A stretch of 64,000 nucleotides of DNA from positions 372,001 to 436,000 of the forward strand of contig NZ_AKCI01000001.1 of assembly GCF_000269605.1 (NCBI RefSeq), written 5' to 3'. Below the pieces are notes generated by a model. The model did not search any database. It saw only the letters and a program-made list of their open reading frames with translations, and was not told the DNA's origin. The DNA is from Scardovia wiggsiae F0424 (GTDB lineage: Bacteria; Actinomycetota; Actinomycetes; Actinomycetales; Bifidobacteriaceae). The translations under genes were made by a program, and so were the position numbers. Positions within the stretch are counted from its first letter, which is position 1, and the number at the start of each line of letters is the position of its first letter. Of this stretch, positions 1-64,000 are shown piece by piece.

Positions 1-852
1 ACCCATATCCATCAGGCTGACAGGCTTATTATCACGCTGCAGCGTATGGCGGATACGGAGATATTCATTAAAAGCTTTTTTTACCGCAGTGTCATCAATA
101 GTTATATCATCCAGCTGTGTATTAAAAGTAGTATGCCGGCAGTGGTCTGACCAGTATGTGTCGATAACCCGGATCTCTGTGACGGTAGGGTCCCGTTCCT
201 CTTCCCGGAAATAGCTCTGGCAGAAAGCAATATCTGCCAGATCCATGGCAAGGCCATAGCCTTCGATGAATTGCTTCAGTTCAGTCTGTGACAGTTTTCG
301 GAACCCATCCAGGGTTTCGACAGGACCGGGCTCGGGTGGAGCAGCCTTGAGCGTCCGCGGCCTGGCAAGGTCCGCAATACGCGAATCTACAGGGTTGACT
401 ACATACGCGCGGATAGTACTGATATCAGTATCGGTAAGCCTGCTGCCCACAAGCACATAGACTTGCGCTGTACGGACCGCAGGCCGCTCCGTCTGGCTGA
501 TAAGCTGGATACATTCGCTTGCGGAGTCCGCCCGCTGGTCAAACTGTCCGGGCAGGTATTCAACGGCAAAAATAAGGGGAGGGGCCTGGGCTGTGCCGTC
601 ATCGACAGCTGCTGACACTCCGATGCCTGCCTTGCCGAGGTCTGTATAGGTAACATCGGTCTGAGGCTCGCTGAAAACCGTGTCGATACATTGATGGAAA
701 AGTTCCGGTGTGATCCCTTCAACATCGTAGCGTTTAAGTATACGCAGGTTTTCGAGGGCCGTGACCCCCGCAATAGTGCGAAGTTCGCACAGGAGCTGGC
801 GGGTCTGGGTGTCAAACTGCGTCTTCTTCTCAACGTAAATGCGTTCTGCCAC
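1..852 (-). CDS. purL: Phosphoribosylformylglycinamidine synthase, N-terminal part (cut by window edge)
   Basis: FGAM synthase uses ATP and glutamine to convert FGAR to FGAM in de novo purine synthesis. Only the first 284 codons lie in the window; the frame is open to the left edge. The start is taken as GTG at 852, with AAAGGA just upstream on the minus strand. A PurS-like N-terminal region is followed by a linker and the PurL hallmark TYWSDHCRHTTF at about residues 232-243, which makes the family call firm. The gene lies 115 bases downstream of purC, same strand, so purT-purC-purL probably form a purine operon. The complete protein would be expected to be the long single-chain type; that is family knowledge, not visible here. 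Confidence 0.93.
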   Translation of the reverse strand, partial: MAERIYVEKKTQFDTQTRQLLCELRTIAGVTALENLRILKRYDVEGITPELFHQCIDTVFSEPQTDVTYTDLGKAGIGVSAAVDDGTAQAPPLIFAVEYLPGQFDQRADSASECIQLISQTERPAVRTAQVYVLVGSRLTDTDISTIRAYVVNPVDSRIADLARPRTLKAAPPEPGPVETLDGFRKLSQTELKQFIEGYGLAMDLADIAFCQSYFREEERDPTVTEIRVIDTYWSDHCRHTTFNTQLDDITIDDTAVKKAFNEYLRIRHTLQRDNKPVSLMDMG

Positions 853-967
853 GTAGTTCCTTTCGCCGGAATTCGACTCTGAAAATCCTATTGCTGTCCT
901 TCCTGCCTCTCAGGATCCCTGTGCAGGGTTTCCAGGGATGCCGTTTGGGAAGCGGAAACTGAATAGT

Positions 968-1723
968 TTATTTTATGGAATTAAGGGGATGTGAAGCATG
1001 GAGTTTTTCCAGCCGGCCCAGTATTTCTTCATAAGCCGGGATGATATTCCCCATGTCACGCCTGAACAGATCTTTATCGAGGTGTTCCACATGCCCCTCA
1101 GCAGTTTTTGCTGTATCCCATAAACGGCAGGTATCCGGGGTTATCTCATCGGCAAGGAGGATAGTGCCGTCAGATGTGCGCCCCATCTCTACTTTAAAAT
1201 CAACAAGGGTAACATTGATATCATTGAAAATAGCTGTCAGTGCATGGTTGATTTCCCGGGCTTTTGCCGAAATGATATCAAGCTGGTCGCGTGTTGCGAG
1301 ATCCAGTGCGATGGCATCGTCAGTATTAATGAATGGGTCTCCCAGAGTATCATCTTTCAGGCACAGTTCAAGGACCGGGCGGCTCAGCAGGGTACCTTCC
1401 TCCCTGCCATACCGCCTGGCGAAACTCCCCGCAGCGATATTGCGCATGATGATCTCCAGCGGGAACATTTCCATTCTCCGTACAAGCTGTTCAGTATCGC
1501 TGATCTGAGAAATAAAATGGCTTGCGATACCGCGGTATGCAAGCTCATTGAAGATAACAGCTGTAATACGGTTATTAAGGCGCCCCTTGCCTTTGATCTG
1601 TTCTTTCCTGGCGCCATTCCCGGCTGTTGCCTGATCAAGGTATTCGACCCACAGAACTTCAGTGTTTTCAGTAGCGAACAGTTTTTTAGCTTTACCTTCA
1701 TAGAGCTGCGATAGCTTCTGCAT
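968..1723 (-). CDS. purC: SAICAR synthetase (phosphoribosylaminoimidazole-succinocarboxamide synthase)
   Basis: PurC joins L-aspartate to CAIR using ATP, giving SAICAR. The 251-residue protein has the usual bacterial length. The N-terminus [10 protein letters not shown] is the family's ATP-binding start. The two signatures are present: [10 protein letters not shown] at residues 173-182 and [14 protein letters not shown] at about 190-203. The ATG at 1723 is preceded by a weak AGAAG. It sits between purT (upstream, about 110 bases) and purL (downstream), both on the same strand, consistent with co-transcription. Confidence 0.97.
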
Positions 1724-1836
1724 AACTTCTTAGGTGCCTTTCAGTGTAGTGGCATAGGGACGGGTATTCCATCCTTCTATCCAACAATCTACCCGTTATG
1801 TATTACAGGAAAAGCAGATCCCGGAGGGAAATCTCA

Positions 1837-3177
1837 TTATGCGGACTTGATGGGGCTCACTGTTACAGTCAGCCCTTGTGCGGTTTGTGCTGCTGCTTCC
1901 CTTGCTTTAGTTTCATCAGATGCGTAAGCCAGGGCAACTCCCATACGCCGCCTGCCATGGATCCCGGGTTTGCCGAAAATACGCAGGTCACTGTGCGGTA
2001 TGCGGAGGGCGCGGGCAAGATTGCTGAAACTGGCCTGCCCTTCACCCTGTATGACGATTGCCCTGCTTGCGCTGACATAACCAGGATGGGCAAGCCCGAC
2101 AGAGTTTTGCGGTACAGGGATACCCAGTATTGCCCTGGCGTGGAGTGCAAATTCGCTCAGATCCTGGGAAATGAGAGTCACCATACCTGTATCGTGGGGG
2201 CGGGGAGAGACCTCATTGAACAATACGTGGCCATCGGAAAGGACAAATATTTCAACGCCGTAAACGCCCCATCCCAGCTCGCCATTCTCCTGTGCGGCGT
2301 CAACAAGGCCTTCAGTAATACGATGCGCAATAGAAGATGCTTCAGCCATAACAGCTTCAGGGGTATGGGCAGGCTGCCAGGATTCCCTGTAATCCCCGTT
2401 TTCCTGGATATGCCGGATAGGGCTGCATGCTGCCACTCCGGAGCTTGATGCCACAGTAAGGATAGTCAGTTCGTAATCAAGCGGTGCGAGAGCTTCTATG
2501 ATCACGCGGGATACCTCGCCCTCATGTGCTGCGCGCCGTCCGGACTGTGCCTCTGACCATGCTTCCTCCAGCTGCCCCTGGCCGTACACAATTGACTGCC
2601 CGTGGCCGGAAGAGCTCATAACCGGTTTGACAACACAGGGAAACCCAATGATGGCTGCCTTGCTCCGGAGCTCACTGAGGCTTCCCGCAAACAGGTATGG
2701 CACAGTCGGCAGGCCCAGCCCGTCATGAGCAAGCGTCCGCAAAGCTTCGCGGTCCATGCATACCTGTGCGGCGGCAGCACTCGGGGTAACTTGGATCCCC
2801 AGTCCGGCAGCCCTTGTAAGCACCTGTGTGGCGATAGCTTCTACTTCCGGGACAATAATATCGGGATGGATCTCGGTGACAGCATTCTGCAGCGCATCAG
2901 AATCGGACATATCCAGTACACGGCTTTCGTGTGCGATATGCATGGCAGGGGCATGGGCATAAGAATCTGCAGCACACACCCATGCCCCTAAGCGCATCAG
3001 TTCAATAGCTATCTCTTTGCCGAGCTCGCCGGATCCGAGCAGCATAACGCGTACGGTATGGTGCCTGTCCGGCAGCGCGTCCTGTGCTGTATCTGCACTG
3101 TTCCTGCTGGAGCTGCCGTCTGCTGCCGTATTTTCCGTATATGGGACTCCAACGTGCCAGTCGCTGATGGTGCTCAT
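1837..3177 (-). CDS. purT: Formate-dependent phosphoribosylglycinamide formyltransferase (GAR transformylase 2)
   Basis: PurT is an ATP-grasp enzyme that formylates GAR using formate and ATP, a folate-independent alternative to PurN. The N-terminal pre-ATP-grasp domain has MLLGSGELGKEIAIEL at about residues 45-60. The ATP-grasp region follows (FPCVVKPVMSSSGHG), with the metal-binding stretch FNEVSPRPHDTG near the C-terminus. The frame can be extended to 3246, but that would run into the tRNA-His gene. ATG at 3177 has AAGGA at a good distance and begins MSTISDW, so it is preferred (446 residues). About 40 N-terminal residues precede the conserved core, a longer leader than usual. Confidence 0.95.
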   Translation of the reverse strand: MSTISDWHVGVPYTENTAADGSSSRNSADTAQDALPDRHHTVRVMLLGSGELGKEIAIELMRLGAWVCAADSYAHAPAMHIAHESRVLDMSDSDALQNAVTEIHPDIIVPEVEAIATQVLTRAAGLGIQVTPSAAAAQVCMDREALRTLAHDGLGLPTVPYLFAGSLSELRSKAAIIGFPCVVKPVMSSSGHGQSIVYGQGQLEEAWSEAQSGRRAAHEGEVSRVIIEALAPLDYELTILTVASSSGVAACSPIRHIQENGDYRESWQPAHTPEAVMAEASSIAHRITEGLVDAAQENGELGWGVYGVEIFVLSDGHVLFNEVSPRPHDTGMVTLISQDLSEFALHARAILGIPVPQNSVGLAHPGYVSASRAIVIQGEGQASFSNLARALRIPHSDLRIFGKPGIHGRRRMGVALAYASDETKAREAAAQTAQGLTVTVSPIKSA

Positions 3178-3201
3178 ATCCTTATTGCATCTATCGATCA
3201 G

Positions 3202-3277
3202 TGGGGTGGCTAACGCGGCTCGAACGCGCGACCTCCTGAACCACAATCAGGTGCTCTGCCAACTGAGCTATAGCCAC
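3202..3277 (-). tRNA. tRNA-His (anticodon GTG)
   Basis: On the minus strand a full cloverleaf folds: acceptor GTGGCTA pairs with TAGCCAC, the D-loop has AGTTGG, the anticodon arm CTGAT-TGTGGT-TCAG carries anticodon GTG, and the T-loop is TTCGAGC. The discriminator is C, followed by an encoded CCA. A G lies just 5' of the acceptor (position 3278) and would pair with the discriminator C, the histidine-specific G-1/C73 feature. The gene stands about 25 bases upstream of purT on the same strand. Confidence 0.96.
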
Positions 3278-3380
3278 CATGTGCACACATTCTGTGCAAC
3301 AGATGAAAACTATACACGGATTAGTGGACGCAGTATATAAGCATGTCGTACACGGGGCTTTCTGCTTTTTGCGGTACTTT

Positions 3381-4697
3381 TCAGGCGTGCTGCTGCGGGC
3401 CGTTTTCCCGGGCATCTCTGATCGCTGCGCGTTCCATAAGCTCAAAATCGCGGGCACAGCGCGCTATATTGTAGTGCCGGCAGGCATATTCGGCATATTT
3501 CCTGCCCCATATGCGCCGGTCTTTGGGATGTTCGATCCACCAGTCGATGCGCTGCGCGAGTGTTTCTGAGTCGCCGGCAGGGAAAAGGGAGTTGCCTGTA
3601 AGGGCGAAATTCCCTGCTGCGCTTAACCGTGAGCCGGCAATAACGGGGACCAGGCCGCACGCCATGCCTTCAAGGACGCTTACACCTTCAATATCAGCTA
3701 TGGAAGGGTGCACCATAAGGTCGGCCTCCCTGAAGAACCGGGGCATTTCAGAGTGTTTGCGGAACCCGACAGATGCGGTATTAGCAAGCTGTTTTCTGCA
3801 TTCGGATATGAGACGTTTATACAGCGGCCCGGTCCCCGCAATGCGCAGTTCGATATCCTTATTATGCCGGCACTTGCCAATAGCGCGGATCAATGTTATA
3901 TGGTCCTTTTCGCGGTTCAGCCTTCCTGCAGCAGCAATAACGAATTTCTTTCCTGAGGGGGATTGGGCAAATCCGGGACTGTATGCCATATCTGTATCTG
4001 TACCCTCTTCTGCCCCGATACTGTCCCCAGCATCACATCCAGGGCTGAAATCCGGCTGGTAGCCGTTGGAGATGACGTGCAGGGCATTCCTGTAACGGCG
4101 GCGCTGCAGGAAATCCGCTTCCATCTGTGTAGGTACATGTATGTGCCGTATCTTTTTGTAAAAGTAATGGTTCAGGCCTGTATATATGGCTGAGGAAAGC
4201 CCCGGGATAAAACGGCATGCCCCCAGTGAATACATGATATTCTCAGGCTGTATATGGAACCCCGCAGTTACGGGGATACTGTGGGATAGGGCGTAATCCC
4301 GTGCATGCCTGCCGAAACTGAAAGGCTCGTAAATATGGATTATGTCAGCATCTTTGAATGCGCGCCTGAACAGCACGGCGGAGGGCCTGGCAAAACATGT
4401 CTGCTGCCTGTGCGCGAACCATGTAGCAACGGGAATATGCTGTTCCCGGGCACGGTACTGCGCATCGGGCGCTCCCACCCCTATAAGCCTGACGGTATTC
4501 CCGCGGCCTGTAAGTTCACGGGCAAGCTGGTATGCGGAATTTGCCGTGCCATTGCTGAAATTGCTCAGTGAATCTACCACAAGGGCGATCGTCAGAGGCC
4601 GCTGCATCCCTGTACCGTATCCAGTATTTCCGGATCCATCCCGCCGCCCGGATGCTTCAGGGCTTCTGCAGGGCTTTCCATCATCCGCAGTTTTCAT
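3381..4697 (-). CDS. GT4-family glycosyltransferase (probable glycolipid or cell-surface glycosyltransferase)
   Basis: A 438-residue GT-B fold enzyme, expected to transfer a sugar from a nucleotide donor. The N-terminal domain has IALVVDSLSNFSNGTANSA and the stretch GFHIQPENI, which I associate with diacylglycerol glucosyltransferases and their relatives. The C-terminal donor-binding domain has AAGRLNREKDH and the E-x7-E-like motif EGVSVLEGMACG at about residues 337-348. The acceptor is not predictable, so no symbol is given. The ATG at 4697 has no clear ribosome site. A second ATG at 4607 begins MQRPLTIALVVD, and the 30 residues before it are low-complexity, so the later start is quite possible. 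It is not obviously in an operon. Confidence 0.82.
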   Translation of the reverse strand: MKTADDGKPCRSPEASGRRDGSGNTGYGTGMQRPLTIALVVDSLSNFSNGTANSAYQLARELTGRGNTVRLIGVGAPDAQYRAREQHIPVATWFAHRQQTCFARPSAVLFRRAFKDADIIHIYEPFSFGRHARDYALSHSIPVTAGFHIQPENIMYSLGACRFIPGLSSAIYTGLNHYFYKKIRHIHVPTQMEADFLQRRRYRNALHVISNGYQPDFSPGCDAGDSIGAEEGTDTDMAYSPGFAQSPSGKKFVIAAAGRLNREKDHITLIRAIGKCRHNKDIELRIAGTGPLYKRLISECRKQLANTASVGFRKHSEMPRFFREADLMVHPSIADIEGVSVLEGMACGLVPVIAGSRLSAAGNFALTGNSLFPAGDSETLAQRIDWWIEHPKDRRIWGRKYAEYACRHYNIARCARDFELMERAAIRDARENGPQQHA

Positions 4698-5008
4698 AGA
4701 TCAATTATGGCATGCCTTCCTGAGAGCGGCAATTATTGGATGATTATTACAGGCAGCAGGCAGCATCAGTTTTTAGGGTAAGGTTTCCTGAGGTCCTGAT
4801 TTTTATGTGCATATTTAAGATTATGCTTTATTCAGTTTATGACAGGCGTATAGCCGATCTTCACTGGGTAGGAGTAAAATAAGGGCTGCTGGAGTTGTGT
4901 GGTTCAGAAACTGGTATAAGCAGCAGACTGGCGGCAATGAAAAGCATGATTATAAGTGAGATAAATTTTTCATTTCAGTGAAAAATAATCGAAAGGATTC
5001 ACAATATT
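4698..5008 (+). other. Divergent intergenic region with a hairpin before the lipoprotein gene
   Basis: No gene is seen here. The region separates the minus-strand glycosyltransferase from the plus-strand lipoprotein gene, so it should hold promoters for both, but I find no convincing -35/-10 pair. An 8-bp perfect inverted repeat, ATTTTTCA at 4965-4972 and TGAAAAAT at 4979-4986 with a 6-base loop, ends 5 bases before the GAAAGGA ribosome site (4991-4997). Confidence 0.5.
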
Positions 5009-5464
5009 ATGGGTACAACTAAAGTAAGGGCTGCATTGCCTAAGGCCGTTATCGCCCTGGTAATGGCATTCGCTTCCGTGGCCGGTCTTTCAGCATGTAC
5101 AAGCCCGAGCCTGTGGTTCAAGTCAGACGATCAGAAGATCGAAACTATCCTGAACAGTAAATCGTTTAAAGACAAACTGGCGTCTGCTAATAAGCGTTAT
5201 CAAAACCGTATCACCATGAGCCTGTCCCACGAAGGGAAGACCATCATCTATACACTTAAGCTTAAGAACCAGGGTGCAACAGATGAACAGATCAAAGAGG
5301 CCCTTGAGCCCCAGCTGAGCACTTTGTGGGATTCAATGCAAAGTTCCGCAACAGAGGTCATTGACGAGTGCCGCAAAACAGCTGGCGTCAATGGCGTTAA
5401 GTTCCGTGTCGACCTTTTCGCTGAGCATGGGCTCAAGATAGGCAGCAAAACATACGACAGGTAA
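5009..5464 (+). CDS. Small secreted lipoprotein, DUF4854-like
   Basis: A 151-residue protein with a lipoprotein signal: positively charged N-terminus (KVRAALPK), hydrophobic stretch (VIALVMAFASVAG) and lipobox LSAC, placing the lipidated Cys at about residue 30. After cleavage it should be anchored outside the membrane. The mature part, with an ILNSKSFKDKL start, an EGKTIIYTLKLKNQ strand region and a C-terminal YDR, resembles my recollection of DUF4854 proteins; this is a pattern match only and gives no function. Start ATG follows GAAAGGA at a somewhat long spacing. A strong hairpin terminator lies about 110 bases downstream, so it is likely transcribed alone. Confidence 0.72.
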   Translation: MGTTKVRAALPKAVIALVMAFASVAGLSACTSPSLWFKSDDQKIETILNSKSFKDKLASANKRYQNRITMSLSHEGKTIIYTLKLKNQGATDEQIKEALEPQLSTLWDSMQSSATEVIDECRKTAGVNGVKFRVDLFAEHGLKIGSKTYDR

Positions 5465-5577
5465 GTTCTATGCTTTGCTGCGGCGTCCCCACACGGCGGA
5501 TATGCAGGCAAAACTGCGGATAGTGCCGGTTGAGGTGCACAGAATATAAAGAACAGCGCAGGCTGTGAGCCTGATAG

Positions 5578-5616
5578 CCCGTCCCCATCCGGTCCATACC
5601 GGGCGGGGGCGGGTTT
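5578..5616 (+). terminator. Rho-independent terminator after the lipoprotein gene
   Basis: CCCGTCCCC (5578-5586) pairs with GGGGGCGGG (5605-5613, one G-T wobble). An inner stem CCGGT/ACCGG closes on the loop CCAT, and a T-rich run TTTCCTTTCT follows. Confidence 0.8.
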
Positions 5617-5744
5617 CCTTTCTGGCAGCTGCTTCAGCCTGCGTCATGGTGTGCGGTTAGAATGCTGTCTGTTAAAACTGCAGGCGACGACTTGGGAACC
5701 CATGCGGAGACCTGTCCAGTTACACACACATATGGAGGCACTGT

Positions 5745-7388
5745 ATGCTCCAGGATATACAGGATGACAGCGGCGAAAATATATCCGGCATAAAGGGACG
5801 GAAAAAGCCTGACGCAGCTGAATTGCTTAGCAGCAGGACCCGGTCGCAGAATATCGCAGGCCGTTTCACAAGATGGGCTGCTGCTGTTGCAGGCGTTGTC
5901 CTAGTTGTGGCAGCAGGGTATGCGGTTATTACTGGCGGCAAGGCCCGTAATCCGCAGCAGGCATCACGGGTCTCAATCGGCCTTCAGCTGGCACCGGCGA
6001 ATCTTGATATCCGCACCCAGTCGGGGTCTGCGCTTGACCAGCTGCTTATCGGCAACGTTTATGAGGGCCTTGTTGCACGTACTTCAGCGAATACAGTAGT
6101 ACCGTCGCTGGCAAAATCGTGGGAGATCTCCGGCGATGGGATGACATACGTTTTCCATTTGAATACTGATATGCATTTTTCCAACGGGCATAGGCTGGAT
6201 GCAGATGATGTAGTGTGGTCCGTCAGGCAGATGATGGATAAAAAATACCAGGGCTATTCACTGGTCCAGAATTACAGATCTGTGGAAGCAGTAAACCCGA
6301 ATACCGTTGTCCTGAGGCTGACCGCACCATATACAGAACTGCTGTGGCAGCTTACCGGGCGTGCCGGCCTCGTTTTTGATAAAGACGCGCATTACGATAT
6401 GAAGGTCCGGGCAGTCGGCTCAGGGCCCTATACCATAGCCGATTATAAACCGGGAGTTTCAGTCAGCTTCCATGCAGATACGCGCTATTGGGGTTCGCAT
6501 AAGCCTAAAACGGGCACTGTAGATATCCGGTACTATGCGGATACAAACGCTGGCCTGAACGCTTTGAAAAGCGGGGAGGTCCAGGTCCTGGCACCCTTAT
6601 CGGACCGGCTTGCTGGATCAGTGGGGAAGGATCCCGCATTCACTGTGAAGGCAGGTAACGGTACCGATAAGTATGTCCTTGCGTTTAATAATAAGAGAGA
6701 CCCTTTTACTGACAAGCGTGTGCGTCAGGCGATACGGTTCGGCATAGACCACCAGGCAATAATCCGTTCACGCGGGAACTATGATCTGCCGCTTGGCGGG
6801 CCTGTCCCGCGCCTTGACCCGGGGTACCAGGATCTTACGGATATATATCCGCATAATAGTGCCAAAGCGCGGAAGCTTATGGAGGAGGCTGGATATGATG
6901 CATCCCATCCTCTTGATATTTCCCTGGAATATGCAAATATCTATCCGGCTGAAATCGGCGATCAGCTCAAGTCGCAGCTGGCGCAGATCAATATAAAGCT
7001 GTCTGTAGAGCGTGTCGATTTCAATACATGGCTTAACCATGTCTATAAGAACAGGGATTATGACCTGTCGCTTGTTGACCATAATGAAAGCCATGATTTC
7101 CATCAATGGGCCGATCCCGATTATTACTACGGCTACAATAATCCGCGGGTGATCAGCCTGTATTCGCAGGCGCTTGCAGCTTCCGATAATGCAGCCCATG
7201 ATGCCTTGATCGCACAGGCGGCCCGGATCGTCAGCGAAGATGCAGCTGCAGACTGGCTGCTTAATTACCGTGTTATCACTGCATCCAGGAAAGGGGTCAG
7301 CGGTTTCCCCACGGATTTGAACCAGGTATACCTGCCTCTATGGGATGTTTCGTACAGTTCAGGACTGAAGGCAGCGGAAGGCAGATAA
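5745..7388 (+). CDS. ABC transporter substrate-binding protein, family 5 (peptide/nickel type), membrane-anchored
   Basis: A 547-residue extracytoplasmic solute-binding protein of the SBP_bac_5 group, which usually binds oligopeptides or nickel. Family traits include NVYEGLV near residue 110, PSLAKSWEISGDGMTYVFHL and the later DKRVRQAIRFGIDH region. Unlike most Gram-positive relatives there is no lipobox cysteine. About 43 hydrophilic residues precede a single transmembrane helix at about 44-63 (AAAVAGVVLVVAAGYAVI), implying an uncleaved anchor with a cytoplasmic tail. The start follows GGAGG at good spacing. First gene of a five-gene transporter operon; the permease starts two bases after its stop. 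Substrate unknown. Confidence 0.9.
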   Translation: MLQDIQDDSGENISGIKGRKKPDAAELLSSRTRSQNIAGRFTRWAAAVAGVVLVVAAGYAVITGGKARNPQQASRVSIGLQLAPANLDIRTQSGSALDQLLIGNVYEGLVARTSANTVVPSLAKSWEISGDGMTYVFHLNTDMHFSNGHRLDADDVVWSVRQMMDKKYQGYSLVQNYRSVEAVNPNTVVLRLTAPYTELLWQLTGRAGLVFDKDAHYDMKVRAVGSGPYTIADYKPGVSVSFHADTRYWGSHKPKTGTVDIRYYADTNAGLNALKSGEVQVLAPLSDRLAGSVGKDPAFTVKAGNGTDKYVLAFNNKRDPFTDKRVRQAIRFGIDHQAIIRSRGNYDLPLGGPVPRLDPGYQDLTDIYPHNSAKARKLMEEAGYDASHPLDISLEYANIYPAEIGDQLKSQLAQINIKLSVERVDFNTWLNHVYKNRDYDLSLVDHNESHDFHQWADPDYYYGYNNPRVISLYSQALAASDNAAHDALIAQAARIVSEDAAADWLLNYRVITASRKGVSGFPTDLNQVYLPLWDVSYSSGLKAAEGR

Positions 7389-7390
7389 AT

Positions 7391-8398
7391 ATGAGGACTG
7401 CACAACGGATAGCAAGAATGGCCGTGAGGCGGCTGCTGTTTTTTGCAGCTGCCATGGTTATACTGTCGATACTGGTTTTCCTTGTCCTGCGCGTCCTTCC
7501 CGGAGACCAGGCTTCCCTCATCGCCGGGCTCAACTCTACGCCTGAACAGGTGGCACAGCTGCGCAGGCAGCTGGGGCTTGACCGCAGCTATGCCAGCCAG
7601 TACTTCAGCTGGCTTCAGGCTGTATTCCGCGGGGATCTGGGTACTTCGCTGCTTACCGGGCAATCTGTTGCCGGGCAGGCAGCGCAGCGCTCACAGGTGA
7701 CGTTTCCCCTGATATGCATAAGCCTTGTCCTGTCAGCCCTTATCGGGATCCCGCTTGGGGTGAGCAGTGTAGCGGCCAGGCGTCCTGCTGTGCAGAATAT
7801 ATACAGGATCGCAGCTATTGGTGCTGCTGCTATACCTGCATTGTGGCTCGGGCTTCTCCTCATTATGCTTTTTGGCAGGGGTACCGGCATCATCGGCGTC
7901 CTTCCTGTATCCGGTTTCCCCGATGACGGCTGGGCTTCCCCCCTGGAGGCAGTCAGGAGCCTGATACTGCCTGCTGCAAGCGTATCGGTTATTACCGGTG
8001 CATCAGTTATGCGGTATACACGTTCAGGGCTGCTTGATGTCGCCCGGACGGATTATATCTCCATGAGTATGGCAGCCGGCATGACGCGGAGGGAGGCACT
8101 GTGGAAGACCGGCCTCCGCCTGGTGGTACCGCAGCTGGCCAGCGTTTTCGGGATAACTTTTGCCGGTATGGTCACGGGTGTCCTCGTTGTGGAACAGCTG
8201 TTCGCATTGCCGGGGCTGTCGGGCATGCTGATGCGTGATATCCAGAACAGGGACCTTCTGGCAGCGCAGAGCGAGATCCTGCTCCTTTCGGCCCTGTTTT
8301 TTGCTGCAGGGCTTGTTGTTGACATTATGTGCATAATCACAGACCCGCGGCTGGATAGTGCCGGTCCCGATGCTGGCACAGACGGAGCAGGGAGGTAG
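7391..8398 (+). CDS. ABC transporter permease, DppB/OppB type
   Basis: Inner-membrane permease of a peptide-type importer, 335 residues from ATG 7391, which has GGAAGG upstream. A longer reading from 7340 overlaps the preceding gene and is rejected. The N-terminal helix (LLFFAAAMVILSILVFLVL) is followed by RVLPGDQASLIAG and TPEQVAQLRRQLGLD, typical of the B-type permease. Further helices and the cytoplasmic loop ARTDYISMSMAAGMTRREAL, the EAA-like ATPase-docking site, follow. It is expected to pair with the next gene product as a heterodimer. Confidence 0.93.
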   Translation: MRTAQRIARMAVRRLLFFAAAMVILSILVFLVLRVLPGDQASLIAGLNSTPEQVAQLRRQLGLDRSYASQYFSWLQAVFRGDLGTSLLTGQSVAGQAAQRSQVTFPLICISLVLSALIGIPLGVSSVAARRPAVQNIYRIAAIGAAAIPALWLGLLLIMLFGRGTGIIGVLPVSGFPDDGWASPLEAVRSLILPAASVSVITGASVMRYTRSGLLDVARTDYISMSMAAGMTRREALWKTGLRLVVPQLASVFGITFAGMVTGVLVVEQLFALPGLSGMLMRDIQNRDLLAAQSEILLLSALFFAAGLVVDIMCIITDPRLDSAGPDAGTDGAGR

Positions 8399-8405
8399 GT
8401 AGGCG

Positions 8406-9362
8406 ATGGCTAAGAAAACTGGTGCTGTGGTTTCCTCAGTATGGGGTGTATTGCGGGGATCGCTCAGCGGGCGGTTCTCTCTAGCAGTTTTAGCTGTCTG
8501 GGTGCTGCTTGCCCTGGTATCGCTGATATGGACCCCATATCCTCTGCTGGATCAGGAAAAAGGCAGTATCCTTGCCGCGCCCTCATGGCGCCATCCTTTA
8601 GGGACAGATGCTGCGGGTGCGGATGTTGCCAGCTGGCTTCTGAAAGGCAGCAGTGTTGAGCTGGCTGTTGCTGCCCTTGTAGTTTTTATTACTTTTCTTA
8701 TCGGGTCCGCAGGCATTGCTCTTACAGTCAGCTCCCATCGCATCGTATCGCGGCTCAGCACAGTGGCTATCGATACCCTTATCGCTGTCCCGACAATAGT
8801 TATTGCTATGGTCATTGCAGTACCGTTCGGGGCGTCTATTGCTGTTGTAGTTATTGCCTGTTCCTGTGCGTATAGTTTTACGCTTATGCGGATCGTACGC
8901 CCGCAGGCCCTGCTGGCCGTGTCATCTGATTATGTGGAAGCTGCACGCTGGGCAGGCGCCGGGGACTGGACGGTCTTCCGCAGGCATGTGCTTCCGTCTG
9001 TCGCACCAATGATGATTATTGAACTGTCGCATTGCGCCGGCACAGCAGTACTGGCAGAAGTCGGGCTGACTTATCTGGGGGTAGGGATGCCGTCTGATAT
9101 CCCTTCATGGGGGCATACCCTCGCCACATCGTCGCAGCTTATCAGCGTATATCCGCTTACTGTAGTGTGGTCAGGCCTGTGTGTTGCTGCCGGCGTGTCT
9201 GCCCTGAATATTATGGGCGACAGCATACGTGAGGCAGCTGATCCCGTAACGAACCCATACCTACGCTCGGCGGTCGGGGGCTACGGACCCGTCTTACAGG
9301 GGAAAAAAGGATGGCATGGGCCTGGGTACAGGGATGATAAGGGCAGAGGAGGACAGGCATGA
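8406..9362 (+). CDS. ABC transporter permease, DppC/OppC type
   Basis: Second membrane permease of the importer, 318 residues. It has the N-terminal helix followed by HPLGTDAAGADVASWLLKG, the C-type permease signature (usual form GTDxxGRDV), and the EAA-like loop DYVEAARWAGAGDWTVFRRH. A C-terminal hydrophilic tail of about 40 residues (from about residue 280) is rich in Gly and Lys. An AGGGAGGTAGG ribosome site precedes the ATG. Its stop overlaps the next gene's start by four bases (ATGA), indicating coupled translation. Confidence 0.92.
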   Translation: MAKKTGAVVSSVWGVLRGSLSGRFSLAVLAVWVLLALVSLIWTPYPLLDQEKGSILAAPSWRHPLGTDAAGADVASWLLKGSSVELAVAALVVFITFLIGSAGIALTVSSHRIVSRLSTVAIDTLIAVPTIVIAMVIAVPFGASIAVVVIACSCAYSFTLMRIVRPQALLAVSSDYVEAARWAGAGDWTVFRRHVLPSVAPMMIIELSHCAGTAVLAEVGLTYLGVGMPSDIPSWGHTLATSSQLISVYPLTVVWSGLCVAAGVSALNIMGDSIREAADPVTNPYLRSAVGGYGPVLQGKKGWHGPGYRDDKGRGGQA

Positions 9363-10249
9363 GTATATCAGTATCAGGGCTGAGTGTTGATATAGCAGGG
9401 AAAGCTATAGTCCGCGATGTGTCCTTCTTTATTGATGACGGACAGAGGGTGGGGATCATAGGGTCTTCAGGTTCAGGAAAATCTATGATTCTGAAAGCGA
9501 TACTGGGGATACTTCCTGAAGAGGCGCATGCCCGAGGATCTGTGAAGCTTGATGGCATAGAGATCTTGAATTTACCGGATAAAAAGCTTTCAAGGCTGCG
9601 CGGGACCTATATAGGGTCAGTCTTTCAGAACCCATCTCTGGCGCTGAACCCGGTGGAGACGGTAAAAAAGAATCTCCTTCTGCCGCTGACGCTGAGAAAA
9701 CGGCTAACAGGAAAAGAAAGCGATAAGGCAGCTGCTGCAGCGCTGCAGTCTGTCGGGCTTGGCAGCAACATGCTTGGAAGGTATCCGCGCGAGCTTTCCG
9801 GCGGGCAGCAGCAGCGTGTGGCTATCGCCGAGGCTATGATCAATGATCCTCAGCTTATTATTGCCGATGAACCGACTACTGCGCTCGATACCATTGTCCA
9901 GAAGCGTATCCTTAGCCTCCTTCTCGGCAAAGTCCGGGAGTCAGGTGCTTCGCTCCTTTTTGTGACGCACGATTTTTCTGTGCTGTCGGCGGTTGCCCAG
10001 GAATGTTACGTTATTGACAAAGGCAGGATAGTCGATTCAGGTAAAGTCGGAAGTTTCCTCAACGATCCGGGCACGGCACGCAGTGATGTGGCCCGCAGGC
10101 TTGTTGCAGCTGCCCGCGAGCTTGCCCTGCATACCGATAATATGGGCATCGCAGGAATCAGCAGCAATGGCGGTACTGGTATTGGTACTGATGCCGATAC
10201 AGCTTCGGGCAAGCCTGCAGCGGATATTTCAGGGCAGGGGAATGAGTAA
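9359..10249 (+). CDS. ABC transporter ATP-binding protein, DppD/OppD type
   Basis: Cytoplasmic ATPase subunit, 296 residues. Walker A GSSGSGKS at 35-42, a Q-loop at SVFQNPSLALNP (about 87-98), the signature LSGGQQQR at 146-153, Walker B LIIADEP at 166-172 and a switch His in LFVTHDFS are all intact. The C-terminal tail is a Gly/Thr-rich low-complexity stretch, not the usual Cys-containing oligopeptide-transporter C-terminal domain. Translationally coupled to both neighbours: ATGA overlap upstream, one-base TAATG overlap downstream. Confidence 0.92.
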   Translation: MSISVSGLSVDIAGKAIVRDVSFFIDDGQRVGIIGSSGSGKSMILKAILGILPEEAHARGSVKLDGIEILNLPDKKLSRLRGTYIGSVFQNPSLALNPVETVKKNLLLPLTLRKRLTGKESDKAAAAALQSVGLGSNMLGRYPRELSGGQQQRVAIAEAMINDPQLIIADEPTTALDTIVQKRILSLLLGKVRESGASLLFVTHDFSVLSAVAQECYVIDKGRIVDSGKVGSFLNDPGTARSDVARRLVAAARELALHTDNMGIAGISSNGGTGIGTDADTASGKPAADISGQGNE

Positions 10250-11061
10250 TGGCAGTATATGAAAGCAGCAGGAATGCGGATACCCCTCTTATTGAGGCAA
10301 TTGGGCTGAATAAGGTATTCATACGCAGCGGGAAGCAGATCACAGCTGCCCGGGATGTTTCCCTGAGCGTCCGATACGGTGAGTCTGTAGCTATAGTGGG
10401 CGAATCAGGATCGGGAAAGACCACTGCTGTACGGATGGCTCTTGGCCTGGAACAGCCGGATTCGGGGCAGGTTTTCTATAATGGCGGCAATATCCGCAAA
10501 AAAAAGTGCCGGGATGGCCTGCGCAGCGTTACAGGGCTTATTTTCCAGAACCCCTACTCGTCTATGGACCCGCGGTGGACTGCCGGGCAGATAGTTGAGG
10601 AACCGCTGGTACTGCGCGGTGGCCTCTCGCGCAAAGAAATGGATGATAAAGCCTGTGATTCCCTGGCTGCTGTAGGGCTCGACCCTTCTGATTTCATGGG
10701 ACGTTTTCCTCAGGATATGTCCGGCGGCCAGGCGCAGCGCGTAGCCATAGCAAGGGCACTGGTCTCAGGGCCAAAACTGCTTGTGGCTGACGAACCTATG
10801 AGTGCTGTCGATGTCAGCGGACGCCTGAAGATAGTGAAGGTGTTTAATAAGCTCCGCGCCCAGGGAATATCCATGCTCATGGTGCTCCATGACCTGGGGC
10901 TGGCGCAGCAGCTTGCTGATACTGTAGTTGTTATGCATAACGGTAAAGTTATTGAAACAGGCCCTTCCAGCCAGGTGCTGGGACATCCTTTGCAGCCGTA
11001 TACACGGGAGCTTATTGCTGCGGCACAGTGGGATGTACGGCAGCCTGAGGCCCGGGTGTAG
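10249..11061 (+). CDS. ABC transporter ATP-binding protein, DppF/OppF type
   Basis: Second ATPase subunit, 270 residues, likely forming a heterodimer with the preceding gene product. Walker A GESGSGKT at 51-58, Q-loop LIFQNPYSSMDPRWT, signature MSGGQAQR, Walker B LLVADEP and switch His in MVLHDLG are present. The motif NPYSSMDPR is typical of the F-type subunit. Last gene of the transporter operon; alr starts 99 bases later on the same strand with its own ribosome site. Confidence 0.92.
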   Translation: MAVYESSRNADTPLIEAIGLNKVFIRSGKQITAARDVSLSVRYGESVAIVGESGSGKTTAVRMALGLEQPDSGQVFYNGGNIRKKKCRDGLRSVTGLIFQNPYSSMDPRWTAGQIVEEPLVLRGGLSRKEMDDKACDSLAAVGLDPSDFMGRFPQDMSGGQAQRVAIARALVSGPKLLVADEPMSAVDVSGRLKIVKVFNKLRAQGISMLMVLHDLGLAQQLADTVVVMHNGKVIETGPSSQVLGHPLQPYTRELIAAAQWDVRQPEARV

Positions 11062-11160
11062 CAAGCGTGTAGAAGTGCAGGGGTATCCGGTTGTGGCGAG
11101 GTGCAGGTCTGGGATAATAGTACTAGGCATGGTACGCGGCACGTGAGCAAAGGACAGCAT

Positions 11161-12528
11161 ATGAGTTTATCAGCAACAGGGCAGTGGGATTTTGAGACAT
11201 CGGCAGCCAGAGAGAATTATGATGCCGCTTTGCGCGAATATCCTGCCCAGGCGATTATTGATTTTGCTGCTTTGCGGGATAATATGCGGCATATAGTTGG
11301 GATGGTGAAAAAACCGGGATCCGGTGCCGGAGGGACTGAAGCCATGGGGGTCGTGAAAGCTGACGCATATGGGCATGGGCTTGTCCCAACTGCGCTGGCT
11401 GCACTTGCCGGGGGTGCTTCATGGCTGGGGACTGCACAGTCGCGTGAGGCCCTGAAGCTGCGTGAGATCGGTATCGGGCCGGGCAGGGCGCATATCTTAA
11501 CGTGGCTTTATAACGGCGCACGCGATCCGTTCGATAAGCTCATCGGCAACGATATTGATATAGCTGTCGGCTCCCTGTCAGGGATCGCAGCGGTGGCGCA
11601 TGCTGCACGTATGGCAGGGAAACCGGCGCGGGTCCACGTGAAAGTAGATACAGGTTTTGGCCGCAATGGTTTTACTCCTGAGGAATTTGATGCAGCCCTG
11701 CGGTCCCTGCGCACAGAAACCGATGAAGGCCTTCTTGATGTTGTAGGTGTCTGGAGCCATCTGGCTGTTGCGGATGCGCCTGACGATAAGGAAAGCGTCA
11801 GCGCAACAGATGCACAGATAACCAGTTTCAATGAGTTTGTACGGCGTATGGAATCGGCAGGCCTGCCGCCAAAAATCCGGCATCTGGCAAACACGGCCGC
11901 AACTTTTACCCGGCCGGATATCCATTTTGAACTTGTTCGTCCAGGCATCGGGCTGTATGGGTACGAGCCGGATCCTGCTATGGGGCGGCCCCAGGACTGG
12001 CATCTTACACCGGCAATGGTGCTCCAGGCCCAGCTGGGGACAGTAAAAGACCTTCCGGCAGGGCATTCAATTTCTTACGGGCGGACATATATTACCCCGT
12101 CGGCCACGAGTACCGCTGACCTGCCTGTAGGCTATGCGGACGGCATACACCGTTCGGCATCCGGTTTCAATGAAGCCGGGGCGTTAGGCGTGGAACATAC
12201 TGGAGGGCCTGTACGCATTATGACCAGCGAGGGCCCCAGGATCGTCCATGTCAGCGGCAGGGTCTGCATGGACCAGTGCATCCTCGATTTGCGCGGCAGC
12301 GCCGCACAGCTGGGTGTTGCTGAAGGCGATACGGTGGAACTTTTCGGCCCTGGGCGGGGCGAACAGTATGGGGAGCCTACAGCGGATGACTGGGCACGCA
12401 CAGCCGGCACTATCAGCTATGAAATATTCACCTGCCTGCGCAACCGCATTCCGCGCCTTTACCGTCACGCTTATGATGTCCTGGGAGCAGACGATATCAG
12501 GCTCCTTGACAGTTCCCGGCTGATTTAG
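11161..12528 (+). CDS. alr: Alanine racemase
   Basis: PLP enzyme that interconverts L- and D-alanine, supplying D-Ala for peptidoglycan. From ATG 11161 (AAAGGA upstream) it has 455 residues, somewhat longer than the usual 370-390. The PLP lysine lies in MGVVKADAYGHG at Lys66. Other matches are VHVKVDTGFGRNG, RPGIGLYGY, HSISYGRTYI (the second catalytic tyrosine region) and VGYADGIHR. A reading from 11101 extends into the gap without a better ribosome site and is not preferred. It follows the transporter operon and precedes dgt and dnaG. Confidence 0.96.
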   Translation: MSLSATGQWDFETSAARENYDAALREYPAQAIIDFAALRDNMRHIVGMVKKPGSGAGGTEAMGVVKADAYGHGLVPTALAALAGGASWLGTAQSREALKLREIGIGPGRAHILTWLYNGARDPFDKLIGNDIDIAVGSLSGIAAVAHAARMAGKPARVHVKVDTGFGRNGFTPEEFDAALRSLRTETDEGLLDVVGVWSHLAVADAPDDKESVSATDAQITSFNEFVRRMESAGLPPKIRHLANTAATFTRPDIHFELVRPGIGLYGYEPDPAMGRPQDWHLTPAMVLQAQLGTVKDLPAGHSISYGRTYITPSATSTADLPVGYADGIHRSASGFNEAGALGVEHTGGPVRIMTSEGPRIVHVSGRVCMDQCILDLRGSAAQLGVAEGDTVELFGPGRGEQYGEPTADDWARTAGTISYEIFTCLRNRIPRLYRHAYDVLGADDIRLLDSSRLI

Positions 12529-12680
12529 GATATTCAGACTTATACCGCAGCCATAAAACTGGATACCTGCAGCAGGTACATCCGGCGGGGCGATACGGAG
12601 TCTTACCCTTACCGATTATAAAGCAGGGTCGCTGAGGACGATATATAAGCCGTAAAGGCCGATAGGGAGATGATGCTAAA

Positions 12681-14021
12681 GTGCGGAGTATGGCAGCGTA
12701 TGGAAAACAGAGGCGGATTCACAACCGTGGGGCTGACAGCGTCTTTTTTGATGCCGAAAAATCTGTGCGCAGCGAAGGGTATTCCCAGTTTGATGAGGAA
12801 CGGTGGGCTCCGGAACCGGCGAAATCCCGGAACCGTACAGAATTCGAGCGTGACAGGGCGCGTATCGTCCATTCTTCCGCCCTTCGCCGCCTTGGTGCAA
12901 AAACCCAGGTGCTCGTTGCCGGTACCGATGATTTTGCGCGTACACGCCTGACCCATACTCTGGAAGTTGCTCAGATAGGCCGCCAGATTGCTATGATGTT
13001 CGGGTGCGATCCTGATGTTGTGGACTGCGCCTGCCTGTGCCACGACCTGGGGCATCCTCCTTTCGGGCACAATGGCGAGGCAGCGCTGGCGCGAATATCG
13101 GAAGGCATTGGGGGTTTTGAAGGCAATGCACAGACTTTCCGGCTTTTAACACGCCTTGAGCCCAAGATCTTCCATCCTGACGGACGCAGTGCCGGCGTAA
13201 ACCTGACCCGTGCTGCCCTCGATGCTGCCACGAAATATCCGTGGACGAAAGAGGAAGGCGCGCATCATCCCGATGGCCCGAGAGGGAACAAATTCTGCGT
13301 TTATCCTGATGATGCCGGCGCTTTTGCGTGGCTGAAGCAGGGTGTCCGGCAGTGGGCGAAACCCATGGAATGCCAGATCATGGACCTGTCAGACGATATT
13401 GCCTACAGTGTGCATGACATGGAGGATGCCATAGTTGCACGGTCCTTTGACCCCATTGCTATGAGGGATCCCCATATCGTTGACGGGATAATCGCTGTAA
13501 CCCGGAAGTGGTATGGGGACGGGTGGGATGCCGACAAACTCTCTGCCGCGCTTTGCCGCCTTAAGGATATCAAGGTTTTCCCGGATCACTTCGACGGGTC
13601 CCGGCAGTCCCTGGCTGCTTTGAAAAATATTACCAGCAGGCTGATCGGACGTTTTACAAGCTCGGCTGAGATTGCTACCCGCCAGCTGTACGGCGCGGGG
13701 AATCTGACCCGGTATAATGCCAGTGTTGTTGTGCCCGAAGAGACGCAGTATGAGATCACAGCCCTTAAAGGTGTAGACGTATATTTTGCTATGGAACCGC
13801 GCGAGCATGAAGCGTTCCATCAGGAACAGCAGAAGATTATTGAAGACCTGGTTGATGTTTTTATGGCGGATACCCCGTACAGCAATGACGCGCTTGAGCC
13901 TGTATTCCTTCAGGACTGGCGTGAAGCGGCGAATGACGGTGAACGCCTGCGTGTCGCAGTAGACCAGGTAGCAAGCCTTACCGACGGTTCGGCGATTGCC
14001 CTCCATTCCATTTTGTGCTGA
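12681..14021 (+). CDS. dgt: dGTPase-like HD-domain triphosphohydrolase
   Basis: Member of the deoxyguanosinetriphosphate triphosphohydrolase family, which hydrolyses dNTPs to deoxynucleoside plus triphosphate. The protein has 446 residues. HD-domain metal ligands are visible: RLTHTLEV (His), CHDLGHPPFGHNGE (His-Asp then His) and a later Asp in IMDLSDDIAYSVHD. The start is taken as GTG 12681 with GGGAGA upstream; ATG 12690 is an alternative. It lies about 100 bases before dnaG, and dgt-dnaG adjacency is common in actinobacteria. Confidence 0.92.
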   Translation: MRSMAAYGKQRRIHNRGADSVFFDAEKSVRSEGYSQFDEERWAPEPAKSRNRTEFERDRARIVHSSALRRLGAKTQVLVAGTDDFARTRLTHTLEVAQIGRQIAMMFGCDPDVVDCACLCHDLGHPPFGHNGEAALARISEGIGGFEGNAQTFRLLTRLEPKIFHPDGRSAGVNLTRAALDAATKYPWTKEEGAHHPDGPRGNKFCVYPDDAGAFAWLKQGVRQWAKPMECQIMDLSDDIAYSVHDMEDAIVARSFDPIAMRDPHIVDGIIAVTRKWYGDGWDADKLSAALCRLKDIKVFPDHFDGSRQSLAALKNITSRLIGRFTSSAEIATRQLYGAGNLTRYNASVVVPEETQYEITALKGVDVYFAMEPREHEAFHQEQQKIIEDLVDVFMADTPYSNDALEPVFLQDWREAANDGERLRVAVDQVASLTDGSAIALHSILC

Positions 14022-14121
14022 CAGCAGCATAGAATATAAGAACCGTAGCAGGAAGCTGCCGTGTATATGGTGTATGGAATGCAGCAGACGACATGCGGAA
14101 TATGTGTAAGGAAGGAGCGGC

Positions 14122-16212
14122 ATGCCTGGTTATATTACCAAAGAAAGCGTTGAAAAAGTACGCGCGGCAGCAGATCTGTATGACATTGTCAGCGCCGATG
14201 TGACGCTTAAGGCCAGTGGTGTCGGCTCTTTTGTCGGGCTGTGCCCTTTCCACGAGGAGAAGACCGGGAGCTTTAATATACGTCCGTCCCTGGGGACGTG
14301 GCATTGCTTTGGCTGCGGCCTGGGCGGCGATGTTTTTGGCTATGTGGAGCAGAAGGAAAGCGTCGATTTCGCCCAGGCGGTCGAGCTTCTCGCGGATAAA
14401 TACCATATTGAACTGGCATACGAGGATACCGGCCACAGTACCCGCCAGAGGCAGGGGTCTACCAGGGCCAGGCTTCTTGAGGTCTGCGAACAGACGCAGA
14501 AGTTCTTTGTAACCCAGCTTAATACTGATGAAGCGCTGGCGGCGCGAAAACTGCTTGCAGGACGCAATTTTACGCAGAGCGACTGCGAGAGGTTTGGCTG
14601 CGGATATGCTCCGCAGGCGTGGGATACTTTAGTCCGTTATCTCGCTGATCGCGGCTATACCCAGCAGGAGATGGTGGATGCCGGTGTTGCCCGGCGCGGG
14701 CAGAATAACAGTGTTTACGATTACTTCCGGGGACGGGCTACCTGGCCTATCCGCGATTCTACCGGGCGCACCCTGGGTTTTGGGGCCAGGAAGCTTTATG
14801 ATGACGATAAGGTTGCGGCAAAATATATCAATACCCCCGATACAGCCCTTTACCATAAAAACCAGGTGCTGTACGGCATTGATATCGCGAAGCCGAATAT
14901 AGTAAAACAGCGTAAAGTCGTTATTGTTGAGGGGTACACTGATGTGATGGCGTGCCATCTTGCCGGGGTGGATACTGCTGTGGCAACATGCGGAACGGCT
15001 TTCGGCGAGGAGCATGCGAAGATCGTGCGGCGGTTTATCTCAGATAATAAGCTTGGAGGCCTTCAGATACGCGGCGGTTCAAAAGTTATTTTTACTTTCG
15101 ATGGTGATGCCGCAGGGCAGAAGGCGGCTATGCATGCTTTCGGACTTGACGGCGCATTCCTGACCCAGACTTTTGTTGCAGTTGCAAGGGAGAACATGGA
15201 TCCCTGCGATCTGAGGATCAAATATGGCGACGATGATGTGCGGAGCCTAATTGAGCAGTGCACTCCGCTTTATGATTTCGTTATTGATACGGCTGTCAGG
15301 ACTTTTGATACCCGTTATACCACTGAGCAGATCGGCGCTATGAAGGCTGCGGCGCCTGTGATTGCAAGGATCCGCGATTACGCGCTTGTTGACGGGTATA
15401 CACGTAAGTACGCCGGGCAGATAGGCATTGATATCCAGAGGATGCGGAGCGAGGTAAACATGCAGCGCAGGCGGCTCGGTATCCGTTCCGCTGATGCGTT
15501 TCTTTCTTCTGAACACAGGGATCACAGCTCCGGGCCGGTCCGGGAGCCTGATTACGCCCAGCCTTTCCAGCGCCGGCAGCTTGAACATCAGAATATTGTG
15601 AATCAGTCGTATTACCGTGTGGATGATGTTGTCTTCAGCACTGAGCAGCAGTTTTTTGCCATCCTTATCCAGTCTCCGCTGTCGATGCTGGCTGCGCCAA
15701 ATAAGGACCTGTATGGGCGGCTGAGCGAAAGGTGTTTCCTGACACCGGTTTTCCGTACTCTGTATAACGGCCTGCAGGTTGCCGGGGGGCTGCCTGGGCG
15801 TGATATGCCTCAGGGGCTATGGATACATAATCTTACCAAGGCCTGCGGCCCCATGATGGAACAGGTGATCAACGAGCTGGCTGTACAGCCTTTGCCTTTA
15901 TCGGCAAAAGGGCGATCGCTATCTGCGGATGAAAACAGCCCCGCTGTTCTCAACAATGCCGGCGATACCGTCCATCCTGACGGCGAATCAGTGCAGCTCC
16001 GGGATGCTGCTGAAATTGAAATCAAATTTGCCGGGCAGCTCCTTACGAGGCTGCTGGACGCTGATGCTTTAAGGGCGATCGCCAGGATGAAACGGAAAAT
16101 GGCTAAACTGCCTGAAGGTGAAGAAAAGATCTCCCTTCTTAACAAAGTCGTAGCTATTGAGGCATGGCGCAAAGAGCTTACTGCCCAGGCCTACGGCAAT
16201 ATGGACTACTAG
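14122..16212 (+). CDS. dnaG: DNA primase
   Basis: Synthesises RNA primers at the replication fork. The 696-residue protein has the N-terminal CHC2 zinc-binding domain (CPFHEEKTGSF, then WHCFGCGLGGDVF, residues about 40-75). It continues with the catalytic core RYGYAP-like segment (RFGCGYAPQAWD), the TOPRIM motif VVIVEGYTDVMAC near residues 268-280 and the metal-binding FTFDGDAAG. The C-terminal part, expected to bind the DnaB helicase, is less conserved. Start ATG follows AAGGAAGGAG. It ends 38 bases before the convergent lexA stop. Confidence 0.97.
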   Translation: MPGYITKESVEKVRAAADLYDIVSADVTLKASGVGSFVGLCPFHEEKTGSFNIRPSLGTWHCFGCGLGGDVFGYVEQKESVDFAQAVELLADKYHIELAYEDTGHSTRQRQGSTRARLLEVCEQTQKFFVTQLNTDEALAARKLLAGRNFTQSDCERFGCGYAPQAWDTLVRYLADRGYTQQEMVDAGVARRGQNNSVYDYFRGRATWPIRDSTGRTLGFGARKLYDDDKVAAKYINTPDTALYHKNQVLYGIDIAKPNIVKQRKVVIVEGYTDVMACHLAGVDTAVATCGTAFGEEHAKIVRRFISDNKLGGLQIRGGSKVIFTFDGDAAGQKAAMHAFGLDGAFLTQTFVAVARENMDPCDLRIKYGDDDVRSLIEQCTPLYDFVIDTAVRTFDTRYTTEQIGAMKAAAPVIARIRDYALVDGYTRKYAGQIGIDIQRMRSEVNMQRRRLGIRSADAFLSSEHRDHSSGPVREPDYAQPFQRRQLEHQNIVNQSYYRVDDVVFSTEQQFFAILIQSPLSMLAAPNKDLYGRLSERCFLTPVFRTLYNGLQVAGGLPGRDMPQGLWIHNLTKACGPMMEQVINELAVQPLPLSAKGRSLSADENSPAVLNNAGDTVHPDGESVQLRDAAEIEIKFAGQLLTRLLDADALRAIARMKRKMAKLPEGEEKISLLNKVVAIEAWRKELTAQAYGNMDY

Positions 16213-16250
16213 GGCGCGCATGTCTCTGTGCGTTGCTTTGTTTTGCCCTG

Positions 16251-17060
16251 TCAGATTTTCCGCAGGACTGTAACGACCTTCCCCATTATTGTGGCGTACG
16301 TACCGTCAATGGGTGAGTAACTCGGGTTGTGGGGCATCAGCCAGACATGCCCTGTTCTGTCTTTCCTGAAGGTTTTGACAGTAGCTTCGTCATCAAGGAG
16401 AGCGGCAACGATATCACCGTTCTCTGCAGTATGCTGTTCGCGGATAACAACAAAATCTCCGTCGCAGATGGCTGCGTCCACCATGGAATCGCCATGGACT
16501 TCAAGCATAAACAGGGTACCGTCACCGGTAAGCCGTTCGGGCAGCCGCATAACGTCATCAATATGCTGCTCAGCTGTGATGGGTGTGCCGGCCGCGATGC
16601 GTCCGACTAGCGGGACATCGTGCGATTGGGCAATAGACTCGCTTGCATGCTGAGACGGGAAGGGATATATCTCAGCGCGGCCATAGGAAGATGTACCATT
16701 TTCGGTTTTATGCTGATTTATATCGGGGTTGGGGCTCTCCGTACCGGGGATTTCCGCTTCCGGGACTGAATCCGGTTCATTGCGGGCAATGAGCTCGATA
16801 GCGCGCCCCTTATTTGCGCCCATACGGATGAACCCCTTTTTCTCCAGCGTATCCAGCTGGTGTTTTACAGAAGAAGTGCTTTTAAGCCCTACAAGTCCTG
16901 CGATCTCACGGAATGATGGGATGTAGCCTTCGGCATTGCTGTAATGTTCTATTGCGCGGAGTATCTGCAGCTGGCGTACAGTGATACCAAGCCTGTCGGC
17001 TTCATCGGCTCCGGCATTCGCTGCTATTGCGTTATCTGCTGAGAAGGGCACGGTACTCAT
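16251..17060 (-). CDS. lexA: SOS repressor LexA
   Basis: Represses DNA-damage genes and self-cleaves when stimulated by RecA filaments. The 269-residue protein has an N-terminal winged helix-turn-helix (about residues 25-90, SFREIAGLVGLKSTSSVKHQL) and a peptidase domain. The cleavage bond is Ala157-Gly158 in VGRIAAGTP; the catalytic pair is Ser192 (HGDSMVDA) and Lys229 (EATVKTF). The linker, about residues 93-147, is long and polar compared with shorter LexA proteins. ATG 17060 has AAGGAT upstream. Its promoter overlaps a LexA box, so it is autorepressed. Confidence 0.97.
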   Translation of the reverse strand: MSTVPFSADNAIAANAGADEADRLGITVRQLQILRAIEHYSNAEGYIPSFREIAGLVGLKSTSSVKHQLDTLEKKGFIRMGANKGRAIELIARNEPDSVPEAEIPGTESPNPDINQHKTENGTSSYGRAEIYPFPSQHASESIAQSHDVPLVGRIAAGTPITAEQHIDDVMRLPERLTGDGTLFMLEVHGDSMVDAAICDGDFVVIREQHTAENGDIVAALLDDEATVKTFRKDRTGHVWLMPHNPSYSPIDGTYATIMGKVVTVLRKI

Positions 17061-17103
17061 TCATTATCCTTAAATCAAACATACAGATCGGTCATTACAC
17101 ACG

Positions 17104-17132
17104 AGTATAGCGTGAAATCTTTGTAAAAGCAA
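17104..17132 (-). promoter_or_regulatory. Promoter of lexA
   Basis: On the minus strand, -35 TTGCTT (17132-17127) and -10 TATACT (17109-17104) are 17 bases apart. The -35 box overlaps LexA box 1. Confidence 0.7.
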
Positions 17133-17143
17133 ACAGATGTTCG
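17130..17143. promoter_or_regulatory. LexA box 1
   Basis: CAAACAGATGTTCG: right half-site perfect, left half degenerate (consensus-type GAAC-N4-GTTC). It covers the -35 region of lexA and so should mediate autorepression. Confidence 0.7.
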
Positions 17144-17152
17144 AAAAGGGTG

Positions 17153-17181
17153 TTGACATAGTCGAACATATGTGCGATACT
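17153..17181 (+). promoter_or_regulatory. Promoter of the LysM division-inhibitor gene
   Basis: Perfect -35 TTGACA (17153-17158), 17-base spacer and -10 GATACT (17176-17181). LexA box 2 fills the spacer and box 3 covers the expected transcription start, so the promoter should be strong but tightly SOS-controlled. Confidence 0.8.
17162..17177. promoter_or_regulatory. LexA box 2
   Basis: TCGAACATATGTGCGA, a near-palindrome with one mismatch from CGAAC-N4-GTTCG. It lies between the -35 and -10 of the LysM gene promoter. Confidence 0.8.
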
Positions 17182-17182
17182 T

Positions 17183-17196
17183 AGAACAGATGTTCG
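17183..17196. promoter_or_regulatory. LexA box 3
   Basis: AGAACAGATGTTCG, with both half-sites GAAC and GTTC intact. It begins directly after the -10 of the LysM gene promoter. Its core is identical to the ACAGATGTTCG of box 1. Confidence 0.82.
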
Positions 17197-17236
17197 AAAA
17201 ATTGCCGAATTGATTATGATCACAAAAGGAGTTCTG

Positions 17237-17635
17237 ATGGCTGGAGTTATGTCAAAGCAGGCAATATCCCCTGTATCTGTAACGGCGGAAATCCCCGCAG
17301 CTGTGCGTATGGTACATCCTTCCGCGGCCCGGAGGGCAGTATCCAGGCTGACAGTATTCTCAGCATCAGTTGCCGGTATGATTGTCGCTGCTGCTGCAGC
17401 TGCGGGCTTTATGTTTATGAGGCCGGTACAGGCGCAGGCGCAGATCGAATCGACTGCCCCAATGGAAGTCCAGAGTTATGTTGTCGGTTCCGGTGATACC
17501 CTGTGGAAATATGCACAGATAGGTATGAAGCCTGGTGATATTGTAAACGATTATGTTACGTATCTGATGAAGCTTAATCATCTGGACTCTGCAGACCTCA
17601 CACCGGGGCAGCGTATTATCGTCCCTAAGCATTAA
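17237..17635 (+). CDS. LysM-domain membrane protein, probable SOS-induced cell-division inhibitor (YneA/ChiZ-like role)
   Basis: A 132-residue protein with a short cytoplasmic N-terminus, one transmembrane helix at about 39-61 (VFSASVAGMIVAAAAAAGFMF) and an external LysM peptidoglycan-binding domain at about 80-130 (YVVGSGDTLWKYA ... LTPGQRIIVP). Divergence from lexA, plus three LexA boxes on its promoter, is the layout known for YneA of Bacillus, DivS of Corynebacterium and ChiZ of Mycobacterium, which delay division after DNA damage. That function is inferred from layout and architecture. ATG 17237 has AAAAGGAG; an earlier ATG at 17210 has no such site. nrdR follows about 90 bases later. 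Confidence 0.88.
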   Translation: MAGVMSKQAISPVSVTAEIPAAVRMVHPSAARRAVSRLTVFSASVAGMIVAAAAAAGFMFMRPVQAQAQIESTAPMEVQSYVVGSGDTLWKYAQIGMKPGDIVNDYVTYLMKLNHLDSADLTPGQRIIVPKH

Positions 17636-17724
17636 CAGATATCCGATATTAATAAGATATACGAAATGGCGGTGTTTGCCTGTATACAATAGTAAATAGG
17701 TATGCCTGGCGTTAGGGTGAAAGT

Positions 17725-18198
17725 ATGCATTGTCCTTTTTGCCAGAGTGAGAATACTAAAGTCCTGGATACCCGTGTCAGTGAAGACGGCTATGCAATCA
17801 GGCGCCGCAGGGAGTGTCTTGCCTGCCATAAACGTTTTACGACCCAGGAATCAATAGTGCTGTCTGTTGTCAAACGTTCAGGGGTCACGGAACCTTTTGA
17901 CCGTAAGAAGGTGATCTCAGGCGTAAGCCGTGCCTGCCGCGGACGTGCAATCAGCGAGGAAGACCTCAACCGGCTGGGACAAAAAGTCGAAGAAGACCTC
18001 CGCGCAAAGGGGCAGGCTGAAATACGGTCGGAGGAGGTAGGGAAAGCTATCCTCCAGCCTTTAAGGGATCTCGATGACGTTGCATACCTGCGGTTTGCAA
18101 GCGTTTACAAGCATTTTGACTCCATGGCTGATTATGAGGCGGAGATAGATGATATACGCCTGCATAAACCCGGTGAAGGCAGCGTTAAAGGTCAATAA
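17725..18198 (+). CDS. nrdR: Transcriptional repressor NrdR
   Basis: Nucleotide-sensing repressor of ribonucleotide reductase genes. The 157-residue protein has the N-terminal zinc ribbon with Cys3, Cys6, Cys31 and Cys34 (MHCPFC ... CLACHKRF) and an ATP-cone domain ([24 protein letters not shown] onward) ending in the family-typical [11 protein letters not shown]. Length is normal. Its 3' end overlaps the convergent helD stop by 14 bases. It lies downstream of the SOS-controlled LysM gene, possibly partly co-transcribed, as seen in other actinobacteria. Confidence 0.96.
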
Positions 18199-20491
18199 CC
18201 TCCTTGTCATCTTCAGATTCAATAATAATCAGCTTCTGAGTCGGACGCGTCATCGCAACATACAGGTCTGACGCTGCAACAGCGCGTGAAGCAGCATTCT
18301 CCATAATGAGCCCGGGCCTGGCCAGGATAACTGTGTCGTATTCCAGGCCTTTGACTTCGGCAGGGGTGCAGACGTTTACCTGGGCATCCCATAACGGCTG
18401 GGATGTAAGGCGTGTGAATTCTGCATCGCTGATCCGGCTGTCCATGCGCATAGCGATACGCAATGATTTATTCACGGCGTCCTTTATTTCGGCATCACAG
18501 ATAACTGCTATCCTGCCGCTGCCGTCACGGGAAACATACCGGCATATCATATCAACTGCATTCCGGCTGACTGCATCGAAAAACCCTGCCTGTGCCGTAC
18601 TGTTACGGGAGCCGGATGGCAGAGGTACACGCACTACTGAATCCGGTACAGTACGCGCAGCGCTGACCGTTGAAACGTGGAGCCCTTCGCTGCGCGCGAA
18701 TCCTGATGACAGGTCGCATACTTCTTTCGGATTGCGGTAATCGACTGTCAGCTCATCAAGCTCCCAGCCGTCCGGGCCGAAAAGGGGGTCAAGGGTACGG
18801 GACCACGAACGGGTCCCCGCGATTGCAGATGTCTGTGCTACGTCGCCAACAATGGTAAATGACCTTGATGGGCAGCGGCGTATAAGCATACGCCAGTCCA
18901 TGGGGGTCAGCTCCTGCGCCTCATCTATAACAATATGGCCGTATGCCCACTCCCTGTCATTGCCTGCCCGGGAAGCAAGCGTTGCATCATCCCCGCCTGT
19001 CATCGCAGTGATGAGATTTTTAGCATCGACCAGAGAAGGGTCAACACCGGCGAGCTGCATGGATTGGCGGGCGTATTCTTCTTCGCGCCTGCGGTCAGCA
19101 TCCTGTACTGCGCGGCGTGCAGCCTCATGCGGATCCGGTCCAAGCATATCCATCGCTTCGTCAAGTATGGGCACATCGGACCGTGTAAAAGGGGAACCTT
19201 TGGGACGGAGAAGGAGCTGGATATCCTCCTCTTTCAGCCATGGTGCAAACTGCCTCATCCTGTGCGGTTTTGAGAAAATATCGCTGACCAGCCACTGTGC
19301 TGACATGGGGAGCCATGCCGTATTCAGGGTTTTCCGTACGCTGCTGCTCATCCTCAGGGTAATGCGTGCGTTATCCAGTTCGTCCTGATCGGGGGTGTAA
19401 TCAAGCTGGTCAGCATAGCGGCGAACCATAAGGCCAAGCATGGAATTGACGAATACGTCGCGTGCCTGGTTATGCGGTTTCCTGCTGCTGCGGGCGTTGC
19501 GCTGCGACTGTTCAATATCTGTAGCGAGCAGGGGGACTTTTATACCATTGACAGGGATAACCGGCAGATCCCGCGGTATGCGGATACGTGCCGCAATCGC
19601 ATTCCTGAGCATATCTGCCATGCGGCGGCTGCCTTTGAGGGCTGCGGCATAAGGGGTATCTTCAGTTTCGGCGCTAATCCCGGGGATGAGGGTCCCTATG
19701 GTCCGGCTTATGACACCTGTCTCGCCCAATGAAGGCAGCACCTGGTCGATATAGTGCAGGAATGCCTGCCCCGGGCCTATAATAAGTACTCCGGAATTGC
19801 GGAGCGCCCTTCTGTGCGTATAGAGGAGATAAGCAGCACGGTGCAGGGCAACCGCAGTTTTCCCGGTCCCCGGTCCGCCCTGGACAACAACAGCCTGATC
19901 TATCCGTGAACGGATAATACGGTCCTGTTCTGCCTGGATCGTCGCTACGATGTCTGTCATTTTCCCTGTGCGGCGTGAACTGAGTGAAGCCAGCAGAGCC
20001 CCTTCACCGGTGAGCGTGCCATGCTCGCGGGCCTGTGCCACCTGGTCGGAATGTGCGTCAAGTATCTCATCTTCGAGTGCCGTAACGGTGCGCATGCTGA
20101 GCGTGATATGGCGGCGCAGTGCCGTATCCCCATGGTGCTCCGGCGTTGCTTCGTAGAAAGGCCGCGCGGCCTCTGCCCTCCAGTCAGTGAGGATGGGATC
20201 ATGGTTTTCATCAGAAAGCCCGATACGCCCAATATGGTGCCTGTTGCCGGCATTGTCGTCTATCCGCCCGAATACAAGGCGGTCTTCTACGGAGCGCAGC
20301 TGCATAAGCCTGTCTTCATACATGACTGCAAACGAATCGCGTTCAGATCGCTGTGTAGGGGAGCCATGCCCCCCTCGGGCGCGTACGGAATCTAACCGCT
20401 CCCGTATCTGTGCACGCAGATCATCCAGCCTTTTATAAGCATGGTCAACAACTTTTTGCTCTTCCTGAATCTGTCGAGAATACCCGGTCAC
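18185..20491 (-). CDS. helD: HelD-type RNA polymerase-associated ATPase (UvrD/Rep superfamily 1)
   Basis: A 768-residue superfamily 1 protein. The N-terminal coiled-coil arm (about residues 5-75, rich in Glu/Arg) precedes Walker A GGPGTGKT at 205-212 and the motif [15 protein letters not shown]. Walker B is [14 protein letters not shown], with later motifs [10 protein letters not shown] and [11 protein letters not shown]. This arm-plus-split-ATPase layout matches actinobacterial HelD/HelR, which free stalled RNA polymerase from DNA and can protect against rifamycins; that role is inferred. A plain DNA helicase IV-like protein is the alternative. The GTG start has AAGGGA upstream. Convergent with nrdR. 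Confidence 0.85.
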
Positions 20492-20875
20492 AGTCGATTT
20501 CCCTTGTGTAAAAGCCGTAAAAAATCATAAAATAGTTTACTCTTACACTGCTACAAACAGTATGCGGAGTAATGCTGCTGCCAGTCGGGTGCAGGTACAG
20601 AAAAGGCGCAGATGCAGGGCTCCCGGATTTGCATAACGCACTGCCCGGCAGGTTCCATATTCTGCGTTGCGGGTATAAAAGCAGAAAAATACGGAGCCGT
20701 AAGCTCAGTAAATTTCCAATAGCACCTACGGGAACTGATATACATTCCTGTGCAGCTGTTTATGGTATTCAGCATATTTAATCTGATTATCCTGAAATGC
20801 TCCTGTGCGTAATTTATGTGATTGAAGCGTGAAGGTTTGTGCTGGAAACCCAAAAAATACGATAAATTTCTAAAA
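20492..20875 (+). other. Intergenic region between helD and the dcw cluster
   Basis: About 380 bases with no gene. It should contain the helD promoter (minus) and the dcw promoter (plus). A possible plus-strand promoter is TTGTGC at 20837-20842, with a weak -10 TACGAT or GATAAA around 20858-20866, just before the MraZ boxes. I see no known RNA or repeat in the rest. Confidence 0.4.
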
Positions 20876-20914
20876 TGTGGGGGAAAGTGGAGAAAAATGG
20901 GGTAAAGTGGGGAG
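20876..20914 (+). promoter_or_regulatory. MraZ operator: four 10-bp-spaced boxes
   Basis: TGG cores at 20878, 20888, 20898 and 20908 repeat exactly every 10 bases (TGTGGGGGAA, AGTGGAGAAA, AATGGGGTAA, AGTGGGGAGT). Direct repeats of this GTGG/TGGG kind, one helical turn apart, are the known binding site of the MraZ ring. The array ends just before the mraZ ribosome site, so MraZ should repress its own operon. Confidence 0.88.
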
Positions 20915-20930
20915 TGATTGGAGGTCAGAT

Positions 20931-21503
20931 ATGCGTGGAACGCACGGTACAAGTCGCGGATCAGGCGGCAGCAGTGCGGGTTTCAGCGATGAAGTGGCCT
21001 CAAATAATGCGCAGGGGACTGCCGGCAAGGATCAGCCGGAGCAGCAGGGATCAGATTTCCCGGCACTCCTTCTTGGGACATATAATCCGAAAATTGATGT
21101 AAAAGGCCGTGTTGCGCTTCCTGCAAAGTTCCGCAGCCAGCTGGGCAGCGGCTGCGTCCTGGCCCGCGGGCAGGAACGGTGTATCTATCTTCTTCCATTT
21201 GCAGAGTTCCGGCGCATTGCGGCACAGATACAGCACACTTCACTGAGCAATAAAGCCGCCCGGAACTATTTGCGGGTATTCCTCTCAGGCGCAGTTGACC
21301 AGGAACCGGATAAGCAGGGGCGTGTGACCTTGCCGCCAATGCTCCGGGAATATGCGCATATCGAGAAAGATATTGTTGTCATTGGCGTAGGCACCCGTGC
21401 GGAAATCTGGAACCGTGAGGATTGGGATGAATATCTCAAGGGGCAGGAAGACGGATACAGCGATATAACCGATGATGTCCTTCCGGAGGTAGATTTCTCA
21501 TGA
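20931..21503 (+). CDS. mraZ: Transcriptional regulator MraZ
   Basis: First gene of the dcw cluster; a DNA-binding protein of two SpoVT/AbrB-like halves that autorepresses the cluster. Halves are seen at GTYNPKIDVKGRVALPAKFR and GAVDQEPDKQGRVTLPPMLREYA. ATG 20931 has TTGGAGG upstream and gives 190 residues. That includes about 45 extra low-complexity residues (Gly/Ser/Gln-rich) before the first half, compared with a usual total near 145. A longer reading from GTG 20877 would start inside the operator repeats and is rejected. Overlaps rsmH by four bases. Confidence 0.93.
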   Translation: MRGTHGTSRGSGGSSAGFSDEVASNNAQGTAGKDQPEQQGSDFPALLLGTYNPKIDVKGRVALPAKFRSQLGSGCVLARGQERCIYLLPFAEFRRIAAQIQHTSLSNKAARNYLRVFLSGAVDQEPDKQGRVTLPPMLREYAHIEKDIVVIGVGTRAEIWNREDWDEYLKGQEDGYSDITDDVLPEVDFS

Positions 21504-22516
21504 AGGATATAGCTTCGATCCACACCCCTGTGCTGCTTGATAAATGCGTCGGCCTTGTATGCGGCGGGCTGCCCGGTACAGGGTCACCGGTGATCGTTGA
21601 CTGCACGCTCGGCCTCGCAGGACACGCATCAGCCTTCCTTCAGGCGAACACTGGCGCGCAGCTTATCGGCATAGACCGCGACAGGCAGGCGCTTGACCTT
21701 GCGTCCCGGCGGATGGAAAGCCTCGGCCTTGCCAGCCGCTTCACTCCTGTGCATGCGGCTTTTGATGAAGTCTCCGATGTCTTGGGGCAGCTGGGGGTCA
21801 GCCATATTGATGCAGCATTCTTGGATCTTGGGCTGTCGAGCCTGCAGATTGACGAGGATACACGCGGATTCTCCTATTCCCATGATGCTCCTCTGGATAT
21901 GCGTATGGATATTTCGCAGACGCTTACTGCAAAAGATATTCTGGCACGGTATCCGCAGGATGCGCTCGCCCGGATATTCAGGGATTATGGGCAGGAGCGC
22001 TACAGTTCTCTGATTGCAGCGAGAATTGTGCAGTATCGCGGGAAAAACGGCGATATCATAACGACCGGCCAGCTCAGCAGGCTTATAGACGATTCTATCC
22101 CGCGCGCCCACCGTGCTGCCGGGAACCCTGCTAAGAGGGTTTTCCAGGCCCTGCGTATTGAAGTAAACGGCGAACTGGACAAGCTTGCACGGACACTCCC
22201 GCAGCTTGCCATGCATCTGAACAGAGGCGGAAGGATCGTCGTGGAGTCCTACCACTCGCTTGAGGATAAAGCTGTTAAAAGTTTTATGGCACAGGGGCTC
22301 CATGCTGATGTTCCGGACAGGCTTCCCGTTGTCCCGGATAGCGCGCAGCCGTTTTTTAAGGACCTTACACATGGAGCAGCCAAGGCTGATGCAGATGAAA
22401 TACAGCGCAATCCCCGCTCTTCTTCTGTGAGATTAAGGGCGGTGGAACTTATCAGGGAACTCCCCGGCCGATGGAAAAAGCGATGGGGCAAAGGTTCCCT
22501 CAGCAATCAGACATAA
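21500..22516 (+). CDS. rsmH: 16S rRNA (cytosine-1402-N4)-methyltransferase
   Basis: SAM-dependent methyltransferase that modifies C1402 in the ribosomal P site; formerly mraW. The 338-residue protein starts HTPVLLDKCV. It has the SAM-binding region VDCTLGLAGHASAFL and IGIDRDRQAL, then the family blocks DAAFLDLGLSSLQID, GFSYSHDAPLDMRMD, RVFQALRIEVNGEL and GGRIVVESYHSLEDKAVK. Translational overlap with mraZ (ATGA). Followed after 64 bases by the ftsL candidate. Confidence 0.97.
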   Translation: MKDIASIHTPVLLDKCVGLVCGGLPGTGSPVIVDCTLGLAGHASAFLQANTGAQLIGIDRDRQALDLASRRMESLGLASRFTPVHAAFDEVSDVLGQLGVSHIDAAFLDLGLSSLQIDEDTRGFSYSHDAPLDMRMDISQTLTAKDILARYPQDALARIFRDYGQERYSSLIAARIVQYRGKNGDIITTGQLSRLIDDSIPRAHRAAGNPAKRVFQALRIEVNGELDKLARTLPQLAMHLNRGGRIVVESYHSLEDKAVKSFMAQGLHADVPDRLPVVPDSAQPFFKDLTHGAAKADADEIQRNPRSSSVRLRAVELIRELPGRWKKRWGKGSLSNQT

Positions 22517-22580
22517 CGGCGTATAACAGCACAGAGTACAAGGCACAAGAAGAAAATCAAGGAAAATTAAGGAGAATATC

Positions 22581-23003
22581 ATGGCAGCACAAGCGCGCAG
22601 GGTACGTATGGAAGCACGTACAGCACGTTCTGAGGCTTCCCGTCCCCAACTGCGGGTGATCTCGCACAGCAGCACGGAGCATGCACGCATCCGTGCGGCA
22701 CAGCCGGCAGCAGCATCATGGCTGCAGCGGCATATCACTGCGCGCATGGCGCAGTGGATCGCCGTGGCAACGGTTGCCGCAATAAGCTTTCTGGGCGTGC
22801 TGGGCATGCGCGTAATGCTTGTTGAGAACTCTTTTGAAGTGGCACAGACCCAGCAGAAAGTAACACTCCTCAGCCAGGATGTGGAACAGGAGCAGGCCCA
22901 GCTGGACAAGCTGCAGTCAAGCCTTCCGGACCGTGCCCAGAAACTGGGCATGACTACTTCCAATAACTCCGTAACTGTTGATATGAGCGGTACCGGCCAG
23001 TAA
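22581..23003 (+). CDS. ftsL: FtsL-like cell-division protein
   Basis: A 140-residue bitopic membrane protein: basic cytoplasmic N-terminus of about 55 residues, one transmembrane helix at about 58-80 (WIAVATVAAISFLGVLGMRVML) and an external coiled-coil-like segment at about 84-115 (QTQQKVTLLSQDVEQEQAQLDKL). Sequence similarity is too low for a motif call. Size, topology and the slot between rsmH and ftsI are those of FtsL, which with FtsB and FtsQ activates FtsWI. Start ATG has AGGAG upstream. Confidence 0.85.
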   Translation: MAAQARRVRMEARTARSEASRPQLRVISHSSTEHARIRAAQPAAASWLQRHITARMAQWIAVATVAAISFLGVLGMRVMLVENSFEVAQTQQKVTLLSQDVEQEQAQLDKLQSSLPDRAQKLGMTTSNNSVTVDMSGTGQ

Positions 23004-23072
23004 AAATACAATATAGCCGATGGCCGGCAGACGCCTGTCTGCCTGTATCCTGCGCATGCGTACAATAGTAGG

Positions 23073-24992
23073 GTGGTAAATAAGGTGCCTGCAGCAAGAA
23101 GCAATCCGTCATGGAAAGGGGATCCGTCCGGCAGCAGCCATTCACGGAACCATGACGGTCCGGCATCCGGAAATGCCGGACGATGGCTTTCCCATCTGTT
23201 CCCTGACACCCATGACCCTTCATACAGCAGGGTATTCCGCCGGCGCACCCTCGGGCTGTTCATCCTTATTATACTTCTTATTACTGGCCTGATCGTACAG
23301 CTGACAGTTGTCCAGCTGGCACAGGGGGCGTCGATTGCACGTGAGGCAGCGGCAGCCCGCAGGGTCGAGAATATCGTCCCGGCAATGCGCGGCACCATCA
23401 CTGATGCTAATGGGGCCGTCCTGGCCCAAAGCGAGCAGCGGTATACGATCTATGCGGATCAGAAAGGCGCCCGCAATTTCCAGCCAATAAAATGCACCGG
23501 AAATAATAAAAGCGTCTGCCATTCGGTCAATGGCAGAGATGTCCCGGGGTCGGGCCCCTCCGCTGCCGCCAGGATACTTGCCCCCGTGATCGGTATGAAT
23601 ACCATGGAGCTTGGTGCAAAGCTTGCAGGCGGCAACTCATATATAGTCCTGAAACGTGATGTAGCGCCTGCTACGAAAAGGGCGATCGACAAACTCCATC
23701 TGTCCGGTGTTATCGGTTCCACCCTTACAGTGAAACGTACATATTCCGGCGACACCGTAGCAGGAGGCCTTCTTGGCGGAGTCAACTCGGAGAATAACGG
23801 TGTTGCGGGGATCGAGAGCATGGAGCAGGGCTCCCTTGCCGGCCAGGATGGGCAGCAGGTCTATGAGCACGGCGGGAACGGGCAGCGGATACCCGGTACG
23901 GAAACAGTGATCGTACCCGCCAAAAATGGCGGTACGGTAAGGCTTACCATTGACAGGGATGTCCAGTGGCTTGTCGAGAAGGCGCTTAATGAACGTATCG
24001 GCGAAGTTGGCGCAGAATGGGGCGTTGCTGTTGTCCAGGACGTGAAAACCGGGAAAATACTTGCTGTCGCAGATACAGGGAATTATAAAGCCGGCAGCCC
24101 GCAGGCAATACTCCATGGTTCAAGGGCGATGACCGCAACATTTGAACCGGGGTCTGTAGGGAAACTTATTTCTGCATCCGGGCTCCTTCAGCTTGGGCTG
24201 CATAAAGGGTCTGACCGGTTCAGCGTTCCCGGCGTGATCACAGTTGACGGTCAGCAGTATAAGGATGTGGAGAGCCATGGGGTCGAACAGCTTACGCTGG
24301 CAGGCATCCTTAATGAATCTTCCAACGTTGGTATGATCATGGCCTCAGATAAGCTTTCTACTGCTAACCGTTATGATTACCTGAAGAAATTCGGCATTGG
24401 GCAGAGTACAGGCATCAATTATCCCGGTATTTCAAGCGGAAGCCTGCCGACACCTGATAAGTGGGGGACCCGCACGAACCAGACCGTCCTGTTTGGGCAG
24501 GGCTATACTGTGAATGCCCTCCAGCTGTCAAATATTGTAGCAACGCTTGCCAACGGCGGGGTCAGGGTCGGGCAGTCCATTATTGACAAATCAACAGACA
24601 AGGATGGGAAGGATACTACCCCCAGGCCTGTGGACAGCACCCGTGTAGTAAGCCCTTCAGTCGCTTCCGACATGATGGATATGATGGAATCCGTAATGAC
24701 TGAAGAATACGGCAGGGTCATTAAAGTTGACGGATACCGGCTTGCCGGCAAAACAGGTACTGCCGAAGTTTCCGGCGGCGGCCGTGCGCTGACAAAAACA
24801 GTTGGCGATACTTCCGTCGTGATCCCCGCTGACAGCCCGCGCTTTGTTATAACAGTCATGTATATGAACCCGTCCTCACACGGCGGCATTGCTACCGGTC
24901 CCGTCATCAACAAGATTGGTGAATTCCTTATGCAGAAGTATAAAGTCCCGCAGTCCAGGCCGCGCGAAAATGCTATAAGTACTACATGGTAG
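23073..24992 (+). CDS. ftsI: Division-specific peptidoglycan transpeptidase FtsI (class B PBP)
   Basis: Cross-links septal peptidoglycan together with FtsW. The 639-residue protein has a cytoplasmic tail, a transmembrane helix at about 60-83, a PBP dimerisation domain and the transpeptidase domain. The active-site motifs are SVGK (Ser361-Lys364), SSN (416-418) and KTG (560-562), all intact. GTG 23073 lacks a clear ribosome site. A GTG at 23085 with GGGTGG upstream is a reasonable alternative; either way the first 50 residues are unconserved. Fourth gene of the dcw cluster. Confidence 0.95.
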   Translation: MVNKVPAARSNPSWKGDPSGSSHSRNHDGPASGNAGRWLSHLFPDTHDPSYSRVFRRRTLGLFILIILLITGLIVQLTVVQLAQGASIAREAAAARRVENIVPAMRGTITDANGAVLAQSEQRYTIYADQKGARNFQPIKCTGNNKSVCHSVNGRDVPGSGPSAAARILAPVIGMNTMELGAKLAGGNSYIVLKRDVAPATKRAIDKLHLSGVIGSTLTVKRTYSGDTVAGGLLGGVNSENNGVAGIESMEQGSLAGQDGQQVYEHGGNGQRIPGTETVIVPAKNGGTVRLTIDRDVQWLVEKALNERIGEVGAEWGVAVVQDVKTGKILAVADTGNYKAGSPQAILHGSRAMTATFEPGSVGKLISASGLLQLGLHKGSDRFSVPGVITVDGQQYKDVESHGVEQLTLAGILNESSNVGMIMASDKLSTANRYDYLKKFGIGQSTGINYPGISSGSLPTPDKWGTRTNQTVLFGQGYTVNALQLSNIVATLANGGVRVGQSIIDKSTDKDGKDTTPRPVDSTRVVSPSVASDMMDMMESVMTEEYGRVIKVDGYRLAGKTGTAEVSGGGRALTKTVGDTSVVIPADSPRFVITVMYMNPSSHGGIATGPVINKIGEFLMQKYKVPQSRPRENAISTTW

Positions 24993-25085
24993 GGATTGGC
25001 TGTTGTACATAATGGGTACTGGCAGCAAACCATATATCAGCCCTGTCGCTGTGACTGCAGGCAGCCTGAAAATAAGGAGATTGGC

Positions 25086-26255
25086 ATGAGCTTCCTGACC
25101 GGTAATATATCCGGGCATTATACGCTTGAAGACCTGATGCACCAGTTCAAGGTGACCAGCACTTTCCCTTACGGGCGCGATATAACTATTACTTCCCTGA
25201 CGGACGATACCGCAGCTGCCAGCCCAGGATGCCTCTACCTTGGCCACGGGGATGGCGATATACCGGCTGAGATCCGTAACGCGCAGGCACAGGGCGCATA
25301 CTGCATACTGTTCCCCAGCAGCGTATCAAAGGTTATTTCTCAGAAGGAGCTGCAGTCTGCTGCAACGGTACCGGTACTGTTCGGCGACCTTAACCAGTTC
25401 GATTCAGGGAGGCTCGCCTATATGCTTGCCGGCAGGCCTACAGATACGCTGGCTACTTTTGGTGTTGTCGGGTCCCAGGCAACATATGCATCGGACAGCC
25501 TTGCGCAGCTTCTGCATCTGCTTGGCAACCCTATAGGGGTTATTGATTCGAGAAGGTCGTTCTCACTGGAACGCGAGCTTACATGCACATATCCGCTGAA
25601 CCCCATAGATACTGAGATGATCCTGTCCCAGATGCTGGAGGATGGGGTCAATACGGTTGTCCTTACGATCAATGACAGAACATTTAAGCGGGGTGCCTTA
25701 AGCCAGGTAGGGCTTGATGTATGCGGGCGCACACAGTCACGTACGATGGCGGATCCTTTGCCGGACACGGACCGGGTAGGGGAATCAGGCGAAGCTGTGC
25801 AGGATGACGGGACGGCTGAGCAGGAGACAGCGGGCATCCAGGACGGTAATACTGATACAGGTACTGCCGCCGGACCGTCTTCTGATACCGGAGCAGCTGC
25901 TGTGCAGGGGGCCGGTCCCAACAGCCCGCAGGCTTCAAAGCGGACATGGTCGCGGTGGATACCCAGTTACCGCAGGAGCGGGGACAATCCTGAGATTGGG
26001 GCATTGAAACCCCAGCTCAGGCGTTCCGTTAAAGATTTCGGAGCGATCATCAATGATGATACGCATTGTGTAGCGCCTACCGATGCTGCGCGCCAGGTTG
26101 TGCAGAGCATTGTGGAAACTGCTGATATCCGGCATGAGTATGAACTGTATCTGGCTGCAGCTATGGCGATGAGCGCAGGGGTCAGGAAAAATAATGTACG
26201 CAGTGCTTTGCTGCTGGCTCAGGAGATCAACAGGCGGCAGGAGGGCAACTCATGA
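25086..26255 (+). CDS. Degenerate MurE-like protein at the dcw murE position (probable pseudoenzyme)
   Basis: A 389-residue protein between ftsI and murF, where murE normally lies. The N-terminal half follows MurE: a DITITSLTDDTAAASPGCLYLG segment split by drift, then AYMLAGRPTDTLATFGVVG leading into the ATP loop. But the loop reads GSQATYAS (129-136) instead of GTNGKTT. The LTTPE and SSHAL substrate motifs are replaced by YPLNPID and LTINDRT. The C-terminal ligase domain is mostly missing, replaced by a Gly/Thr/Gln-rich linker (about 225-300) and a helical tail. Ligase activity is therefore unlikely, and an intact murE lies at 48350-49966. The reading frame is clean and coupled to murF (ATGA), so it is conserved rather than decaying. 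AAGGAG precedes ATG 25086. Confidence 0.82.
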   Translation: MSFLTGNISGHYTLEDLMHQFKVTSTFPYGRDITITSLTDDTAAASPGCLYLGHGDGDIPAEIRNAQAQGAYCILFPSSVSKVISQKELQSAATVPVLFGDLNQFDSGRLAYMLAGRPTDTLATFGVVGSQATYASDSLAQLLHLLGNPIGVIDSRRSFSLERELTCTYPLNPIDTEMILSQMLEDGVNTVVLTINDRTFKRGALSQVGLDVCGRTQSRTMADPLPDTDRVGESGEAVQDDGTAEQETAGIQDGNTDTGTAAGPSSDTGAAAVQGAGPNSPQASKRTWSRWIPSYRRSGDNPEIGALKPQLRRSVKDFGAIINDDTHCVAPTDAARQVVQSIVETADIRHEYELYLAAAMAMSAGVRKNNVRSALLLAQEINRRQEGNS

Positions 26256-27838
26256 TCGTAACTTCAATTGAGCGGTGTGCCCGGGAAGTCTGCGGGCGGA
26301 TCATCTACCCGGATACAGCAGGGCATAATGGCCATGCGCATAATGTTTCCAAAGTCGTTATGGATTCAAGGAAGGTCCGGCCCGGTTCGCTTTTTATCGC
26401 AATCAGGGGGGAGCGCAGTGACGGCCATGATTTTGTCCGTCAGATCGGTGCGGACGGGGCAGTGGCTGCCGTAGTCGAGCATGCAGTAGAAAATGCAGAT
26501 ATCCCGCAGATCGTTGTCAGCAATACTGTCAAAGCATTGGGAAGCCTTGCCAGGTACAATATTGCCAGGCGCAGGGAACTGGCCGTACAGGGCGGTACCC
26601 CTTTTACTGTTATAGGCATTACAGGTTCGGTAGGGAAAACGACGACAAAGGATATTGCATACTCTCTGCTTTCCTCAGCCGGGCCGACGGTAGCTCCCCA
26701 AGGGTCATTCAATAATGAGATCGGGTTGCCGTACACAGCTCTTGAAGTTGATAGGGATACACGGTTCCTTATAGCTGAGATGGGGGCTTCAGCGTTGGGG
26801 GAGATAGCCTATCTGACGCATATAGTTCCTCCCGATATTGCGGTTGAGCTTAAAGTCGGGGTGGCCCATCTTGGCGGGTTTGGTTCTGTAGACAATATAC
26901 GGAAAGCTAAAAGCGAACTTGTCCAGGCGCTTTCAGCAGACGGGACTGCCATCCTCAATGCAGACGATGATAATATCCGGCTGATGGCCGGCTCCGCCGC
27001 ATCCGGCACTATCATCTGGTTCGGTATCAAAGACAGGGATCACAATTTCCCAGATGCCGTCAGCAGCGGATCCGGCAGTAAAAAAGCTGTTGCTGTTTAT
27101 GCCGACAATATTTCTGTAAACCATTATGGCCATCCTGTTTTTGATCTCCACCTGCCCGGCAGCAGGCCTTATACCGTCCGGCTTGGGATACCCGGGGAAC
27201 ATAATATTTATAATGCTTTAGCAGCTTCCTGCGCCGCATACCGTGTCGGTATCCCGGTGCAGGAGATTGCCCGGATACTTGGGGGGCAGGTCCTGAGAAG
27301 CCCGCACCGCATGAGCATCAGCGAGATAAATGCCGGCAGCCCGGATATTTCCGGCGGTCGGAATATGCAGTTTACCCTGATCGATGATTCGTTCAATGCC
27401 AACCCTGATTCTATGGAAGCGGGGCTTAACGGCCTTGCGCAATGGAACAGGGATGCGGATGCTGCTGCCCAGCCTTACCGCGTGGCAGTTTTAGGGCCGA
27501 TGCTCGAACTCGGTCCAGGTGAAGAAGGGCTGCATAAGGATATTGGCCAGTACGCGGCAGAACACGCTGATGCTGTTGTTGCTGTGGGGAATGAGGGGAA
27601 TCCGGCTCTTGACGCTTTAGCCCATTATCTAGCTGACGGTGCGGTACAGGGATACCATGGAAAGGAAGGCCAGGTTTCCGCACCGGTCTACTGGGCCGAG
27701 TCTGCGGCTGATGCTGCGCAGCTGGTCTCATCGTTTGCTGCCAGCCATCCGCACACCGTTGTCCTGCTCAAGGGATCCCACGCATCAGGCCTGCAGGGGC
27801 TTGCAGATATGTGGACTGCACAGGGGAGGAATAAATAA
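26252..27838 (+). CDS. murF: UDP-MurNAc-tripeptide:D-Ala-D-Ala ligase
   Basis: Adds D-Ala-D-Ala to UDP-MurNAc-tripeptide using ATP, in the cytoplasm. The 528-residue protein has the N-terminal Mur domain (VVMDSRKVRPGSLFIAIRG), the P-loop GITGSVGKTTTKD at about 122-134, the metal/substrate block FNNEIGLPYT and AEMGAS, and the C-terminal DDSFNANPDSMEAGL. Somewhat longer than the usual 450-470. Overlaps the upstream murE-like gene by four bases and mraY by one base. Confidence 0.96.
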   Translation: MIVTSIERCAREVCGRIIYPDTAGHNGHAHNVSKVVMDSRKVRPGSLFIAIRGERSDGHDFVRQIGADGAVAAVVEHAVENADIPQIVVSNTVKALGSLARYNIARRRELAVQGGTPFTVIGITGSVGKTTTKDIAYSLLSSAGPTVAPQGSFNNEIGLPYTALEVDRDTRFLIAEMGASALGEIAYLTHIVPPDIAVELKVGVAHLGGFGSVDNIRKAKSELVQALSADGTAILNADDDNIRLMAGSAASGTIIWFGIKDRDHNFPDAVSSGSGSKKAVAVYADNISVNHYGHPVFDLHLPGSRPYTVRLGIPGEHNIYNALAASCAAYRVGIPVQEIARILGGQVLRSPHRMSISEINAGSPDISGGRNMQFTLIDDSFNANPDSMEAGLNGLAQWNRDADAAAQPYRVAVLGPMLELGPGEEGLHKDIGQYAAEHADAVVAVGNEGNPALDALAHYLADGAVQGYHGKEGQVSAPVYWAESAADAAQLVSSFAASHPHTVVLLKGSHASGLQGLADMWTAQGRNK

Positions 27839-28968
27839 TGATCGCCCTTATAATAGGCCTGGTCGTCTCTCTTATTGTTATTTTCGCCGGTACCCCGATC
27901 CTTATCCGGGTCGTTGAAAAGATGCATTACGGGCAGTATATACGGCAGGACGGCCCTAAAAGCCATCAGGTCAAGCGCGGTACACCCACAATGGGCGGCG
28001 TTGTGATCATCCTGTCTGTAGTCCTGGGCTGGCTGGCATCGGCATTATACAGGTTCGCAGCTTTCGGGACCAGGTTCTCTGTGCCTGCCCTGCTTGTGCT
28101 GTTCGCAATGCTGTCTATGGGGTTCCTCGGGTTTATTGATGACTTTGCCAAAGTGTCAAAAAAGCAGAATGAAGGGCTGAGCGTCCATGCGAAGTTTATA
28201 GGCCAATCCATTTTTGCCACGTTATATGCAGTCCTTTCCCTTGTTGCAACATCGCCTGAGACCGGCCCTGCCGCACATCCGGGGATCACATTCAATGAGA
28301 ATGTGATCATTGACTTTAATAAGCTGGGTACTGTTGCCGCCATAGTACTTTTTGTGATCTGGGTAAATTTCCTGATGACTGCGTGGACCAACGCCTTTAA
28401 TCTGACGGACGGTTTGGATGGCCTGTGTGCGGGAAGTTCAATGATCGCATTCCTCGGGTATGCCATGGTTGCATTCTGGCAGAGCTACCACCACAGCGGG
28501 ATGCATCTTAATGGTTTCGGACGCCTTGCTTTCCACCCGGGCGGCATGGCGTATACAGTTGCCGACCCCCAGGACCTCGCCATTATTGCGATATGCGCCA
28601 TTGCCGCATGTTTCGGCTTTCTATGGTATAACACGAACCCCGCAGAAATATTTATGGGCGATACCGGGTCCCTTGCGCTCGGCGGGCTTTTCGCGGCTTT
28701 ATCCGTTGCTACCCATACAGAGGTCCTGGCGGTTATTATTGGCGGGCTTTTCGTTGTGGAGACCCTGTCAGACATTATACAGGTCAGTTTCTTTAAAGCG
28801 ACGCATAAGCGGGTATTCAAAATGGCGCCGATACATCATCATTTTGAGCTGGAAGGCTGGACAGAAACTAAAGTAGTCGTAAGGTTCTGGATGGCTGAAA
28901 TGATATTTGTATTGATAGGGGTCATCCTCTTCTACGGCGACTGGGTTTTGAAATCGGGCCTTCTATAG
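27838..28968 (+). CDS. mraY: Phospho-MurNAc-pentapeptide transferase
   Basis: Integral membrane enzyme that transfers phospho-MurNAc-pentapeptide to undecaprenyl phosphate, making lipid I. The 376-residue protein has about ten hydrophobic helices. Family blocks are KRGTPTMGGVVII, FIDDFAKVSKKQNEGL (the Asp-Asp pair), NAFNLTDGLDGLCAG, MGDTGSLALGG and PIHHHFELEGW. Start overlaps the murF stop (TAATG). Confidence 0.97.
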   Translation: MIALIIGLVVSLIVIFAGTPILIRVVEKMHYGQYIRQDGPKSHQVKRGTPTMGGVVIILSVVLGWLASALYRFAAFGTRFSVPALLVLFAMLSMGFLGFIDDFAKVSKKQNEGLSVHAKFIGQSIFATLYAVLSLVATSPETGPAAHPGITFNENVIIDFNKLGTVAAIVLFVIWVNFLMTAWTNAFNLTDGLDGLCAGSSMIAFLGYAMVAFWQSYHHSGMHLNGFGRLAFHPGGMAYTVADPQDLAIIAICAIAACFGFLWYNTNPAEIFMGDTGSLALGGLFAALSVATHTEVLAVIIGGLFVVETLSDIIQVSFFKATHKRVFKMAPIHHHFELEGWTETKVVVRFWMAEMIFVLIGVILFYGDWVLKSGLL

Positions 28969-29007
28969 GCCGCAGCGGGACAGATAATATACGGAAACTA
29001 AGAAGGA

Positions 29008-30492
29008 ATGATGACTGAGGAACTGCATACTGTTGCTGAATGCATAAACAAAGGCCTTGCTATAATGGTTGCCGGCCTTGGTGTAGGCGGTTCCAGCGTT
29101 GATTCCATCCTTACCGGCCGCAGGATCCCCCACATAACTGTAGACGACAGGAAGCCGGCGGCATATACATTCGCAGATGTCCTCAGCAGCAGCTTCAAGT
29201 GGGATACTGTAGGCTGCATAGTGACATCGCCCGGGTTCTCGCCGTACAGCGATTTTCTGATGTGCGCTGCCCGGAATAATATCCCTGTTATTTCTGAAGT
29301 CGAGTTTGCATGGCAGATCAGTTCAGATAGCAGCGGGACAGGTTCCCGGGCGCAGTGGATAGGGATTACCGGGACAAACGGGAAAACATCAACTACGGAG
29401 ATGACATCCGAAATCATGCGTGCCAATGGTTTTTCGGCCCCTGCTGTCGGCAATATCGGTACGCCGGTATCGCAGGCTGCTGCTGATAAAGATAACCGTA
29501 TGCTCGTTGTAGAGCTGAGTTCATTCCAGCTCCATTATACGTACAGTATCCGGCTGGCGGCGGCTGCGATAACGAATCTCGCGCAGGACCATCTTGACTG
29601 GCACGGCGGTTTTGACAGGTATGTTGCGGATAAGGCCAGGATATACAGTAATGTCACAGATGCGCTTGTCTATAACGCGGATGATGCGCGTGTCACCCAT
29701 ATAGCGCACAGTACGGTCCTGCGCGAAGGCTGCGAACGTATCGGTTTTACGCTCAAGCCCCCTGCTGAAGGACAGATCGGTGTTGAAGAAGGATGGATAA
29801 CGGATCGCCGCCATCCGTCAGAGCCGGCGCCTGCAAGGATAGCGCCGCTCACTGATTTCCCGCATCTGTGTGAACCCGATGGCACAGTCTATCCCCATCT
29901 TCTTGCTGATGCACTATGTGCTTTCTGCCTGGCAGCAGGCATGGGGGCTGATCTGCAGGACGCCGCCCATGCGCTTGCCGGTTTTGCTCCCGGAGGGCAT
30001 CGCATTGTCAAAGTTGCTTCGTATATACCTGGACCGGGGCAGCCCGCGATCCGCTTTATTGATGATTCCAAGGCGACTAATGCCCATGCTGCGGCAGCAT
30101 CGCTAAGCAGCTTCCCGGACAGGTCTGTGGTCTGGATCGCAGGGGGCCTTACAAAGGGCGCCCATTTTGATGATCTGGTCCGCAGCCAGAGCCATGTTAT
30201 GACATCGGTTGTCGTTATCGGCAAAGACCAGGCATATATCCTTGAAGCCCTGAAGAAATACGCCCCCGATATCCCGTATACGCTTATTGACCCGTCCGAC
30301 AATACAACGGTCATGAAAAGGGCTGTTGATGCTGCCGGACGGTATGCACAGCCGGGGGATGCCGTGCTGCTTGCGCCGGCCTGTGCGTCAATGGACCAGT
30401 TCGCGTCGTATGCTGACCGCGGGGACAAGTTTGCTGTGTGTGCGAAAGAATGGGTAAAGGCAAAACAGGATACGGGACAGGAGGCGGAATGA
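29008..30492 (+). CDS. murD: UDP-MurNAc-L-alanine:D-glutamate ligase
   Basis: Adds D-glutamate to UDP-MurNAc-L-Ala. The 494-residue protein has the N-terminal Rossmann motif VAGLGVGGSS, P-loop GITGTNGKTSTTE at about 119-131, the substrate block NLAQDHLDWHG and the C-terminal FIDDSKATNAHA and LLAPACASMDQF blocks. Tandem ATGs at 29008 and 29011 sit directly after AGAAGGA; the second has the better spacing. Its stop overlaps the ftsW start. Confidence 0.95.
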   Translation: MMTEELHTVAECINKGLAIMVAGLGVGGSSVDSILTGRRIPHITVDDRKPAAYTFADVLSSSFKWDTVGCIVTSPGFSPYSDFLMCAARNNIPVISEVEFAWQISSDSSGTGSRAQWIGITGTNGKTSTTEMTSEIMRANGFSAPAVGNIGTPVSQAAADKDNRMLVVELSSFQLHYTYSIRLAAAAITNLAQDHLDWHGGFDRYVADKARIYSNVTDALVYNADDARVTHIAHSTVLREGCERIGFTLKPPAEGQIGVEEGWITDRRHPSEPAPARIAPLTDFPHLCEPDGTVYPHLLADALCAFCLAAGMGADLQDAAHALAGFAPGGHRIVKVASYIPGPGQPAIRFIDDSKATNAHAAAASLSSFPDRSVVWIAGGLTKGAHFDDLVRSQSHVMTSVVVIGKDQAYILEALKKYAPDIPYTLIDPSDNTTVMKRAVDAAGRYAQPGDAVLLAPACASMDQFASYADRGDKFAVCAKEWVKAKQDTGQEAE

Positions 30493-31838
30493 TGGCACGG
30501 TACAGTAAAAAACTCAAGTCTGACCCTCAGCTCAGAGGGCTTGATAAAGCAGTCGAACTGGTAACACAGGGCTCATATATCGAAGGCGGTCCCGCTGAGG
30601 GGCGTGCGGGCAGGCCTGGCAGGAAAAATGCGGATTACAGCGGATGGCGCAGTATTTTTAACCCGGTATTCTGCTACAACGGCATGATCTTAGTTGCCGG
30701 CGCGCTGACAGTACTGGGCATTATCATGGTGTTCTCAAGCTCAAGCGTCAACCTGGTATCAGCCGGATTCAGTTCATGGCGCGATGCTTCGCGCCAGCTG
30801 CTGTTCGCTGTGATAGGCCTTCTGGCAGGGGTCGGTCTTGTCCATTTCTCTGATGCGGTATCTAACCTTATCCGGTATACCAGCCTGTTCATACTCCTGG
30901 GATCGTGGGTACTGCAGGCCCTCACCCTTACCTCTCTGGGAAAAACAGTTAACGGCAATACCGGATGGCTTGTTATCGCAGGCACACAGTTCCAGCCGGC
31001 AGAAATCATGAAGCTGGCATTATGCCTGTGGATGCCTTTGACTGTCGCCTCAGCTTCCAGGCGTGCTGAAGGTAAGACTACTCTGGTGCAGAGGGCTTTG
31101 GCATACTGGCCTGCACTGGTGACATTCCTTATTTCCTTCATCCTTGTTTTCGCCGGGAAAGACCTGGGGACAGGGCTTATTATTGCCGTCATAGCATTGG
31201 TAGCCCTGTACGTTGGCGGTTTCCCCCTCGGGCTGTTCTTTGGAGGGCTCATTATTGCCGGAGGGGCTGTTTCCTATTTCTTTGTGCTGGGCAATGAAAA
31301 CAGGCGCAAACGGCTTCTGGCCGTTTACAGCGGATGTCCGGGCGGCCCCTCGCAGGATGGCTGCTATCAGATCGTCCACGGAAAGTATGCGCTGTCCTCA
31401 GGAGGGCTGACCGGCCTGGGGCTCGGGGCTTCACGCGAAAAATGGAATTACCTTCCGGAAGCGAAGAATGATTTTATTTTTGCCATCATTGGGGAAGAAC
31501 TGGGCTACATCGGTGCAGTATTCGTGATACTCCTGTTCCTCATACTTGCATGGTGCATGGTCAATATTGCACTCCGGAGCAATGATACGTATTCCCAGAC
31601 TGTGATCCTGTGCGTCACCGGATGGATCATTTTTCAGGAATTTGTTAATATCGGGGTCGTTACTTCGGTACTTCCGGTTATAGGCCTTCCGCTGCCGTTT
31701 ATTTCTGCCGGGGGAAGCGCCCTGATCATTACCCTGATGGCAATGGGTATTGTTATAGGCCTGTCGCGCAGGCAGGAAGAAATAAGGGCATCGCTTGGCC
31801 GTGATAAAAAACGCAGGAAGAAAACAAAGCGGGTATAA
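30489..31838 (+). CDS. ftsW: Septal peptidoglycan glycosyltransferase FtsW (SEDS family)
   Basis: Polymerises lipid II glycan strands at the septum with FtsI. From ATG 30489 (GGAGG upstream, overlapping the murD stop) it has 449 residues: a cytoplasmic head of about 65 residues, then about ten transmembrane helices. SEDS signatures are NGNTGWLVIAGTQFQPAEIMKL (split by helices), the catalytic loop GKDLGTGLII, GLTGLGLGASREKWNYLPEAKNDFIFA in part, and GLPLPFISAGGSAL. The frame extends upstream to 30438 but that lies inside murD. Confidence 0.95.
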   Translation: MMARYSKKLKSDPQLRGLDKAVELVTQGSYIEGGPAEGRAGRPGRKNADYSGWRSIFNPVFCYNGMILVAGALTVLGIIMVFSSSSVNLVSAGFSSWRDASRQLLFAVIGLLAGVGLVHFSDAVSNLIRYTSLFILLGSWVLQALTLTSLGKTVNGNTGWLVIAGTQFQPAEIMKLALCLWMPLTVASASRRAEGKTTLVQRALAYWPALVTFLISFILVFAGKDLGTGLIIAVIALVALYVGGFPLGLFFGGLIIAGGAVSYFFVLGNENRRKRLLAVYSGCPGGPSQDGCYQIVHGKYALSSGGLTGLGLGASREKWNYLPEAKNDFIFAIIGEELGYIGAVFVILLFLILAWCMVNIALRSNDTYSQTVILCVTGWIIFQEFVNIGVVTSVLPVIGLPLPFISAGGSALIITLMAMGIVIGLSRRQEEIRASLGRDKKRRKKTKRV

Positions 31839-31908
31839 AACAGGTTAGAGCCCGTTTGGGTGGAGCGTCAGGGAATAAGGTTTACAGGGCGCGCGGTATG
31901 CTCGGAAT

Positions 31909-33111
31909 ATGACAAAACCTTTAAGCGTAGTTTTCGCCGGCGGCGGTACCGCAGGGCACGTAAACCCTCTTCTGAGCATGGCTTCAGAACTGAAAAAGCT
32001 TGATCCGTCTGTGAAGGTGTGCGTTATAGGAACATCTGCAGGTTTGGAATCCATGCTAGTGCCCGAGGCCGGTTTTGAGCTGGAAACTATACAGAAGGTC
32101 CCGTTCCCTCGCAGGCCGGATAGCGCAGCTTTGAAATTTCCCGTGCGATGGCTGTCGGAGAAACGCAGGGTCCGGGAAATACTTACCCGGCATGGTGCGG
32201 ATATCGTTGTTGGAGTTGGCGGGTACGCTGCCGCCCCGGCATATTCAGCTGCCCATTACCTGAAGCTCCCGCTTATTATCCATGAACAGAATGCCCGCGC
32301 CGGCATGGCGAATAAGCTGGGTTCACGGTGGGCTGATTTCGTTGGGACCGTATATGACAATACAGGCCTTAGAGGCGGCAGGGGCACGATAATCCAGCGT
32401 GTAGGGCTTCCTCTGCGCGAATCTGTTTCCCGTGCTGCCGGACGCCTTGAGAGGGACCGGGTGGGGACGAGGCTGGAAGCAAAACAGCAGCTTGGGCTGG
32501 ATGTGCATAAGCCGGTTATCCTTATTACCGGAGGGTCCCTTGGCGCTGTGAGCCTGAATACTGCCGTTTCGGACAGTGCCGAAAGCCTTCTGGCCTGTGC
32601 CCAGGTGATCCATCTTACCGGGAAAGGAAAGCTTGCTGCGGTTGCGCACAATGTAAGCATCCATGCCGGCAGACAGCATCTGGCAGGGCTTAGTTTCAGC
32701 AGTACCGGGCCAGGCAGTGACGGCGGCGGTACCGCATCTTCGGGCGATTACCACGCCGCTGAATACTGGGAGAGGATGGATATTGCATTCTGCGCGGCAG
32801 ACCTGGTGATCTGCCGCTCCGGGGCAGGAACTGTAGCCGAGCTGTCCGCATTGGGCGTCCCTGCTGTATATGTCCCCCTTCCTGTCGGTAACGGCGAGCA
32901 GAGGCTTAATGCCCAGCCGGTGGCTGATGTCGGCGGCGGATATATCGTCAACGATGCAGACCTTGATCCTGAATGGATAAAGTCCCATATACCTGGGCTT
33001 ATCACTGACCGGGACCGTCTTGCCGGCATGTCGCGTGCATCATGGGGCTACGGCGTCCGCAATGCTGCAACTGTGATGGCGCAGCACATATTGGAAGTAT
33101 CCCGGTGCTGA
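31909..33111 (+). CDS. murG: UDP-GlcNAc:lipid I GlcNAc transferase
   Basis: Membrane-associated GT-B enzyme converting lipid I to lipid II. The 400-residue protein has the glycine-rich VVFAGGGTAGHVNPLL start, GVGGYAAAPAYSAA, LIIHEQNARAGMANK, the second G-loop ITGGSLGAVSLN and the donor motif RSGAGTVAELSALGVPAVYVPLP. An insert of about 25 Gly/Ser-rich residues (around 255-285) sits in the C-terminal domain. 70 bases separate it from ftsW; the ribosome site (CGGAA) is weak. Confidence 0.96.
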   Translation: MTKPLSVVFAGGGTAGHVNPLLSMASELKKLDPSVKVCVIGTSAGLESMLVPEAGFELETIQKVPFPRRPDSAALKFPVRWLSEKRRVREILTRHGADIVVGVGGYAAAPAYSAAHYLKLPLIIHEQNARAGMANKLGSRWADFVGTVYDNTGLRGGRGTIIQRVGLPLRESVSRAAGRLERDRVGTRLEAKQQLGLDVHKPVILITGGSLGAVSLNTAVSDSAESLLACAQVIHLTGKGKLAAVAHNVSIHAGRQHLAGLSFSSTGPGSDGGGTASSGDYHAAEYWERMDIAFCAADLVICRSGAGTVAELSALGVPAVYVPLPVGNGEQRLNAQPVADVGGGYIVNDADLDPEWIKSHIPGLITDRDRLAGMSRASWGYGVRNAATVMAQHILEVSRC

Positions 33112-33207
33112 TTTCCATGTTGCAGGTACACTGGTAAAAGGCATCAGCCGTGTGGGCGGTGACAGCAGGGAATAGACAGATCAGGCACATCCAGGATGTG
33201 AGGAGCT

Positions 33208-34836
33208 ATGGCATATATGATTTTAGATCCGGCAAGCCAGCCTGTGGATTACACAGCGTTTACGTTGGAAGACCTCGGCAGAACCCATTTTGTTGGTATC
33301 GGCGGCGCAGGCATGAGCGTCCTTGCTGAGATGCTTCTGGAAAACGGTGTGGATGTGTCCGGATCCGACAGGGAGGCTAATACTAAAACAGAGCGCCTGA
33401 AAACCCTCGGGGCCCGTATTTATATCGGACAGTCAGCCGGGAATGTACATGATGCCGATACAGTAGTCTGGTCAAGCGCAATAAAGCCTGATAACCCTGA
33501 AATCATTGCTGCCCGGGAATGCGGGGCGCTGCTTCTGCATCGGAGCGATATCCTTGCTCTCCTTATGCAGAAACACCAGTATGCCGTTACTGTTGCGGGC
33601 GCGCATGGGAAAACAACAACCAGCGCAATGCTTGCGCAGATACTGGCGGCGCAGGGCGAGGGGAATCTGAAAGACCCCAGTTTTGCTGTGGGAGGTTCGA
33701 TCCGCACACCCCGGGGAAGCATTGACGGCGGGCATGCCGGTACGGGCGAGGCGTTTGTAGCTGAGGCTGATGAGTCGGACGGAAGCTTTGAAAAATATCA
33801 TCCCTATATTGCAGTGATTACGAATGTCGAACCTGACCATCTTGACCATTATGGGTCAGCAGATGCTTTTATGGCCGCATTCGCCGAGCACGCGCACCAT
33901 GCGCAGAAATACGTTGTCCTGTGCGGTGATGATGAAGGTGCTTTATCGGTCCTGGCGTCAATGGGTGAAGAGGCATCCCGGCACTGTGTTGTGTATACGG
34001 CACGGCAGAGTATTGACCTCAAAGGGTCCCATGCCCTGCGCGTCCTCATCACCAACGAAAATGAAACTGCTGAAAAGGGAGGTACCGGGAATGACCGTAC
34101 CGGCAGCAAAGCCCTCTCTGTTGCGGCAGAACGGTTTTCCCTGATGTTCCCTTCCAGCCTGATCCCTGAGATGTACAGGAATAAAGATGGGGGAGGGGAT
34201 ACACGGACGTTTGATGTTAAGCTGCGCGTGCCGGGTATCCATAATGCGCGCAATGCTGCTGCTGCTATTATCAGCGCCGTACTTATGGGCATGGATCCGC
34301 AGAAGGCATGCAGTGCCGCATTTGAGTTTTACGGCGCGAAACGCCGGTTTGAGATCCGCGGTACTGAAGATGGCGTAACGGTTATTGATGATTATGCCCA
34401 TCATCCGACGGAAATAGAAGCTCTGCTCCATGCCGCGAAGCGCAGGTTCCCGCAGTCAGCGATCCATGTGATATTCCAGCCCCATCTGTTTTCCCGTACC
34501 CATTTTTTTGCGCAGCAGTTTGCAGATGCCCTGAGCATTGCCGATGATGTTGTGGTTACGGATATTTTCCCGGCACGTGAGAAACAGGAGGACTGGCCGG
34601 GGATTTCCCCCGACACTGTTGTTTCACGTATCGGCCGGCCGGGGCCGCATACTGATGCATACAGTATCCCGAATATGGATACTGCAGCCCGCTTTGCCGC
34701 GGACAGGGCAAAGCCAGGCGATATCATCATCACTGTCGGGGCAGGTTCCATTACTGATGCTGCCAATACCGTACTCGAGCAGCTGCGCCATAACGTGCGC
34801 CGTGCCCAGAACAGAAAGCAGGGCAGCCATGTTTGA
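33208..34836 (+). CDS. murC: UDP-N-acetylmuramate:L-alanine ligase
   Basis: First amino-acid ligase of the cytoplasmic peptidoglycan pathway. The 542-residue protein has the N-terminal Rossmann block HFVGIGGAGMSVLAE, the P-loop AGAHGKTTTS (130-139), the EADESDGSF block and NVEPDHLDHYG, then the C-terminal DDYAHHPTEIEALL and FQPHLFSRT. It is longer than the usual 460-490 because of a polar insert around residues 270-330. GAGGAG precedes the ATG. Overlaps ftsQ by eight bases. Confidence 0.96.
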   Translation: MAYMILDPASQPVDYTAFTLEDLGRTHFVGIGGAGMSVLAEMLLENGVDVSGSDREANTKTERLKTLGARIYIGQSAGNVHDADTVVWSSAIKPDNPEIIAARECGALLLHRSDILALLMQKHQYAVTVAGAHGKTTTSAMLAQILAAQGEGNLKDPSFAVGGSIRTPRGSIDGGHAGTGEAFVAEADESDGSFEKYHPYIAVITNVEPDHLDHYGSADAFMAAFAEHAHHAQKYVVLCGDDEGALSVLASMGEEASRHCVVYTARQSIDLKGSHALRVLITNENETAEKGGTGNDRTGSKALSVAAERFSLMFPSSLIPEMYRNKDGGGDTRTFDVKLRVPGIHNARNAAAAIISAVLMGMDPQKACSAAFEFYGAKRRFEIRGTEDGVTVIDDYAHHPTEIEALLHAAKRRFPQSAIHVIFQPHLFSRTHFFAQQFADALSIADDVVVTDIFPAREKQEDWPGISPDTVVSRIGRPGPHTDAYSIPNMDTAARFAADRAKPGDIIITVGAGSITDAANTVLEQLRHNVRRAQNRKQGSHV

Positions 34837-35932
34837 ATCCTTTAAAAAAGATAAGCCCGAGACAGAGGGAAGGCCATCTGCCGGCAGAAAGGGCAGCGGA
34901 CGTACTGCACAAAGCAATATAAGCCGATCCTCACAGCAGCGCATGCCCCGCAATATCACGGGCCGGCGGAGGGATGGGAAATTCCCGGTACACAGGGGTG
35001 AAGGTAAAAATACTGCTGACGATACCGTTAAAAGCGGGCAGGGGCAGTTCATAGACCCTCGCCAGATGCGTACCCGCAATACAGTTGAAGAGCTCGCTGC
35101 TACTGCCGGCAGAGGCCGTCAGAAAGCATCTGTACGCCCCAAACTTATCGATTTTACGAGAAAGCATAAGGAAAAGGAGAAAAACAGCAGGAAAAAAGCC
35201 ATCAGGAATATTGCCATTGTTATTGCTGTCGTAGCTGCAGTTTCCGGGATTATTGCTGCGCTCCTGTTTTCCCCGGTACTGGCGTTGCAGCCTGGTTCCG
35301 TTACGGTCACAGGCACAAATGAATGGGTGCAGCCTCAGGAGATCAGGAAGATCGCCCAAAAGCAGTCAGGAAGATCGCTCTTTCTGCTGGATACAAAGGC
35401 TATCAATGATCAGGCGGCAAAAATACCGGGCGTTTCCGGGGCAAAAGTCAGCCGTCGTTTTCCCCATGGCATAGAGGTCAGAGTATTGGCATCCAAACCC
35501 GCCGCAGTCCTGAAAACGGATTCAGGGCAGACGCAGGCGGTTGATTCGCGTGGGCGGACTATGTCCGCAGAGAAAGCCTCAGTTGACGGCATACCGGTTA
35601 TCACAGTCGCAGACTTTACTGCAGCGCTGAAACAGAACGCCGTTAAACAGGCACTCAAAGTCCTGTCTGCTTTGCCTGAAGACCTGCGGTCGCAAATTAC
35701 CTCTGTAGCAGCAGAGACGCAGGATTCGGTAACAACTGTACTGAAAAGCGGGTATACCATTATTTGGGGCAACTCGTCACAGATGGATTTCAAAAAAGCG
35801 ATTGTCCGAAAAACCCTTGAAAAGCTTGCTGAAGATAAAAGCCCCAACCGTGTTATTGATGTTTCTGCCCCTGACCATGCAGTAATTAAACCGGATAACT
35901 CAGGATCCGCCGGCTCGCCGTCTGCGCAGTGA
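34829..35932 (+). CDS. ftsQ: Cell-division protein FtsQ/DivIB
   Basis: Bitopic divisome protein. From ATG 34829, inside the end of murC, it has 367 residues: a long basic cytoplasmic tail (about 120 residues), one transmembrane helix at about 125-147 (NIAIVIAVVAAVSGIIAALLF) and a POTRA domain from about 151 (VTVTGTNEWVQPQEI ... VSRRFPHGIEVRV). The FtsQ domain follows. A reading extended back to 34538 lies wholly inside murC. Last gene of the dcw cluster; ftsZ is not next to it. Confidence 0.93.
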   Translation: MFESFKKDKPETEGRPSAGRKGSGRTAQSNISRSSQQRMPRNITGRRRDGKFPVHRGEGKNTADDTVKSGQGQFIDPRQMRTRNTVEELAATAGRGRQKASVRPKLIDFTRKHKEKEKNSRKKAIRNIAIVIAVVAAVSGIIAALLFSPVLALQPGSVTVTGTNEWVQPQEIRKIAQKQSGRSLFLLDTKAINDQAAKIPGVSGAKVSRRFPHGIEVRVLASKPAAVLKTDSGQTQAVDSRGRTMSAEKASVDGIPVITVADFTAALKQNAVKQALKVLSALPEDLRSQITSVAAETQDSVTTVLKSGYTIIWGNSSQMDFKKAIVRKTLEKLAEDKSPNRVIDVSAPDHAVIKPDNSGSAGSPSAQ

Positions 35933-35969
35933 TTCGACAAAGCCGGGAATATCACATAAACTGTTCTGG

Positions 35970-35998
35970 TTGCTCTTAATACAGTAACAACGTATTAT
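35970..35998 (+). promoter_or_regulatory. Probable ssrA promoter
   Basis: -35 TTGCTC (35970-35975), 17-base spacer and -10 TATTAT (35993-35998), about 33 bases before the mature tmRNA 5' end. This is consistent with a short processed leader. Confidence 0.6.
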
Positions 35999-36030
35999 GT
36001 TGATACGCATGCAGCTGGAAAAGTTAATAT

Positions 36031-36426
36031 GGGGTCGATCGGTTTCGACGGTGACCTGTTCGTTGCAGGGAAGCGTGCCGAGAATGCAGGGGTCCGCTCG
36101 TTAACGTCCTCCTGCAGGAATTAAGTGCTAAATCTAATCGCACTGAGTTTGCACTTGCTGCCTAAGCTTCGCGCTAGGAATTAAACAGCGAGTTCCAGCT
36201 CCGTCCTCTCCTTTTCGCCTTCGGGAGGAAGCAGGGCGTCATAAGAAGGCTTACCTGGGATACTGAGGCTCAAGGTATTTCAGGGAAATCTGATTGAGCC
36301 TATGCCTGTTGTGCGTTGTCTGCGTCAGCGCAAGGGCAGATAAATAGCCATAACGGCCAGCAGACTACGCACGTAGAAGACTGCAGGTACGGTTACCGGA
36401 CCGGGGTTCAATTCCCCGCGGCTCCA
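36031..36426 (+). ncRNA. ssrA: tmRNA (transfer-messenger RNA)
   Basis: Rescues stalled ribosomes and tags the unfinished protein. The 5' end GGGGTCG pairs with CGGCTCC near the 3' end (36419-36425). The T-arm is GGGG-TTCAATT-CCCC. The tag frame from GCT 36127 reads AKSNRTEFALAA with stop TAA at 36163-36165, the tag I know from bifidobacteria. After discriminator A36426 the genome reads CTT, so CCA is not encoded and must be added. It follows ftsQ and ends in its own terminator. Confidence 0.97.
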
Positions 36427-36444
36427 CTTTGATAAGCTATGTGA

Positions 36445-36484
36445 AAGCCTTGGAAATACTAACGTTCCGGGGCTTTTTCTTTTT
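36445..36484 (+). terminator. Rho-independent terminator of ssrA
   Basis: AGCCTTGGAA (36446-36455) pairs with TTCCGGGGCT (36465-36474, two G-T pairs), followed by a T-rich run TTTTTCTTTTT. Confidence 0.88.
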
Positions 36485-36590
36485 CCCTGTTCCTGTGGCG
36501 TGGCCACGCTTTGCCCTTATCTTTCTGATATTATCGCATCCGGGCATGGGGTAACCCCAAACATTTCCGGTTATTGCAATGTGCTGCCAG

Positions 36591-37523
36591 TCAGGTGTCC
36601 TGGCGCAGATGTTGCCACGATACGTAGTCGGGTATCTCATCGGGATATGCCGGCCATGCTTCGCGCTGGGTACACACATAGGCGGCGGTATTGACTGCTT
36701 TCTGATGTGCTTCAGGCATGGATGCCCCTTTAAGCAGTTCAGTCGCCATGACCCCGTCGAATACATCGCCGGAGCCTATGGCATTGAGCATTTTTATGTG
36801 AGGGGTCTTGATATATGACCTTTCACCGGTGCGTGCAGTAATGCAGGAGAACCTGCGCCCGGCTGTAAGCGCCACATATTCCAGTCCGGGATAACGGCTG
36901 AAGAACCATTGGCAGGCGTCATCGTCATTTCCTCCGATACCGAACAGGGAACGGAGAAAAGCGCATTCACTGTCGTTCATTTTGAAATATGTAGCAGTGC
37001 CAAGCAGCTGATCAATGAGGTCACGGGAAAAATAATCCCCTCTCAGGTTGATGTCAAAAAACCTGAAAGCATCGTGAGGAGCGCTTTCGAGGAGTTCCAT
37101 TATCGCTGAACGTGATTCCTCGTTCCGTGATGCCAGTGTCCCGTATGCGATCCCGTCAGCCATGTCCACAGCTTTCCGGATATCATCGGTAATTTTCAGA
37201 TGGTCCCACGCAGCGTTTTCGGTTATAGTATAGGAATTTTCATTGTCTTCAACAGCTACTCCGGCTGTACCGGTAGGGTAGCTGTTTCTTTCAAAAAGGC
37301 AGTGGATACCGGCATTACGGACGGTGGCCTCAAGCTCATCACCAAGCTTATCGTTGCCCAGGGCACTTACGGAGTATCCGTCTGCGCCGTTCTGGATGGC
37401 ATGGTATGTAAAATTCACGGGGGCACCGCCGGCTGTTTTGCCCTCCGGGAGGATATCCCACAGTACTTCGCCTAAACTGATAATAACTGGTTTCTTTGCA
37501 TGGCCTTCCGGATCATTGGTCAT
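36591..37523 (-). CDS. PfkB-family sugar kinase (fructokinase-like)
   Basis: A 310-residue ribokinase/PfkB-fold kinase. The N-terminal part has SLGEVLWDILPEGKTAGGAPVN in two adjoining blocks, the sugar-binding entry typical of fructokinases. The C-terminal ATP/catalytic motif is AIGSGDVFDGV; the catalytic Asp of GxGD is kept, though the usual GAGDAF has become GSGDVF. NFTYH and FFDINLRGDYF also fit fructokinase-type members. The substrate is inferred. ATG follows AGAGGA. pepP lies upstream on the same strand, 60 bases away, with no obvious functional link. Confidence 0.85.
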   Translation of the reverse strand: MTNDPEGHAKKPVIISLGEVLWDILPEGKTAGGAPVNFTYHAIQNGADGYSVSALGNDKLGDELEATVRNAGIHCLFERNSYPTGTAGVAVEDNENSYTITENAAWDHLKITDDIRKAVDMADGIAYGTLASRNEESRSAIMELLESAPHDAFRFFDINLRGDYFSRDLIDQLLGTATYFKMNDSECAFLRSLFGIGGNDDDACQWFFSRYPGLEYVALTAGRRFSCITARTGERSYIKTPHIKMLNAIGSGDVFDGVMATELLKGASMPEAHQKAVNTAAYVCTQREAWPAYPDEIPDYVSWQHLRQDT

Positions 37524-37583
37524 ATATCCTCTTTCTGCCGGATTCCGATGCCGTACGGAACAAACTATATTATTCTTCGGCGG

Positions 37584-39188
37584 TTACCTGTTATTGGCGG
37601 AAAGGAGGCCTGAGCAGTCAGACATCCACTGTTCTACATCATCTGCCTGCTTAGGGATATCGATACTCAGCCATTCCGGGCCGCTTTCAGTCATAAGGAC
37701 ATCATCCTCGATACGGATGCCAACACCGCGGAATTCAGGGGGCACAAGCATATCGTTCTCTTTGAAATATAATCCCGGCTCAATAGTAAAAATCATTCCA
37801 GGGGTCAGCGGGGCACCCTGATACTCTTCATACCGCGCCTGGGAGCAGTCATGTACGTCCAGCCCGAGATGATGGGCGACCCCGCATGCATGCCATCTGC
37901 GATGCTGCTGGCCTTCAGGGCTCAGAGATTCTTCCACGCTCACCGGCAGGATACCCCATGAATGAAGGGCTTCGGCCAGGACACGCATGCATGCTTTATG
38001 GATATCGGAATAAGTAGCACCGGGTTTCGCTGCCTCAAAACCTGCCTGCTGCGCATCAAGCACCACCTGATACAGGCTGCGCTGGAAATCGGTAAAATGG
38101 CCGTTAGTAGGGAAAGTCCGCGTAATATCTGCGGTGTACAGGCTGTCAACTTCAACGCCGGCATCAATGAGCAGAAGATCGCCCGATTCTATGCTTCCCG
38201 TATTGCGCATCCAATGAAGGGTAGGGGCGTGTGCTCCGGAAGCAACGATAGTACTGTACCCTTCGGTATTGCCCTGTTCACGTGCGTTCGCATTGAACTG
38301 GCCTTCAAGTATCCGTTCGCCGCGGCTGCTGCCAAGCGCCTGCGGCAGTGCGGAAAGCATACGGCTGAAACCGTCTTTGGTGGCTGCGATCGCCTTGCGC
38401 ATTTCGCTGATCTCATACGGATCCTTGAGCATGCGCTGGACCGATGCTGCCTGGTAAAGCGCATCATCATCGCTGAGTACTGCTGAGATATCAGCATATC
38501 CGTTTTTTTTGCGCATGGCATCGATCTGACCGGTCAGGGCAGGGTCTGCGTTACGGATAATACGTACATGGATACCCCCGTCGCTGGCAGAAACATTGCG
38601 GCCTACAGCATCATCAAAATCAGCTATATCCGCGGTATGTATCCCCGTCATGGTTTCCAGGCCTTTAAGCCCCGGACGGGCGCCTACCCAATATTCGCCG
38701 TATGCAGCTGAACGGTAGTAGTCGGAAGTCGTCTGATCACTCCGGGGATGGGCATACAGCGTTGCGCTATGGGTCTCTTCTGTACCTGCATCCTTCCCGC
38801 TTTGGCCTGAAAGCACAGGCTCAAGCACAAGTATGGCACCAGCCTCATAATCCTGGCCAAGGCCTGTATAATAGGCGAACGCCGAATCCGGACGGAAAGC
38901 GTAATCGCAGTCGTCATTGCGGACTTTCGGCTGCCCCGCGGGGATGATAAGGCGCTCGCCAGCGAACTTCCTGCCGAGGGCCCTGAGACGTGCAGGGGTA
39001 TACCGGGAGGAGTCCAGAGGCTTTATATCACTGCTTTCTTCACCCCACCCGGTAAGCATGAACTTTTCAAAATCTGTGGACTCAGGGCGCAATGTGCGGT
39101 TATGGCTGCGCCCAGTCTGTGCGGATTCTCCTGCAAGCGTTGTTTCATCAGGATGCTGCTGGCCTTCTGTTTTCTGGCTGTTTGTCAT
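37584..39188 (-). CDS. pepP: Xaa-Pro aminopeptidase (M24B metallopeptidase)
   Basis: Removes N-terminal residues before proline. From ATG 39188 (GGGGGA upstream) it has 534 residues; a longer start at 39227 lacks support. The N-terminal AMP_N domain carries RLIIPAGQPKVRNDDCDYAFR, in two conserved pieces. The pita-bread domain shows the metal ligands in LLIDAGVEVDSLYTADITRTF (two Asp), HHLGLDVHD (His), MIFTIEPGLY (Glu) and GIRIEDDVL (Glu). All five ligands are present, so activity is expected. Confidence 0.93.
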   Translation of the reverse strand: MTNSQKTEGQQHPDETTLAGESAQTGRSHNRTLRPESTDFEKFMLTGWGEESSDIKPLDSSRYTPARLRALGRKFAGERLIIPAGQPKVRNDDCDYAFRPDSAFAYYTGLGQDYEAGAILVLEPVLSGQSGKDAGTEETHSATLYAHPRSDQTTSDYYRSAAYGEYWVGARPGLKGLETMTGIHTADIADFDDAVGRNVSASDGGIHVRIIRNADPALTGQIDAMRKKNGYADISAVLSDDDALYQAASVQRMLKDPYEISEMRKAIAATKDGFSRMLSALPQALGSSRGERILEGQFNANAREQGNTEGYSTIVASGAHAPTLHWMRNTGSIESGDLLLIDAGVEVDSLYTADITRTFPTNGHFTDFQRSLYQVVLDAQQAGFEAAKPGATYSDIHKACMRVLAEALHSWGILPVSVEESLSPEGQQHRRWHACGVAHHLGLDVHDCSQARYEEYQGAPLTPGMIFTIEPGLYFKENDMLVPPEFRGVGIRIEDDVLMTESGPEWLSIDIPKQADDVEQWMSDCSGLLSANNR

Positions 39189-39282
39189 GGTTCCCCCAGC
39201 TGTTGCGTGTATAAGGTTATATCCCAACTATAGGGACAGAGGGCGATAATCTAGTCCGCTTATTGGCTTAAAATCGGGGATT

Positions 39283-40884
39283 ATGTCGCAGGAGTTTCCG
39301 CAGGAGTTTCCGCAGGGCGGCCGCATGGCTTTGCATGAAGTATATCAGGAGATTATGTCTCGCGCCCCAGAGCATGATTTTGACCCGTCACTTGACCGTA
39401 TGGCAATGGTCCTGGATTTTCTTGGGCATCCTGAAAAATCTTTCAGGGTCATCCATGTTACCGGGACGAACGGCAAAGGGTCAACCTCCTATATGGCGGA
39501 GTCGCTGTGCCGCGCATATGGCCTGCGGACAGGGCTGTATACATCGCCGCATATCCAGAGCGTAACAGAGCGTATCTCTATTGATGGCCAGCATGTCAGC
39601 GATGAACAGTTCGTTGACCTTTATTGCCAGGTCAAAGATTTTATTGATATGGCAGACCGGCGCAGCATTGAATCAGGCGGCCCCAGGATGAGTTTTTTTG
39701 AGGTCCTCACTGCTATGGCTGTGTGGGCTTTTGCGGATGCGCCGGTCGATGTGGCAATCGTTGAAGTTGGTATGGGCGGGACCTGGGATGCAACTAATGT
39801 CCTGGATGCTGATGCTGCAGTTATCGGGCCTGTTGATATGGACCATATGCAGTGGCTTGGGGATTCTGTTGAACAGATAGCTGCTGAAAAAGCAGGGATA
39901 ATCAAGCAGGGGTCAGCTGTGATCGTAGGGCCCCAGGAGCATGCGTCTGTTATGCCGGTTATTGAGGAAGCTGCCGCACGGGCAGGGGCGGTTTCAGTCC
40001 AGCGGGACGGCCAGGAGATTAATGTTGTGGAACGCATGCCTGCCGTCGGCGGGCAGCTTGCCACCCTCCAGACCGGTAACGGGATATATCGCGATATCCC
40101 AATATCGGCATTTGGCCGGTACCAGGCCCATAATGCTGTGGCAGCGCTTGCCGCCGCCGAAACAGTTATCCCGGTCTCCGGACAGCTGGATACTGGTGTT
40201 GTTTCCCAGGCGCTGCAGACAGTGAGGATCCCCGGGAGAGTAGAGATCATCCGCTCATCGCCAACAATCATCCTTGATGGCGGGCATAATATCCAGGCAG
40301 TGGGCGCTGTCCGTGATGCTATAGAGGAGAACTTTGATTTCAGGCAGCTGATAGGCGTCGTTTCCATGATGAAGGATAAAGACGTGGAATCGGTGCTGGG
40401 GATCATGGAGCCGATATTGGAAAAGCTTATAGTCACGCAGAACTCGTGGGGTTCCCGTGTCATGCCGGCTGATGAGTTGGAATCAATCGCTATCGGTGTT
40501 TTCGGCCCTGACCGCGTTATCCGTCAGGACAGCCTGCCTGATGCTATCCAGCAGGCTGTTGACCTGGTAGACAGCGATGATGACCTGGGTGTGGGGTATG
40601 GCCATGGAATACTTGTGTTTGGCAGTTTCGTAACTGTAGGCGATGCCCGTACCCTGCTGGAAGAAAGGCCCGGAGAGCAGCTGGAACATGCTATGTCCCT
40701 GCACGATACCCATAACGCTTCATCTGCTTCGCGGGCAGGCGATGAAGATCCCCTTGCAGGCTATCTGCAGGAAGTCATGCATGACGGTCTTACGGACATT
40801 GATTATTATGAACCGGATTTTGACGGCCCTGTTCCCGGACATGGGAATGGTCAGGCTGACGCCGGTAAAGAGGATAATGGATAA
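39283..40884 (+). CDS. folC: Folylpolyglutamate synthase / dihydrofolate synthase
   Basis: Mur-ligase-fold enzyme that glutamylates folates. The 533-residue protein has the P-loop HVTGTNGKGSTSYM near residue 60, SPHIQSVTERISIDG, the metal block VEVGMGGTWDATN, PVDMDHMQWLG and the C-terminal LDGGHNIQA. ATG 39283 has only GGGGA upstream. ATG 39325 (MALHEVYQEIMSRAPEHDF) matches the normal family start better. In that case the tandem QEFPQEFP stretch would be untranslated. A polar tail of about 60 residues follows the conserved core. smc begins 33 bases later. Confidence 0.94.
   Translation: MSQEFPQEFPQGGRMALHEVYQEIMSRAPEHDFDPSLDRMAMVLDFLGHPEKSFRVIHVTGTNGKGSTSYMAESLCRAYGLRTGLYTSPHIQSVTERISIDGQHVSDEQFVDLYCQVKDFIDMADRRSIESGGPRMSFFEVLTAMAVWAFADAPVDVAIVEVGMGGTWDATNVLDADAAVIGPVDMDHMQWLGDSVEQIAAEKAGIIKQGSAVIVGPQEHASVMPVIEEAAARAGAVSVQRDGQEINVVERMPAVGGQLATLQTGNGIYRDIPISAFGRYQAHNAVAALAAAETVIPVSGQLDTGVVSQALQTVRIPGRVEIIRSSPTIILDGGHNIQAVGAVRDAIEENFDFRQLIGVVSMMKDKDVESVLGIMEPILEKLIVTQNSWGSRVMPADELESIAIGVFGPDRVIRQDSLPDAIQQAVDLVDSDDDLGVGYGHGILVFGSFVTVGDARTLLEERPGEQLEHAMSLHDTHNASSASRAGDEDPLAGYLQEVMHDGLTDIDYYEPDFDGPVPGHGNGQADAGKEDNG
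39289..39312 (+). repeat. Perfect 12-bp tandem duplication at the folC start
   Basis: CAGGAGTTTCCG occurs twice in a row, followed by a partial third copy (CAGGGCGG). Each unit contains CAGGAG, a possible ribosome site for the downstream ATG at 39325. Confidence 0.9.
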
Positions 40885-40917
40885 TTAAACAGGAATGTTT
40901 AAGGATAATTAAAGTTT

Positions 40918-43900
40918 ATGTACGTTAAAGAGCTGACTATAAGAGGATTCAAGTCATTCGCCAATATGACTACCCTCCGGTTCGAACCCGGCATTACTGC
41001 AGTTGTCGGGCCTAATGGCTCCGGGAAATCGAATATAGTTGATGCGCTTGCCTGGGTAATGGGCGAGCAGGGTGTTAAAACCCTTCGCGGTACATCAATG
41101 GAAGATGTGATTTTTGCGGGGACTTCGTCACGCCCGCCTCTTGGGCGTGCGCAGGTATCGCTGACGATCGATAATTCTGACGGTACACTGGATATTGAAT
41201 ATTCTGAAGTCACTATAAGCCGCACGATCTTCCGCAACGGCGGCTCGGAGTATGCGATCAACGGTTCACCCGTGCGGCTCCTTGATATCCAGGAGCTTCT
41301 GAGCGATACGGGGCTGGGCTCACATATGCATGTTGTTGTAGGACAGGGCAGGCTTGATTCCATTCTGCGTGCAACCCCTGCTGACAACAGGGCATTCATC
41401 GAAGAAGCGGCGGGCATCCTCAAACACCGCAGGCGCAAGGAACGGGCTCTGCGCAAACTCCAGACGACCCAGGAAAACCTTGACCGTCTTGATGACCTGC
41501 TCCAGGAGATCCAGCGCCAGCTGGGACCGTTACGCAGGCAGGCCAGGGTGTCGCGGAGGGCTGACAGCATACAGGTAATACTGCGGGATGCAAAAAGCAG
41601 GCTGTACGCTGATGATGCAGTGAAAATAATACAGATGAGGGACAGCATACGCCGTGATCTTGCGCAGATCCGTTCACAGCTGTCTGCCCGGCAGCAGGAA
41701 CTTACTGAAACTAAAGTCGAAATAGAGCGTTTAGAGGAGCTGACGAGCAAGTCCAGCCCTGCGATAGATGCCGTTAACCAGACATGGCATGATATGTCGC
41801 AGATAGAGGAGAGGCTTGCTTCGCTCAGCGCCCTTGCCCAGGAGAGGGAACGTTCGTGGCAGTCCCGTATCGCCCCCGTATCGGGGGACGATCCCGACAT
41901 CCTCCGTAAGCGTGCTGATGAGCTTGAGTTTCAGGCGGAGGAAGAGGAAACCCGCGTGCAGGATGTGCGCCTGCAGCTGGACAAGGAAACCGAGAAACGG
42001 GCTGCTGCGGAAAAGCAGCTTGCTTCCCTCAGACAGATGATCGCCCAGCTTCGTAAAAGTGCGCAGGAGCGTGATGCCAGAGTATCCCGGATCCGTGAAA
42101 TGCTGGCCCGCCAGGAGGCGCAGAAACAGGCATCTGCTGACCGCAGGGCTGACCTTATTTCTCAGAAAGACTCTCTGGAAAAGCAGCTGGCACAGGAACA
42201 GGAGCATGCACAGGAACTGCAGCTGAAACATGATGGCCTGGAGGAACTGGCCGGTGACGAGCTGGATAAGGTCCGGCAAAAGGCTGAGGAGGCCCGTAAT
42301 GAGCTGGATCAGGCGCGGAGCATCCATCGCGATATCGAGTCAAAAATCATTTCGCTGCAGGCTAAGGCAGATGCGCTTGATGATACTTTGCAGGCCCGCA
42401 ATACGTCAGGCGGCCTGGAACGGCATAAAGATATTGAAACGCTGGGACGCCTGTCGGCATATATACGTATTGATGAAGGCTGGGAAGAAGCCATTTCAAA
42501 AGCTTTGGGCCCTTTTGCCAGTGCCGTCGTCATCCCGCAGCATGATGGTATTGCGCCGGCAATGCGGATAGCACACGATGAAAAGATCGGCAGGGCAGTT
42601 GTTGTTGCTCCGTCAGACGGAGGATCGCGGCAGGCCCGCCGCAGCAGTCCCCATAAAGGCGGTCCCCATAAAAAGGGCATAAGGCCTGCGTGCTCAGTGA
42701 TCAGCATCAATCCTCATACACCGGATCCGGCGGTAGCAGCACATATCGTGGAATCGCTCTCGGTCCTTCTTGATGATGTGGCACTTGCTGATTCCCTGGA
42801 CGACGCTGTATCTGTGTTCGACAGTGCGCTTGGCGGCGGTGATGGCGTTTCTTCCCTGTATTCCCAGATAGTGGCTGCTTCCGGGGAACTGATGACACCG
42901 GTTGGTGCGGTTGGGGGCTCATCGAGATCCCCAAGCGACCTCAGCCTTGCAGCGCGCCGGGATAAAGCCCTTTCGCAGTGCGAAGAGCTGAAGCGGCAGG
43001 CAGAAGGGTATGAGGCTGCTATCGGCACGGCTCAGCAGAAATATGATGTTCTCCGGGTGCAGGTTGAAGAGGCCAGGACTAAGCTCACTGAGGACCGTAT
43101 ACATCGCGAACAGCTTGGCAGGGATATTGATGCGGCTGCACAGTCGATGGAAAGCATCCGCCACCGGATACTCCAGATTGAAGAAAAGATATCATCGGTT
43201 GCAGATGCGCAGGAAGCGTGCGCCCGTACTATCGGTAATCTTGCTTCTGAGCTCGAAGCTGCGGCGCACGCAGATGAAACGGATATGAGTGCCGATGATA
43301 TGGGGAAGCAGGAAACCGAACTGGAATCGCAGCTCAGCGATGCCCGTGAACGTGAAGTAGCTGCACAGATAGCATGGAATGAGTCAGACCGGAAGTACCA
43401 GTCATTGCAGCGTCAGGCGGCACTCCTCAGGGATAATGCTGAACAGGCCGCTGCCCGTCGTAAACATATTACTGAACAGAACAGCCGGTATTCCCAGAAA
43501 GCGCATAAGGCTGCGCAGATATCACACCTTGCAGCAGAAGCGGCCCGGATGCTCCATACACAGCTGGAGCGTGTGGCCCGCAGGCGTGAAGAACTCCAGT
43601 CGCAGGTATCTTCACATGACGAGGCCCTTACCCGGCTGCGCACTATCCGCAACAGCCTTGAACCCCAGGTTGATGCGCTGTCCAGGAAAGAGCGTGACAG
43701 CGATGTCCAGCGTGAGCGCATTGCTGCCCAGCTGGGGCAGATAACGCAGAAAGTTCTTGATGATCTCGGTCTGACTGTTGATGGGCTGCTCAGGTCTTAT
43801 GGTCCGGCGCTTCCCGTCCCGGTGCTTGATGACGCAGGCATTCCTGTCCCGCTGGCGCCGGACAGCAGTGATATTCCTGGCAGCAGCGCTGCCCGCAGCG

Positions 43901-44697
43901 ATCCGGCTGACGACGATCCGGATGGCAGAGATACCGCTGAAGTTCCGTCAGGGACTGCTTTTGACCCTTCTGATGCTGATTACATACGCTCACATTTCAA
44001 AACTGTGGAGTATAACCGTTCCGAACAGGAGAAACGCCTTGCCAAAGCCCAGCGTGACCTCGCAGCCCTGGGCAAGGTAAACCCGCTGGCTACCGAAGAA
44101 TACGATGCCCTGCAGACGCGGCACCAGTACCTGAGCCAGCAGCGCAACGATGTTGTTTCCTCCCGTAATGACGTGATGAAACTCATCAAGAGCCTCGATG
44201 CAACAATGATCGAAGTTTTCAAGGAGGCGTTTGAAGATACGGCCCGAGCATTTGAAAAAGTATTTGCCACACTTTTCCCGGGAGGTACAGGGCGTTTAAG
44301 GCTTGATGATCCGGAAGACCTCCTGGCTACCGGGGTAATAGTTGAGGCAAGTCCTGCAGGCAAACGGGTCAAACAGCTGACGCTGCTGTCCGGAGGGGAA
44401 CGTTCCCTGACCGCCCTGGCGCTCCTGTTTGCCATCTTTACTGCACGCCCGAGCCCGTTTTACATACTGGATGAAGTCGAGGCCGCCCTTGATGACATCA
44501 ATCTGACACGGCTGCTCAATGCGCTTAACGATCTGCGTATGCGTTCGCAGCTGATCATCATTACCCATCAGCAGAGGACGATGAGCATTGCGGATGTCCT
44601 GTACGGTGTGACTATGCGTTCGGACGGTGTTACTGCGGTAGTTTCACAGAAACTGAAACAGGGCAGTATGCAGCTTGACGGTCCTGCGGACAGCTGA
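40918..44697 (+). CDS. smc: Chromosome segregation ATPase SMC
   Basis: Condensin subunit that extrudes and organises DNA loops. The 1259-residue protein has the N-terminal head with Walker A GPNGSGKS (31-38) and FRNGGSEYAINGSPVRL in two parts, a long coiled coil (about 170-500), a hinge domain (about 500-680) and a second coiled coil. The C-terminal head has the signature LSGGERSLTALALL and Walker B ILDEVEAALDD. An acidic, Pro/Asp-rich insert around residues 975-1015 interrupts the second arm near the head. Convergent with the cross-bridge operon. Confidence 0.97.
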   Translation: MYVKELTIRGFKSFANMTTLRFEPGITAVVGPNGSGKSNIVDALAWVMGEQGVKTLRGTSMEDVIFAGTSSRPPLGRAQVSLTIDNSDGTLDIEYSEVTISRTIFRNGGSEYAINGSPVRLLDIQELLSDTGLGSHMHVVVGQGRLDSILRATPADNRAFIEEAAGILKHRRRKERALRKLQTTQENLDRLDDLLQEIQRQLGPLRRQARVSRRADSIQVILRDAKSRLYADDAVKIIQMRDSIRRDLAQIRSQLSARQQELTETKVEIERLEELTSKSSPAIDAVNQTWHDMSQIEERLASLSALAQERERSWQSRIAPVSGDDPDILRKRADELEFQAEEEETRVQDVRLQLDKETEKRAAAEKQLASLRQMIAQLRKSAQERDARVSRIREMLARQEAQKQASADRRADLISQKDSLEKQLAQEQEHAQELQLKHDGLEELAGDELDKVRQKAEEARNELDQARSIHRDIESKIISLQAKADALDDTLQARNTSGGLERHKDIETLGRLSAYIRIDEGWEEAISKALGPFASAVVIPQHDGIAPAMRIAHDEKIGRAVVVAPSDGGSRQARRSSPHKGGPHKKGIRPACSVISINPHTPDPAVAAHIVESLSVLLDDVALADSLDDAVSVFDSALGGGDGVSSLYSQIVAASGELMTPVGAVGGSSRSPSDLSLAARRDKALSQCEELKRQAEGYEAAIGTAQQKYDVLRVQVEEARTKLTEDRIHREQLGRDIDAAAQSMESIRHRILQIEEKISSVADAQEACARTIGNLASELEAAAHADETDMSADDMGKQETELESQLSDAREREVAAQIAWNESDRKYQSLQRQAALLRDNAEQAAARRKHITEQNSRYSQKAHKAAQISHLAAEAARMLHTQLERVARRREELQSQVSSHDEALTRLRTIRNSLEPQVDALSRKERDSDVQRERIAAQLGQITQKVLDDLGLTVDGLLRSYGPALPVPVLDDAGIPVPLAPDSSDIPGSSAARSDPADDDPDGRDTAEVPSGTAFDPSDADYIRSHFKTVEYNRSEQEKRLAKAQRDLAALGKVNPLATEEYDALQTRHQYLSQQRNDVVSSRNDVMKLIKSLDATMIEVFKEAFEDTARAFEKVFATLFPGGTGRLRLDDPEDLLATGVIVEASPAGKRVKQLTLLSGGERSLTALALLFAIFTARPSPFYILDEVEAALDDINLTRLLNALNDLRMRSQLIIITHQQRTMSIADVLYGVTMRSDGVTAVVSQKLKQGSMQLDGPADS

Positions 44698-44772
44698 TAT
44701 CCGTTCTTATCTGTCTCTGGATCTCCGTCCTGCTACACGAGTATCAGCGGATACGGATACACGGGAACGCAG

Positions 44773-45864
44773 TTACCCCTTTTTAGTATTTTTACTGTTT
44801 TTGTTTTTATTATTTGCAAAAATAGAACGGATATCGAAATGCCGGATTTTCTGCATCATAGTAAGCAGGGAATATGTCACTTTCCGGATCGGGAAATCGC
44901 GTTCAGGTGAAACAGGGGTGATATTTTCGGTGAATTTCGTTTTGAATTCATTCAATCCCATCAGGCTCGGCGCAAAGCCGCTGCCAATACCCATAAGGTC
45001 GTATTCGGTGATACCCTGTTTGCCCAGCTCGCAGCATTCGGCAAAAAGGAGCCTGTCAGTCACATGCATTTTCCGCGCATCTGAACGCATTGCAGCATAG
45101 TATCTTACGGCATGCGTACCGCTGACGGTGATGATGGACCATGCTACCACGGCACCGTCAGCACGCGCTGCAAAGACCCGGCAATGCGCGGGACCCAGGC
45201 TTGTTATCATATCAGCATAGTTCTTCATAGGTGCGGGGGCAAAACCATCCCGTGAACCCGTATCTTTCATAACTTCGTAGTAAGGTGTGAAATCTGCAAT
45301 TGCCAAATCTGTCTCATCTGTGCATACCGCTTCACATTCGCGCAGCGATTTCCTCACGTCACGGCGTCCGCGCCGTTTCATACGTGAAAGGATCTCGTCT
45401 TCGCCTCCCGTAACATCAATAATAACAGTCTGATCATAGGGGACGGTCGAAAGGACAGCATGGCTTTCGGGCAGCTGCCTGCTGGATGCCATGCGCACAA
45501 AAACGATATCCGGTGCATGACGGCGTACAAACTGTGTTACAGCATGGAGGACAGCAGATTCGCGCGCAGCAGCGTCAGTGCTGTCCCTGTTCGCTTCTGC
45601 TGCATCCTGTGCAGCCGCGACAAGGAGGACCGGTCCGTGCGCTGCCCTCAGGAAATGGTATCCGTGGGTAGAATACCTGATAAGGCTTATAAGGGCTACA
45701 ACAGCATGCCCGTCATTGACAGTAAGGAAATGCCATGGTGATCGCCCCTCGACCATATCCTGATATCGTGCCCACTCTTCAGTCTGTTCAATAGGCAGGG
45801 TGGCCCCATTATCTGATGCGGTTTTCTGGAATTGCGCACCTGTGACGGGCGATACTGTAAACAT
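44773..45864 (-). CDS. FemABX-family peptidoglycan bridge aminoacyltransferase (second in operon)
   Basis: A 363-residue acyltransferase with two GNAT-like halves, of the group that moves amino acids from aminoacyl-tRNA to the lipid II stem peptide. Family traits include the N-terminal EQTEEWARYQ, the central ILSRMKRRGRRDVRKSLRE (basic helix typical of Fem), YYEVMKDTGSRDGF and the C-terminal GIGSGFAPSLMGLNEFKTKF. The C-terminus is lysine- and asparagine-rich (IFANNKNKNSKNTKKG). The amino acid added cannot be told from sequence. AGGAGG precedes the ATG. Last gene of murE-ligase-fem-fem. Confidence 0.9.
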   Translation of the reverse strand: MFTVSPVTGAQFQKTASDNGATLPIEQTEEWARYQDMVEGRSPWHFLTVNDGHAVVALISLIRYSTHGYHFLRAAHGPVLLVAAAQDAAEANRDSTDAAARESAVLHAVTQFVRRHAPDIVFVRMASSRQLPESHAVLSTVPYDQTVIIDVTGGEDEILSRMKRRGRRDVRKSLRECEAVCTDETDLAIADFTPYYEVMKDTGSRDGFAPAPMKNYADMITSLGPAHCRVFAARADGAVVAWSIITVSGTHAVRYYAAMRSDARKMHVTDRLLFAECCELGKQGITEYDLMGIGSGFAPSLMGLNEFKTKFTENITPVSPERDFPIRKVTYSLLTMMQKIRHFDIRSIFANNKNKNSKNTKKG

Positions 45865-45940
45865 AAGCCTCCTCTGTGTTCGTCAGGACAACTGGTCAAT
45901 TATACTGCCAGGGCATTATTACAGGCTGTATCTGTACAGT

Positions 45941-46942
45941 TCACTGTCCGCCGGCAGTATTCTTCTGCGTGTCATTCCGCTGGTTCCAGCGTGAATGGAG
46001 GCGCATGGCCGTGTTCCATATCCCGGCGAGCGGGTTGAGTGCGCAGTCGAAGGTCCCGATCCAATATGTAGGCTCATTGACCCACAGAAGCTTAAAGTCG
46101 CTTATCCCGTCATTAAGCAGGCCGTTGAGGTCGTATAACCTGCTTCCGCGCTGCTGCGCATCTGTTATAGCCGCCCATTTAAGGGCATAGTTGGCACGCA
46201 GTTTTTTGCCTTTATCGCTTACGGCTCCCCATAGCTCAAAAGCGGTACCGGCACTGGCAGCATTCCACAGGAACGCCTCAGTTTTCCCTTCTGCCTGCGC
46301 CACAAAAATACTGTTGATGCCGTCAAGGCACTCGAAGGCATGGTAATAGAATTCGTCTGAGTGCAGGGCAAAACCGTCGTGGCGCGCGGTATCGTGGTAC
46401 AGTTTCATAATATCGGGCAGGTCGCTGCGCGTAGCCAGCCTGCAGGATACGCCTTCACGCCCGGCTTTGCGTATGTACTGCCGTGCTTTTTTAGAATGGA
46501 TGCTGCGCAGGATATCGTCCTGTGTGCCCGTAAGCGGTATCACGGCGGTTTTGGAGATTAGGACGGTAGGGGAAGGGGACCAGCGGTGCGAAAGGGAAGC
46601 TTCTGTTACAGCAGGATCGATTTTTACGCTGACTGCACGGGTGTTTTCCGCGCACCATGAGGCGCAGGCGTCTGCAACAGTGCTGAGCGGTACTGATGGG
46701 GCGGTTACAGGCCCGCGGGGGATATAGCACATACTGCGGAATGGCCATGGAAGTTTCCGGATAAGTATTTGTGCGGCACCGATCGCGGATCCGCCCTCGG
46801 ATACAGATATCCTGCGGACAGCCCAGGGTCCTGTCTCTGATTTAAGCTCTCCCCACTGCCATGACTGCAGGGGATGCCCTTCAAGGCTTCCCCATAAGCT
46901 GTCCCACGTATGGCGGTCCGTTATTTCAGTTATCTCTGTCAT
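45941..46942 (-). CDS. FemABX-family peptidoglycan bridge aminoacyltransferase (first in operon)
   Basis: A 333-residue protein of the same family as its downstream neighbour but clearly divergent from it, so the two probably add different residues or act in sequence. Traits are HPLQSWQWGELKSETG, CYIPRGPV, SIHSKKARQYIRKAGREGV (basic helix), LYHDTARHDGF and the C-terminal LYDLNGLLNDGISDFKLLW. AGGTGAG precedes the ATG. It lies 74 bases downstream of the D-aspartate-ligase-like gene. Confidence 0.91.
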   Translation of the reverse strand: MTEITEITDRHTWDSLWGSLEGHPLQSWQWGELKSETGPWAVRRISVSEGGSAIGAAQILIRKLPWPFRSMCYIPRGPVTAPSVPLSTVADACASWCAENTRAVSVKIDPAVTEASLSHRWSPSPTVLISKTAVIPLTGTQDDILRSIHSKKARQYIRKAGREGVSCRLATRSDLPDIMKLYHDTARHDGFALHSDEFYYHAFECLDGINSIFVAQAEGKTEAFLWNAASAGTAFELWGAVSDKGKKLRANYALKWAAITDAQQRGSRLYDLNGLLNDGISDFKLLWVNEPTYWIGTFDCALNPLAGIWNTAMRLHSRWNQRNDTQKNTAGGQ

Positions 46943-47016
46943 TTCTCACCTGGCTGTGCTGTGCTGTACTGTATCTGTCAGGATACTGAGGGTAGCTGGG
47001 AGTTACCCGGCAGCCC

Positions 47017-48357
47017 TTAAAATCCTGTAGAAGTAGGTTTGGGGTAATACCGGCGGAACTTGCGCCACTGGCTTATAGAAGATTCGCAATGGTAAATGCG
47101 GCGCCTGATTGAGTTATCGTTTGGATTGACAACAGGGTCTATACGCCTGCGGTTCCTGATGAGGCCGGCGACTTCATCGGCAGTTTGCGCATCAGTAATA
47201 TACCGTTTCAGAAGGCAGTCAGGGATCACAGTATACAGGACCTTGCCTTGCGCAATACGGGGGGCACTGCCAGCCCCGGCAGCGCCCTCAGCTTCTCCGG
47301 GGGCAGGCTTTTTCTGCTGCAGTGCGCCAAACGGCTGGACCGTATGGGATGGATCCGCAGAAGTGGGGATAAGGTCACGGATAAGCTCTTCCATAGGGTT
47401 TATTCCTGCCCCCACACAGTAGAAGCTGTTGCGTCCGATGCGGGGGTTGACTTCAAGGAAATAGAAGGTCCCAGTATGCGGGTCCCGCTTTACATCAAAA
47501 TTGGCAAAACCTGTGTAACCTGTTGACTCCAAGAACTTCCGGGCGGGACCCAATATTTCTGCGACAGGCTGTGTGACCATAGCGCAGGGGTTGCCCAGGG
47601 TCGCCGGGTGGTGCTCTTCGAGGAGGACCCGGGCGGAAGCCATAAATGTTACCTGTCCCTCAGTATTGGAATATGCGGTGATTGAGTACATGTAGGTGTC
47701 ATCGCCTTCAATAAGCTGCTGGACAGTAAATTTGCCGCGGTAGCCTGTCGTACGCAGGGTATTCCACAGGCTGTCCAGTTCATCCCGGGTGTCGATGCGG
47801 TACACTTTCTGGCGGCCTTCAAACTGGATCTGCTCATACTGTGCGCTTTGCGCAGGTTTGGCAATAAGGGGGAAATGCAGGGTATCGGGCACAGGCTGGG
47901 GTTTCCAGCTGCTGCTGCCGGCTTCAGAAAAATCTTCATAGAATGATTCAGGGACAGGCATGCCGTTGCTGCGCGCAAGCTGTTCAAAAGATTCCTTATC
48001 ATTGAGTTTCTCAATAAGATCAAGCTGCGGTACGGGCAGTGTATAGAACTGCTCAAGGCGGCTGCGGTTTTCGGCAATTGTCTGGATACGCCACTCAGTA
48101 TTGGCCAGAAGGATAAGGGTGCGTCCGGCATCCTCTCTTTTCAGTTTTTCCCCAAGGGAACACAGCTCCTCTATAAGCGGCTGCGCTTCCGAGGCATTTG
48201 CGCAATAGTGGCGGGTCAGGATCGCTGAATCGCGGATCGGCAGGGGGTCGTATTGGGTAACAAGGACAGGTTTAACGCCGTAAGCATCATTGAATTCCCT
48301 TGCTATCGCATATGCGCCAATATCGCCGCCAAGGATTACCGGGAGGAAATCAGCCAT
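47017..48357 (-). CDS. ATP-grasp carboxylate-amine ligase, D-aspartate ligase (Aslfm)-like
   Basis: A 446-residue ATP-grasp enzyme. It follows the pattern I recall for the enterococcal D-aspartate ligase, which adds D-Asp to the side-chain amine of residue 3 of the UDP-MurNAc peptide. Matching blocks are FLPVILGGDIGAYAIAREF, FPLIAKPAQSAQYEQIQFEG, VYRIDTRDELDSL, STGYTGFANFDVKRD and FLEVNPRIGRNSF, the last with the Mg-binding Glu/Asn. An Ala/Gly/Pro-rich insert (about 350-375) precedes a C-terminal domain found only in such ligases. Start overlaps the murE stop by eight bases. The substrate is inferred from these blocks and the operon; no aspartate racemase is in the window. Confidence 0.82.
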   Translation of the reverse strand: MADFLPVILGGDIGAYAIAREFNDAYGVKPVLVTQYDPLPIRDSAILTRHYCANASEAQPLIEELCSLGEKLKREDAGRTLILLANTEWRIQTIAENRSRLEQFYTLPVPQLDLIEKLNDKESFEQLARSNGMPVPESFYEDFSEAGSSSWKPQPVPDTLHFPLIAKPAQSAQYEQIQFEGRQKVYRIDTRDELDSLWNTLRTTGYRGKFTVQQLIEGDDTYMYSITAYSNTEGQVTFMASARVLLEEHHPATLGNPCAMVTQPVAEILGPARKFLESTGYTGFANFDVKRDPHTGTFYFLEVNPRIGRNSFYCVGAGINPMEELIRDLIPTSADPSHTVQPFGALQQKKPAPGEAEGAAGAGSAPRIAQGKVLYTVIPDCLLKRYITDAQTADEVAGLIRNRRRIDPVVNPNDNSIRRRIYHCESSISQWRKFRRYYPKPTSTGF

Positions 48358-49966
48358 GGAGGAGCCCTTTCATTACGGCATCGTCGCCTTCATAAGGGAC
48401 GTGCTTATTAAACTGTTTGATCCATCGTTCGTTACCCTTGCCTATAGCGAGGATGACCGTAGTCTGGCCAGAGGCCTTATGTGCATCGCTGACCGCCGCC
48501 CGCAGGGCTTCCTCGCGGTCAATAATAATGCTGTGCTCTACATCTGTATTGGTGATATAGCGCTCCATTTCCTCACAGATATCCTGCACTTTTTCGGTAT
48601 CTGTATCCTCTGTGGTAAAGATGAAACGGAATATCCTGTCCTGGGCAGCTTCAACAATCTCTCTGCGGCGGTCATAGGCTTTGTTTCCCGCCGAACCGGT
48701 AATGAGGATGATCCGGGGGCTGAGAGATCCGTACGTTTTATCAACGTAATCCAGAAGCGCTGCGGTGCTGACGCCGTTATGCGCATAATCAACTATCCCT
48801 ACTGTACCGTCAGGGGACGTAAAGGTTTCCATACGTCCGGCAATAGTAACCTTTTCCATTGCATGCAGCGCATTTTGCACAGGAGGGGAGCTGAGGTCCA
48901 TGCCTGATGCCTGGACGATGGCTACTGCAGCTGCGGCATTGGCATAGTTGAAATCCCCTGCAATGCTGAGAATAAAAGACCCTAAAGGCGTGGTACCGGC
49001 ATTGATCAGGAATGACTGGCCGTCGGATGAAGGATAAGCATATACATCCTTGCTGTTTGCAGAAACAGGCGGCCGGCAAAGCCTGAAACGGGAAAGCTGT
49101 GTGCTGCAGCGCAGGGCATCCTCTTCCACCAGCCCGGCATGGTCCAGATCCGCATTGATCACGATATGCGAGCTGTTTGCGGTAATTTGCCTTTTACAAT
49201 AGAAATAGTCTTCAAAAGTCGGATGCTCAATAGGGCTTATGTGGTCCGGGGAAATATTGAGGAAAGCGCCTGCATCGAAGTGGAGGCCATAGACCCGGTC
49301 TACTTTATAGGCCTGGGAGGAAACCTCCATAACAAGGTATTCCATGCCGTTATCGGCTGCTTCACACATAAGGCGGAAAAGGTCAAGCGACTCAGGCGTT
49401 GTCAGATCAGATTCCGCAAAAGTATGCCCGTCGGTACAGTTGTCCACCGACGACAGGAGCGCAGCCTTACCTTGGGAATAAGCGTTAAGTATGGAATGGG
49501 TGAAATATGCGGTAGTTGTTTTGCCTTTAGTACCCGTGATCCCAATAACCGTGAGCCTGCGGGAAGGATATCCGAAAAAAGCGGCTGACAGCAGGGCCAT
49601 CGATTTTTTTACATCGTTGACAATGATCCCCGCAGCCCCGGTCGATCCGCTGAAATCTTCCTGGGCAACATAGCAGGGAAGCCCTGAGCTGTTTGCATCC
49701 GTGAGGTAGGAGGCTTCAAACCGGCCCTTGCAGAAGAGCAGGGTCTGGCTGCCGACATCCCGTGAATCATAGGAGATATCGGTAAATACCATATCCCGAT
49801 ACTTCGTGCCCAGGGCATCAGCTGAGCGGGCCCATTGCCCATCTGCAATAATCTCTCTGAGCTGACCGTGGGAATCAAGTATGCCGATCGCCTGGGCAAG
49901 GCTCAGCGTATGGGAAGACGGGGTAGGGGAAAAGGTATCGGGCGAGGATCCTGCAGCCGTTGTCAT
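48350..49966 (-). CDS. murE: UDP-MurNAc-tripeptide synthetase (probable L-Lys or L-Orn-adding)
   Basis: Adds the third, diamino residue to UDP-MurNAc-L-Ala-D-Glu. The 538-residue protein has the N-terminal block ISYDSRDVGSQTLLFCKG, intact P-loop GTKGKTT (145-151), DLTTPESLDLF, VMEVSSQAYKVDRV, NISPDHISPIEHPTF and the catalytic-lysine region FYCKRQIT. The DNPR motif of meso-DAP enzymes is absent; the aligned place reads TTEDTDTE, so Lys or Orn is more likely. It heads the cross-bridge operon, far from the dcw cluster that holds a dead paralogue. GAGG precedes the ATG, which lies only about 11 bases after a TATAAT. Confidence 0.92.
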   Translation of the reverse strand: MTTAAGSSPDTFSPTPSSHTLSLAQAIGILDSHGQLREIIADGQWARSADALGTKYRDMVFTDISYDSRDVGSQTLLFCKGRFEASYLTDANSSGLPCYVAQEDFSGSTGAAGIIVNDVKKSMALLSAAFFGYPSRRLTVIGITGTKGKTTTAYFTHSILNAYSQGKAALLSSVDNCTDGHTFAESDLTTPESLDLFRLMCEAADNGMEYLVMEVSSQAYKVDRVYGLHFDAGAFLNISPDHISPIEHPTFEDYFYCKRQITANSSHIVINADLDHAGLVEEDALRCSTQLSRFRLCRPPVSANSKDVYAYPSSDGQSFLINAGTTPLGSFILSIAGDFNYANAAAAVAIVQASGMDLSSPPVQNALHAMEKVTIAGRMETFTSPDGTVGIVDYAHNGVSTAALLDYVDKTYGSLSPRIILITGSAGNKAYDRRREIVEAAQDRIFRFIFTTEDTDTEKVQDICEEMERYITNTDVEHSIIIDREEALRAAVSDAHKASGQTTVILAIGKGNERWIKQFNKHVPYEGDDAVMKGLLHG

Positions 49967-49977
49967 AGTAGCCTCAA

Positions 49978-49983
49978 ATTATA
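49978..49983 (-). promoter_or_regulatory. -10 element of the murE cross-bridge operon
   Basis: On the minus strand a perfect TATAAT lies 11 bases before the murE ATG. The best-spaced -35 candidate (TGGTGT, 17 bases upstream) is weak. If used, the transcript leader would be only a few bases long. Confidence 0.45.
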
Positions 49984-50119
49984 GTAAACAGTTATTCTCA
50001 ACACCATCTACTCTATTTTATTACTGAGACGAGTGGCGGGTCTGCCGGTACATCAGCGGGCGGGATGGTTAAGGCGTGCTATAAAATTATCCATAGACGG
50101 TATAGCGAACGGTGAGCAT

Positions 50120-51391
50120 ATGAAACAGAAGATGACCCTCCAGGAAACATTAGCCCGGCACACGCATACGCATGAAGAAGACTGGTACCCTGTGTTTAAG
50201 GCGCGGTATGGGATGGAAGTAGTGTTCCGTGCGCTGCATGATGTTGTCGGCAGCGGGGATGTCCTCACACAGCTCTATACCTGCATAACAGCTGTTGATC
50301 CTATCATTGCCGCGGGCCTGGAACCCAAATACGGGGATATCGATTTCGACAGCCTCTCCCTGGCGGCCCCGCTTCCCATCGGCAATAATACACGGGCTGT
50401 AGTTTTTCAGCATACTTTCGGTATTATCGCCCAGGATTCCATGGAGAGGGCTGTAAAAGGCCTTCGCGGGAAAGGGGAAGAAGGTAGTGGAGAAGACAGC
50501 GGCAGCAGTTTTACCCTTGTTATAGAGGACTGCGCGCACTGCGCAGGCAGGATGGCGCGGAGCGAAGATGGCGTGCCTCTGGCAGACGTCACCATATTTT
50601 CTTTTGGCGTTGAAAAGATGCTTGATACCCGTTTCGGAGGTGCTGTCTGGGTAAACCCCCGGCTTGGCAGGATGCGCAGCGATGTAGACAGGGAAATCCG
50701 ATTGCGGCTGGGAAGCCTTGGGAAAATAGGCATGCGCCTTAACTGTGTTGCCAGGGCATATGTTAATCAGAACCGCATCCTGGGCCGTCTTGGTGCTGCG
50801 GGAACCTCCCTGCGTACATGGATGGCTGCTGCAGGGCTGTATGAACCCCCTATAAGCGGTGAGGAAATGCGCGGCAGGCTGCCATATAAGCCGATGCGCC
50901 CATCTGAGTGGATGAACAGCAAGGCTGCCGCCCAGATCAGCATGCTGCCGTCAAATGAAAGTGCGCGCAGCGCAATCGTAGATATTTACAGGGATATGCT
51001 GGGCAACAGGGATGGTATCAGGATCCCCGGCCGTATCCTTGCGGCTGGAAAAGCCTTGCCGTTGCTGCGTTTCCCAATTTTTCTGGACAGTACCCGAAAG
51101 GCTGAGGCTGCGCTTCAGGCGGTGAGGGGGACAGGTGCCCTCGCGGAGAGGTGGTACAGGCCTGAGCTTTTCCCCGGTGCTGAAAACAGGTCTGTTTACC
51201 GCATCCCTGAAAACAGGTCTGGTGTGAAGACCAGTACAGAATGCAGCGCACAGGTTGTATGCCTGCCTACCCAGCTTAGTGCCGGGCGTGCCCGGAATGC
51301 CTGCCGGGCCGTGCTTTCCGTACTCAGCGCTGTACAGGGAACCACGAATCCCGCACAGGTGGACGTCCCTGGGATTCCAGATAGGCGTTGA
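50120..51391 (+). CDS. DegT/DnrJ/EryC1-fold PLP-dependent protein, divergent from murE
   Basis: A 423-residue fold-type I PLP protein of the sugar-aminotransferase-like DegT family. The cofactor sites are intact: the ring-binding Asp137 in VIEDCAHCAG and the Schiff-base Lys166 in FSFGVEKMLDTRFGGAVWVN. The N-terminal phosphate-binding block is unusual: RYGMEVVFRAL replaces the SGTAAL-type motif. A Gly/Ser/Glu-rich insert (about 115-131) precedes the Asp. ATG 50120 has GGTGAG upstream; ATG 50135 with AGAAG is an alternative, and a GTG at 50033 is unlikely. Its 3' end overlaps the convergent exonuclease gene by 68 bases. COG0399 proteins often act on envelope sugars; placement suggests a wall role, but the substrate is unknown. 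Confidence 0.78.
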   Translation: MKQKMTLQETLARHTHTHEEDWYPVFKARYGMEVVFRALHDVVGSGDVLTQLYTCITAVDPIIAAGLEPKYGDIDFDSLSLAAPLPIGNNTRAVVFQHTFGIIAQDSMERAVKGLRGKGEEGSGEDSGSSFTLVIEDCAHCAGRMARSEDGVPLADVTIFSFGVEKMLDTRFGGAVWVNPRLGRMRSDVDREIRLRLGSLGKIGMRLNCVARAYVNQNRILGRLGAAGTSLRTWMAAAGLYEPPISGEEMRGRLPYKPMRPSEWMNSKAAAQISMLPSNESARSAIVDIYRDMLGNRDGIRIPGRILAAGKALPLLRFPIFLDSTRKAEAALQAVRGTGALAERWYRPELFPGAENRSVYRIPENRSGVKTSTECSAQVVCLPTQLSAGRARNACRAVLSVLSAVQGTTNPAQVDVPGIPDRR

Positions 51392-52118
51392 ACTGTTCTT
51401 TCCAGGTTTCATGGGCGTTGCGCTGCCAATCCATAAGCCCTGCAACAGTAATAACCCCGGCCTGCGGGTATGCTGCGCATATAGGCTCTATAAGGTCTAC
51501 TGCTGCAACCGTGTCGGCAGTGGCATCGTGGAAAGACCCGTGAGGCTGCACGCCGTAATAATATGTAGTGTCGGTGAGGGTCCGCCTGCCGCTGCGTTTG
51601 GAAACCGCCCGGTCAATAACCAGAGGGTCTGCAACGATCAGCTCCCGCTGTGTCCCTGTTAAGAAGTTATCGGTATCAGCGTCATTGATCTCAGTAACAA
51701 TAGGCGCCCGACCGATGCGCCTGAGGTCGCCGTTGAGCATATCGACATCAAAAGGGGCGTTATAGGCGAGAAGGGGGATATTCTTCAGCTGGGCCTGGAC
51801 GATAGTGCCTGCAATTTCAAGGATAGCTGTTTTCTGTTCAGCCCCATGCGCCTCAAGGAAATCGTCGGTGAATCCGTTAACTTTGGAGGCCAGCGGGTTC
51901 ATCGGTATCCCCGGCGCTATGATCCATTCTGCCACAGTGTCGCCGGCATAGCTCGTCTGCGGGTCGCGCAGAACCAGGCTTGCAGAAACTATAGCATCTT
52001 TTCCGGCATAAGTCCCCGTAGTCTCTGTATCGAAACCCAGAAGCAGGGAGTCTTTCAGCGGAGTATCCGGGCTCTGGATTTCCAGTGTTTTCAGGCGTTC
52101 CAAAATTGCTGTAGACAT
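51324..52118 (-). CDS. DnaQ-like DEDDh 3'-5' exonuclease
   Basis: A 264-residue exonuclease-domain protein. ExoI motif GFDTETTG (Asp30, Glu32), ExoII LLAYNAPFDVDML and ExoIII HDATADTVA give the full DEDDh set, so nuclease activity is expected, either proofreading or RNA/DNA trimming. ATG 52118 begins MSTAIL; the ribosome site is weak (CAGG). The longer reading from 52220 would overlap the divergent sigma gene. The stop lies inside the end of the DegT-like gene. Confidence 0.88.
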   Translation of the reverse strand: MSTAILERLKTLEIQSPDTPLKDSLLLGFDTETTGTYAGKDAIVSASLVLRDPQTSYAGDTVAEWIIAPGIPMNPLASKVNGFTDDFLEAHGAEQKTAILEIAGTIVQAQLKNIPLLAYNAPFDVDMLNGDLRRIGRAPIVTEINDADTDNFLTGTQRELIVADPLVIDRAVSKRSGRRTLTDTTYYYGVQPHGSFHDATADTVAAVDLIEPICAAYPQAGVITVAGLMDWQRNAHETWKEQFNAYLESQGRPPVRDSWFPVQR

Positions 52119-52124
52119 ATTTGT

Positions 52125-52868
52125 ATGGTACCTGAGGCAGACGAAAACATCTCTGCAGAAACCAGACATGCGGAGGATGTGGGAAACCCAAAAGTGTGGA
52201 AGAATAAAGGGGTGGCACATACTTCAGAAACGATATCAGACAGCGGCCAGGACGGTACAGCTGGCAGCAGGCAGTCTTTTCAGGAGCTGGCAGCCCCGCT
52301 TATCGACGGGCTGTACCGGTATGCTATGAAATTGACGAACAGCCCTGAAGATGCCCAGGACCTTGTACAGGATACTTTTGAACGCGGTTTCAAGCATTTT
52401 GATTCTTTCAGGCAGGGGACGAATTTTGCTGCATGGATGACAACTATTGAGCGCAACCTTTTTTTCAACCAGTATCAGAAGGCAAAGCGCAGTCCCAAGC
52501 GTGCCAATGATGAAACAGGCGAATATAATGACTGGGACATATATTCTGCCTCTGAGCATACGGGGGAAGGTCTGAAATCCGCCGAACAGACGTATATTGA
52601 CGCCTACGCCCCCCAGGAGATAATGGAGGCTCTGAATAAATTATCCCCCGAACGCAGGGATGTGTTCATTGCAGCTGCTATTGACGGGAAAAGCTACCAG
52701 GAAGTGGCAGACGAATTTGGTATTAAAATAGGTACTGTGATGAGCCGGCTGAACCGCGCGCGTACACAGCTGAAAAAGGAACTGGAATCGTATGCTATGG
52801 AAAGAGGATATTCCAAAGTGCATCTCGCCAGAGCGAAGCAGAAGGGGGAGGGGAACAGCAACGGATAG
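52125..52868 (+). CDS. ECF sigma factor, SigR/SigH type
   Basis: Group 4 sigma factor that directs RNA polymerase to stress promoters; SigR/SigH members respond to disulfide stress in actinobacteria. Region 2 is LYRYAMKLTNSPEDAQDLVQ plus DTFERGFKHFDSFRQGTNFA. Region 4 is LSPERRDVFIAAAIDGKSYQ plus EVADEFGIKIGTVMSRLNRA. The start is uncertain: ATG 52125 lies only 6 bases from the divergent exonuclease start and lacks a ribosome site. GTG 52194 (after GTGGGA) or GTG 52212 would shorten the unconserved N-terminus. It is followed by a cysteine-rich gene that could encode its anti-sigma. Confidence 0.88.
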   Translation: MVPEADENISAETRHAEDVGNPKVWKNKGVAHTSETISDSGQDGTAGSRQSFQELAAPLIDGLYRYAMKLTNSPEDAQDLVQDTFERGFKHFDSFRQGTNFAAWMTTIERNLFFNQYQKAKRSPKRANDETGEYNDWDIYSASEHTGEGLKSAEQTYIDAYAPQEIMEALNKLSPERRDVFIAAAIDGKSYQEVADEFGIKIGTVMSRLNRARTQLKKELESYAMERGYSKVHLARAKQKGEGNSNG

Positions 52869-52985
52869 TTTTCACTGACTGAGAAGTATCGGAGAGCGTG
52901 GGAAGAATAGCGGGCAGCAAAGGTTGACCGTGTAGTAATAAGATTTGGATATATCAGACCGGCAGCGGGATAAGGAACGGTTACG

Positions 52986-53363
52986 ATGACAGTTTATGTA
53001 CGCAACAGGCGCAAGGTGAAAGTAAAGCAGGGATTCCAGTCCCGCGTAGGATGCGTGCAGCGTGTGCGCGCCCATATTGACAGCTCCCAGTTTTCTTACG
53101 AACAGGGTGCTGTTGTACGCCATGCGGTACGCAGTACCACCATCCGCAGCACGGCTGATGTTGCATACATACCTGTGGTATCGGTGATAGAGGAAGTTAC
53201 ATGCGGCTGTTCAGACTGTTTCGGCCCGGAAGACCTGTCAGACATGGCTGAAGCTGCGATGCTCGACTGTATAAAACGGGTGCTTCGCCCGCATGCCGTT
53301 CCGGAAAGTGTCCATGACTGTTTGTCCCGATGCCTTGAGGAATTATGCTCGGGCAATTGCTGA
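52986..53363 (+). CDS. Cysteine-rich protein, candidate divergent zinc anti-sigma factor
   Basis: A 125-residue protein with nine cysteines: 23, 73, 75, 78, 95, 112, 116, 121 and 125. The slot directly after a SigR-type gene is that of RsrA/RshA anti-sigma factors. The C-terminal part LDCIKRVLRPHAVPESVHD parallels, from memory, the RsrA stretch of a Lys-rich helix followed by VPADLRAKV. TCGCSDC stands where RsrA has its C-x2-C, but the usual His of H-x3-C-x2-C is not seen. The basic N-terminal 70 residues match nothing I know. AAGGAA precedes the ATG. Function is inferred; a stand-alone cysteine-rich protein is possible. Confidence 0.6.
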   Translation: MTVYVRNRRKVKVKQGFQSRVGCVQRVRAHIDSSQFSYEQGAVVRHAVRSTTIRSTADVAYIPVVSVIEEVTCGCSDCFGPEDLSDMAEAAMLDCIKRVLRPHAVPESVHDCLSRCLEELCSGNC

Positions 53364-53390
53364 CAGCCTGATAGTGTGTAAATAACTGTT

Positions 53391-53822
53391 TTAGATCCAG
53401 GGGGATTCCCCCTCTTTGAAGACTGGTTTATCTCCTGCTGCATAGGGATCGTACCGTTCTGTGCTGCAGCCGTATTCCTGAAGGTACGAAATTTTCAGGT
53501 CTTTATCCCATACAACGAGCGATACACCGTCAAACCCCTGTTTGGGTCCGCCATGCATTGCGCACTCGAAAGTCCAGAGCACAATGCTTTTGTCGGAATC
53601 ATGGAAGAACCTCTGGATATCCCATGCCAGGACCGTGCCGCGGCTGTTCCATTCAGAAAACCAGTGCCTGATCTTTTCCAGCCCGTGGTATTCGGGGCCC
53701 CAGCTTTCTATATACGTTGCATTATGCGTAAACAGGCTGCCGATTCCCGCATCATTTTTCTGAAGCCACATATCGAACCAGCTTCGGATTATTCCTTCTT
53801 TGTATTGTGGTTCATTGCCCAT
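53391..53822 (-). CDS. SnoaL/NTF2-like domain protein
   Basis: A 143-residue protein from ATG 53822 (GGGAGG upstream). The sequence fits the cone-shaped NTF2/SnoaL fold: an N-terminal helix IIRSWFDMWLQKNDAGIGSLF, then THNATYIESWGPEYHGLEKIRHW, and C-terminal strands ending KISYLQEYGC. Such proteins are ketosteroid-isomerase-like enzymes or small-ligand binders; no catalytic set can be assigned. The longer start at 53876 has no ribosome site. Next to an AT-rich gap. Confidence 0.75.
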   Translation of the reverse strand: MGNEPQYKEGIIRSWFDMWLQKNDAGIGSLFTHNATYIESWGPEYHGLEKIRHWFSEWNSRGTVLAWDIQRFFHDSDKSIVLWTFECAMHGGPKQGFDGVSLVVWDKDLKISYLQEYGCSTERYDPYAAGDKPVFKEGESPWI

Positions 53823-54212
53823 TGCGCTGCCTCCCAGGACTATACCTGCTATAAGTGTATCCCTGTACAGGGGCATGTTCTTGCTGTATGTATCAAGGAT
53901 TGTTATGGTCTTATCCTTTTTGTTTTATGATGCTAAAGTTTTCCTGCTATCTGAGTACGGAAGTTCATATTCGTTGTATCACGGGGTTTTATTCGGACAA
54001 AAATATTAGTATTCTCATCATACCCTTTTTGTTGTACAGTAATTTTGTACATTCGAATTTGTCAAAAGTTATATTAGCTCCGTCAGACATGTTATGAGTG
54101 CGGTGATCGTAAGCTTTTATTCTGTCAATAAGTGTTGAACCGATATCACAGGATATCTAATCGACGCTAAGCATAATATTCTTTTCTTATTAAAAGGTAT
54201 AGGTATTGAAGT
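53823..54212. other. AT-rich intergenic gap
   Basis: About 390 bases, visibly richer in A/T than all neighbours, with no convincing gene. It contains the perfect palindrome CCCTGTACAGGG at 53861-53872, in the upstream region of the SnoaL-like gene. Two TGTACA copies at 54034-54039 and 54047-54052 start 13 bases apart. These could be operator sites, but no regulator is known. Confidence 0.5.
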
Positions 54213-54698
54213 TTACCAGTTATTTGTTACCATGTGCCTGACTTGATAAGAAGGATTTTTGAGCTCTGAAGCGAAGAACTCAGGATAGTACTTTACAGTG
54301 TCACCCGGGCTGACCCAGCGGAGGAATTCCTGATGCCCGTTATCAGCTGAGCTTGTGCAGACAGGATTGAAACTGTCCGGTACTGCCATATAGAAAAAGA
54401 AACCGATCTCGTAGTATTTTTTGCCGCTGTTTGATCCCCAGTCACAGACAAAACGGTTCTCATAGATAAACCCTAATCTGTCTACCTTCAGTTTGTATCC
54501 TGTTTCCTCATACACTTCGCGGAGCACAGCTTCCTCAGCAGTCTCACCGAACTTAATCCTGCCGCCTACAGAGTACAGATAATCTGAGCCGGTATTACCA
54601 GCCATAAGGAATTGAGGACCTTTCATAAGTATTGCACCGACGCGGATATTGACCATCCCGCTGCCTGCGGGAAGGGTAAGGTCTAGTGCGGAAACCAT
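54213..54698 (-). CDS. Nudix hydrolase
   Basis: A 161-residue protein with a complete Nudix box, Gly46 to Gly67 (G-x5-E-x7-REVYEETG), so it should cleave a nucleoside diphosphate linked to another group. The residue pattern does not show the substrate. The aromatic stretch KKYYEIGFFFYMAV follows the box. AAGGAG precedes the ATG. It lies between an AT-rich gap and the bL37 terminator. Confidence 0.9.
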   Translation of the reverse strand: MVSALDLTLPAGSGMVNIRVGAILMKGPQFLMAGNTGSDYLYSVGGRIKFGETAEEAVLREVYEETGYKLKVDRLGFIYENRFVCDWGSNSGKKYYEIGFFFYMAVPDSFNPVCTSSADNGHQEFLRWVSPGDTVKYYPEFFASELKNPSYQVRHMVTNNW

Positions 54699-54750
54699 AA
54701 TGATGCTCCTTTGTGTTATCAGGGGGGAGAAAAAAGAAAGGTATTAGATA

Positions 54751-54782
54751 AAAAATGCCCTGTATATCACGTACAGGGCATT
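54751..54782 (-). terminator. Rho-independent terminator of the bL37 gene
   Basis: On the minus strand AATGCCCTGTA pairs with TACAGGGCATT and is followed by TTTTT. The hairpin lies 15 bases after the bL37 stop. Confidence 0.88.
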
Positions 54783-54797
54783 AAACATTATTGATTT

Positions 54798-54872
54798 TTA
54801 AGCATTTGGCCTTTTGCCGTGGTTCGCTGCCTTTTTACGGCGCTCACGACGCATACGTCCGCGCTTGCCCAT
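54798..54872 (-). CDS. Ribosomal protein bL37-like microprotein (24 residues)
   Basis: A 24-codon frame reads MGKRGRMRRERRKKAANHGK followed by RPNA. It is extremely basic and ends in ANHGKRPNA. This closely resembles the 24-residue bL37 protein that I recall from mycobacterial large ribosomal subunits (MAKRGRKKRDRK ... ANHGKRPN). Expression signals are good: AAAGGAG at ideal spacing, and a strong terminator 15 bases after the stop. Below usual gene-finder length limits. The alternative of a chance basic frame is unlikely given these signals. Confidence 0.88.
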   Translation of the reverse strand: MGKRGRMRRERRKKAANHGKRPNA

Positions 54873-54961
54873 AATAACTCCTTTATACGTTTCAATACCT
54901 AGGGTATTATTCCACACTCATACGACTTCAGTGCATATGCCGGCTGCCTGTGCAGCATATT

Positions 54962-55924
54962 TTACTCAGCTCTGTGAGCACTGTAGTGGATCGTGGTGCT
55001 TACCTCTTCCCCGGGAGCAATGGATATAAGGCCGATACCGCTGCGGAACGCATTAGCATATGCAGTCTGCGGTTCTACGGCTACCCCCTGAGGGCGTGTG
55101 CCTTCGGGGAAGCCTGTACCGGTGCATACCTGGAAGGAGGTTACAGTTCTATCCCCGCTCAGCTCAACTGTAATGCCATCCGGACGGGTGAATACTGCAG
55201 TGGCCAGCCCATCCGTATTATGCCTGACATCCGTCCACGCATCATCAAAAGGCCGCCCTTCAAGGGTCGGGCCGTTCCTCAGATCGTATTGTGTGCCGTC
55301 AACATTTTCGGTCCCGGTAGGAAGGAGCCTGCCGTCAGCAGTGACATGCGTATCGGCAGGGATAGCCAGACGGCACTGTGCATTGGCTGCATCAATGGCA
55401 TCGCCATGGGCGCCCGACCCATTAGCCAGCCACGGATGCATGGCGCATGCCCACGGGGCGTTTTTAGTGTCGGCATTATGGGCAGTGACAGTAACATGTA
55501 GCCCTTCAGCGTCTACGGTATAAGTGGCGCGGACTCTCAGGTCGAAAGGGTAGCCGCTGAGATAGGGCGTCCGCCAGCTTTGTGTGATGCTGGTTTCTGT
55601 AACGCTGTCGAGATCCCACATAGCACGGTATCCATAGCCATGTATAGCGTTGTTCCGCTCATGCTCATCAATGGGAAGCTCATACCGGATCCCCTCAAAA
55701 GTATACTGGCCGTCTTCGATACGGTTGGGGTAGGGGATAAGCAGCTGCCCTGCGCAGCTGTGCGGGATATCATCAGCCGGCGAGGGGGTTACGATATCTA
55801 TCCCTTCCCATGTCAGAGATTTCAGCGCCGAACCCTGCTGAAAGACAACGGCCCGGTAATTGCCTGATTCAATGATATACTCGTTCCCGCGATGGCGCTG
55901 GTGCCGCGGACGGTTAATATCCAT
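54962..55924 (-). CDS. galM: Aldose 1-epimerase (galactose mutarotase)
   Basis: Interconverts alpha and beta anomers of sugars such as galactose and glucose. The 320-residue protein has IPYPNRIEDGQYTF, AIHGYGYRAMWDL with the first catalytic His, ACAMHPWLANG with the second His, and AVEPQTAYANAF with the catalytic Glu. Both His and the Glu needed for activity are present. It lies downstream of gap but is separated from it by a terminator. Confidence 0.93.
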   Translation of the reverse strand: MDINRPRHQRHRGNEYIIESGNYRAVVFQQGSALKSLTWEGIDIVTPSPADDIPHSCAGQLLIPYPNRIEDGQYTFEGIRYELPIDEHERNNAIHGYGYRAMWDLDSVTETSITQSWRTPYLSGYPFDLRVRATYTVDAEGLHVTVTAHNADTKNAPWACAMHPWLANGSGAHGDAIDAANAQCRLAIPADTHVTADGRLLPTGTENVDGTQYDLRNGPTLEGRPFDDAWTDVRHNTDGLATAVFTRPDGITVELSGDRTVTSFQVCTGTGFPEGTRPQGVAVEPQTAYANAFRSGIGLISIAPGEEVSTTIHYSAHRAE

Positions 55925-55993
55925 AGTTATACTCCGTTGTGATCCTGATAAGTGATGATGGTCCTGCTAGTATTCCTGGGTATCAGCCCCTGT

Positions 55994-56028
55994 AAAAAAT
56001 CCCCGGCCTGTTTCCGTAAGCCGGGGAT
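55994..56028 (-). terminator. Rho-independent terminator after gap
   Basis: On the minus strand ATCCCCGGC (56028-56020) pairs with GCCGGGGAT (56007-55999), followed by a T run (TTTTT). Placed about 50 bases after the gap stop. Confidence 0.88.
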
Positions 56029-56075
56029 ATTCACTTTTTCCTGCAGCAGCCGGTAAAAGCTGCCGGGTAGTCCTG

Positions 56076-57131
56076 CTACTGTGCCAGTTCTGCGAAGTAG
56101 AGGAGGGTACGGATCATATTGCAGGTGAAACCGTACTCATTATCGTAGAAAGCTACTGTCTGTACCAGCTGATGGTCCTCAGTAGTGTTGACAACAGTCT
56201 GGGTCGGATCAAACACGCCGCCGTGGGTATCGCCGATGATATCGGAGGATACGATCCCGTCAGCATTATAGCCGTAATACTCGCAGTTTTCGTATGCTTC
56301 CTTGAACTTTGCGTTGATCTCGTCTGCGGTAGTGCGCTTTTCAAGTTCAACAGTCAGCTCTGTGATAGAGCCGTCCGGGACCTGTACGCGCTGTGCATGC
56401 CCCTGGAGCTTGCCGTCAACAGAAGGTACTACCTTGCCGATAGCCTTTGCAGCACCGGTGCTGTGCGGGATGGTATTCACAGCGGCAGCACGGTTGTTGC
56501 GCTCCTTGGAATAGCGCGGGCCGTCAAGGATCATCTGTGTGCCGGTATAGGCGTGGATAGTGGTCATGAAACCGATCTTCACGCCCCAGTTGTCGTCAAG
56601 GGTCTTGACCATGGCTGCCAGGGAGTTCGTGGTGCAGGAGCCTGCAGACACGATGCTATCTGATGCCTTGAGGATATCATGGTTGACGCCATATACGACT
56701 GTCGGTGTGGTGTCATCTTTAGCAGGGGCAGAAATAAGGACTTTCTTTGCTCCGGCATTCAGATGCGCCTGGCTCTTCTCGGCAGAGGTATAGAAGCCGG
56801 TGCATTCAAGGACATACTCGACACCGTTATTGGCGACCCATGGGATATTAGATGCATCTTTCTCGGCATAAACAGGGTATTCTTTCCCTTCAACTACGAG
56901 GGCGGTATCGGTTGAAGAAACCTTGACCGGAGTACCGTCAGCGTGGCGGAATGGGCCCTGGCTGCTGTCATATTTCAGAAGGTAAGCAAGCATGGAAGGC
57001 GTAGTCAGATCGTTGATTGCTGCGACTTCAATGTCATTAGCTTCACCGCCTTTTTCCTGAAGCTCAAAAATGCGGCGGAATGCAAGGCGTCCGATACGGC
57101 CGAAACCGTTAATACCAATTTTTACTGTCAT
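56076..57131 (-). CDS. gap: Glyceraldehyde-3-phosphate dehydrogenase
   Basis: Oxidises glyceraldehyde-3-phosphate with NAD and phosphate in central metabolism. The 351-residue protein has the NAD-binding start [16 protein letters not shown], the active-site Cys166 in [11 protein letters not shown] and the C-terminal WYDNE-type block, here [16 protein letters not shown] lies before the ATG. It is transcribed as a single gene by its spacing and its own terminator. Confidence 0.97.
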
Positions 57132-57256
57132 ATATTTACTTCCTTAGGAAAATACCTCACTGGGCCTGCCAGCGGGATAGGCTTTATTGCCAACGGCTCT
57201 ATTGTATCTGCGAGACTGTACTGAATCAAGGTGTGCAGGTGCGGGTGTGCCGTGAG

Positions 57257-57293
57257 AAAAAGCCCTGTACGGGCATTCGCGTACAGGGCTTTG
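57257..57293 (-). terminator. Rho-independent terminator after ptsI
   Basis: On the minus strand AAAGCCCTGTACG pairs with CGTACAGGGCTTT (loop about 8 bases), followed by TTC. It lies 40 bases after the ptsI stop. Confidence 0.85.
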
Positions 57294-57332
57294 TGTTGTG
57301 AATTCCGAGATACGTGTATTTGGCAGCGGAGC

Positions 57333-59024
57333 CTACAGGAGGTCAAGGAGCTGGGGATCCGCCAATGCGATAACAGCGGCCCGCGCATCCTTAGCTGTAC
57401 GCGCATCGAGTGCATAGGCAGCCATCTGCTGGCAGGTAGACAGATCATGCATATGCAGGGCAGCACGTACGGCATTCACTTTGGTCGCAGCCATGGAAAG
57501 CGAGTTGACGCCAAGCCCGGTAAGTACCAGGGCCATAAGCGGATCACCTCCTGCCTCGCCGCAGACGCCTACGGGCTTTCCTGTAGCTGCCCCGCCTTCG
57601 CAGGCAAATTTGATCATGCGCAGGACTGCGGGCTGCCATGGTGACAGAAGGCCTGCAAGCTCCCCGTTGAGGCGGTCTGAAGCCATAGTATACTGCGCAA
57701 GGTCATTAGTGCCTATGGAGCAAAAATCGACTTCAGACAGGATCTGCGGGGAGCGGATTGCAGCTGCAGGGACTTCGACCATAACGCCTACTTTCGGCAG
57801 GCCGAAACCGCGGGCTTTCTCTGCGAACCATTCTGCTTCGTCAACAGTTGACACCATAGGCGCCATGACCCAGAGGTCACCGTGCGTTTTCTGATAAGCG
57901 TTCGCCAGCGCCTGCAGCTGGGTATCAAGCAGATCAGTCCGGCGCATCCCCAGGCGCAGGCCGCGTATCCCCAATGCAGGGTTCTCTTCCTTATCCTGGT
58001 TCGCGAAGGCCAGAGGCTTGTCGGCACCGGCATCAAGCGTGCGCACAACAACATGCCGCCCTCCAAAAGCTTCAAGTACCGCGGTATAAATATCTGTCTG
58101 CTCTTCAAGGGCAGGGGCCTCTTCGCGCCCGAGGAAAAGAAATTCTGTGCGGAACAGGCCGGAACCTTCAAGGTCGAATGCGGCTGCGCGTTCTGCATCC
58201 CCCTCCTTCCCGATATTGGCGTAAAGCGCCACATGGTGACCGTCGCGGGTTGCACCTTCCCCTGATGACCCTGCCAGTGCTGCAGCCCGGCGGCGGGAAC
58301 GTTCCTCAAGCTCTGCAATTTCAGTTTCTGTAGGGGAGACGACCACTTCACCGACACCGCCGTCGAGCGCAACGGTGCCGCCGTCATGGACATGCTCTGT
58401 AAGCCCACTTATCTTGACGACGCATGGGATGCCAAGCTGTGCTGCGAGTATGGCTGTATGGCTGGTAGGCCCGCCTTCCTCGGTCAGTATGCCCATGACG
58501 AGTTTCGGGTCAAGGGTGGCGGCTTCAGCTGGCGCAAGGTCATATGCTGCAATTATTACTGGTTCGGTAATATCAGGCACCCCCGGTGCCGGCAGGCCGC
58601 GCAGCCGTGCAATAGTACGGTCCCTGACATCGTGCAGGTCAGTGACCCGCTCTGCCATGTATCCTCCGAGTTTTTTCAGCAGTACCGCATAATCTTCGAC
58701 AGCACTGCAAACTGCGTGGGTAGGCCCTTCCCCCTTTTTGAGTTTTTTATCGACCGATTTGATTAGCCCCTTGTCGGCGGCCAGCTGGGCGGTTGCTGCA
58801 AGGACGGCTTTGGATTTTTCATCGGTTGCCAGGTCACGGCGGTTTCTCAGGTCCTCTGCTACAGCCTGCATAGCTTCGCGTATCTTGGCACTGCCTGCTT
58901 CCCAGTCAGTGCATGGGCCCTCGTCCGGATCTGCCTCCGGCGCCGGCATAACGAATGCCACGCGGCCGTGGGATGTCCCTGCATATACGCCGATGCCGTT
59001 CAATATCTGGTGTCCGTCAGACAT
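57333..59024 (-). CDS. ptsI: PTS Enzyme I (phosphoenolpyruvate-protein phosphotransferase)
   Basis: Takes phosphate from PEP and passes it to HPr. The 563-residue protein has the N-terminal HPr-binding domain, the phospho-histidine His189 in GGPTSHTAILAAQLGIP and the PEP-binding barrel with GLFRTEFLF and SIGTNDLAQYTMA (Asn-Asp). The C-terminal VCGEAGGDP block carries the catalytic Cys. It lies 84 bases downstream of ptsH, same strand, and ends at a strong terminator. Confidence 0.97.
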   Translation of the reverse strand: MSDGHQILNGIGVYAGTSHGRVAFVMPAPEADPDEGPCTDWEAGSAKIREAMQAVAEDLRNRRDLATDEKSKAVLAATAQLAADKGLIKSVDKKLKKGEGPTHAVCSAVEDYAVLLKKLGGYMAERVTDLHDVRDRTIARLRGLPAPGVPDITEPVIIAAYDLAPAEAATLDPKLVMGILTEEGGPTSHTAILAAQLGIPCVVKISGLTEHVHDGGTVALDGGVGEVVVSPTETEIAELEERSRRRAAALAGSSGEGATRDGHHVALYANIGKEGDAERAAAFDLEGSGLFRTEFLFLGREEAPALEEQTDIYTAVLEAFGGRHVVVRTLDAGADKPLAFANQDKEENPALGIRGLRLGMRRTDLLDTQLQALANAYQKTHGDLWVMAPMVSTVDEAEWFAEKARGFGLPKVGVMVEVPAAAIRSPQILSEVDFCSIGTNDLAQYTMASDRLNGELAGLLSPWQPAVLRMIKFACEGGAATGKPVGVCGEAGGDPLMALVLTGLGVNSLSMAATKVNAVRAALHMHDLSTCQQMAAYALDARTAKDARAAVIALADPQLLDLL

Positions 59025-59108
59025 ACAAATCGCTTATCCTTTCTGTATTTATTCCTGAATTCCTGACAGTACTTATATTGCTTTCCATTGCCTGCCCGTA
59101 CCCAGGCC

Positions 59109-59375
59109 CTATTCTGCATCCAGGTCACGGGCGAGCAGCTGCGCCAGTTCATCCATTTCAGCGCCTTTGGAATCGTCATCGCAGGTGATGGTTACTTCAT
59201 CACCGCCTTTGACCCCTAAAGTCATTATTTCAAGCGCTGATGCGGCATCTGCCTCTTCACCGTTGAAATGCATTGTAACGTCAATGCCCTTGTCGTCAAC
59301 CGCTTCTGCGACTAAAGCTGCCGGACGGGCGTGAAGGCCTACGGATGCACCTATTGTTGCTGTACGTGAAATCAT
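59109..59375 (-). CDS. ptsH: PTS phosphocarrier protein HPr
   Basis: Relays phosphate from Enzyme I to the sugar-specific EII proteins. From ATG 59375 (AAAGGA upstream) it has 88 residues, the normal length. His15 in GLHARPA is the phosphorylation site. Ser46 is present at the position used by HPr kinase in Firmicutes, though actinobacteria generally lack that kinase. A longer reading from 59408 is unsupported. Confidence 0.97.
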   Translation of the reverse strand: MISRTATIGASVGLHARPAALVAEAVDDKGIDVTMHFNGEEADAASALEIMTLGVKGGDEVTITCDDDSKGAEMDELAQLLARDLDAE

Positions 59376-59531
59376 GGTATTGTCCTTTCTGTATGATTTT
59401 CTGACCACTGCAGGGGCCTTTCAGACTCTCTGCAGAATTTTATAATTTAGTTTTATGACTCATGGCTGTACTGTTCTGGCAGTACCGGCCCTGACAGTGT
59501 TTTCCGATGGTAGCGTCTGTCTGGTCTGCGG

Positions 59532-60434
59532 TCAGGTACCGTCCGGCTTTTCTGCTGATCCTTTCCCTTCGGCTTCCTGGGCTGCCTGCTTGCGGACCCT
59601 GGCAATATGCAGGGTCAGGTATGCAATTTCATCATCCGTTATCGGCCCGTTGAGCCGCAGCTCAAGAAGGGATGCAGTAGTCCTTGCACATTTATATTCA
59701 TCAGGGTAAGAATCCTGTATTGCTTTCGAGATGGCAAGGGGCTCATTGGTCAGCTGTTTGTTCTGATAGCTGCGGACAAACAGGTACCTTAAATGTGTGA
59801 TGAAACGCCCTATGCTTACCGTGCTCTGGTCAACACTGATAGCGAATTCATTCTCGATTATTTTCACTATCTGCTGGATAACGCCTGTCATCTGGTAGGT
59901 ATATGACAGGTCCCCTGTAGAGAACCCCGCATTCACCAGATGCAGTGCAAATGCTACGGCTTCAGCCCCGGGGAGGGCATTATCCAGATGGGCATTAAGA
60001 TAGCTGAGCAGTGCAGTTGCCTGTGAATATTCGTCAGGGTAGAGGGTTTTGACTTCTGCAATGAGGGGATATTCAACAGGCGTACCGGATTTCAGACGGT
60101 TCAGCGCCCCCACAACATGGTCGGCCAATGCCACCGTAAGTATGGGGTTAAGGGCACTCCCTTTCACGGAACTGCCGTTACTTTTAGCGATCCCGCACTC
60201 CACCAGCGCGTCGGCAACAAGGATAACGATTTCAGGGGGTATCCCTGCGAGCATCGTGGCAACATGGTCGGGGTCCCTTCCATCCGCAGGGATGAATTTT
60301 CTGCCTACCCTGGACTCATCTACATGCTGCCCGGGCTTAGCTTGGAAGCCAATACCGCGTCCGGTAATAATGACTTCCTCACTGCCGTCCCGGACGAGGA
60401 CCACGTTGTTATTGAAAACCCGCAGGATATCCAT
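59532..60434 (-). CDS. BglG/LicT-family transcriptional antiterminator
   Basis: RNA-binding antiterminator controlled by PTS phosphorylation. The 300-residue protein has the CAT RNA-binding domain at about 1-60 (VFNNNVVLVRDGSEEVIITGRGIGF in part), PRD1 with His106 and His165, and PRD2 with His214 and His276. All four regulatory histidines are kept. A 17-residue polar tail follows. Its gene starts 11 bases after the EIIBCA stop. A matching RAT/terminator lies in that gene's leader, so autocontrol of the operon is expected. Confidence 0.94.
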   Translation of the reverse strand: MDILRVFNNNVVLVRDGSEEVIITGRGIGFQAKPGQHVDESRVGRKFIPADGRDPDHVATMLAGIPPEIVILVADALVECGIAKSNGSSVKGSALNPILTVALADHVVGALNRLKSGTPVEYPLIAEVKTLYPDEYSQATALLSYLNAHLDNALPGAEAVAFALHLVNAGFSTGDLSYTYQMTGVIQQIVKIIENEFAISVDQSTVSIGRFITHLRYLFVRSYQNKQLTNEPLAISKAIQDSYPDEYKCARTTASLLELRLNGPITDDEIAYLTLHIARVRKQAAQEAEGKGSAEKPDGT

Positions 60435-60445
60435 GTAACCCTTCC

Positions 60446-62602
60446 TTAATGGGCAACGTCGATAACGTCGGTACCGGGTTCAGCATCAATATCGGTATGG
60501 GGAGTAACTGATGCCATTTTCCTGGTATTCGTTACCGTCATAATCGTTGTGGTACTGTATCCGGCTGATTTTACCGTACTGTAATCCACGTCGGCGAGCT
60601 TGTCACCTGCATTGACGCGGTTGCCTTTGGACACAGCCACTGTAAAGCCCCGTCCGTCAAGTTTGACGGTATCAATGCCGATATGGACAAGGATTTCAGT
60701 GCCGCCGTCGGTTTTGATGCCGTAAGCGTGGCCGGTTTTTGCGACAGTTTTCAGGATGCCGCCGGCAGGTGCGTAGACTGCACCGTCTGCCTCATCCGGG
60801 ACGATCCCCACACCGTCCCCGAGCGCATGGGAGGCAAATACCTTATCGCCGGTATCTTCCAGCGGTATTGTATGCCCGCGCAGTGGGGATACAATGTGTT
60901 CAGCGGATCCGGAGGCAGCGGTACCAGAACCGCTGGCTTCCTGCGGCACGGACACCGGTGCTGCGGAACCGTGTGCAGGAGCAGATGCCTTGCTTTGCAG
61001 CGTTATCGGGCTGCCGGATGTTTGTGCTTTTACTGCGGCTTTCTGCTCAGCGGTACGGTAATCGAAGATGAGGATCATGGCCATGGCGGTGAAGAATGCC
61101 ACGGCAACGGAGATCGCGTAGACCCACATCTGGCTGAATACCGGGATGGTAAGGAGCGAGGTGAAAGCGAAAACATTCGTTGTGACACCGTGTACGGCCT
61201 GCCCTTTGACTATTGAAGGGAAAAGCCAGCCAAGCACTGCTATGGTGACGCCGCCGGCTCCGCACCCAATAAGCATGCGTGAATATATCTTCTTGAAACG
61301 CAGATGGATGCCGTACAGCGAAGGTTCGGAAACACCGCCGAGCAGGCCTGCCGCCAGCGCGCCGGCAGCAGTCTCCCGCATGCGTGTATCCTTGTCGCGT
61401 ATAGACAGGATAAGAACACCGCATGTAGCCCCGAAGCAGGCGAAGTTCCATGTGCCCATAGGCCCCTGGATAAAATCGTAATTCAGTGTATTAATGTTGG
61501 CGAGCATAAGCGCGTTAAGAGGCCAGTGGAGCCCAAGCGGCACAAGGAACGGATAAATAAGCGGTATGGCTATGGCGAATACGAATGGTGCATGCAGGTT
61601 GAGCCATCCGAGGACAACGCCCAGACCGTTGCCGACCCAGATACCCAGCGGGCCGAGCAGGAATGCTGTTACGGGGATCATGATCAGCATCGACAGGAAG
61701 GGGACGAAGACGAGCTGCACACTGCTGGGGATGATCTTCTGCAGGCCTTTATAGACAAGCGCAAGTACTGCTACCATGAACAGCGGCACGAAGACATTGG
61801 AAGAATAGTCATTGAGCTGCAGGGGTATACCGAATACCATGGTAGAACATGTTTGTGTCCCCACGGAATTCGCAGTGCAGTGCAGTGCCGCTTTTGCAGC
61901 ATTCAGTCCGTCGGAATTGCCGAATATTCCGGCATACCCGTCAGGATTTGACAGTGCCAGGTATTGCGGTGTCATTACCGCAGCCATGATTGCAGTTCCG
62001 ACCCAGGGATCGACTTTCAGCTTTTTTGCGCCGTTGTAAGCGATCATAAGGGGAAGGAAGTAGAAGACGCCTTTCCACATGGCCTGGATGAAAACGAGTG
62101 TCGGGTTGGCGGTGTCATTGGGGATGACTTTGCATGCTATCAGTACATTGACTATTGCAATGATGAGTGAAGCGCCGAGCAGTACTCCGATGATGGGGCG
62201 GAAGGAATCTGAGAGGAAATCGAAAAAGGCGTCCACATAACGGTTCTTCCCCTTCACCTTTGCGCGTTCCTGTGCTTTAACGTCCGCATTGGACAGCCCG
62301 GCATCACTGTCTGTGCCGACGGCATCATCATCTTCCCCCATCTTGACGGAAGCCATGGAAGGCAGGGATTCGATATCGTTGTAAACAGACTCGACGCCCC
62401 CTCCTATAACGACCTGGTAATTATGCGCACCCTGGGATACTCCGGCGAGCACGCCGTCAATAGCTTCAATCTTATCTGTGTCAACGCGGGAAGCATCTTT
62501 CAGAGTGAACCTCAGCCTTGTTGCACAGTGGGTCAGGGATGTGATATTGCCTGGGCCGCCTATCTCATCGATTATAGCCTGGGCGGTTTCTTTGTTACCC
62601 AT
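60446..62602 (-). CDS. PTS permease EIIBCA, beta-glucoside/glucose superfamily
   Basis: Sugar-specific PTS permease that imports and phosphorylates its substrate. The 718-residue protein is a B-C-A fusion. EIIB has Cys26 (HCATRLRFTL). EIIC has about ten helices with HWPLNALM and GGVSEPSLYGI. EIIA has the phospho-His640 in TEILVHIGIDTVKLDG and an earlier His in TGHAYGIKT. Domain order and GVSEPSLYG fit the beta-glucoside subgroup, which also contains trehalose and sucrose carriers, so the exact sugar is open. An Ala/Ser/Gly-rich linker (about 530-575) joins C to A. Controlled by the RAT/terminator leader upstream. Confidence 0.93.
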   Translation of the reverse strand: MGNKETAQAIIDEIGGPGNITSLTHCATRLRFTLKDASRVDTDKIEAIDGVLAGVSQGAHNYQVVIGGGVESVYNDIESLPSMASVKMGEDDDAVGTDSDAGLSNADVKAQERAKVKGKNRYVDAFFDFLSDSFRPIIGVLLGASLIIAIVNVLIACKVIPNDTANPTLVFIQAMWKGVFYFLPLMIAYNGAKKLKVDPWVGTAIMAAVMTPQYLALSNPDGYAGIFGNSDGLNAAKAALHCTANSVGTQTCSTMVFGIPLQLNDYSSNVFVPLFMVAVLALVYKGLQKIIPSSVQLVFVPFLSMLIMIPVTAFLLGPLGIWVGNGLGVVLGWLNLHAPFVFAIAIPLIYPFLVPLGLHWPLNALMLANINTLNYDFIQGPMGTWNFACFGATCGVLILSIRDKDTRMRETAAGALAAGLLGGVSEPSLYGIHLRFKKIYSRMLIGCGAGGVTIAVLGWLFPSIVKGQAVHGVTTNVFAFTSLLTIPVFSQMWVYAISVAVAFFTAMAMILIFDYRTAEQKAAVKAQTSGSPITLQSKASAPAHGSAAPVSVPQEASGSGTAASGSAEHIVSPLRGHTIPLEDTGDKVFASHALGDGVGIVPDEADGAVYAPAGGILKTVAKTGHAYGIKTDGGTEILVHIGIDTVKLDGRGFTVAVSKGNRVNAGDKLADVDYSTVKSAGYSTTTIMTVTNTRKMASVTPHTDIDAEPGTDVIDVAH

Positions 62603-62684
62603 ATGGTACCTTTCTCGTCAACGAGTGGTCATTGGTATAGATGCCGGGATGCCGCCCTGCGGTGCCTGCCACTGCAGTGTGCAA

Positions 62685-62733
62685 TAAAAAAGACCTGGGA
62701 ACGCATGTTAAACAGCATGCGTTCCCAGGTCTT
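62685..62733 (-). terminator. Conditional leader terminator of the PTS operon
   Basis: On the minus strand an 18-bp perfect stem (arms 62733-62716 and 62707-62690, 8-base loop) is followed by TTTTTATT, about 80 bases before the EIIBCA start. Its first six bases are shared with the RAT, so both cannot form together. Confidence 0.93.
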
Positions 62734-62754
62734 GCCTCGTCAGAGTAACAACCC
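62728..62754 (-). promoter_or_regulatory. RAT antiterminator site for the BglG/LicT protein
   Basis: On the minus strand the leader reads GGGTTGTTACTCTG then ACGAGGCAAGACC, matching the ribonucleic antiterminator pattern (GGATTGTTACTG ... GCAGGCAAAACC) bound by LicT/BglG CAT domains. Its 3' end overlaps the terminator stem. Confidence 0.9.
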
Positions 62755-62770
62755 TGTCATCAATGCTTTC

Positions 62771-62799
62771 ATACTATTGGGTTTTTATGAAAATGGCAA
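62771..62799 (-). promoter_or_regulatory. Promoter of the PTS EIIBCA-antiterminator operon
   Basis: On the minus strand -35 TTGCCA (62799-62794), 17-base spacer and -10 TAGTAT (62776-62771). Transcription would start about 10 bases before the RAT. Confidence 0.75.
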
Positions 62800-62866
62800 A
62801 TTACCCGTATATTTACGGCGATTCTTTCTTATGTCTGCAGCGTAGATAACTTCCTTCCCTTTCCGT

Positions 62867-62908
62867 GATTGCCGCCCACAGGCGTAAGCTCGTAAGCTTA
62901 TGGGCGGC
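62867..62908. repeat. Inverted repeat between the PTS operon and the LytTR operon
   Basis: TTGCCGCCCA (62867-62876) and TGGGCGGCAA (62899-62908) are perfect inverted copies. The loop holds a smaller inverted pair, AAGCT and AGCTT. No T run follows on either strand, so it is not a typical terminator; an operator or mRNA leader structure is more likely. Confidence 0.75.
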
Positions 62909-62980
62909 AACCGCATGCAGGCCAGCGGTATAATTGTAGAAAAGGGCCGTATTGGACCGAGCAGGATCAAGGAGGTGCTG

Positions 62981-63694
62981 ATGCTGACTGTTGCTGTCGT
63001 TGAAGATGACACTGCTGCTGCTGAGCGGCTTGAAGCGTGCCTGGATGAATACAGCCAGTCCCGTGGTATCCAGTTCAATACTGTCCTGTTCCAGGATCCG
63101 GTCCGCTTCCTTAACCCATACTCGGCACAGTATGACATCGTATTCATGGATATTGAGATGCCGTCCATGGACGGGCTGGAGGCAGCAAAACAGCTGCGCC
63201 GGCTGGACCAGGGCGTGGTGCTGGTTTTTGTAACCAACCTTGCACAGTACGCTTCCCGTGGTTACGAAGTAAATGCATTGGATTATATTATCAAGCCGTT
63301 TACGTATTCGGATTTTGCGCGCAAGATAAGCCGTGCGGTCAAAGTATGTGAGCAGGATTCGCGCAGCGTGGTCATTTCCCAGCGCGGACGGGCGCAGCGG
63401 GTACTTCTGCGCAATATCATGTATGTTGAAGTCCGTGGGCATGATCTCCAGTATCATCTGGAAAACCGTACAGTAAATTCTGTGGGCACTATGCAGGAAG
63501 CGGAGGAGAGGCTTACCGGATCAGGTTTTATCCGCTCCGGAAGGAAATTCCTGGTCAATTCACGGCATATCAGTGCTGTTGAAAATAATACGGTTGTTTT
63601 GTCTGACGGGCACAGGCTTCCTGTGGGCAGGGCTTACAGAAAGAGTTTTGTTGCCCAGCTCGCAAAAATTTTAGGTACCGGCTATGGCTCCTGA
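62981..63694 (+). CDS. LytTR-family response regulator
   Basis: A 237-residue two-component regulator from ATG 62981, which has AAGGAGGTG at ideal spacing; a longer reading from 62900 crosses an inverted repeat and is rejected. The receiver domain has the acidic pair VEDD at 8-10, phospho-Asp57 in VFMDIEMPSMDG, VTN and IIKPF. The C-terminal LytTR DNA-binding domain begins near residue 135 (RVLLRNIMYVEVRGHDLQYH ... GFIRSGRKFLVNSRHI). This architecture is that of AgrA/ComE-type regulators, often tied to peptide signalling. Overlaps the kinase gene by 11 bases. Confidence 0.93.
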   Translation: MLTVAVVEDDTAAAERLEACLDEYSQSRGIQFNTVLFQDPVRFLNPYSAQYDIVFMDIEMPSMDGLEAAKQLRRLDQGVVLVFVTNLAQYASRGYEVNALDYIIKPFTYSDFARKISRAVKVCEQDSRSVVISQRGRAQRVLLRNIMYVEVRGHDLQYHLENRTVNSVGTMQEAEERLTGSGFIRSGRKFLVNSRHISAVENNTVVLSDGHRLPVGRAYRKSFVAQLAKILGTGYGS

Positions 63695-64000
63695 TCTGCT
63701 CCTGGCATTTTTCAACTCTTCAGGGTTTGTTTTTGAGCTCCTGTTTTCCATAGCGCTGTTCACATCGCAGGTAAGGCGCAGGCGGTATTTTGCTGTAAAA
63801 GCCCTGCTTTGTGTAATTGTTATGGTGGCTGTCGCCATAATGTGGGATATTGCAGTCCCCGATGCTTCATGGGCAGCAGTGGCCAGGTGCCTTGTTTTCT
63901 ATCTCTGCTTCTATGCAGGTATCCGGATATGCCTGTATTCGGATCTCAGGAAAACCTTGCTTTATCTGGTCGCCGGTGTCACCGCCCAGCATCTGGTTTA
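63684..64000 (+). CDS. Membrane sensor kinase, N-terminal part (cut by window edge)
   Basis: The frame opens at ATG 63684, inside the end of the LytTR regulator gene, and stays open to the window edge (105 codons). It begins MAPDLLLAFFNSSGFVFELL. At least three hydrophobic helices are visible, and LRKTLLYLVAGVTAQHL resembles membrane regions of GHKL-type sensor kinases paired with LytTR regulators. The kinase domain itself lies outside the window. Position and overlap make it the likely partner kinase. Confidence 0.75.
   Translation, partial: MAPDLLLAFFNSSGFVFELLFSIALFTSQVRRRRYFAVKALLCVIVMVAVAIMWDIAVPDASWAAVARCLVFYLCFYAGIRICLYSDLRKTLLYLVAGVTAQHLV

Follow-up and report, generated by a model that had tools for sequence, protein, structure and literature searches.

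A MurE-derived putative pseudoenzyme at the murE position of the dcw cluster in Bifidobacteriaceae

Introduction

Why would a gene whose product has lost the catalytic residues of MurE be kept at the place of murE? The question is raised by the dcw cluster of Scardovia wiggsiae F0424, in which an open reading frame of this kind (25086..26255, + strand) encodes a protein of 389 amino acids, called pME in this report. Coordinates refer to the window, that is, the whole 64,000-nucleotide stretch of DNA that was analysed. An earlier sequence-only reading had described the gene as a dead MurE paralogue with an intact frame, retained for a non-catalytic task such as scaffolding MurF and MraY or binding UDP-MurNAc peptides.

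Multi-enzyme 'Mur complexes' are a long-standing proposal; proof is difficult, as the enzymes are already indispensable for the reactions they catalyse. In MurE the P-loop binds ATP, and several other of the positions lost from pME contact the MurNAc-peptide substrate.

Results

The dcw cluster of S. wiggsiae is complete and runs mraZ-rsmH-ftsI-pME-murF-mraY-murD-ftsW-murG-murC, followed by a downstream ORF. The pME frame is open, and its ATG start lies just 3' of AAGGAG (25074..25079, +), a probable ribosome-binding site. The gene sits between ftsI (23073..24992, +) and murF (26252..27838, +), the canonical murE position recognized by the sequence-only reading. Beyond murF lies mraY (27838..28968, +), whose orthologues occupy the mraY position in the dcw clusters of other families. 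An ORF of 140 amino acids between rsmH and ftsI (22581-23003, +) is found at the usual position of ftsL. No second copy of pME was present in the 1.55-Mb single-contig genome.

An AlphaFold model of pME, built with 33 sequences, had a pLDDT of 82.5, with values of at least 90 at 271 of the 389 residues. Its best structural matches were MurE structures, from M. tuberculosis and other organisms, and not a different family; VIA-align placed pME residues 7-389 on residues 29-385 of M. tuberculosis MurE with a Z score of 21.6 and an rmsd of 4.3 over 282 residues. Aligned by hhalign with MurE sequences from 18 genomes of the order's other families, a pME profile reached a probability of 99.4% and an E value of 1.6e-21, and the alignment spanned domain 1 through the end of the central domain. 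The match is far beyond chance, and the N-terminal MurE fold suspected from the letters is real. Curated models recognize little of this: pME scored 16.7 bits on the NCBI MurE model TIGR01085, below the cut-off of 257.3, and had no match in Pfam. Among 33 family members there was no MurE match in Pfam, and all NCBIfam MurE matches were sub-threshold.

Residues 12-120 (25119..25445, +) correspond to MurE domain 1, the UDP-binding fold, and residues 121-220 (25446..25745, +) to the first half of the central domain; both assignments come from AlphaFold and VIA-align, together with the column comparison described below for the former and the profile alignment for the latter. Residues 221-300 (25746..25985, +), mostly with pLDDT below 50, form a polar, probably disordered linker that replaces the deleted middle of the central domain; it is long in the genus Scardovia and nearly missing in many Bifidobacterium. 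In the profile alignment no counterpart was found of the central-domain segment with DHLDxH and the carbamylated Lys. Residues 301-389 (25986..26252, +) are what is left of the C-terminal end of the central domain, with no ligase domain beyond; the C-terminal ligase domain PF02875 gave no Pfam match, and the alignments stop where domain 2 stops. The sequence-only reading was thus right that the ligase domain is gone, but it misread the tail: the 'helical tail' is matched by the closing stretch of the MurE central domain and therefore does not replace the ligase domain.

Residue losses were scored by column comparison at positions where MurE of the order is conserved to 90% or more. The TGTNGKTT loop is lost except for one Gly, and GSQATYAS (residues 129-136; 25470..25493, +) stands at the GTNGKTT site, as the sequence-only reading had it. 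Both Thr of TTP are gone, the site reading TYP (residues 168-170; 25587..25595, +), as are the E and SSHA of the SSH motif, where NDRT is found (residues 196-199; 25671..25682, +); these two sites, located by profile alignment as well, bear out the reported loss of LTTPE and SSHAL. Further losses are the R of the next segment, RVDG, the N of FTNL, and one Arg and one His conserved in domain 1 of MurE. A survey for conserved loss of the P-loop found the motif missing in all 117 distinct sequences of homologues. Family-wide, the P-loop Lys, TTP, SSH and one substrate-side Arg are gone, and the two substrate motif sites read mostly xYP and (D/N)xxT, in place of TTP and (E)xSS(H/Q). The structural Gly, Ala and Pro residues G48, A66, G70, A71, P96, P118, G129, G147, G151, P170 and G365 are kept. 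By this pattern pME is predicted to be catalytically inactive. Binding of UDP-MurNAc peptides, one of the tasks proposed earlier, is also unlikely, because pME no longer has the domain-1 Arg and His or, in the central domain, the TT, Ser and Arg that are conserved in MurE, though it could conceivably bind some other ligand.

The former P-loop positions 130-135 vary freely among the 117 distinct sequences, in which L143, G147, N148, P149, E185, G187 and D211 never change, H144, L146 and D186 hardly do, and the conservation of R163 is 97%. The family alignment defines a near-invariant, family-specific signature, LLHxLGNP (LLHLLGNP at 25509..25532, +), and E185-D186-G187 (EDG) and GAY are near-invariant as well. 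H144, N148, P149, R163 and D186 differ from the MurE consensus, so that these constraints probably postdate the loss of catalysis. Drift of the ATP loop beside new near-invariant residues fits a retained pseudoenzyme. Two other readings bear on the same residues. A non-catalytic sensor or regulator that binds a peptidoglycan precursor or a nucleotide and signals to a partner would draw on the conserved fold of domain 1 with its structural G48, G70, A71 and P96, and the EDG triplet and R163 could line a new pocket; this reading is rather unlikely, since nothing is left of the P-loop Lys, of the TT, Ser and Arg that face the MurNAc peptide, or of the Arg and His conserved in domain 1 of MurE. 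A new enzyme activity on a re-modelled active site could use the newly near-invariant polar residues H144, N148, R163 and D186, but no known catalytic arrangement was recognized among them and the ligase domain is missing, so that we regard it as very unlikely.

An intact MurE, here MurE2, is encoded at 48350..49966 (-), outside the dcw cluster and about 22 kb downstream of pME; its motifs GTKGKT, LTTPESL, EVSSQA and DYAH uphold the earlier identification, and in the family they read GTKG(K)(T/S), TTP, SSQ and D(Y/F)AH. In all 18 genomes taken from other families, the gene at the pME position encodes a full-length MurE that carries SSH or SSQ together with D(F/Y)AH. A maximum-likelihood tree of the shared columns (LG+G4) placed pME with the dcw MurE of other Actinomycetales families with 97% support, and a mixture-model tree gave the same grouping (98/93). 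A clade of pME and MurE2 was rejected (p-AU 0.035). The pME stem is very long, about 2 changes per site, so that its exact sister is not resolved. According to these trees pME descends from the ancestral actinobacterial dcw MurE, and MurE2 from a different MurE lineage. The term 'paralogue' used in the sequence-only reading therefore has to be revised: pME is MurE's positional orthologue, and MurE2 is its probable replacement, which presumably carries out the MurE reaction. Origin of pME as a duplicate of MurE2 was ruled out by the tree and the AU test, though the latter merely at p 0.035.

MurE2 shares an 8-base overlap with an ATP-grasp-like gene (47017-48357, -), and a DegT-like gene (50033-51391, +) lies nearby. 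This neighbourhood is a candidate for a possible role in cross-bridge formation or precursor modification.

Of 189 genomes of the family, 177 have a relative of pME, among them every one of the 161 that are at least 90% complete. The family is identified as Bifidobacteriaceae because an alignment scan of named genomes gave 119 loci, of which the 80 kept all carried Bifidobacteriaceae names (Bifidobacterium, Gardnerella, Alloscardovia, Pseudoscardovia, Bombiscardovia and unclassified Bifidobacteriaceae); a single-sequence scan of the named genomes returned no pME relative. The position is fixed: all 50 loci compared have pME between ftsI and murF, and in each of 61 long regions murF is the next gene of the dcw cluster after pME; ftsI precedes pME in 60 of these. 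Profile searches covering 248 genomes from 20 families of the order, and 247 genomes of the class, revealed no second dead MurE of this kind. Profile matches outside the family sit in longer frames, nearly all of about 500 amino acids or more, like full-length MurE.

Random breakage of the homologues in sister species, which would speak against retention, was not seen: the frame is intact at 100 of 100 family loci. Pooled over 22 close pairs sharing no genome, pN/pS was 0.271 for pME, 0.285 for murF, 0.241 for ftsI and 0.097 for mraY. Estimates of dN/dS from all pairs with dS below 0.9 (median 0.58) were discarded, the synonymous estimate being compressed at such distances. Purifying selection on pME is as strong as on murF, and the low ratio (0.27), the intact frames and the loss of the P-loop together bear out the earlier idea of a MurE retained at the murE position without its catalytic residues. 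The same reading had pME translationally coupled to murF. An ATGA overlap of the pME stop and murF start is present here (26252..26255, +), but it is not conserved: stop and start overlap in at most 7 of 100 loci, and the gap exceeds 30 bases in 65. A frame kept just to couple murF translation to the upstream genes, or a decaying pseudogene, might account for the overlap in this window and for fast overall change, pME having a mean identity of 46% against 59% for murF. A role in coupling only was rejected on the overlap counts, and the pair of explanations is highly improbable in view of the low pN/pS, the invariant residues and intact genes in genomes of 0.6-0.9 Mb.

Those small genomes belong to genus g13, in which pME is intact and LLHxLGNP is kept in all 7. 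In the one long g13 dcw region examined (L313, L202; genome G177), ftsI, ftsW and the last ORF were not found, and pME lies directly after rsmH. The g13 genomes have at most one SEDS protein and at most two proteins with a transpeptidase domain; S. wiggsiae has two and four. The remaining SEDS protein appears to be RodA, judging from its neighbouring transpeptidase gene.

Genomes without pME are all incomplete (57-89%) and belong mainly to the long-branch genera g4, g8, g10, g11 and g16, which fall outside the pME clade on the RpoB tree (100/100); one more, G165, is from genus g9, whose relatives have pME. In genome size and kinship the pME-less genera are like those of termite-gut symbionts in PMC11707648, a likeness from which their naming is tentatively taken. 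Genera g4 and g11 have a different MurE with GTDGKT. The g11 protein (GTDGKT, NTTPDS) is encoded on the strand opposite the dcw genes (L197:2101-3561, -; L199:4189-5670, +; also L196 and L198), and in L197 it sits between ftsW and murG. This distribution bears on whether pME is a non-catalytic subunit of MurE2 or of a MurE2-MurF assembly, like the pairs of active and pseudo-subunits known elsewhere. MurE2 was present in every pME genome searched for it, and the genera with the GTDGKT MurE have no pME; however, the two states split once on the RpoB tree, so that their co-occurrence amounts to one event only, and none of the pME-less genomes is complete. A MurE2 subunit is accordingly quite unlikely.

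Relative evolutionary rates were compared over 87 branches of 60 dcw clusters. The rates of pME covaried with those of FtsI (rho 0.49, p 1.4e-6), MraY (0.31) and FtsW (0.29), and not with those of MurF, MurC, MurD and MurG (-0.15 to -0.01; MurF -0.03), although such covariation is a weak indicator, the same matrix holding pairs of no known meaning such as rsmH-murF (0.54). The FtsI-pME value was nominally significant under other transformations, with terminal or internal branches only, and without the longest branches, whereas that of MraY failed with internal branches alone. The covariation points weakly to FtsI, FtsW and MraY rather than MurF. As for the scaffold for MurF and MraY proposed earlier, the MurF half is not favoured and the MraY half agrees with the rates. 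Since g13 keeps pME while seeming to be without FtsI and FtsW, these two are not its sole partners; a link to MraY, or to SEDS proteins in general, would fit both the covariation and g13.

Discussion

The findings are, on balance, best explained if pME is a non-catalytic adaptor in peptidoglycan synthesis, a reading that in this general form we consider probable, if not strongly so. The unlinked MurE2, of another lineage, would have taken over amino-acid addition. The original dcw MurE would then have shed the residues that serve ATP, metal and substrate, together with the entire ligase domain and the middle of domain 2, keeping the core of domains 1 and 2 and gaining LLHxLGNP, R163 and D186. 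This core may serve as a cytoplasmic docking surface that holds or positions proteins of peptidoglycan synthesis, probably at the membrane-bound end of the pathway, with MraY and the FtsW/FtsI synthase. The more specific proposal, a clade-universal scaffold linking precursor synthesis at MraY to the FtsW/FtsI synthase, is tentative and less likely than not.

A MurE-shaped protein without catalytic residues, kept nearly family-wide, would make a structural role separable from catalysis. Throughout the bifidobacteria, gut commensals and Gardnerella included, pME would moreover be a cell-wall protein yet to be characterised and unrecognised by Pfam, and, if the scaffold reading is true, an uncharacterised component of their cell-wall and division machinery.

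The literature search found no paper on a MurE pseudoenzyme or on the bifidobacterial gene between ftsI and murF. A Bifidobacterium breve transposon mutant in an annotated 'murE', Bbr_0246, is sensitive to iron chelators (PMC5449479); it was set aside as evidence on pME, since the gene could be pME, MurE2 or another Mur ligase. Structural proteins derived from enzymes are already known in general, and a conserved family of MurE pseudoenzymes is apparently undescribed in the literature searched.

Four known proteins can be set beside pME. With M. tuberculosis MurE (2XJA, 2WTZ) it shares the fold of domains 1 and 2, ancestry and, in related families, the position between ftsI and murF; unlike that enzyme, pME has no P-loop, TTP, SSH or ligase domain, and the middle of its central domain is deleted. 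MurE2 belongs to the same Mur ligase superfamily and the same genome, but is intact, of another lineage and located outside the dcw cluster. In Bordetella pertussis a MurE-MurF fusion interacts with MurG as part of a proposed MurG-centred Mur complex (PMC6420597; MurE-MurF complex entry 8F5D), so that its MurE part belongs to a proposed assembly with other Mur proteins; the fusion is catalytically active, however, whereas pME is separate, truncated and without catalytic residues. PAP11, a MurE homologue of angiosperms, sits at the periphery of the plastid RNA polymerase (PMC12681378) and, with the fusion, offers a precedent for the adaptor reading. Like the role suggested for pME, that of PAP11 (8R6S chain Q, 8XZV chain J) is a structural one of a MurE homologue in another complex, and the pME model matches these chains with Z scores of 21.6 and 19.9, level with MurE. 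The solved PAP11 chains have about 540 residues, in contrast to the 389 of pME, which is without the ligase domain, and PAP11 arose independently, in another host and another complex, whereas the gene for pME still lies in a peptidoglycan operon.
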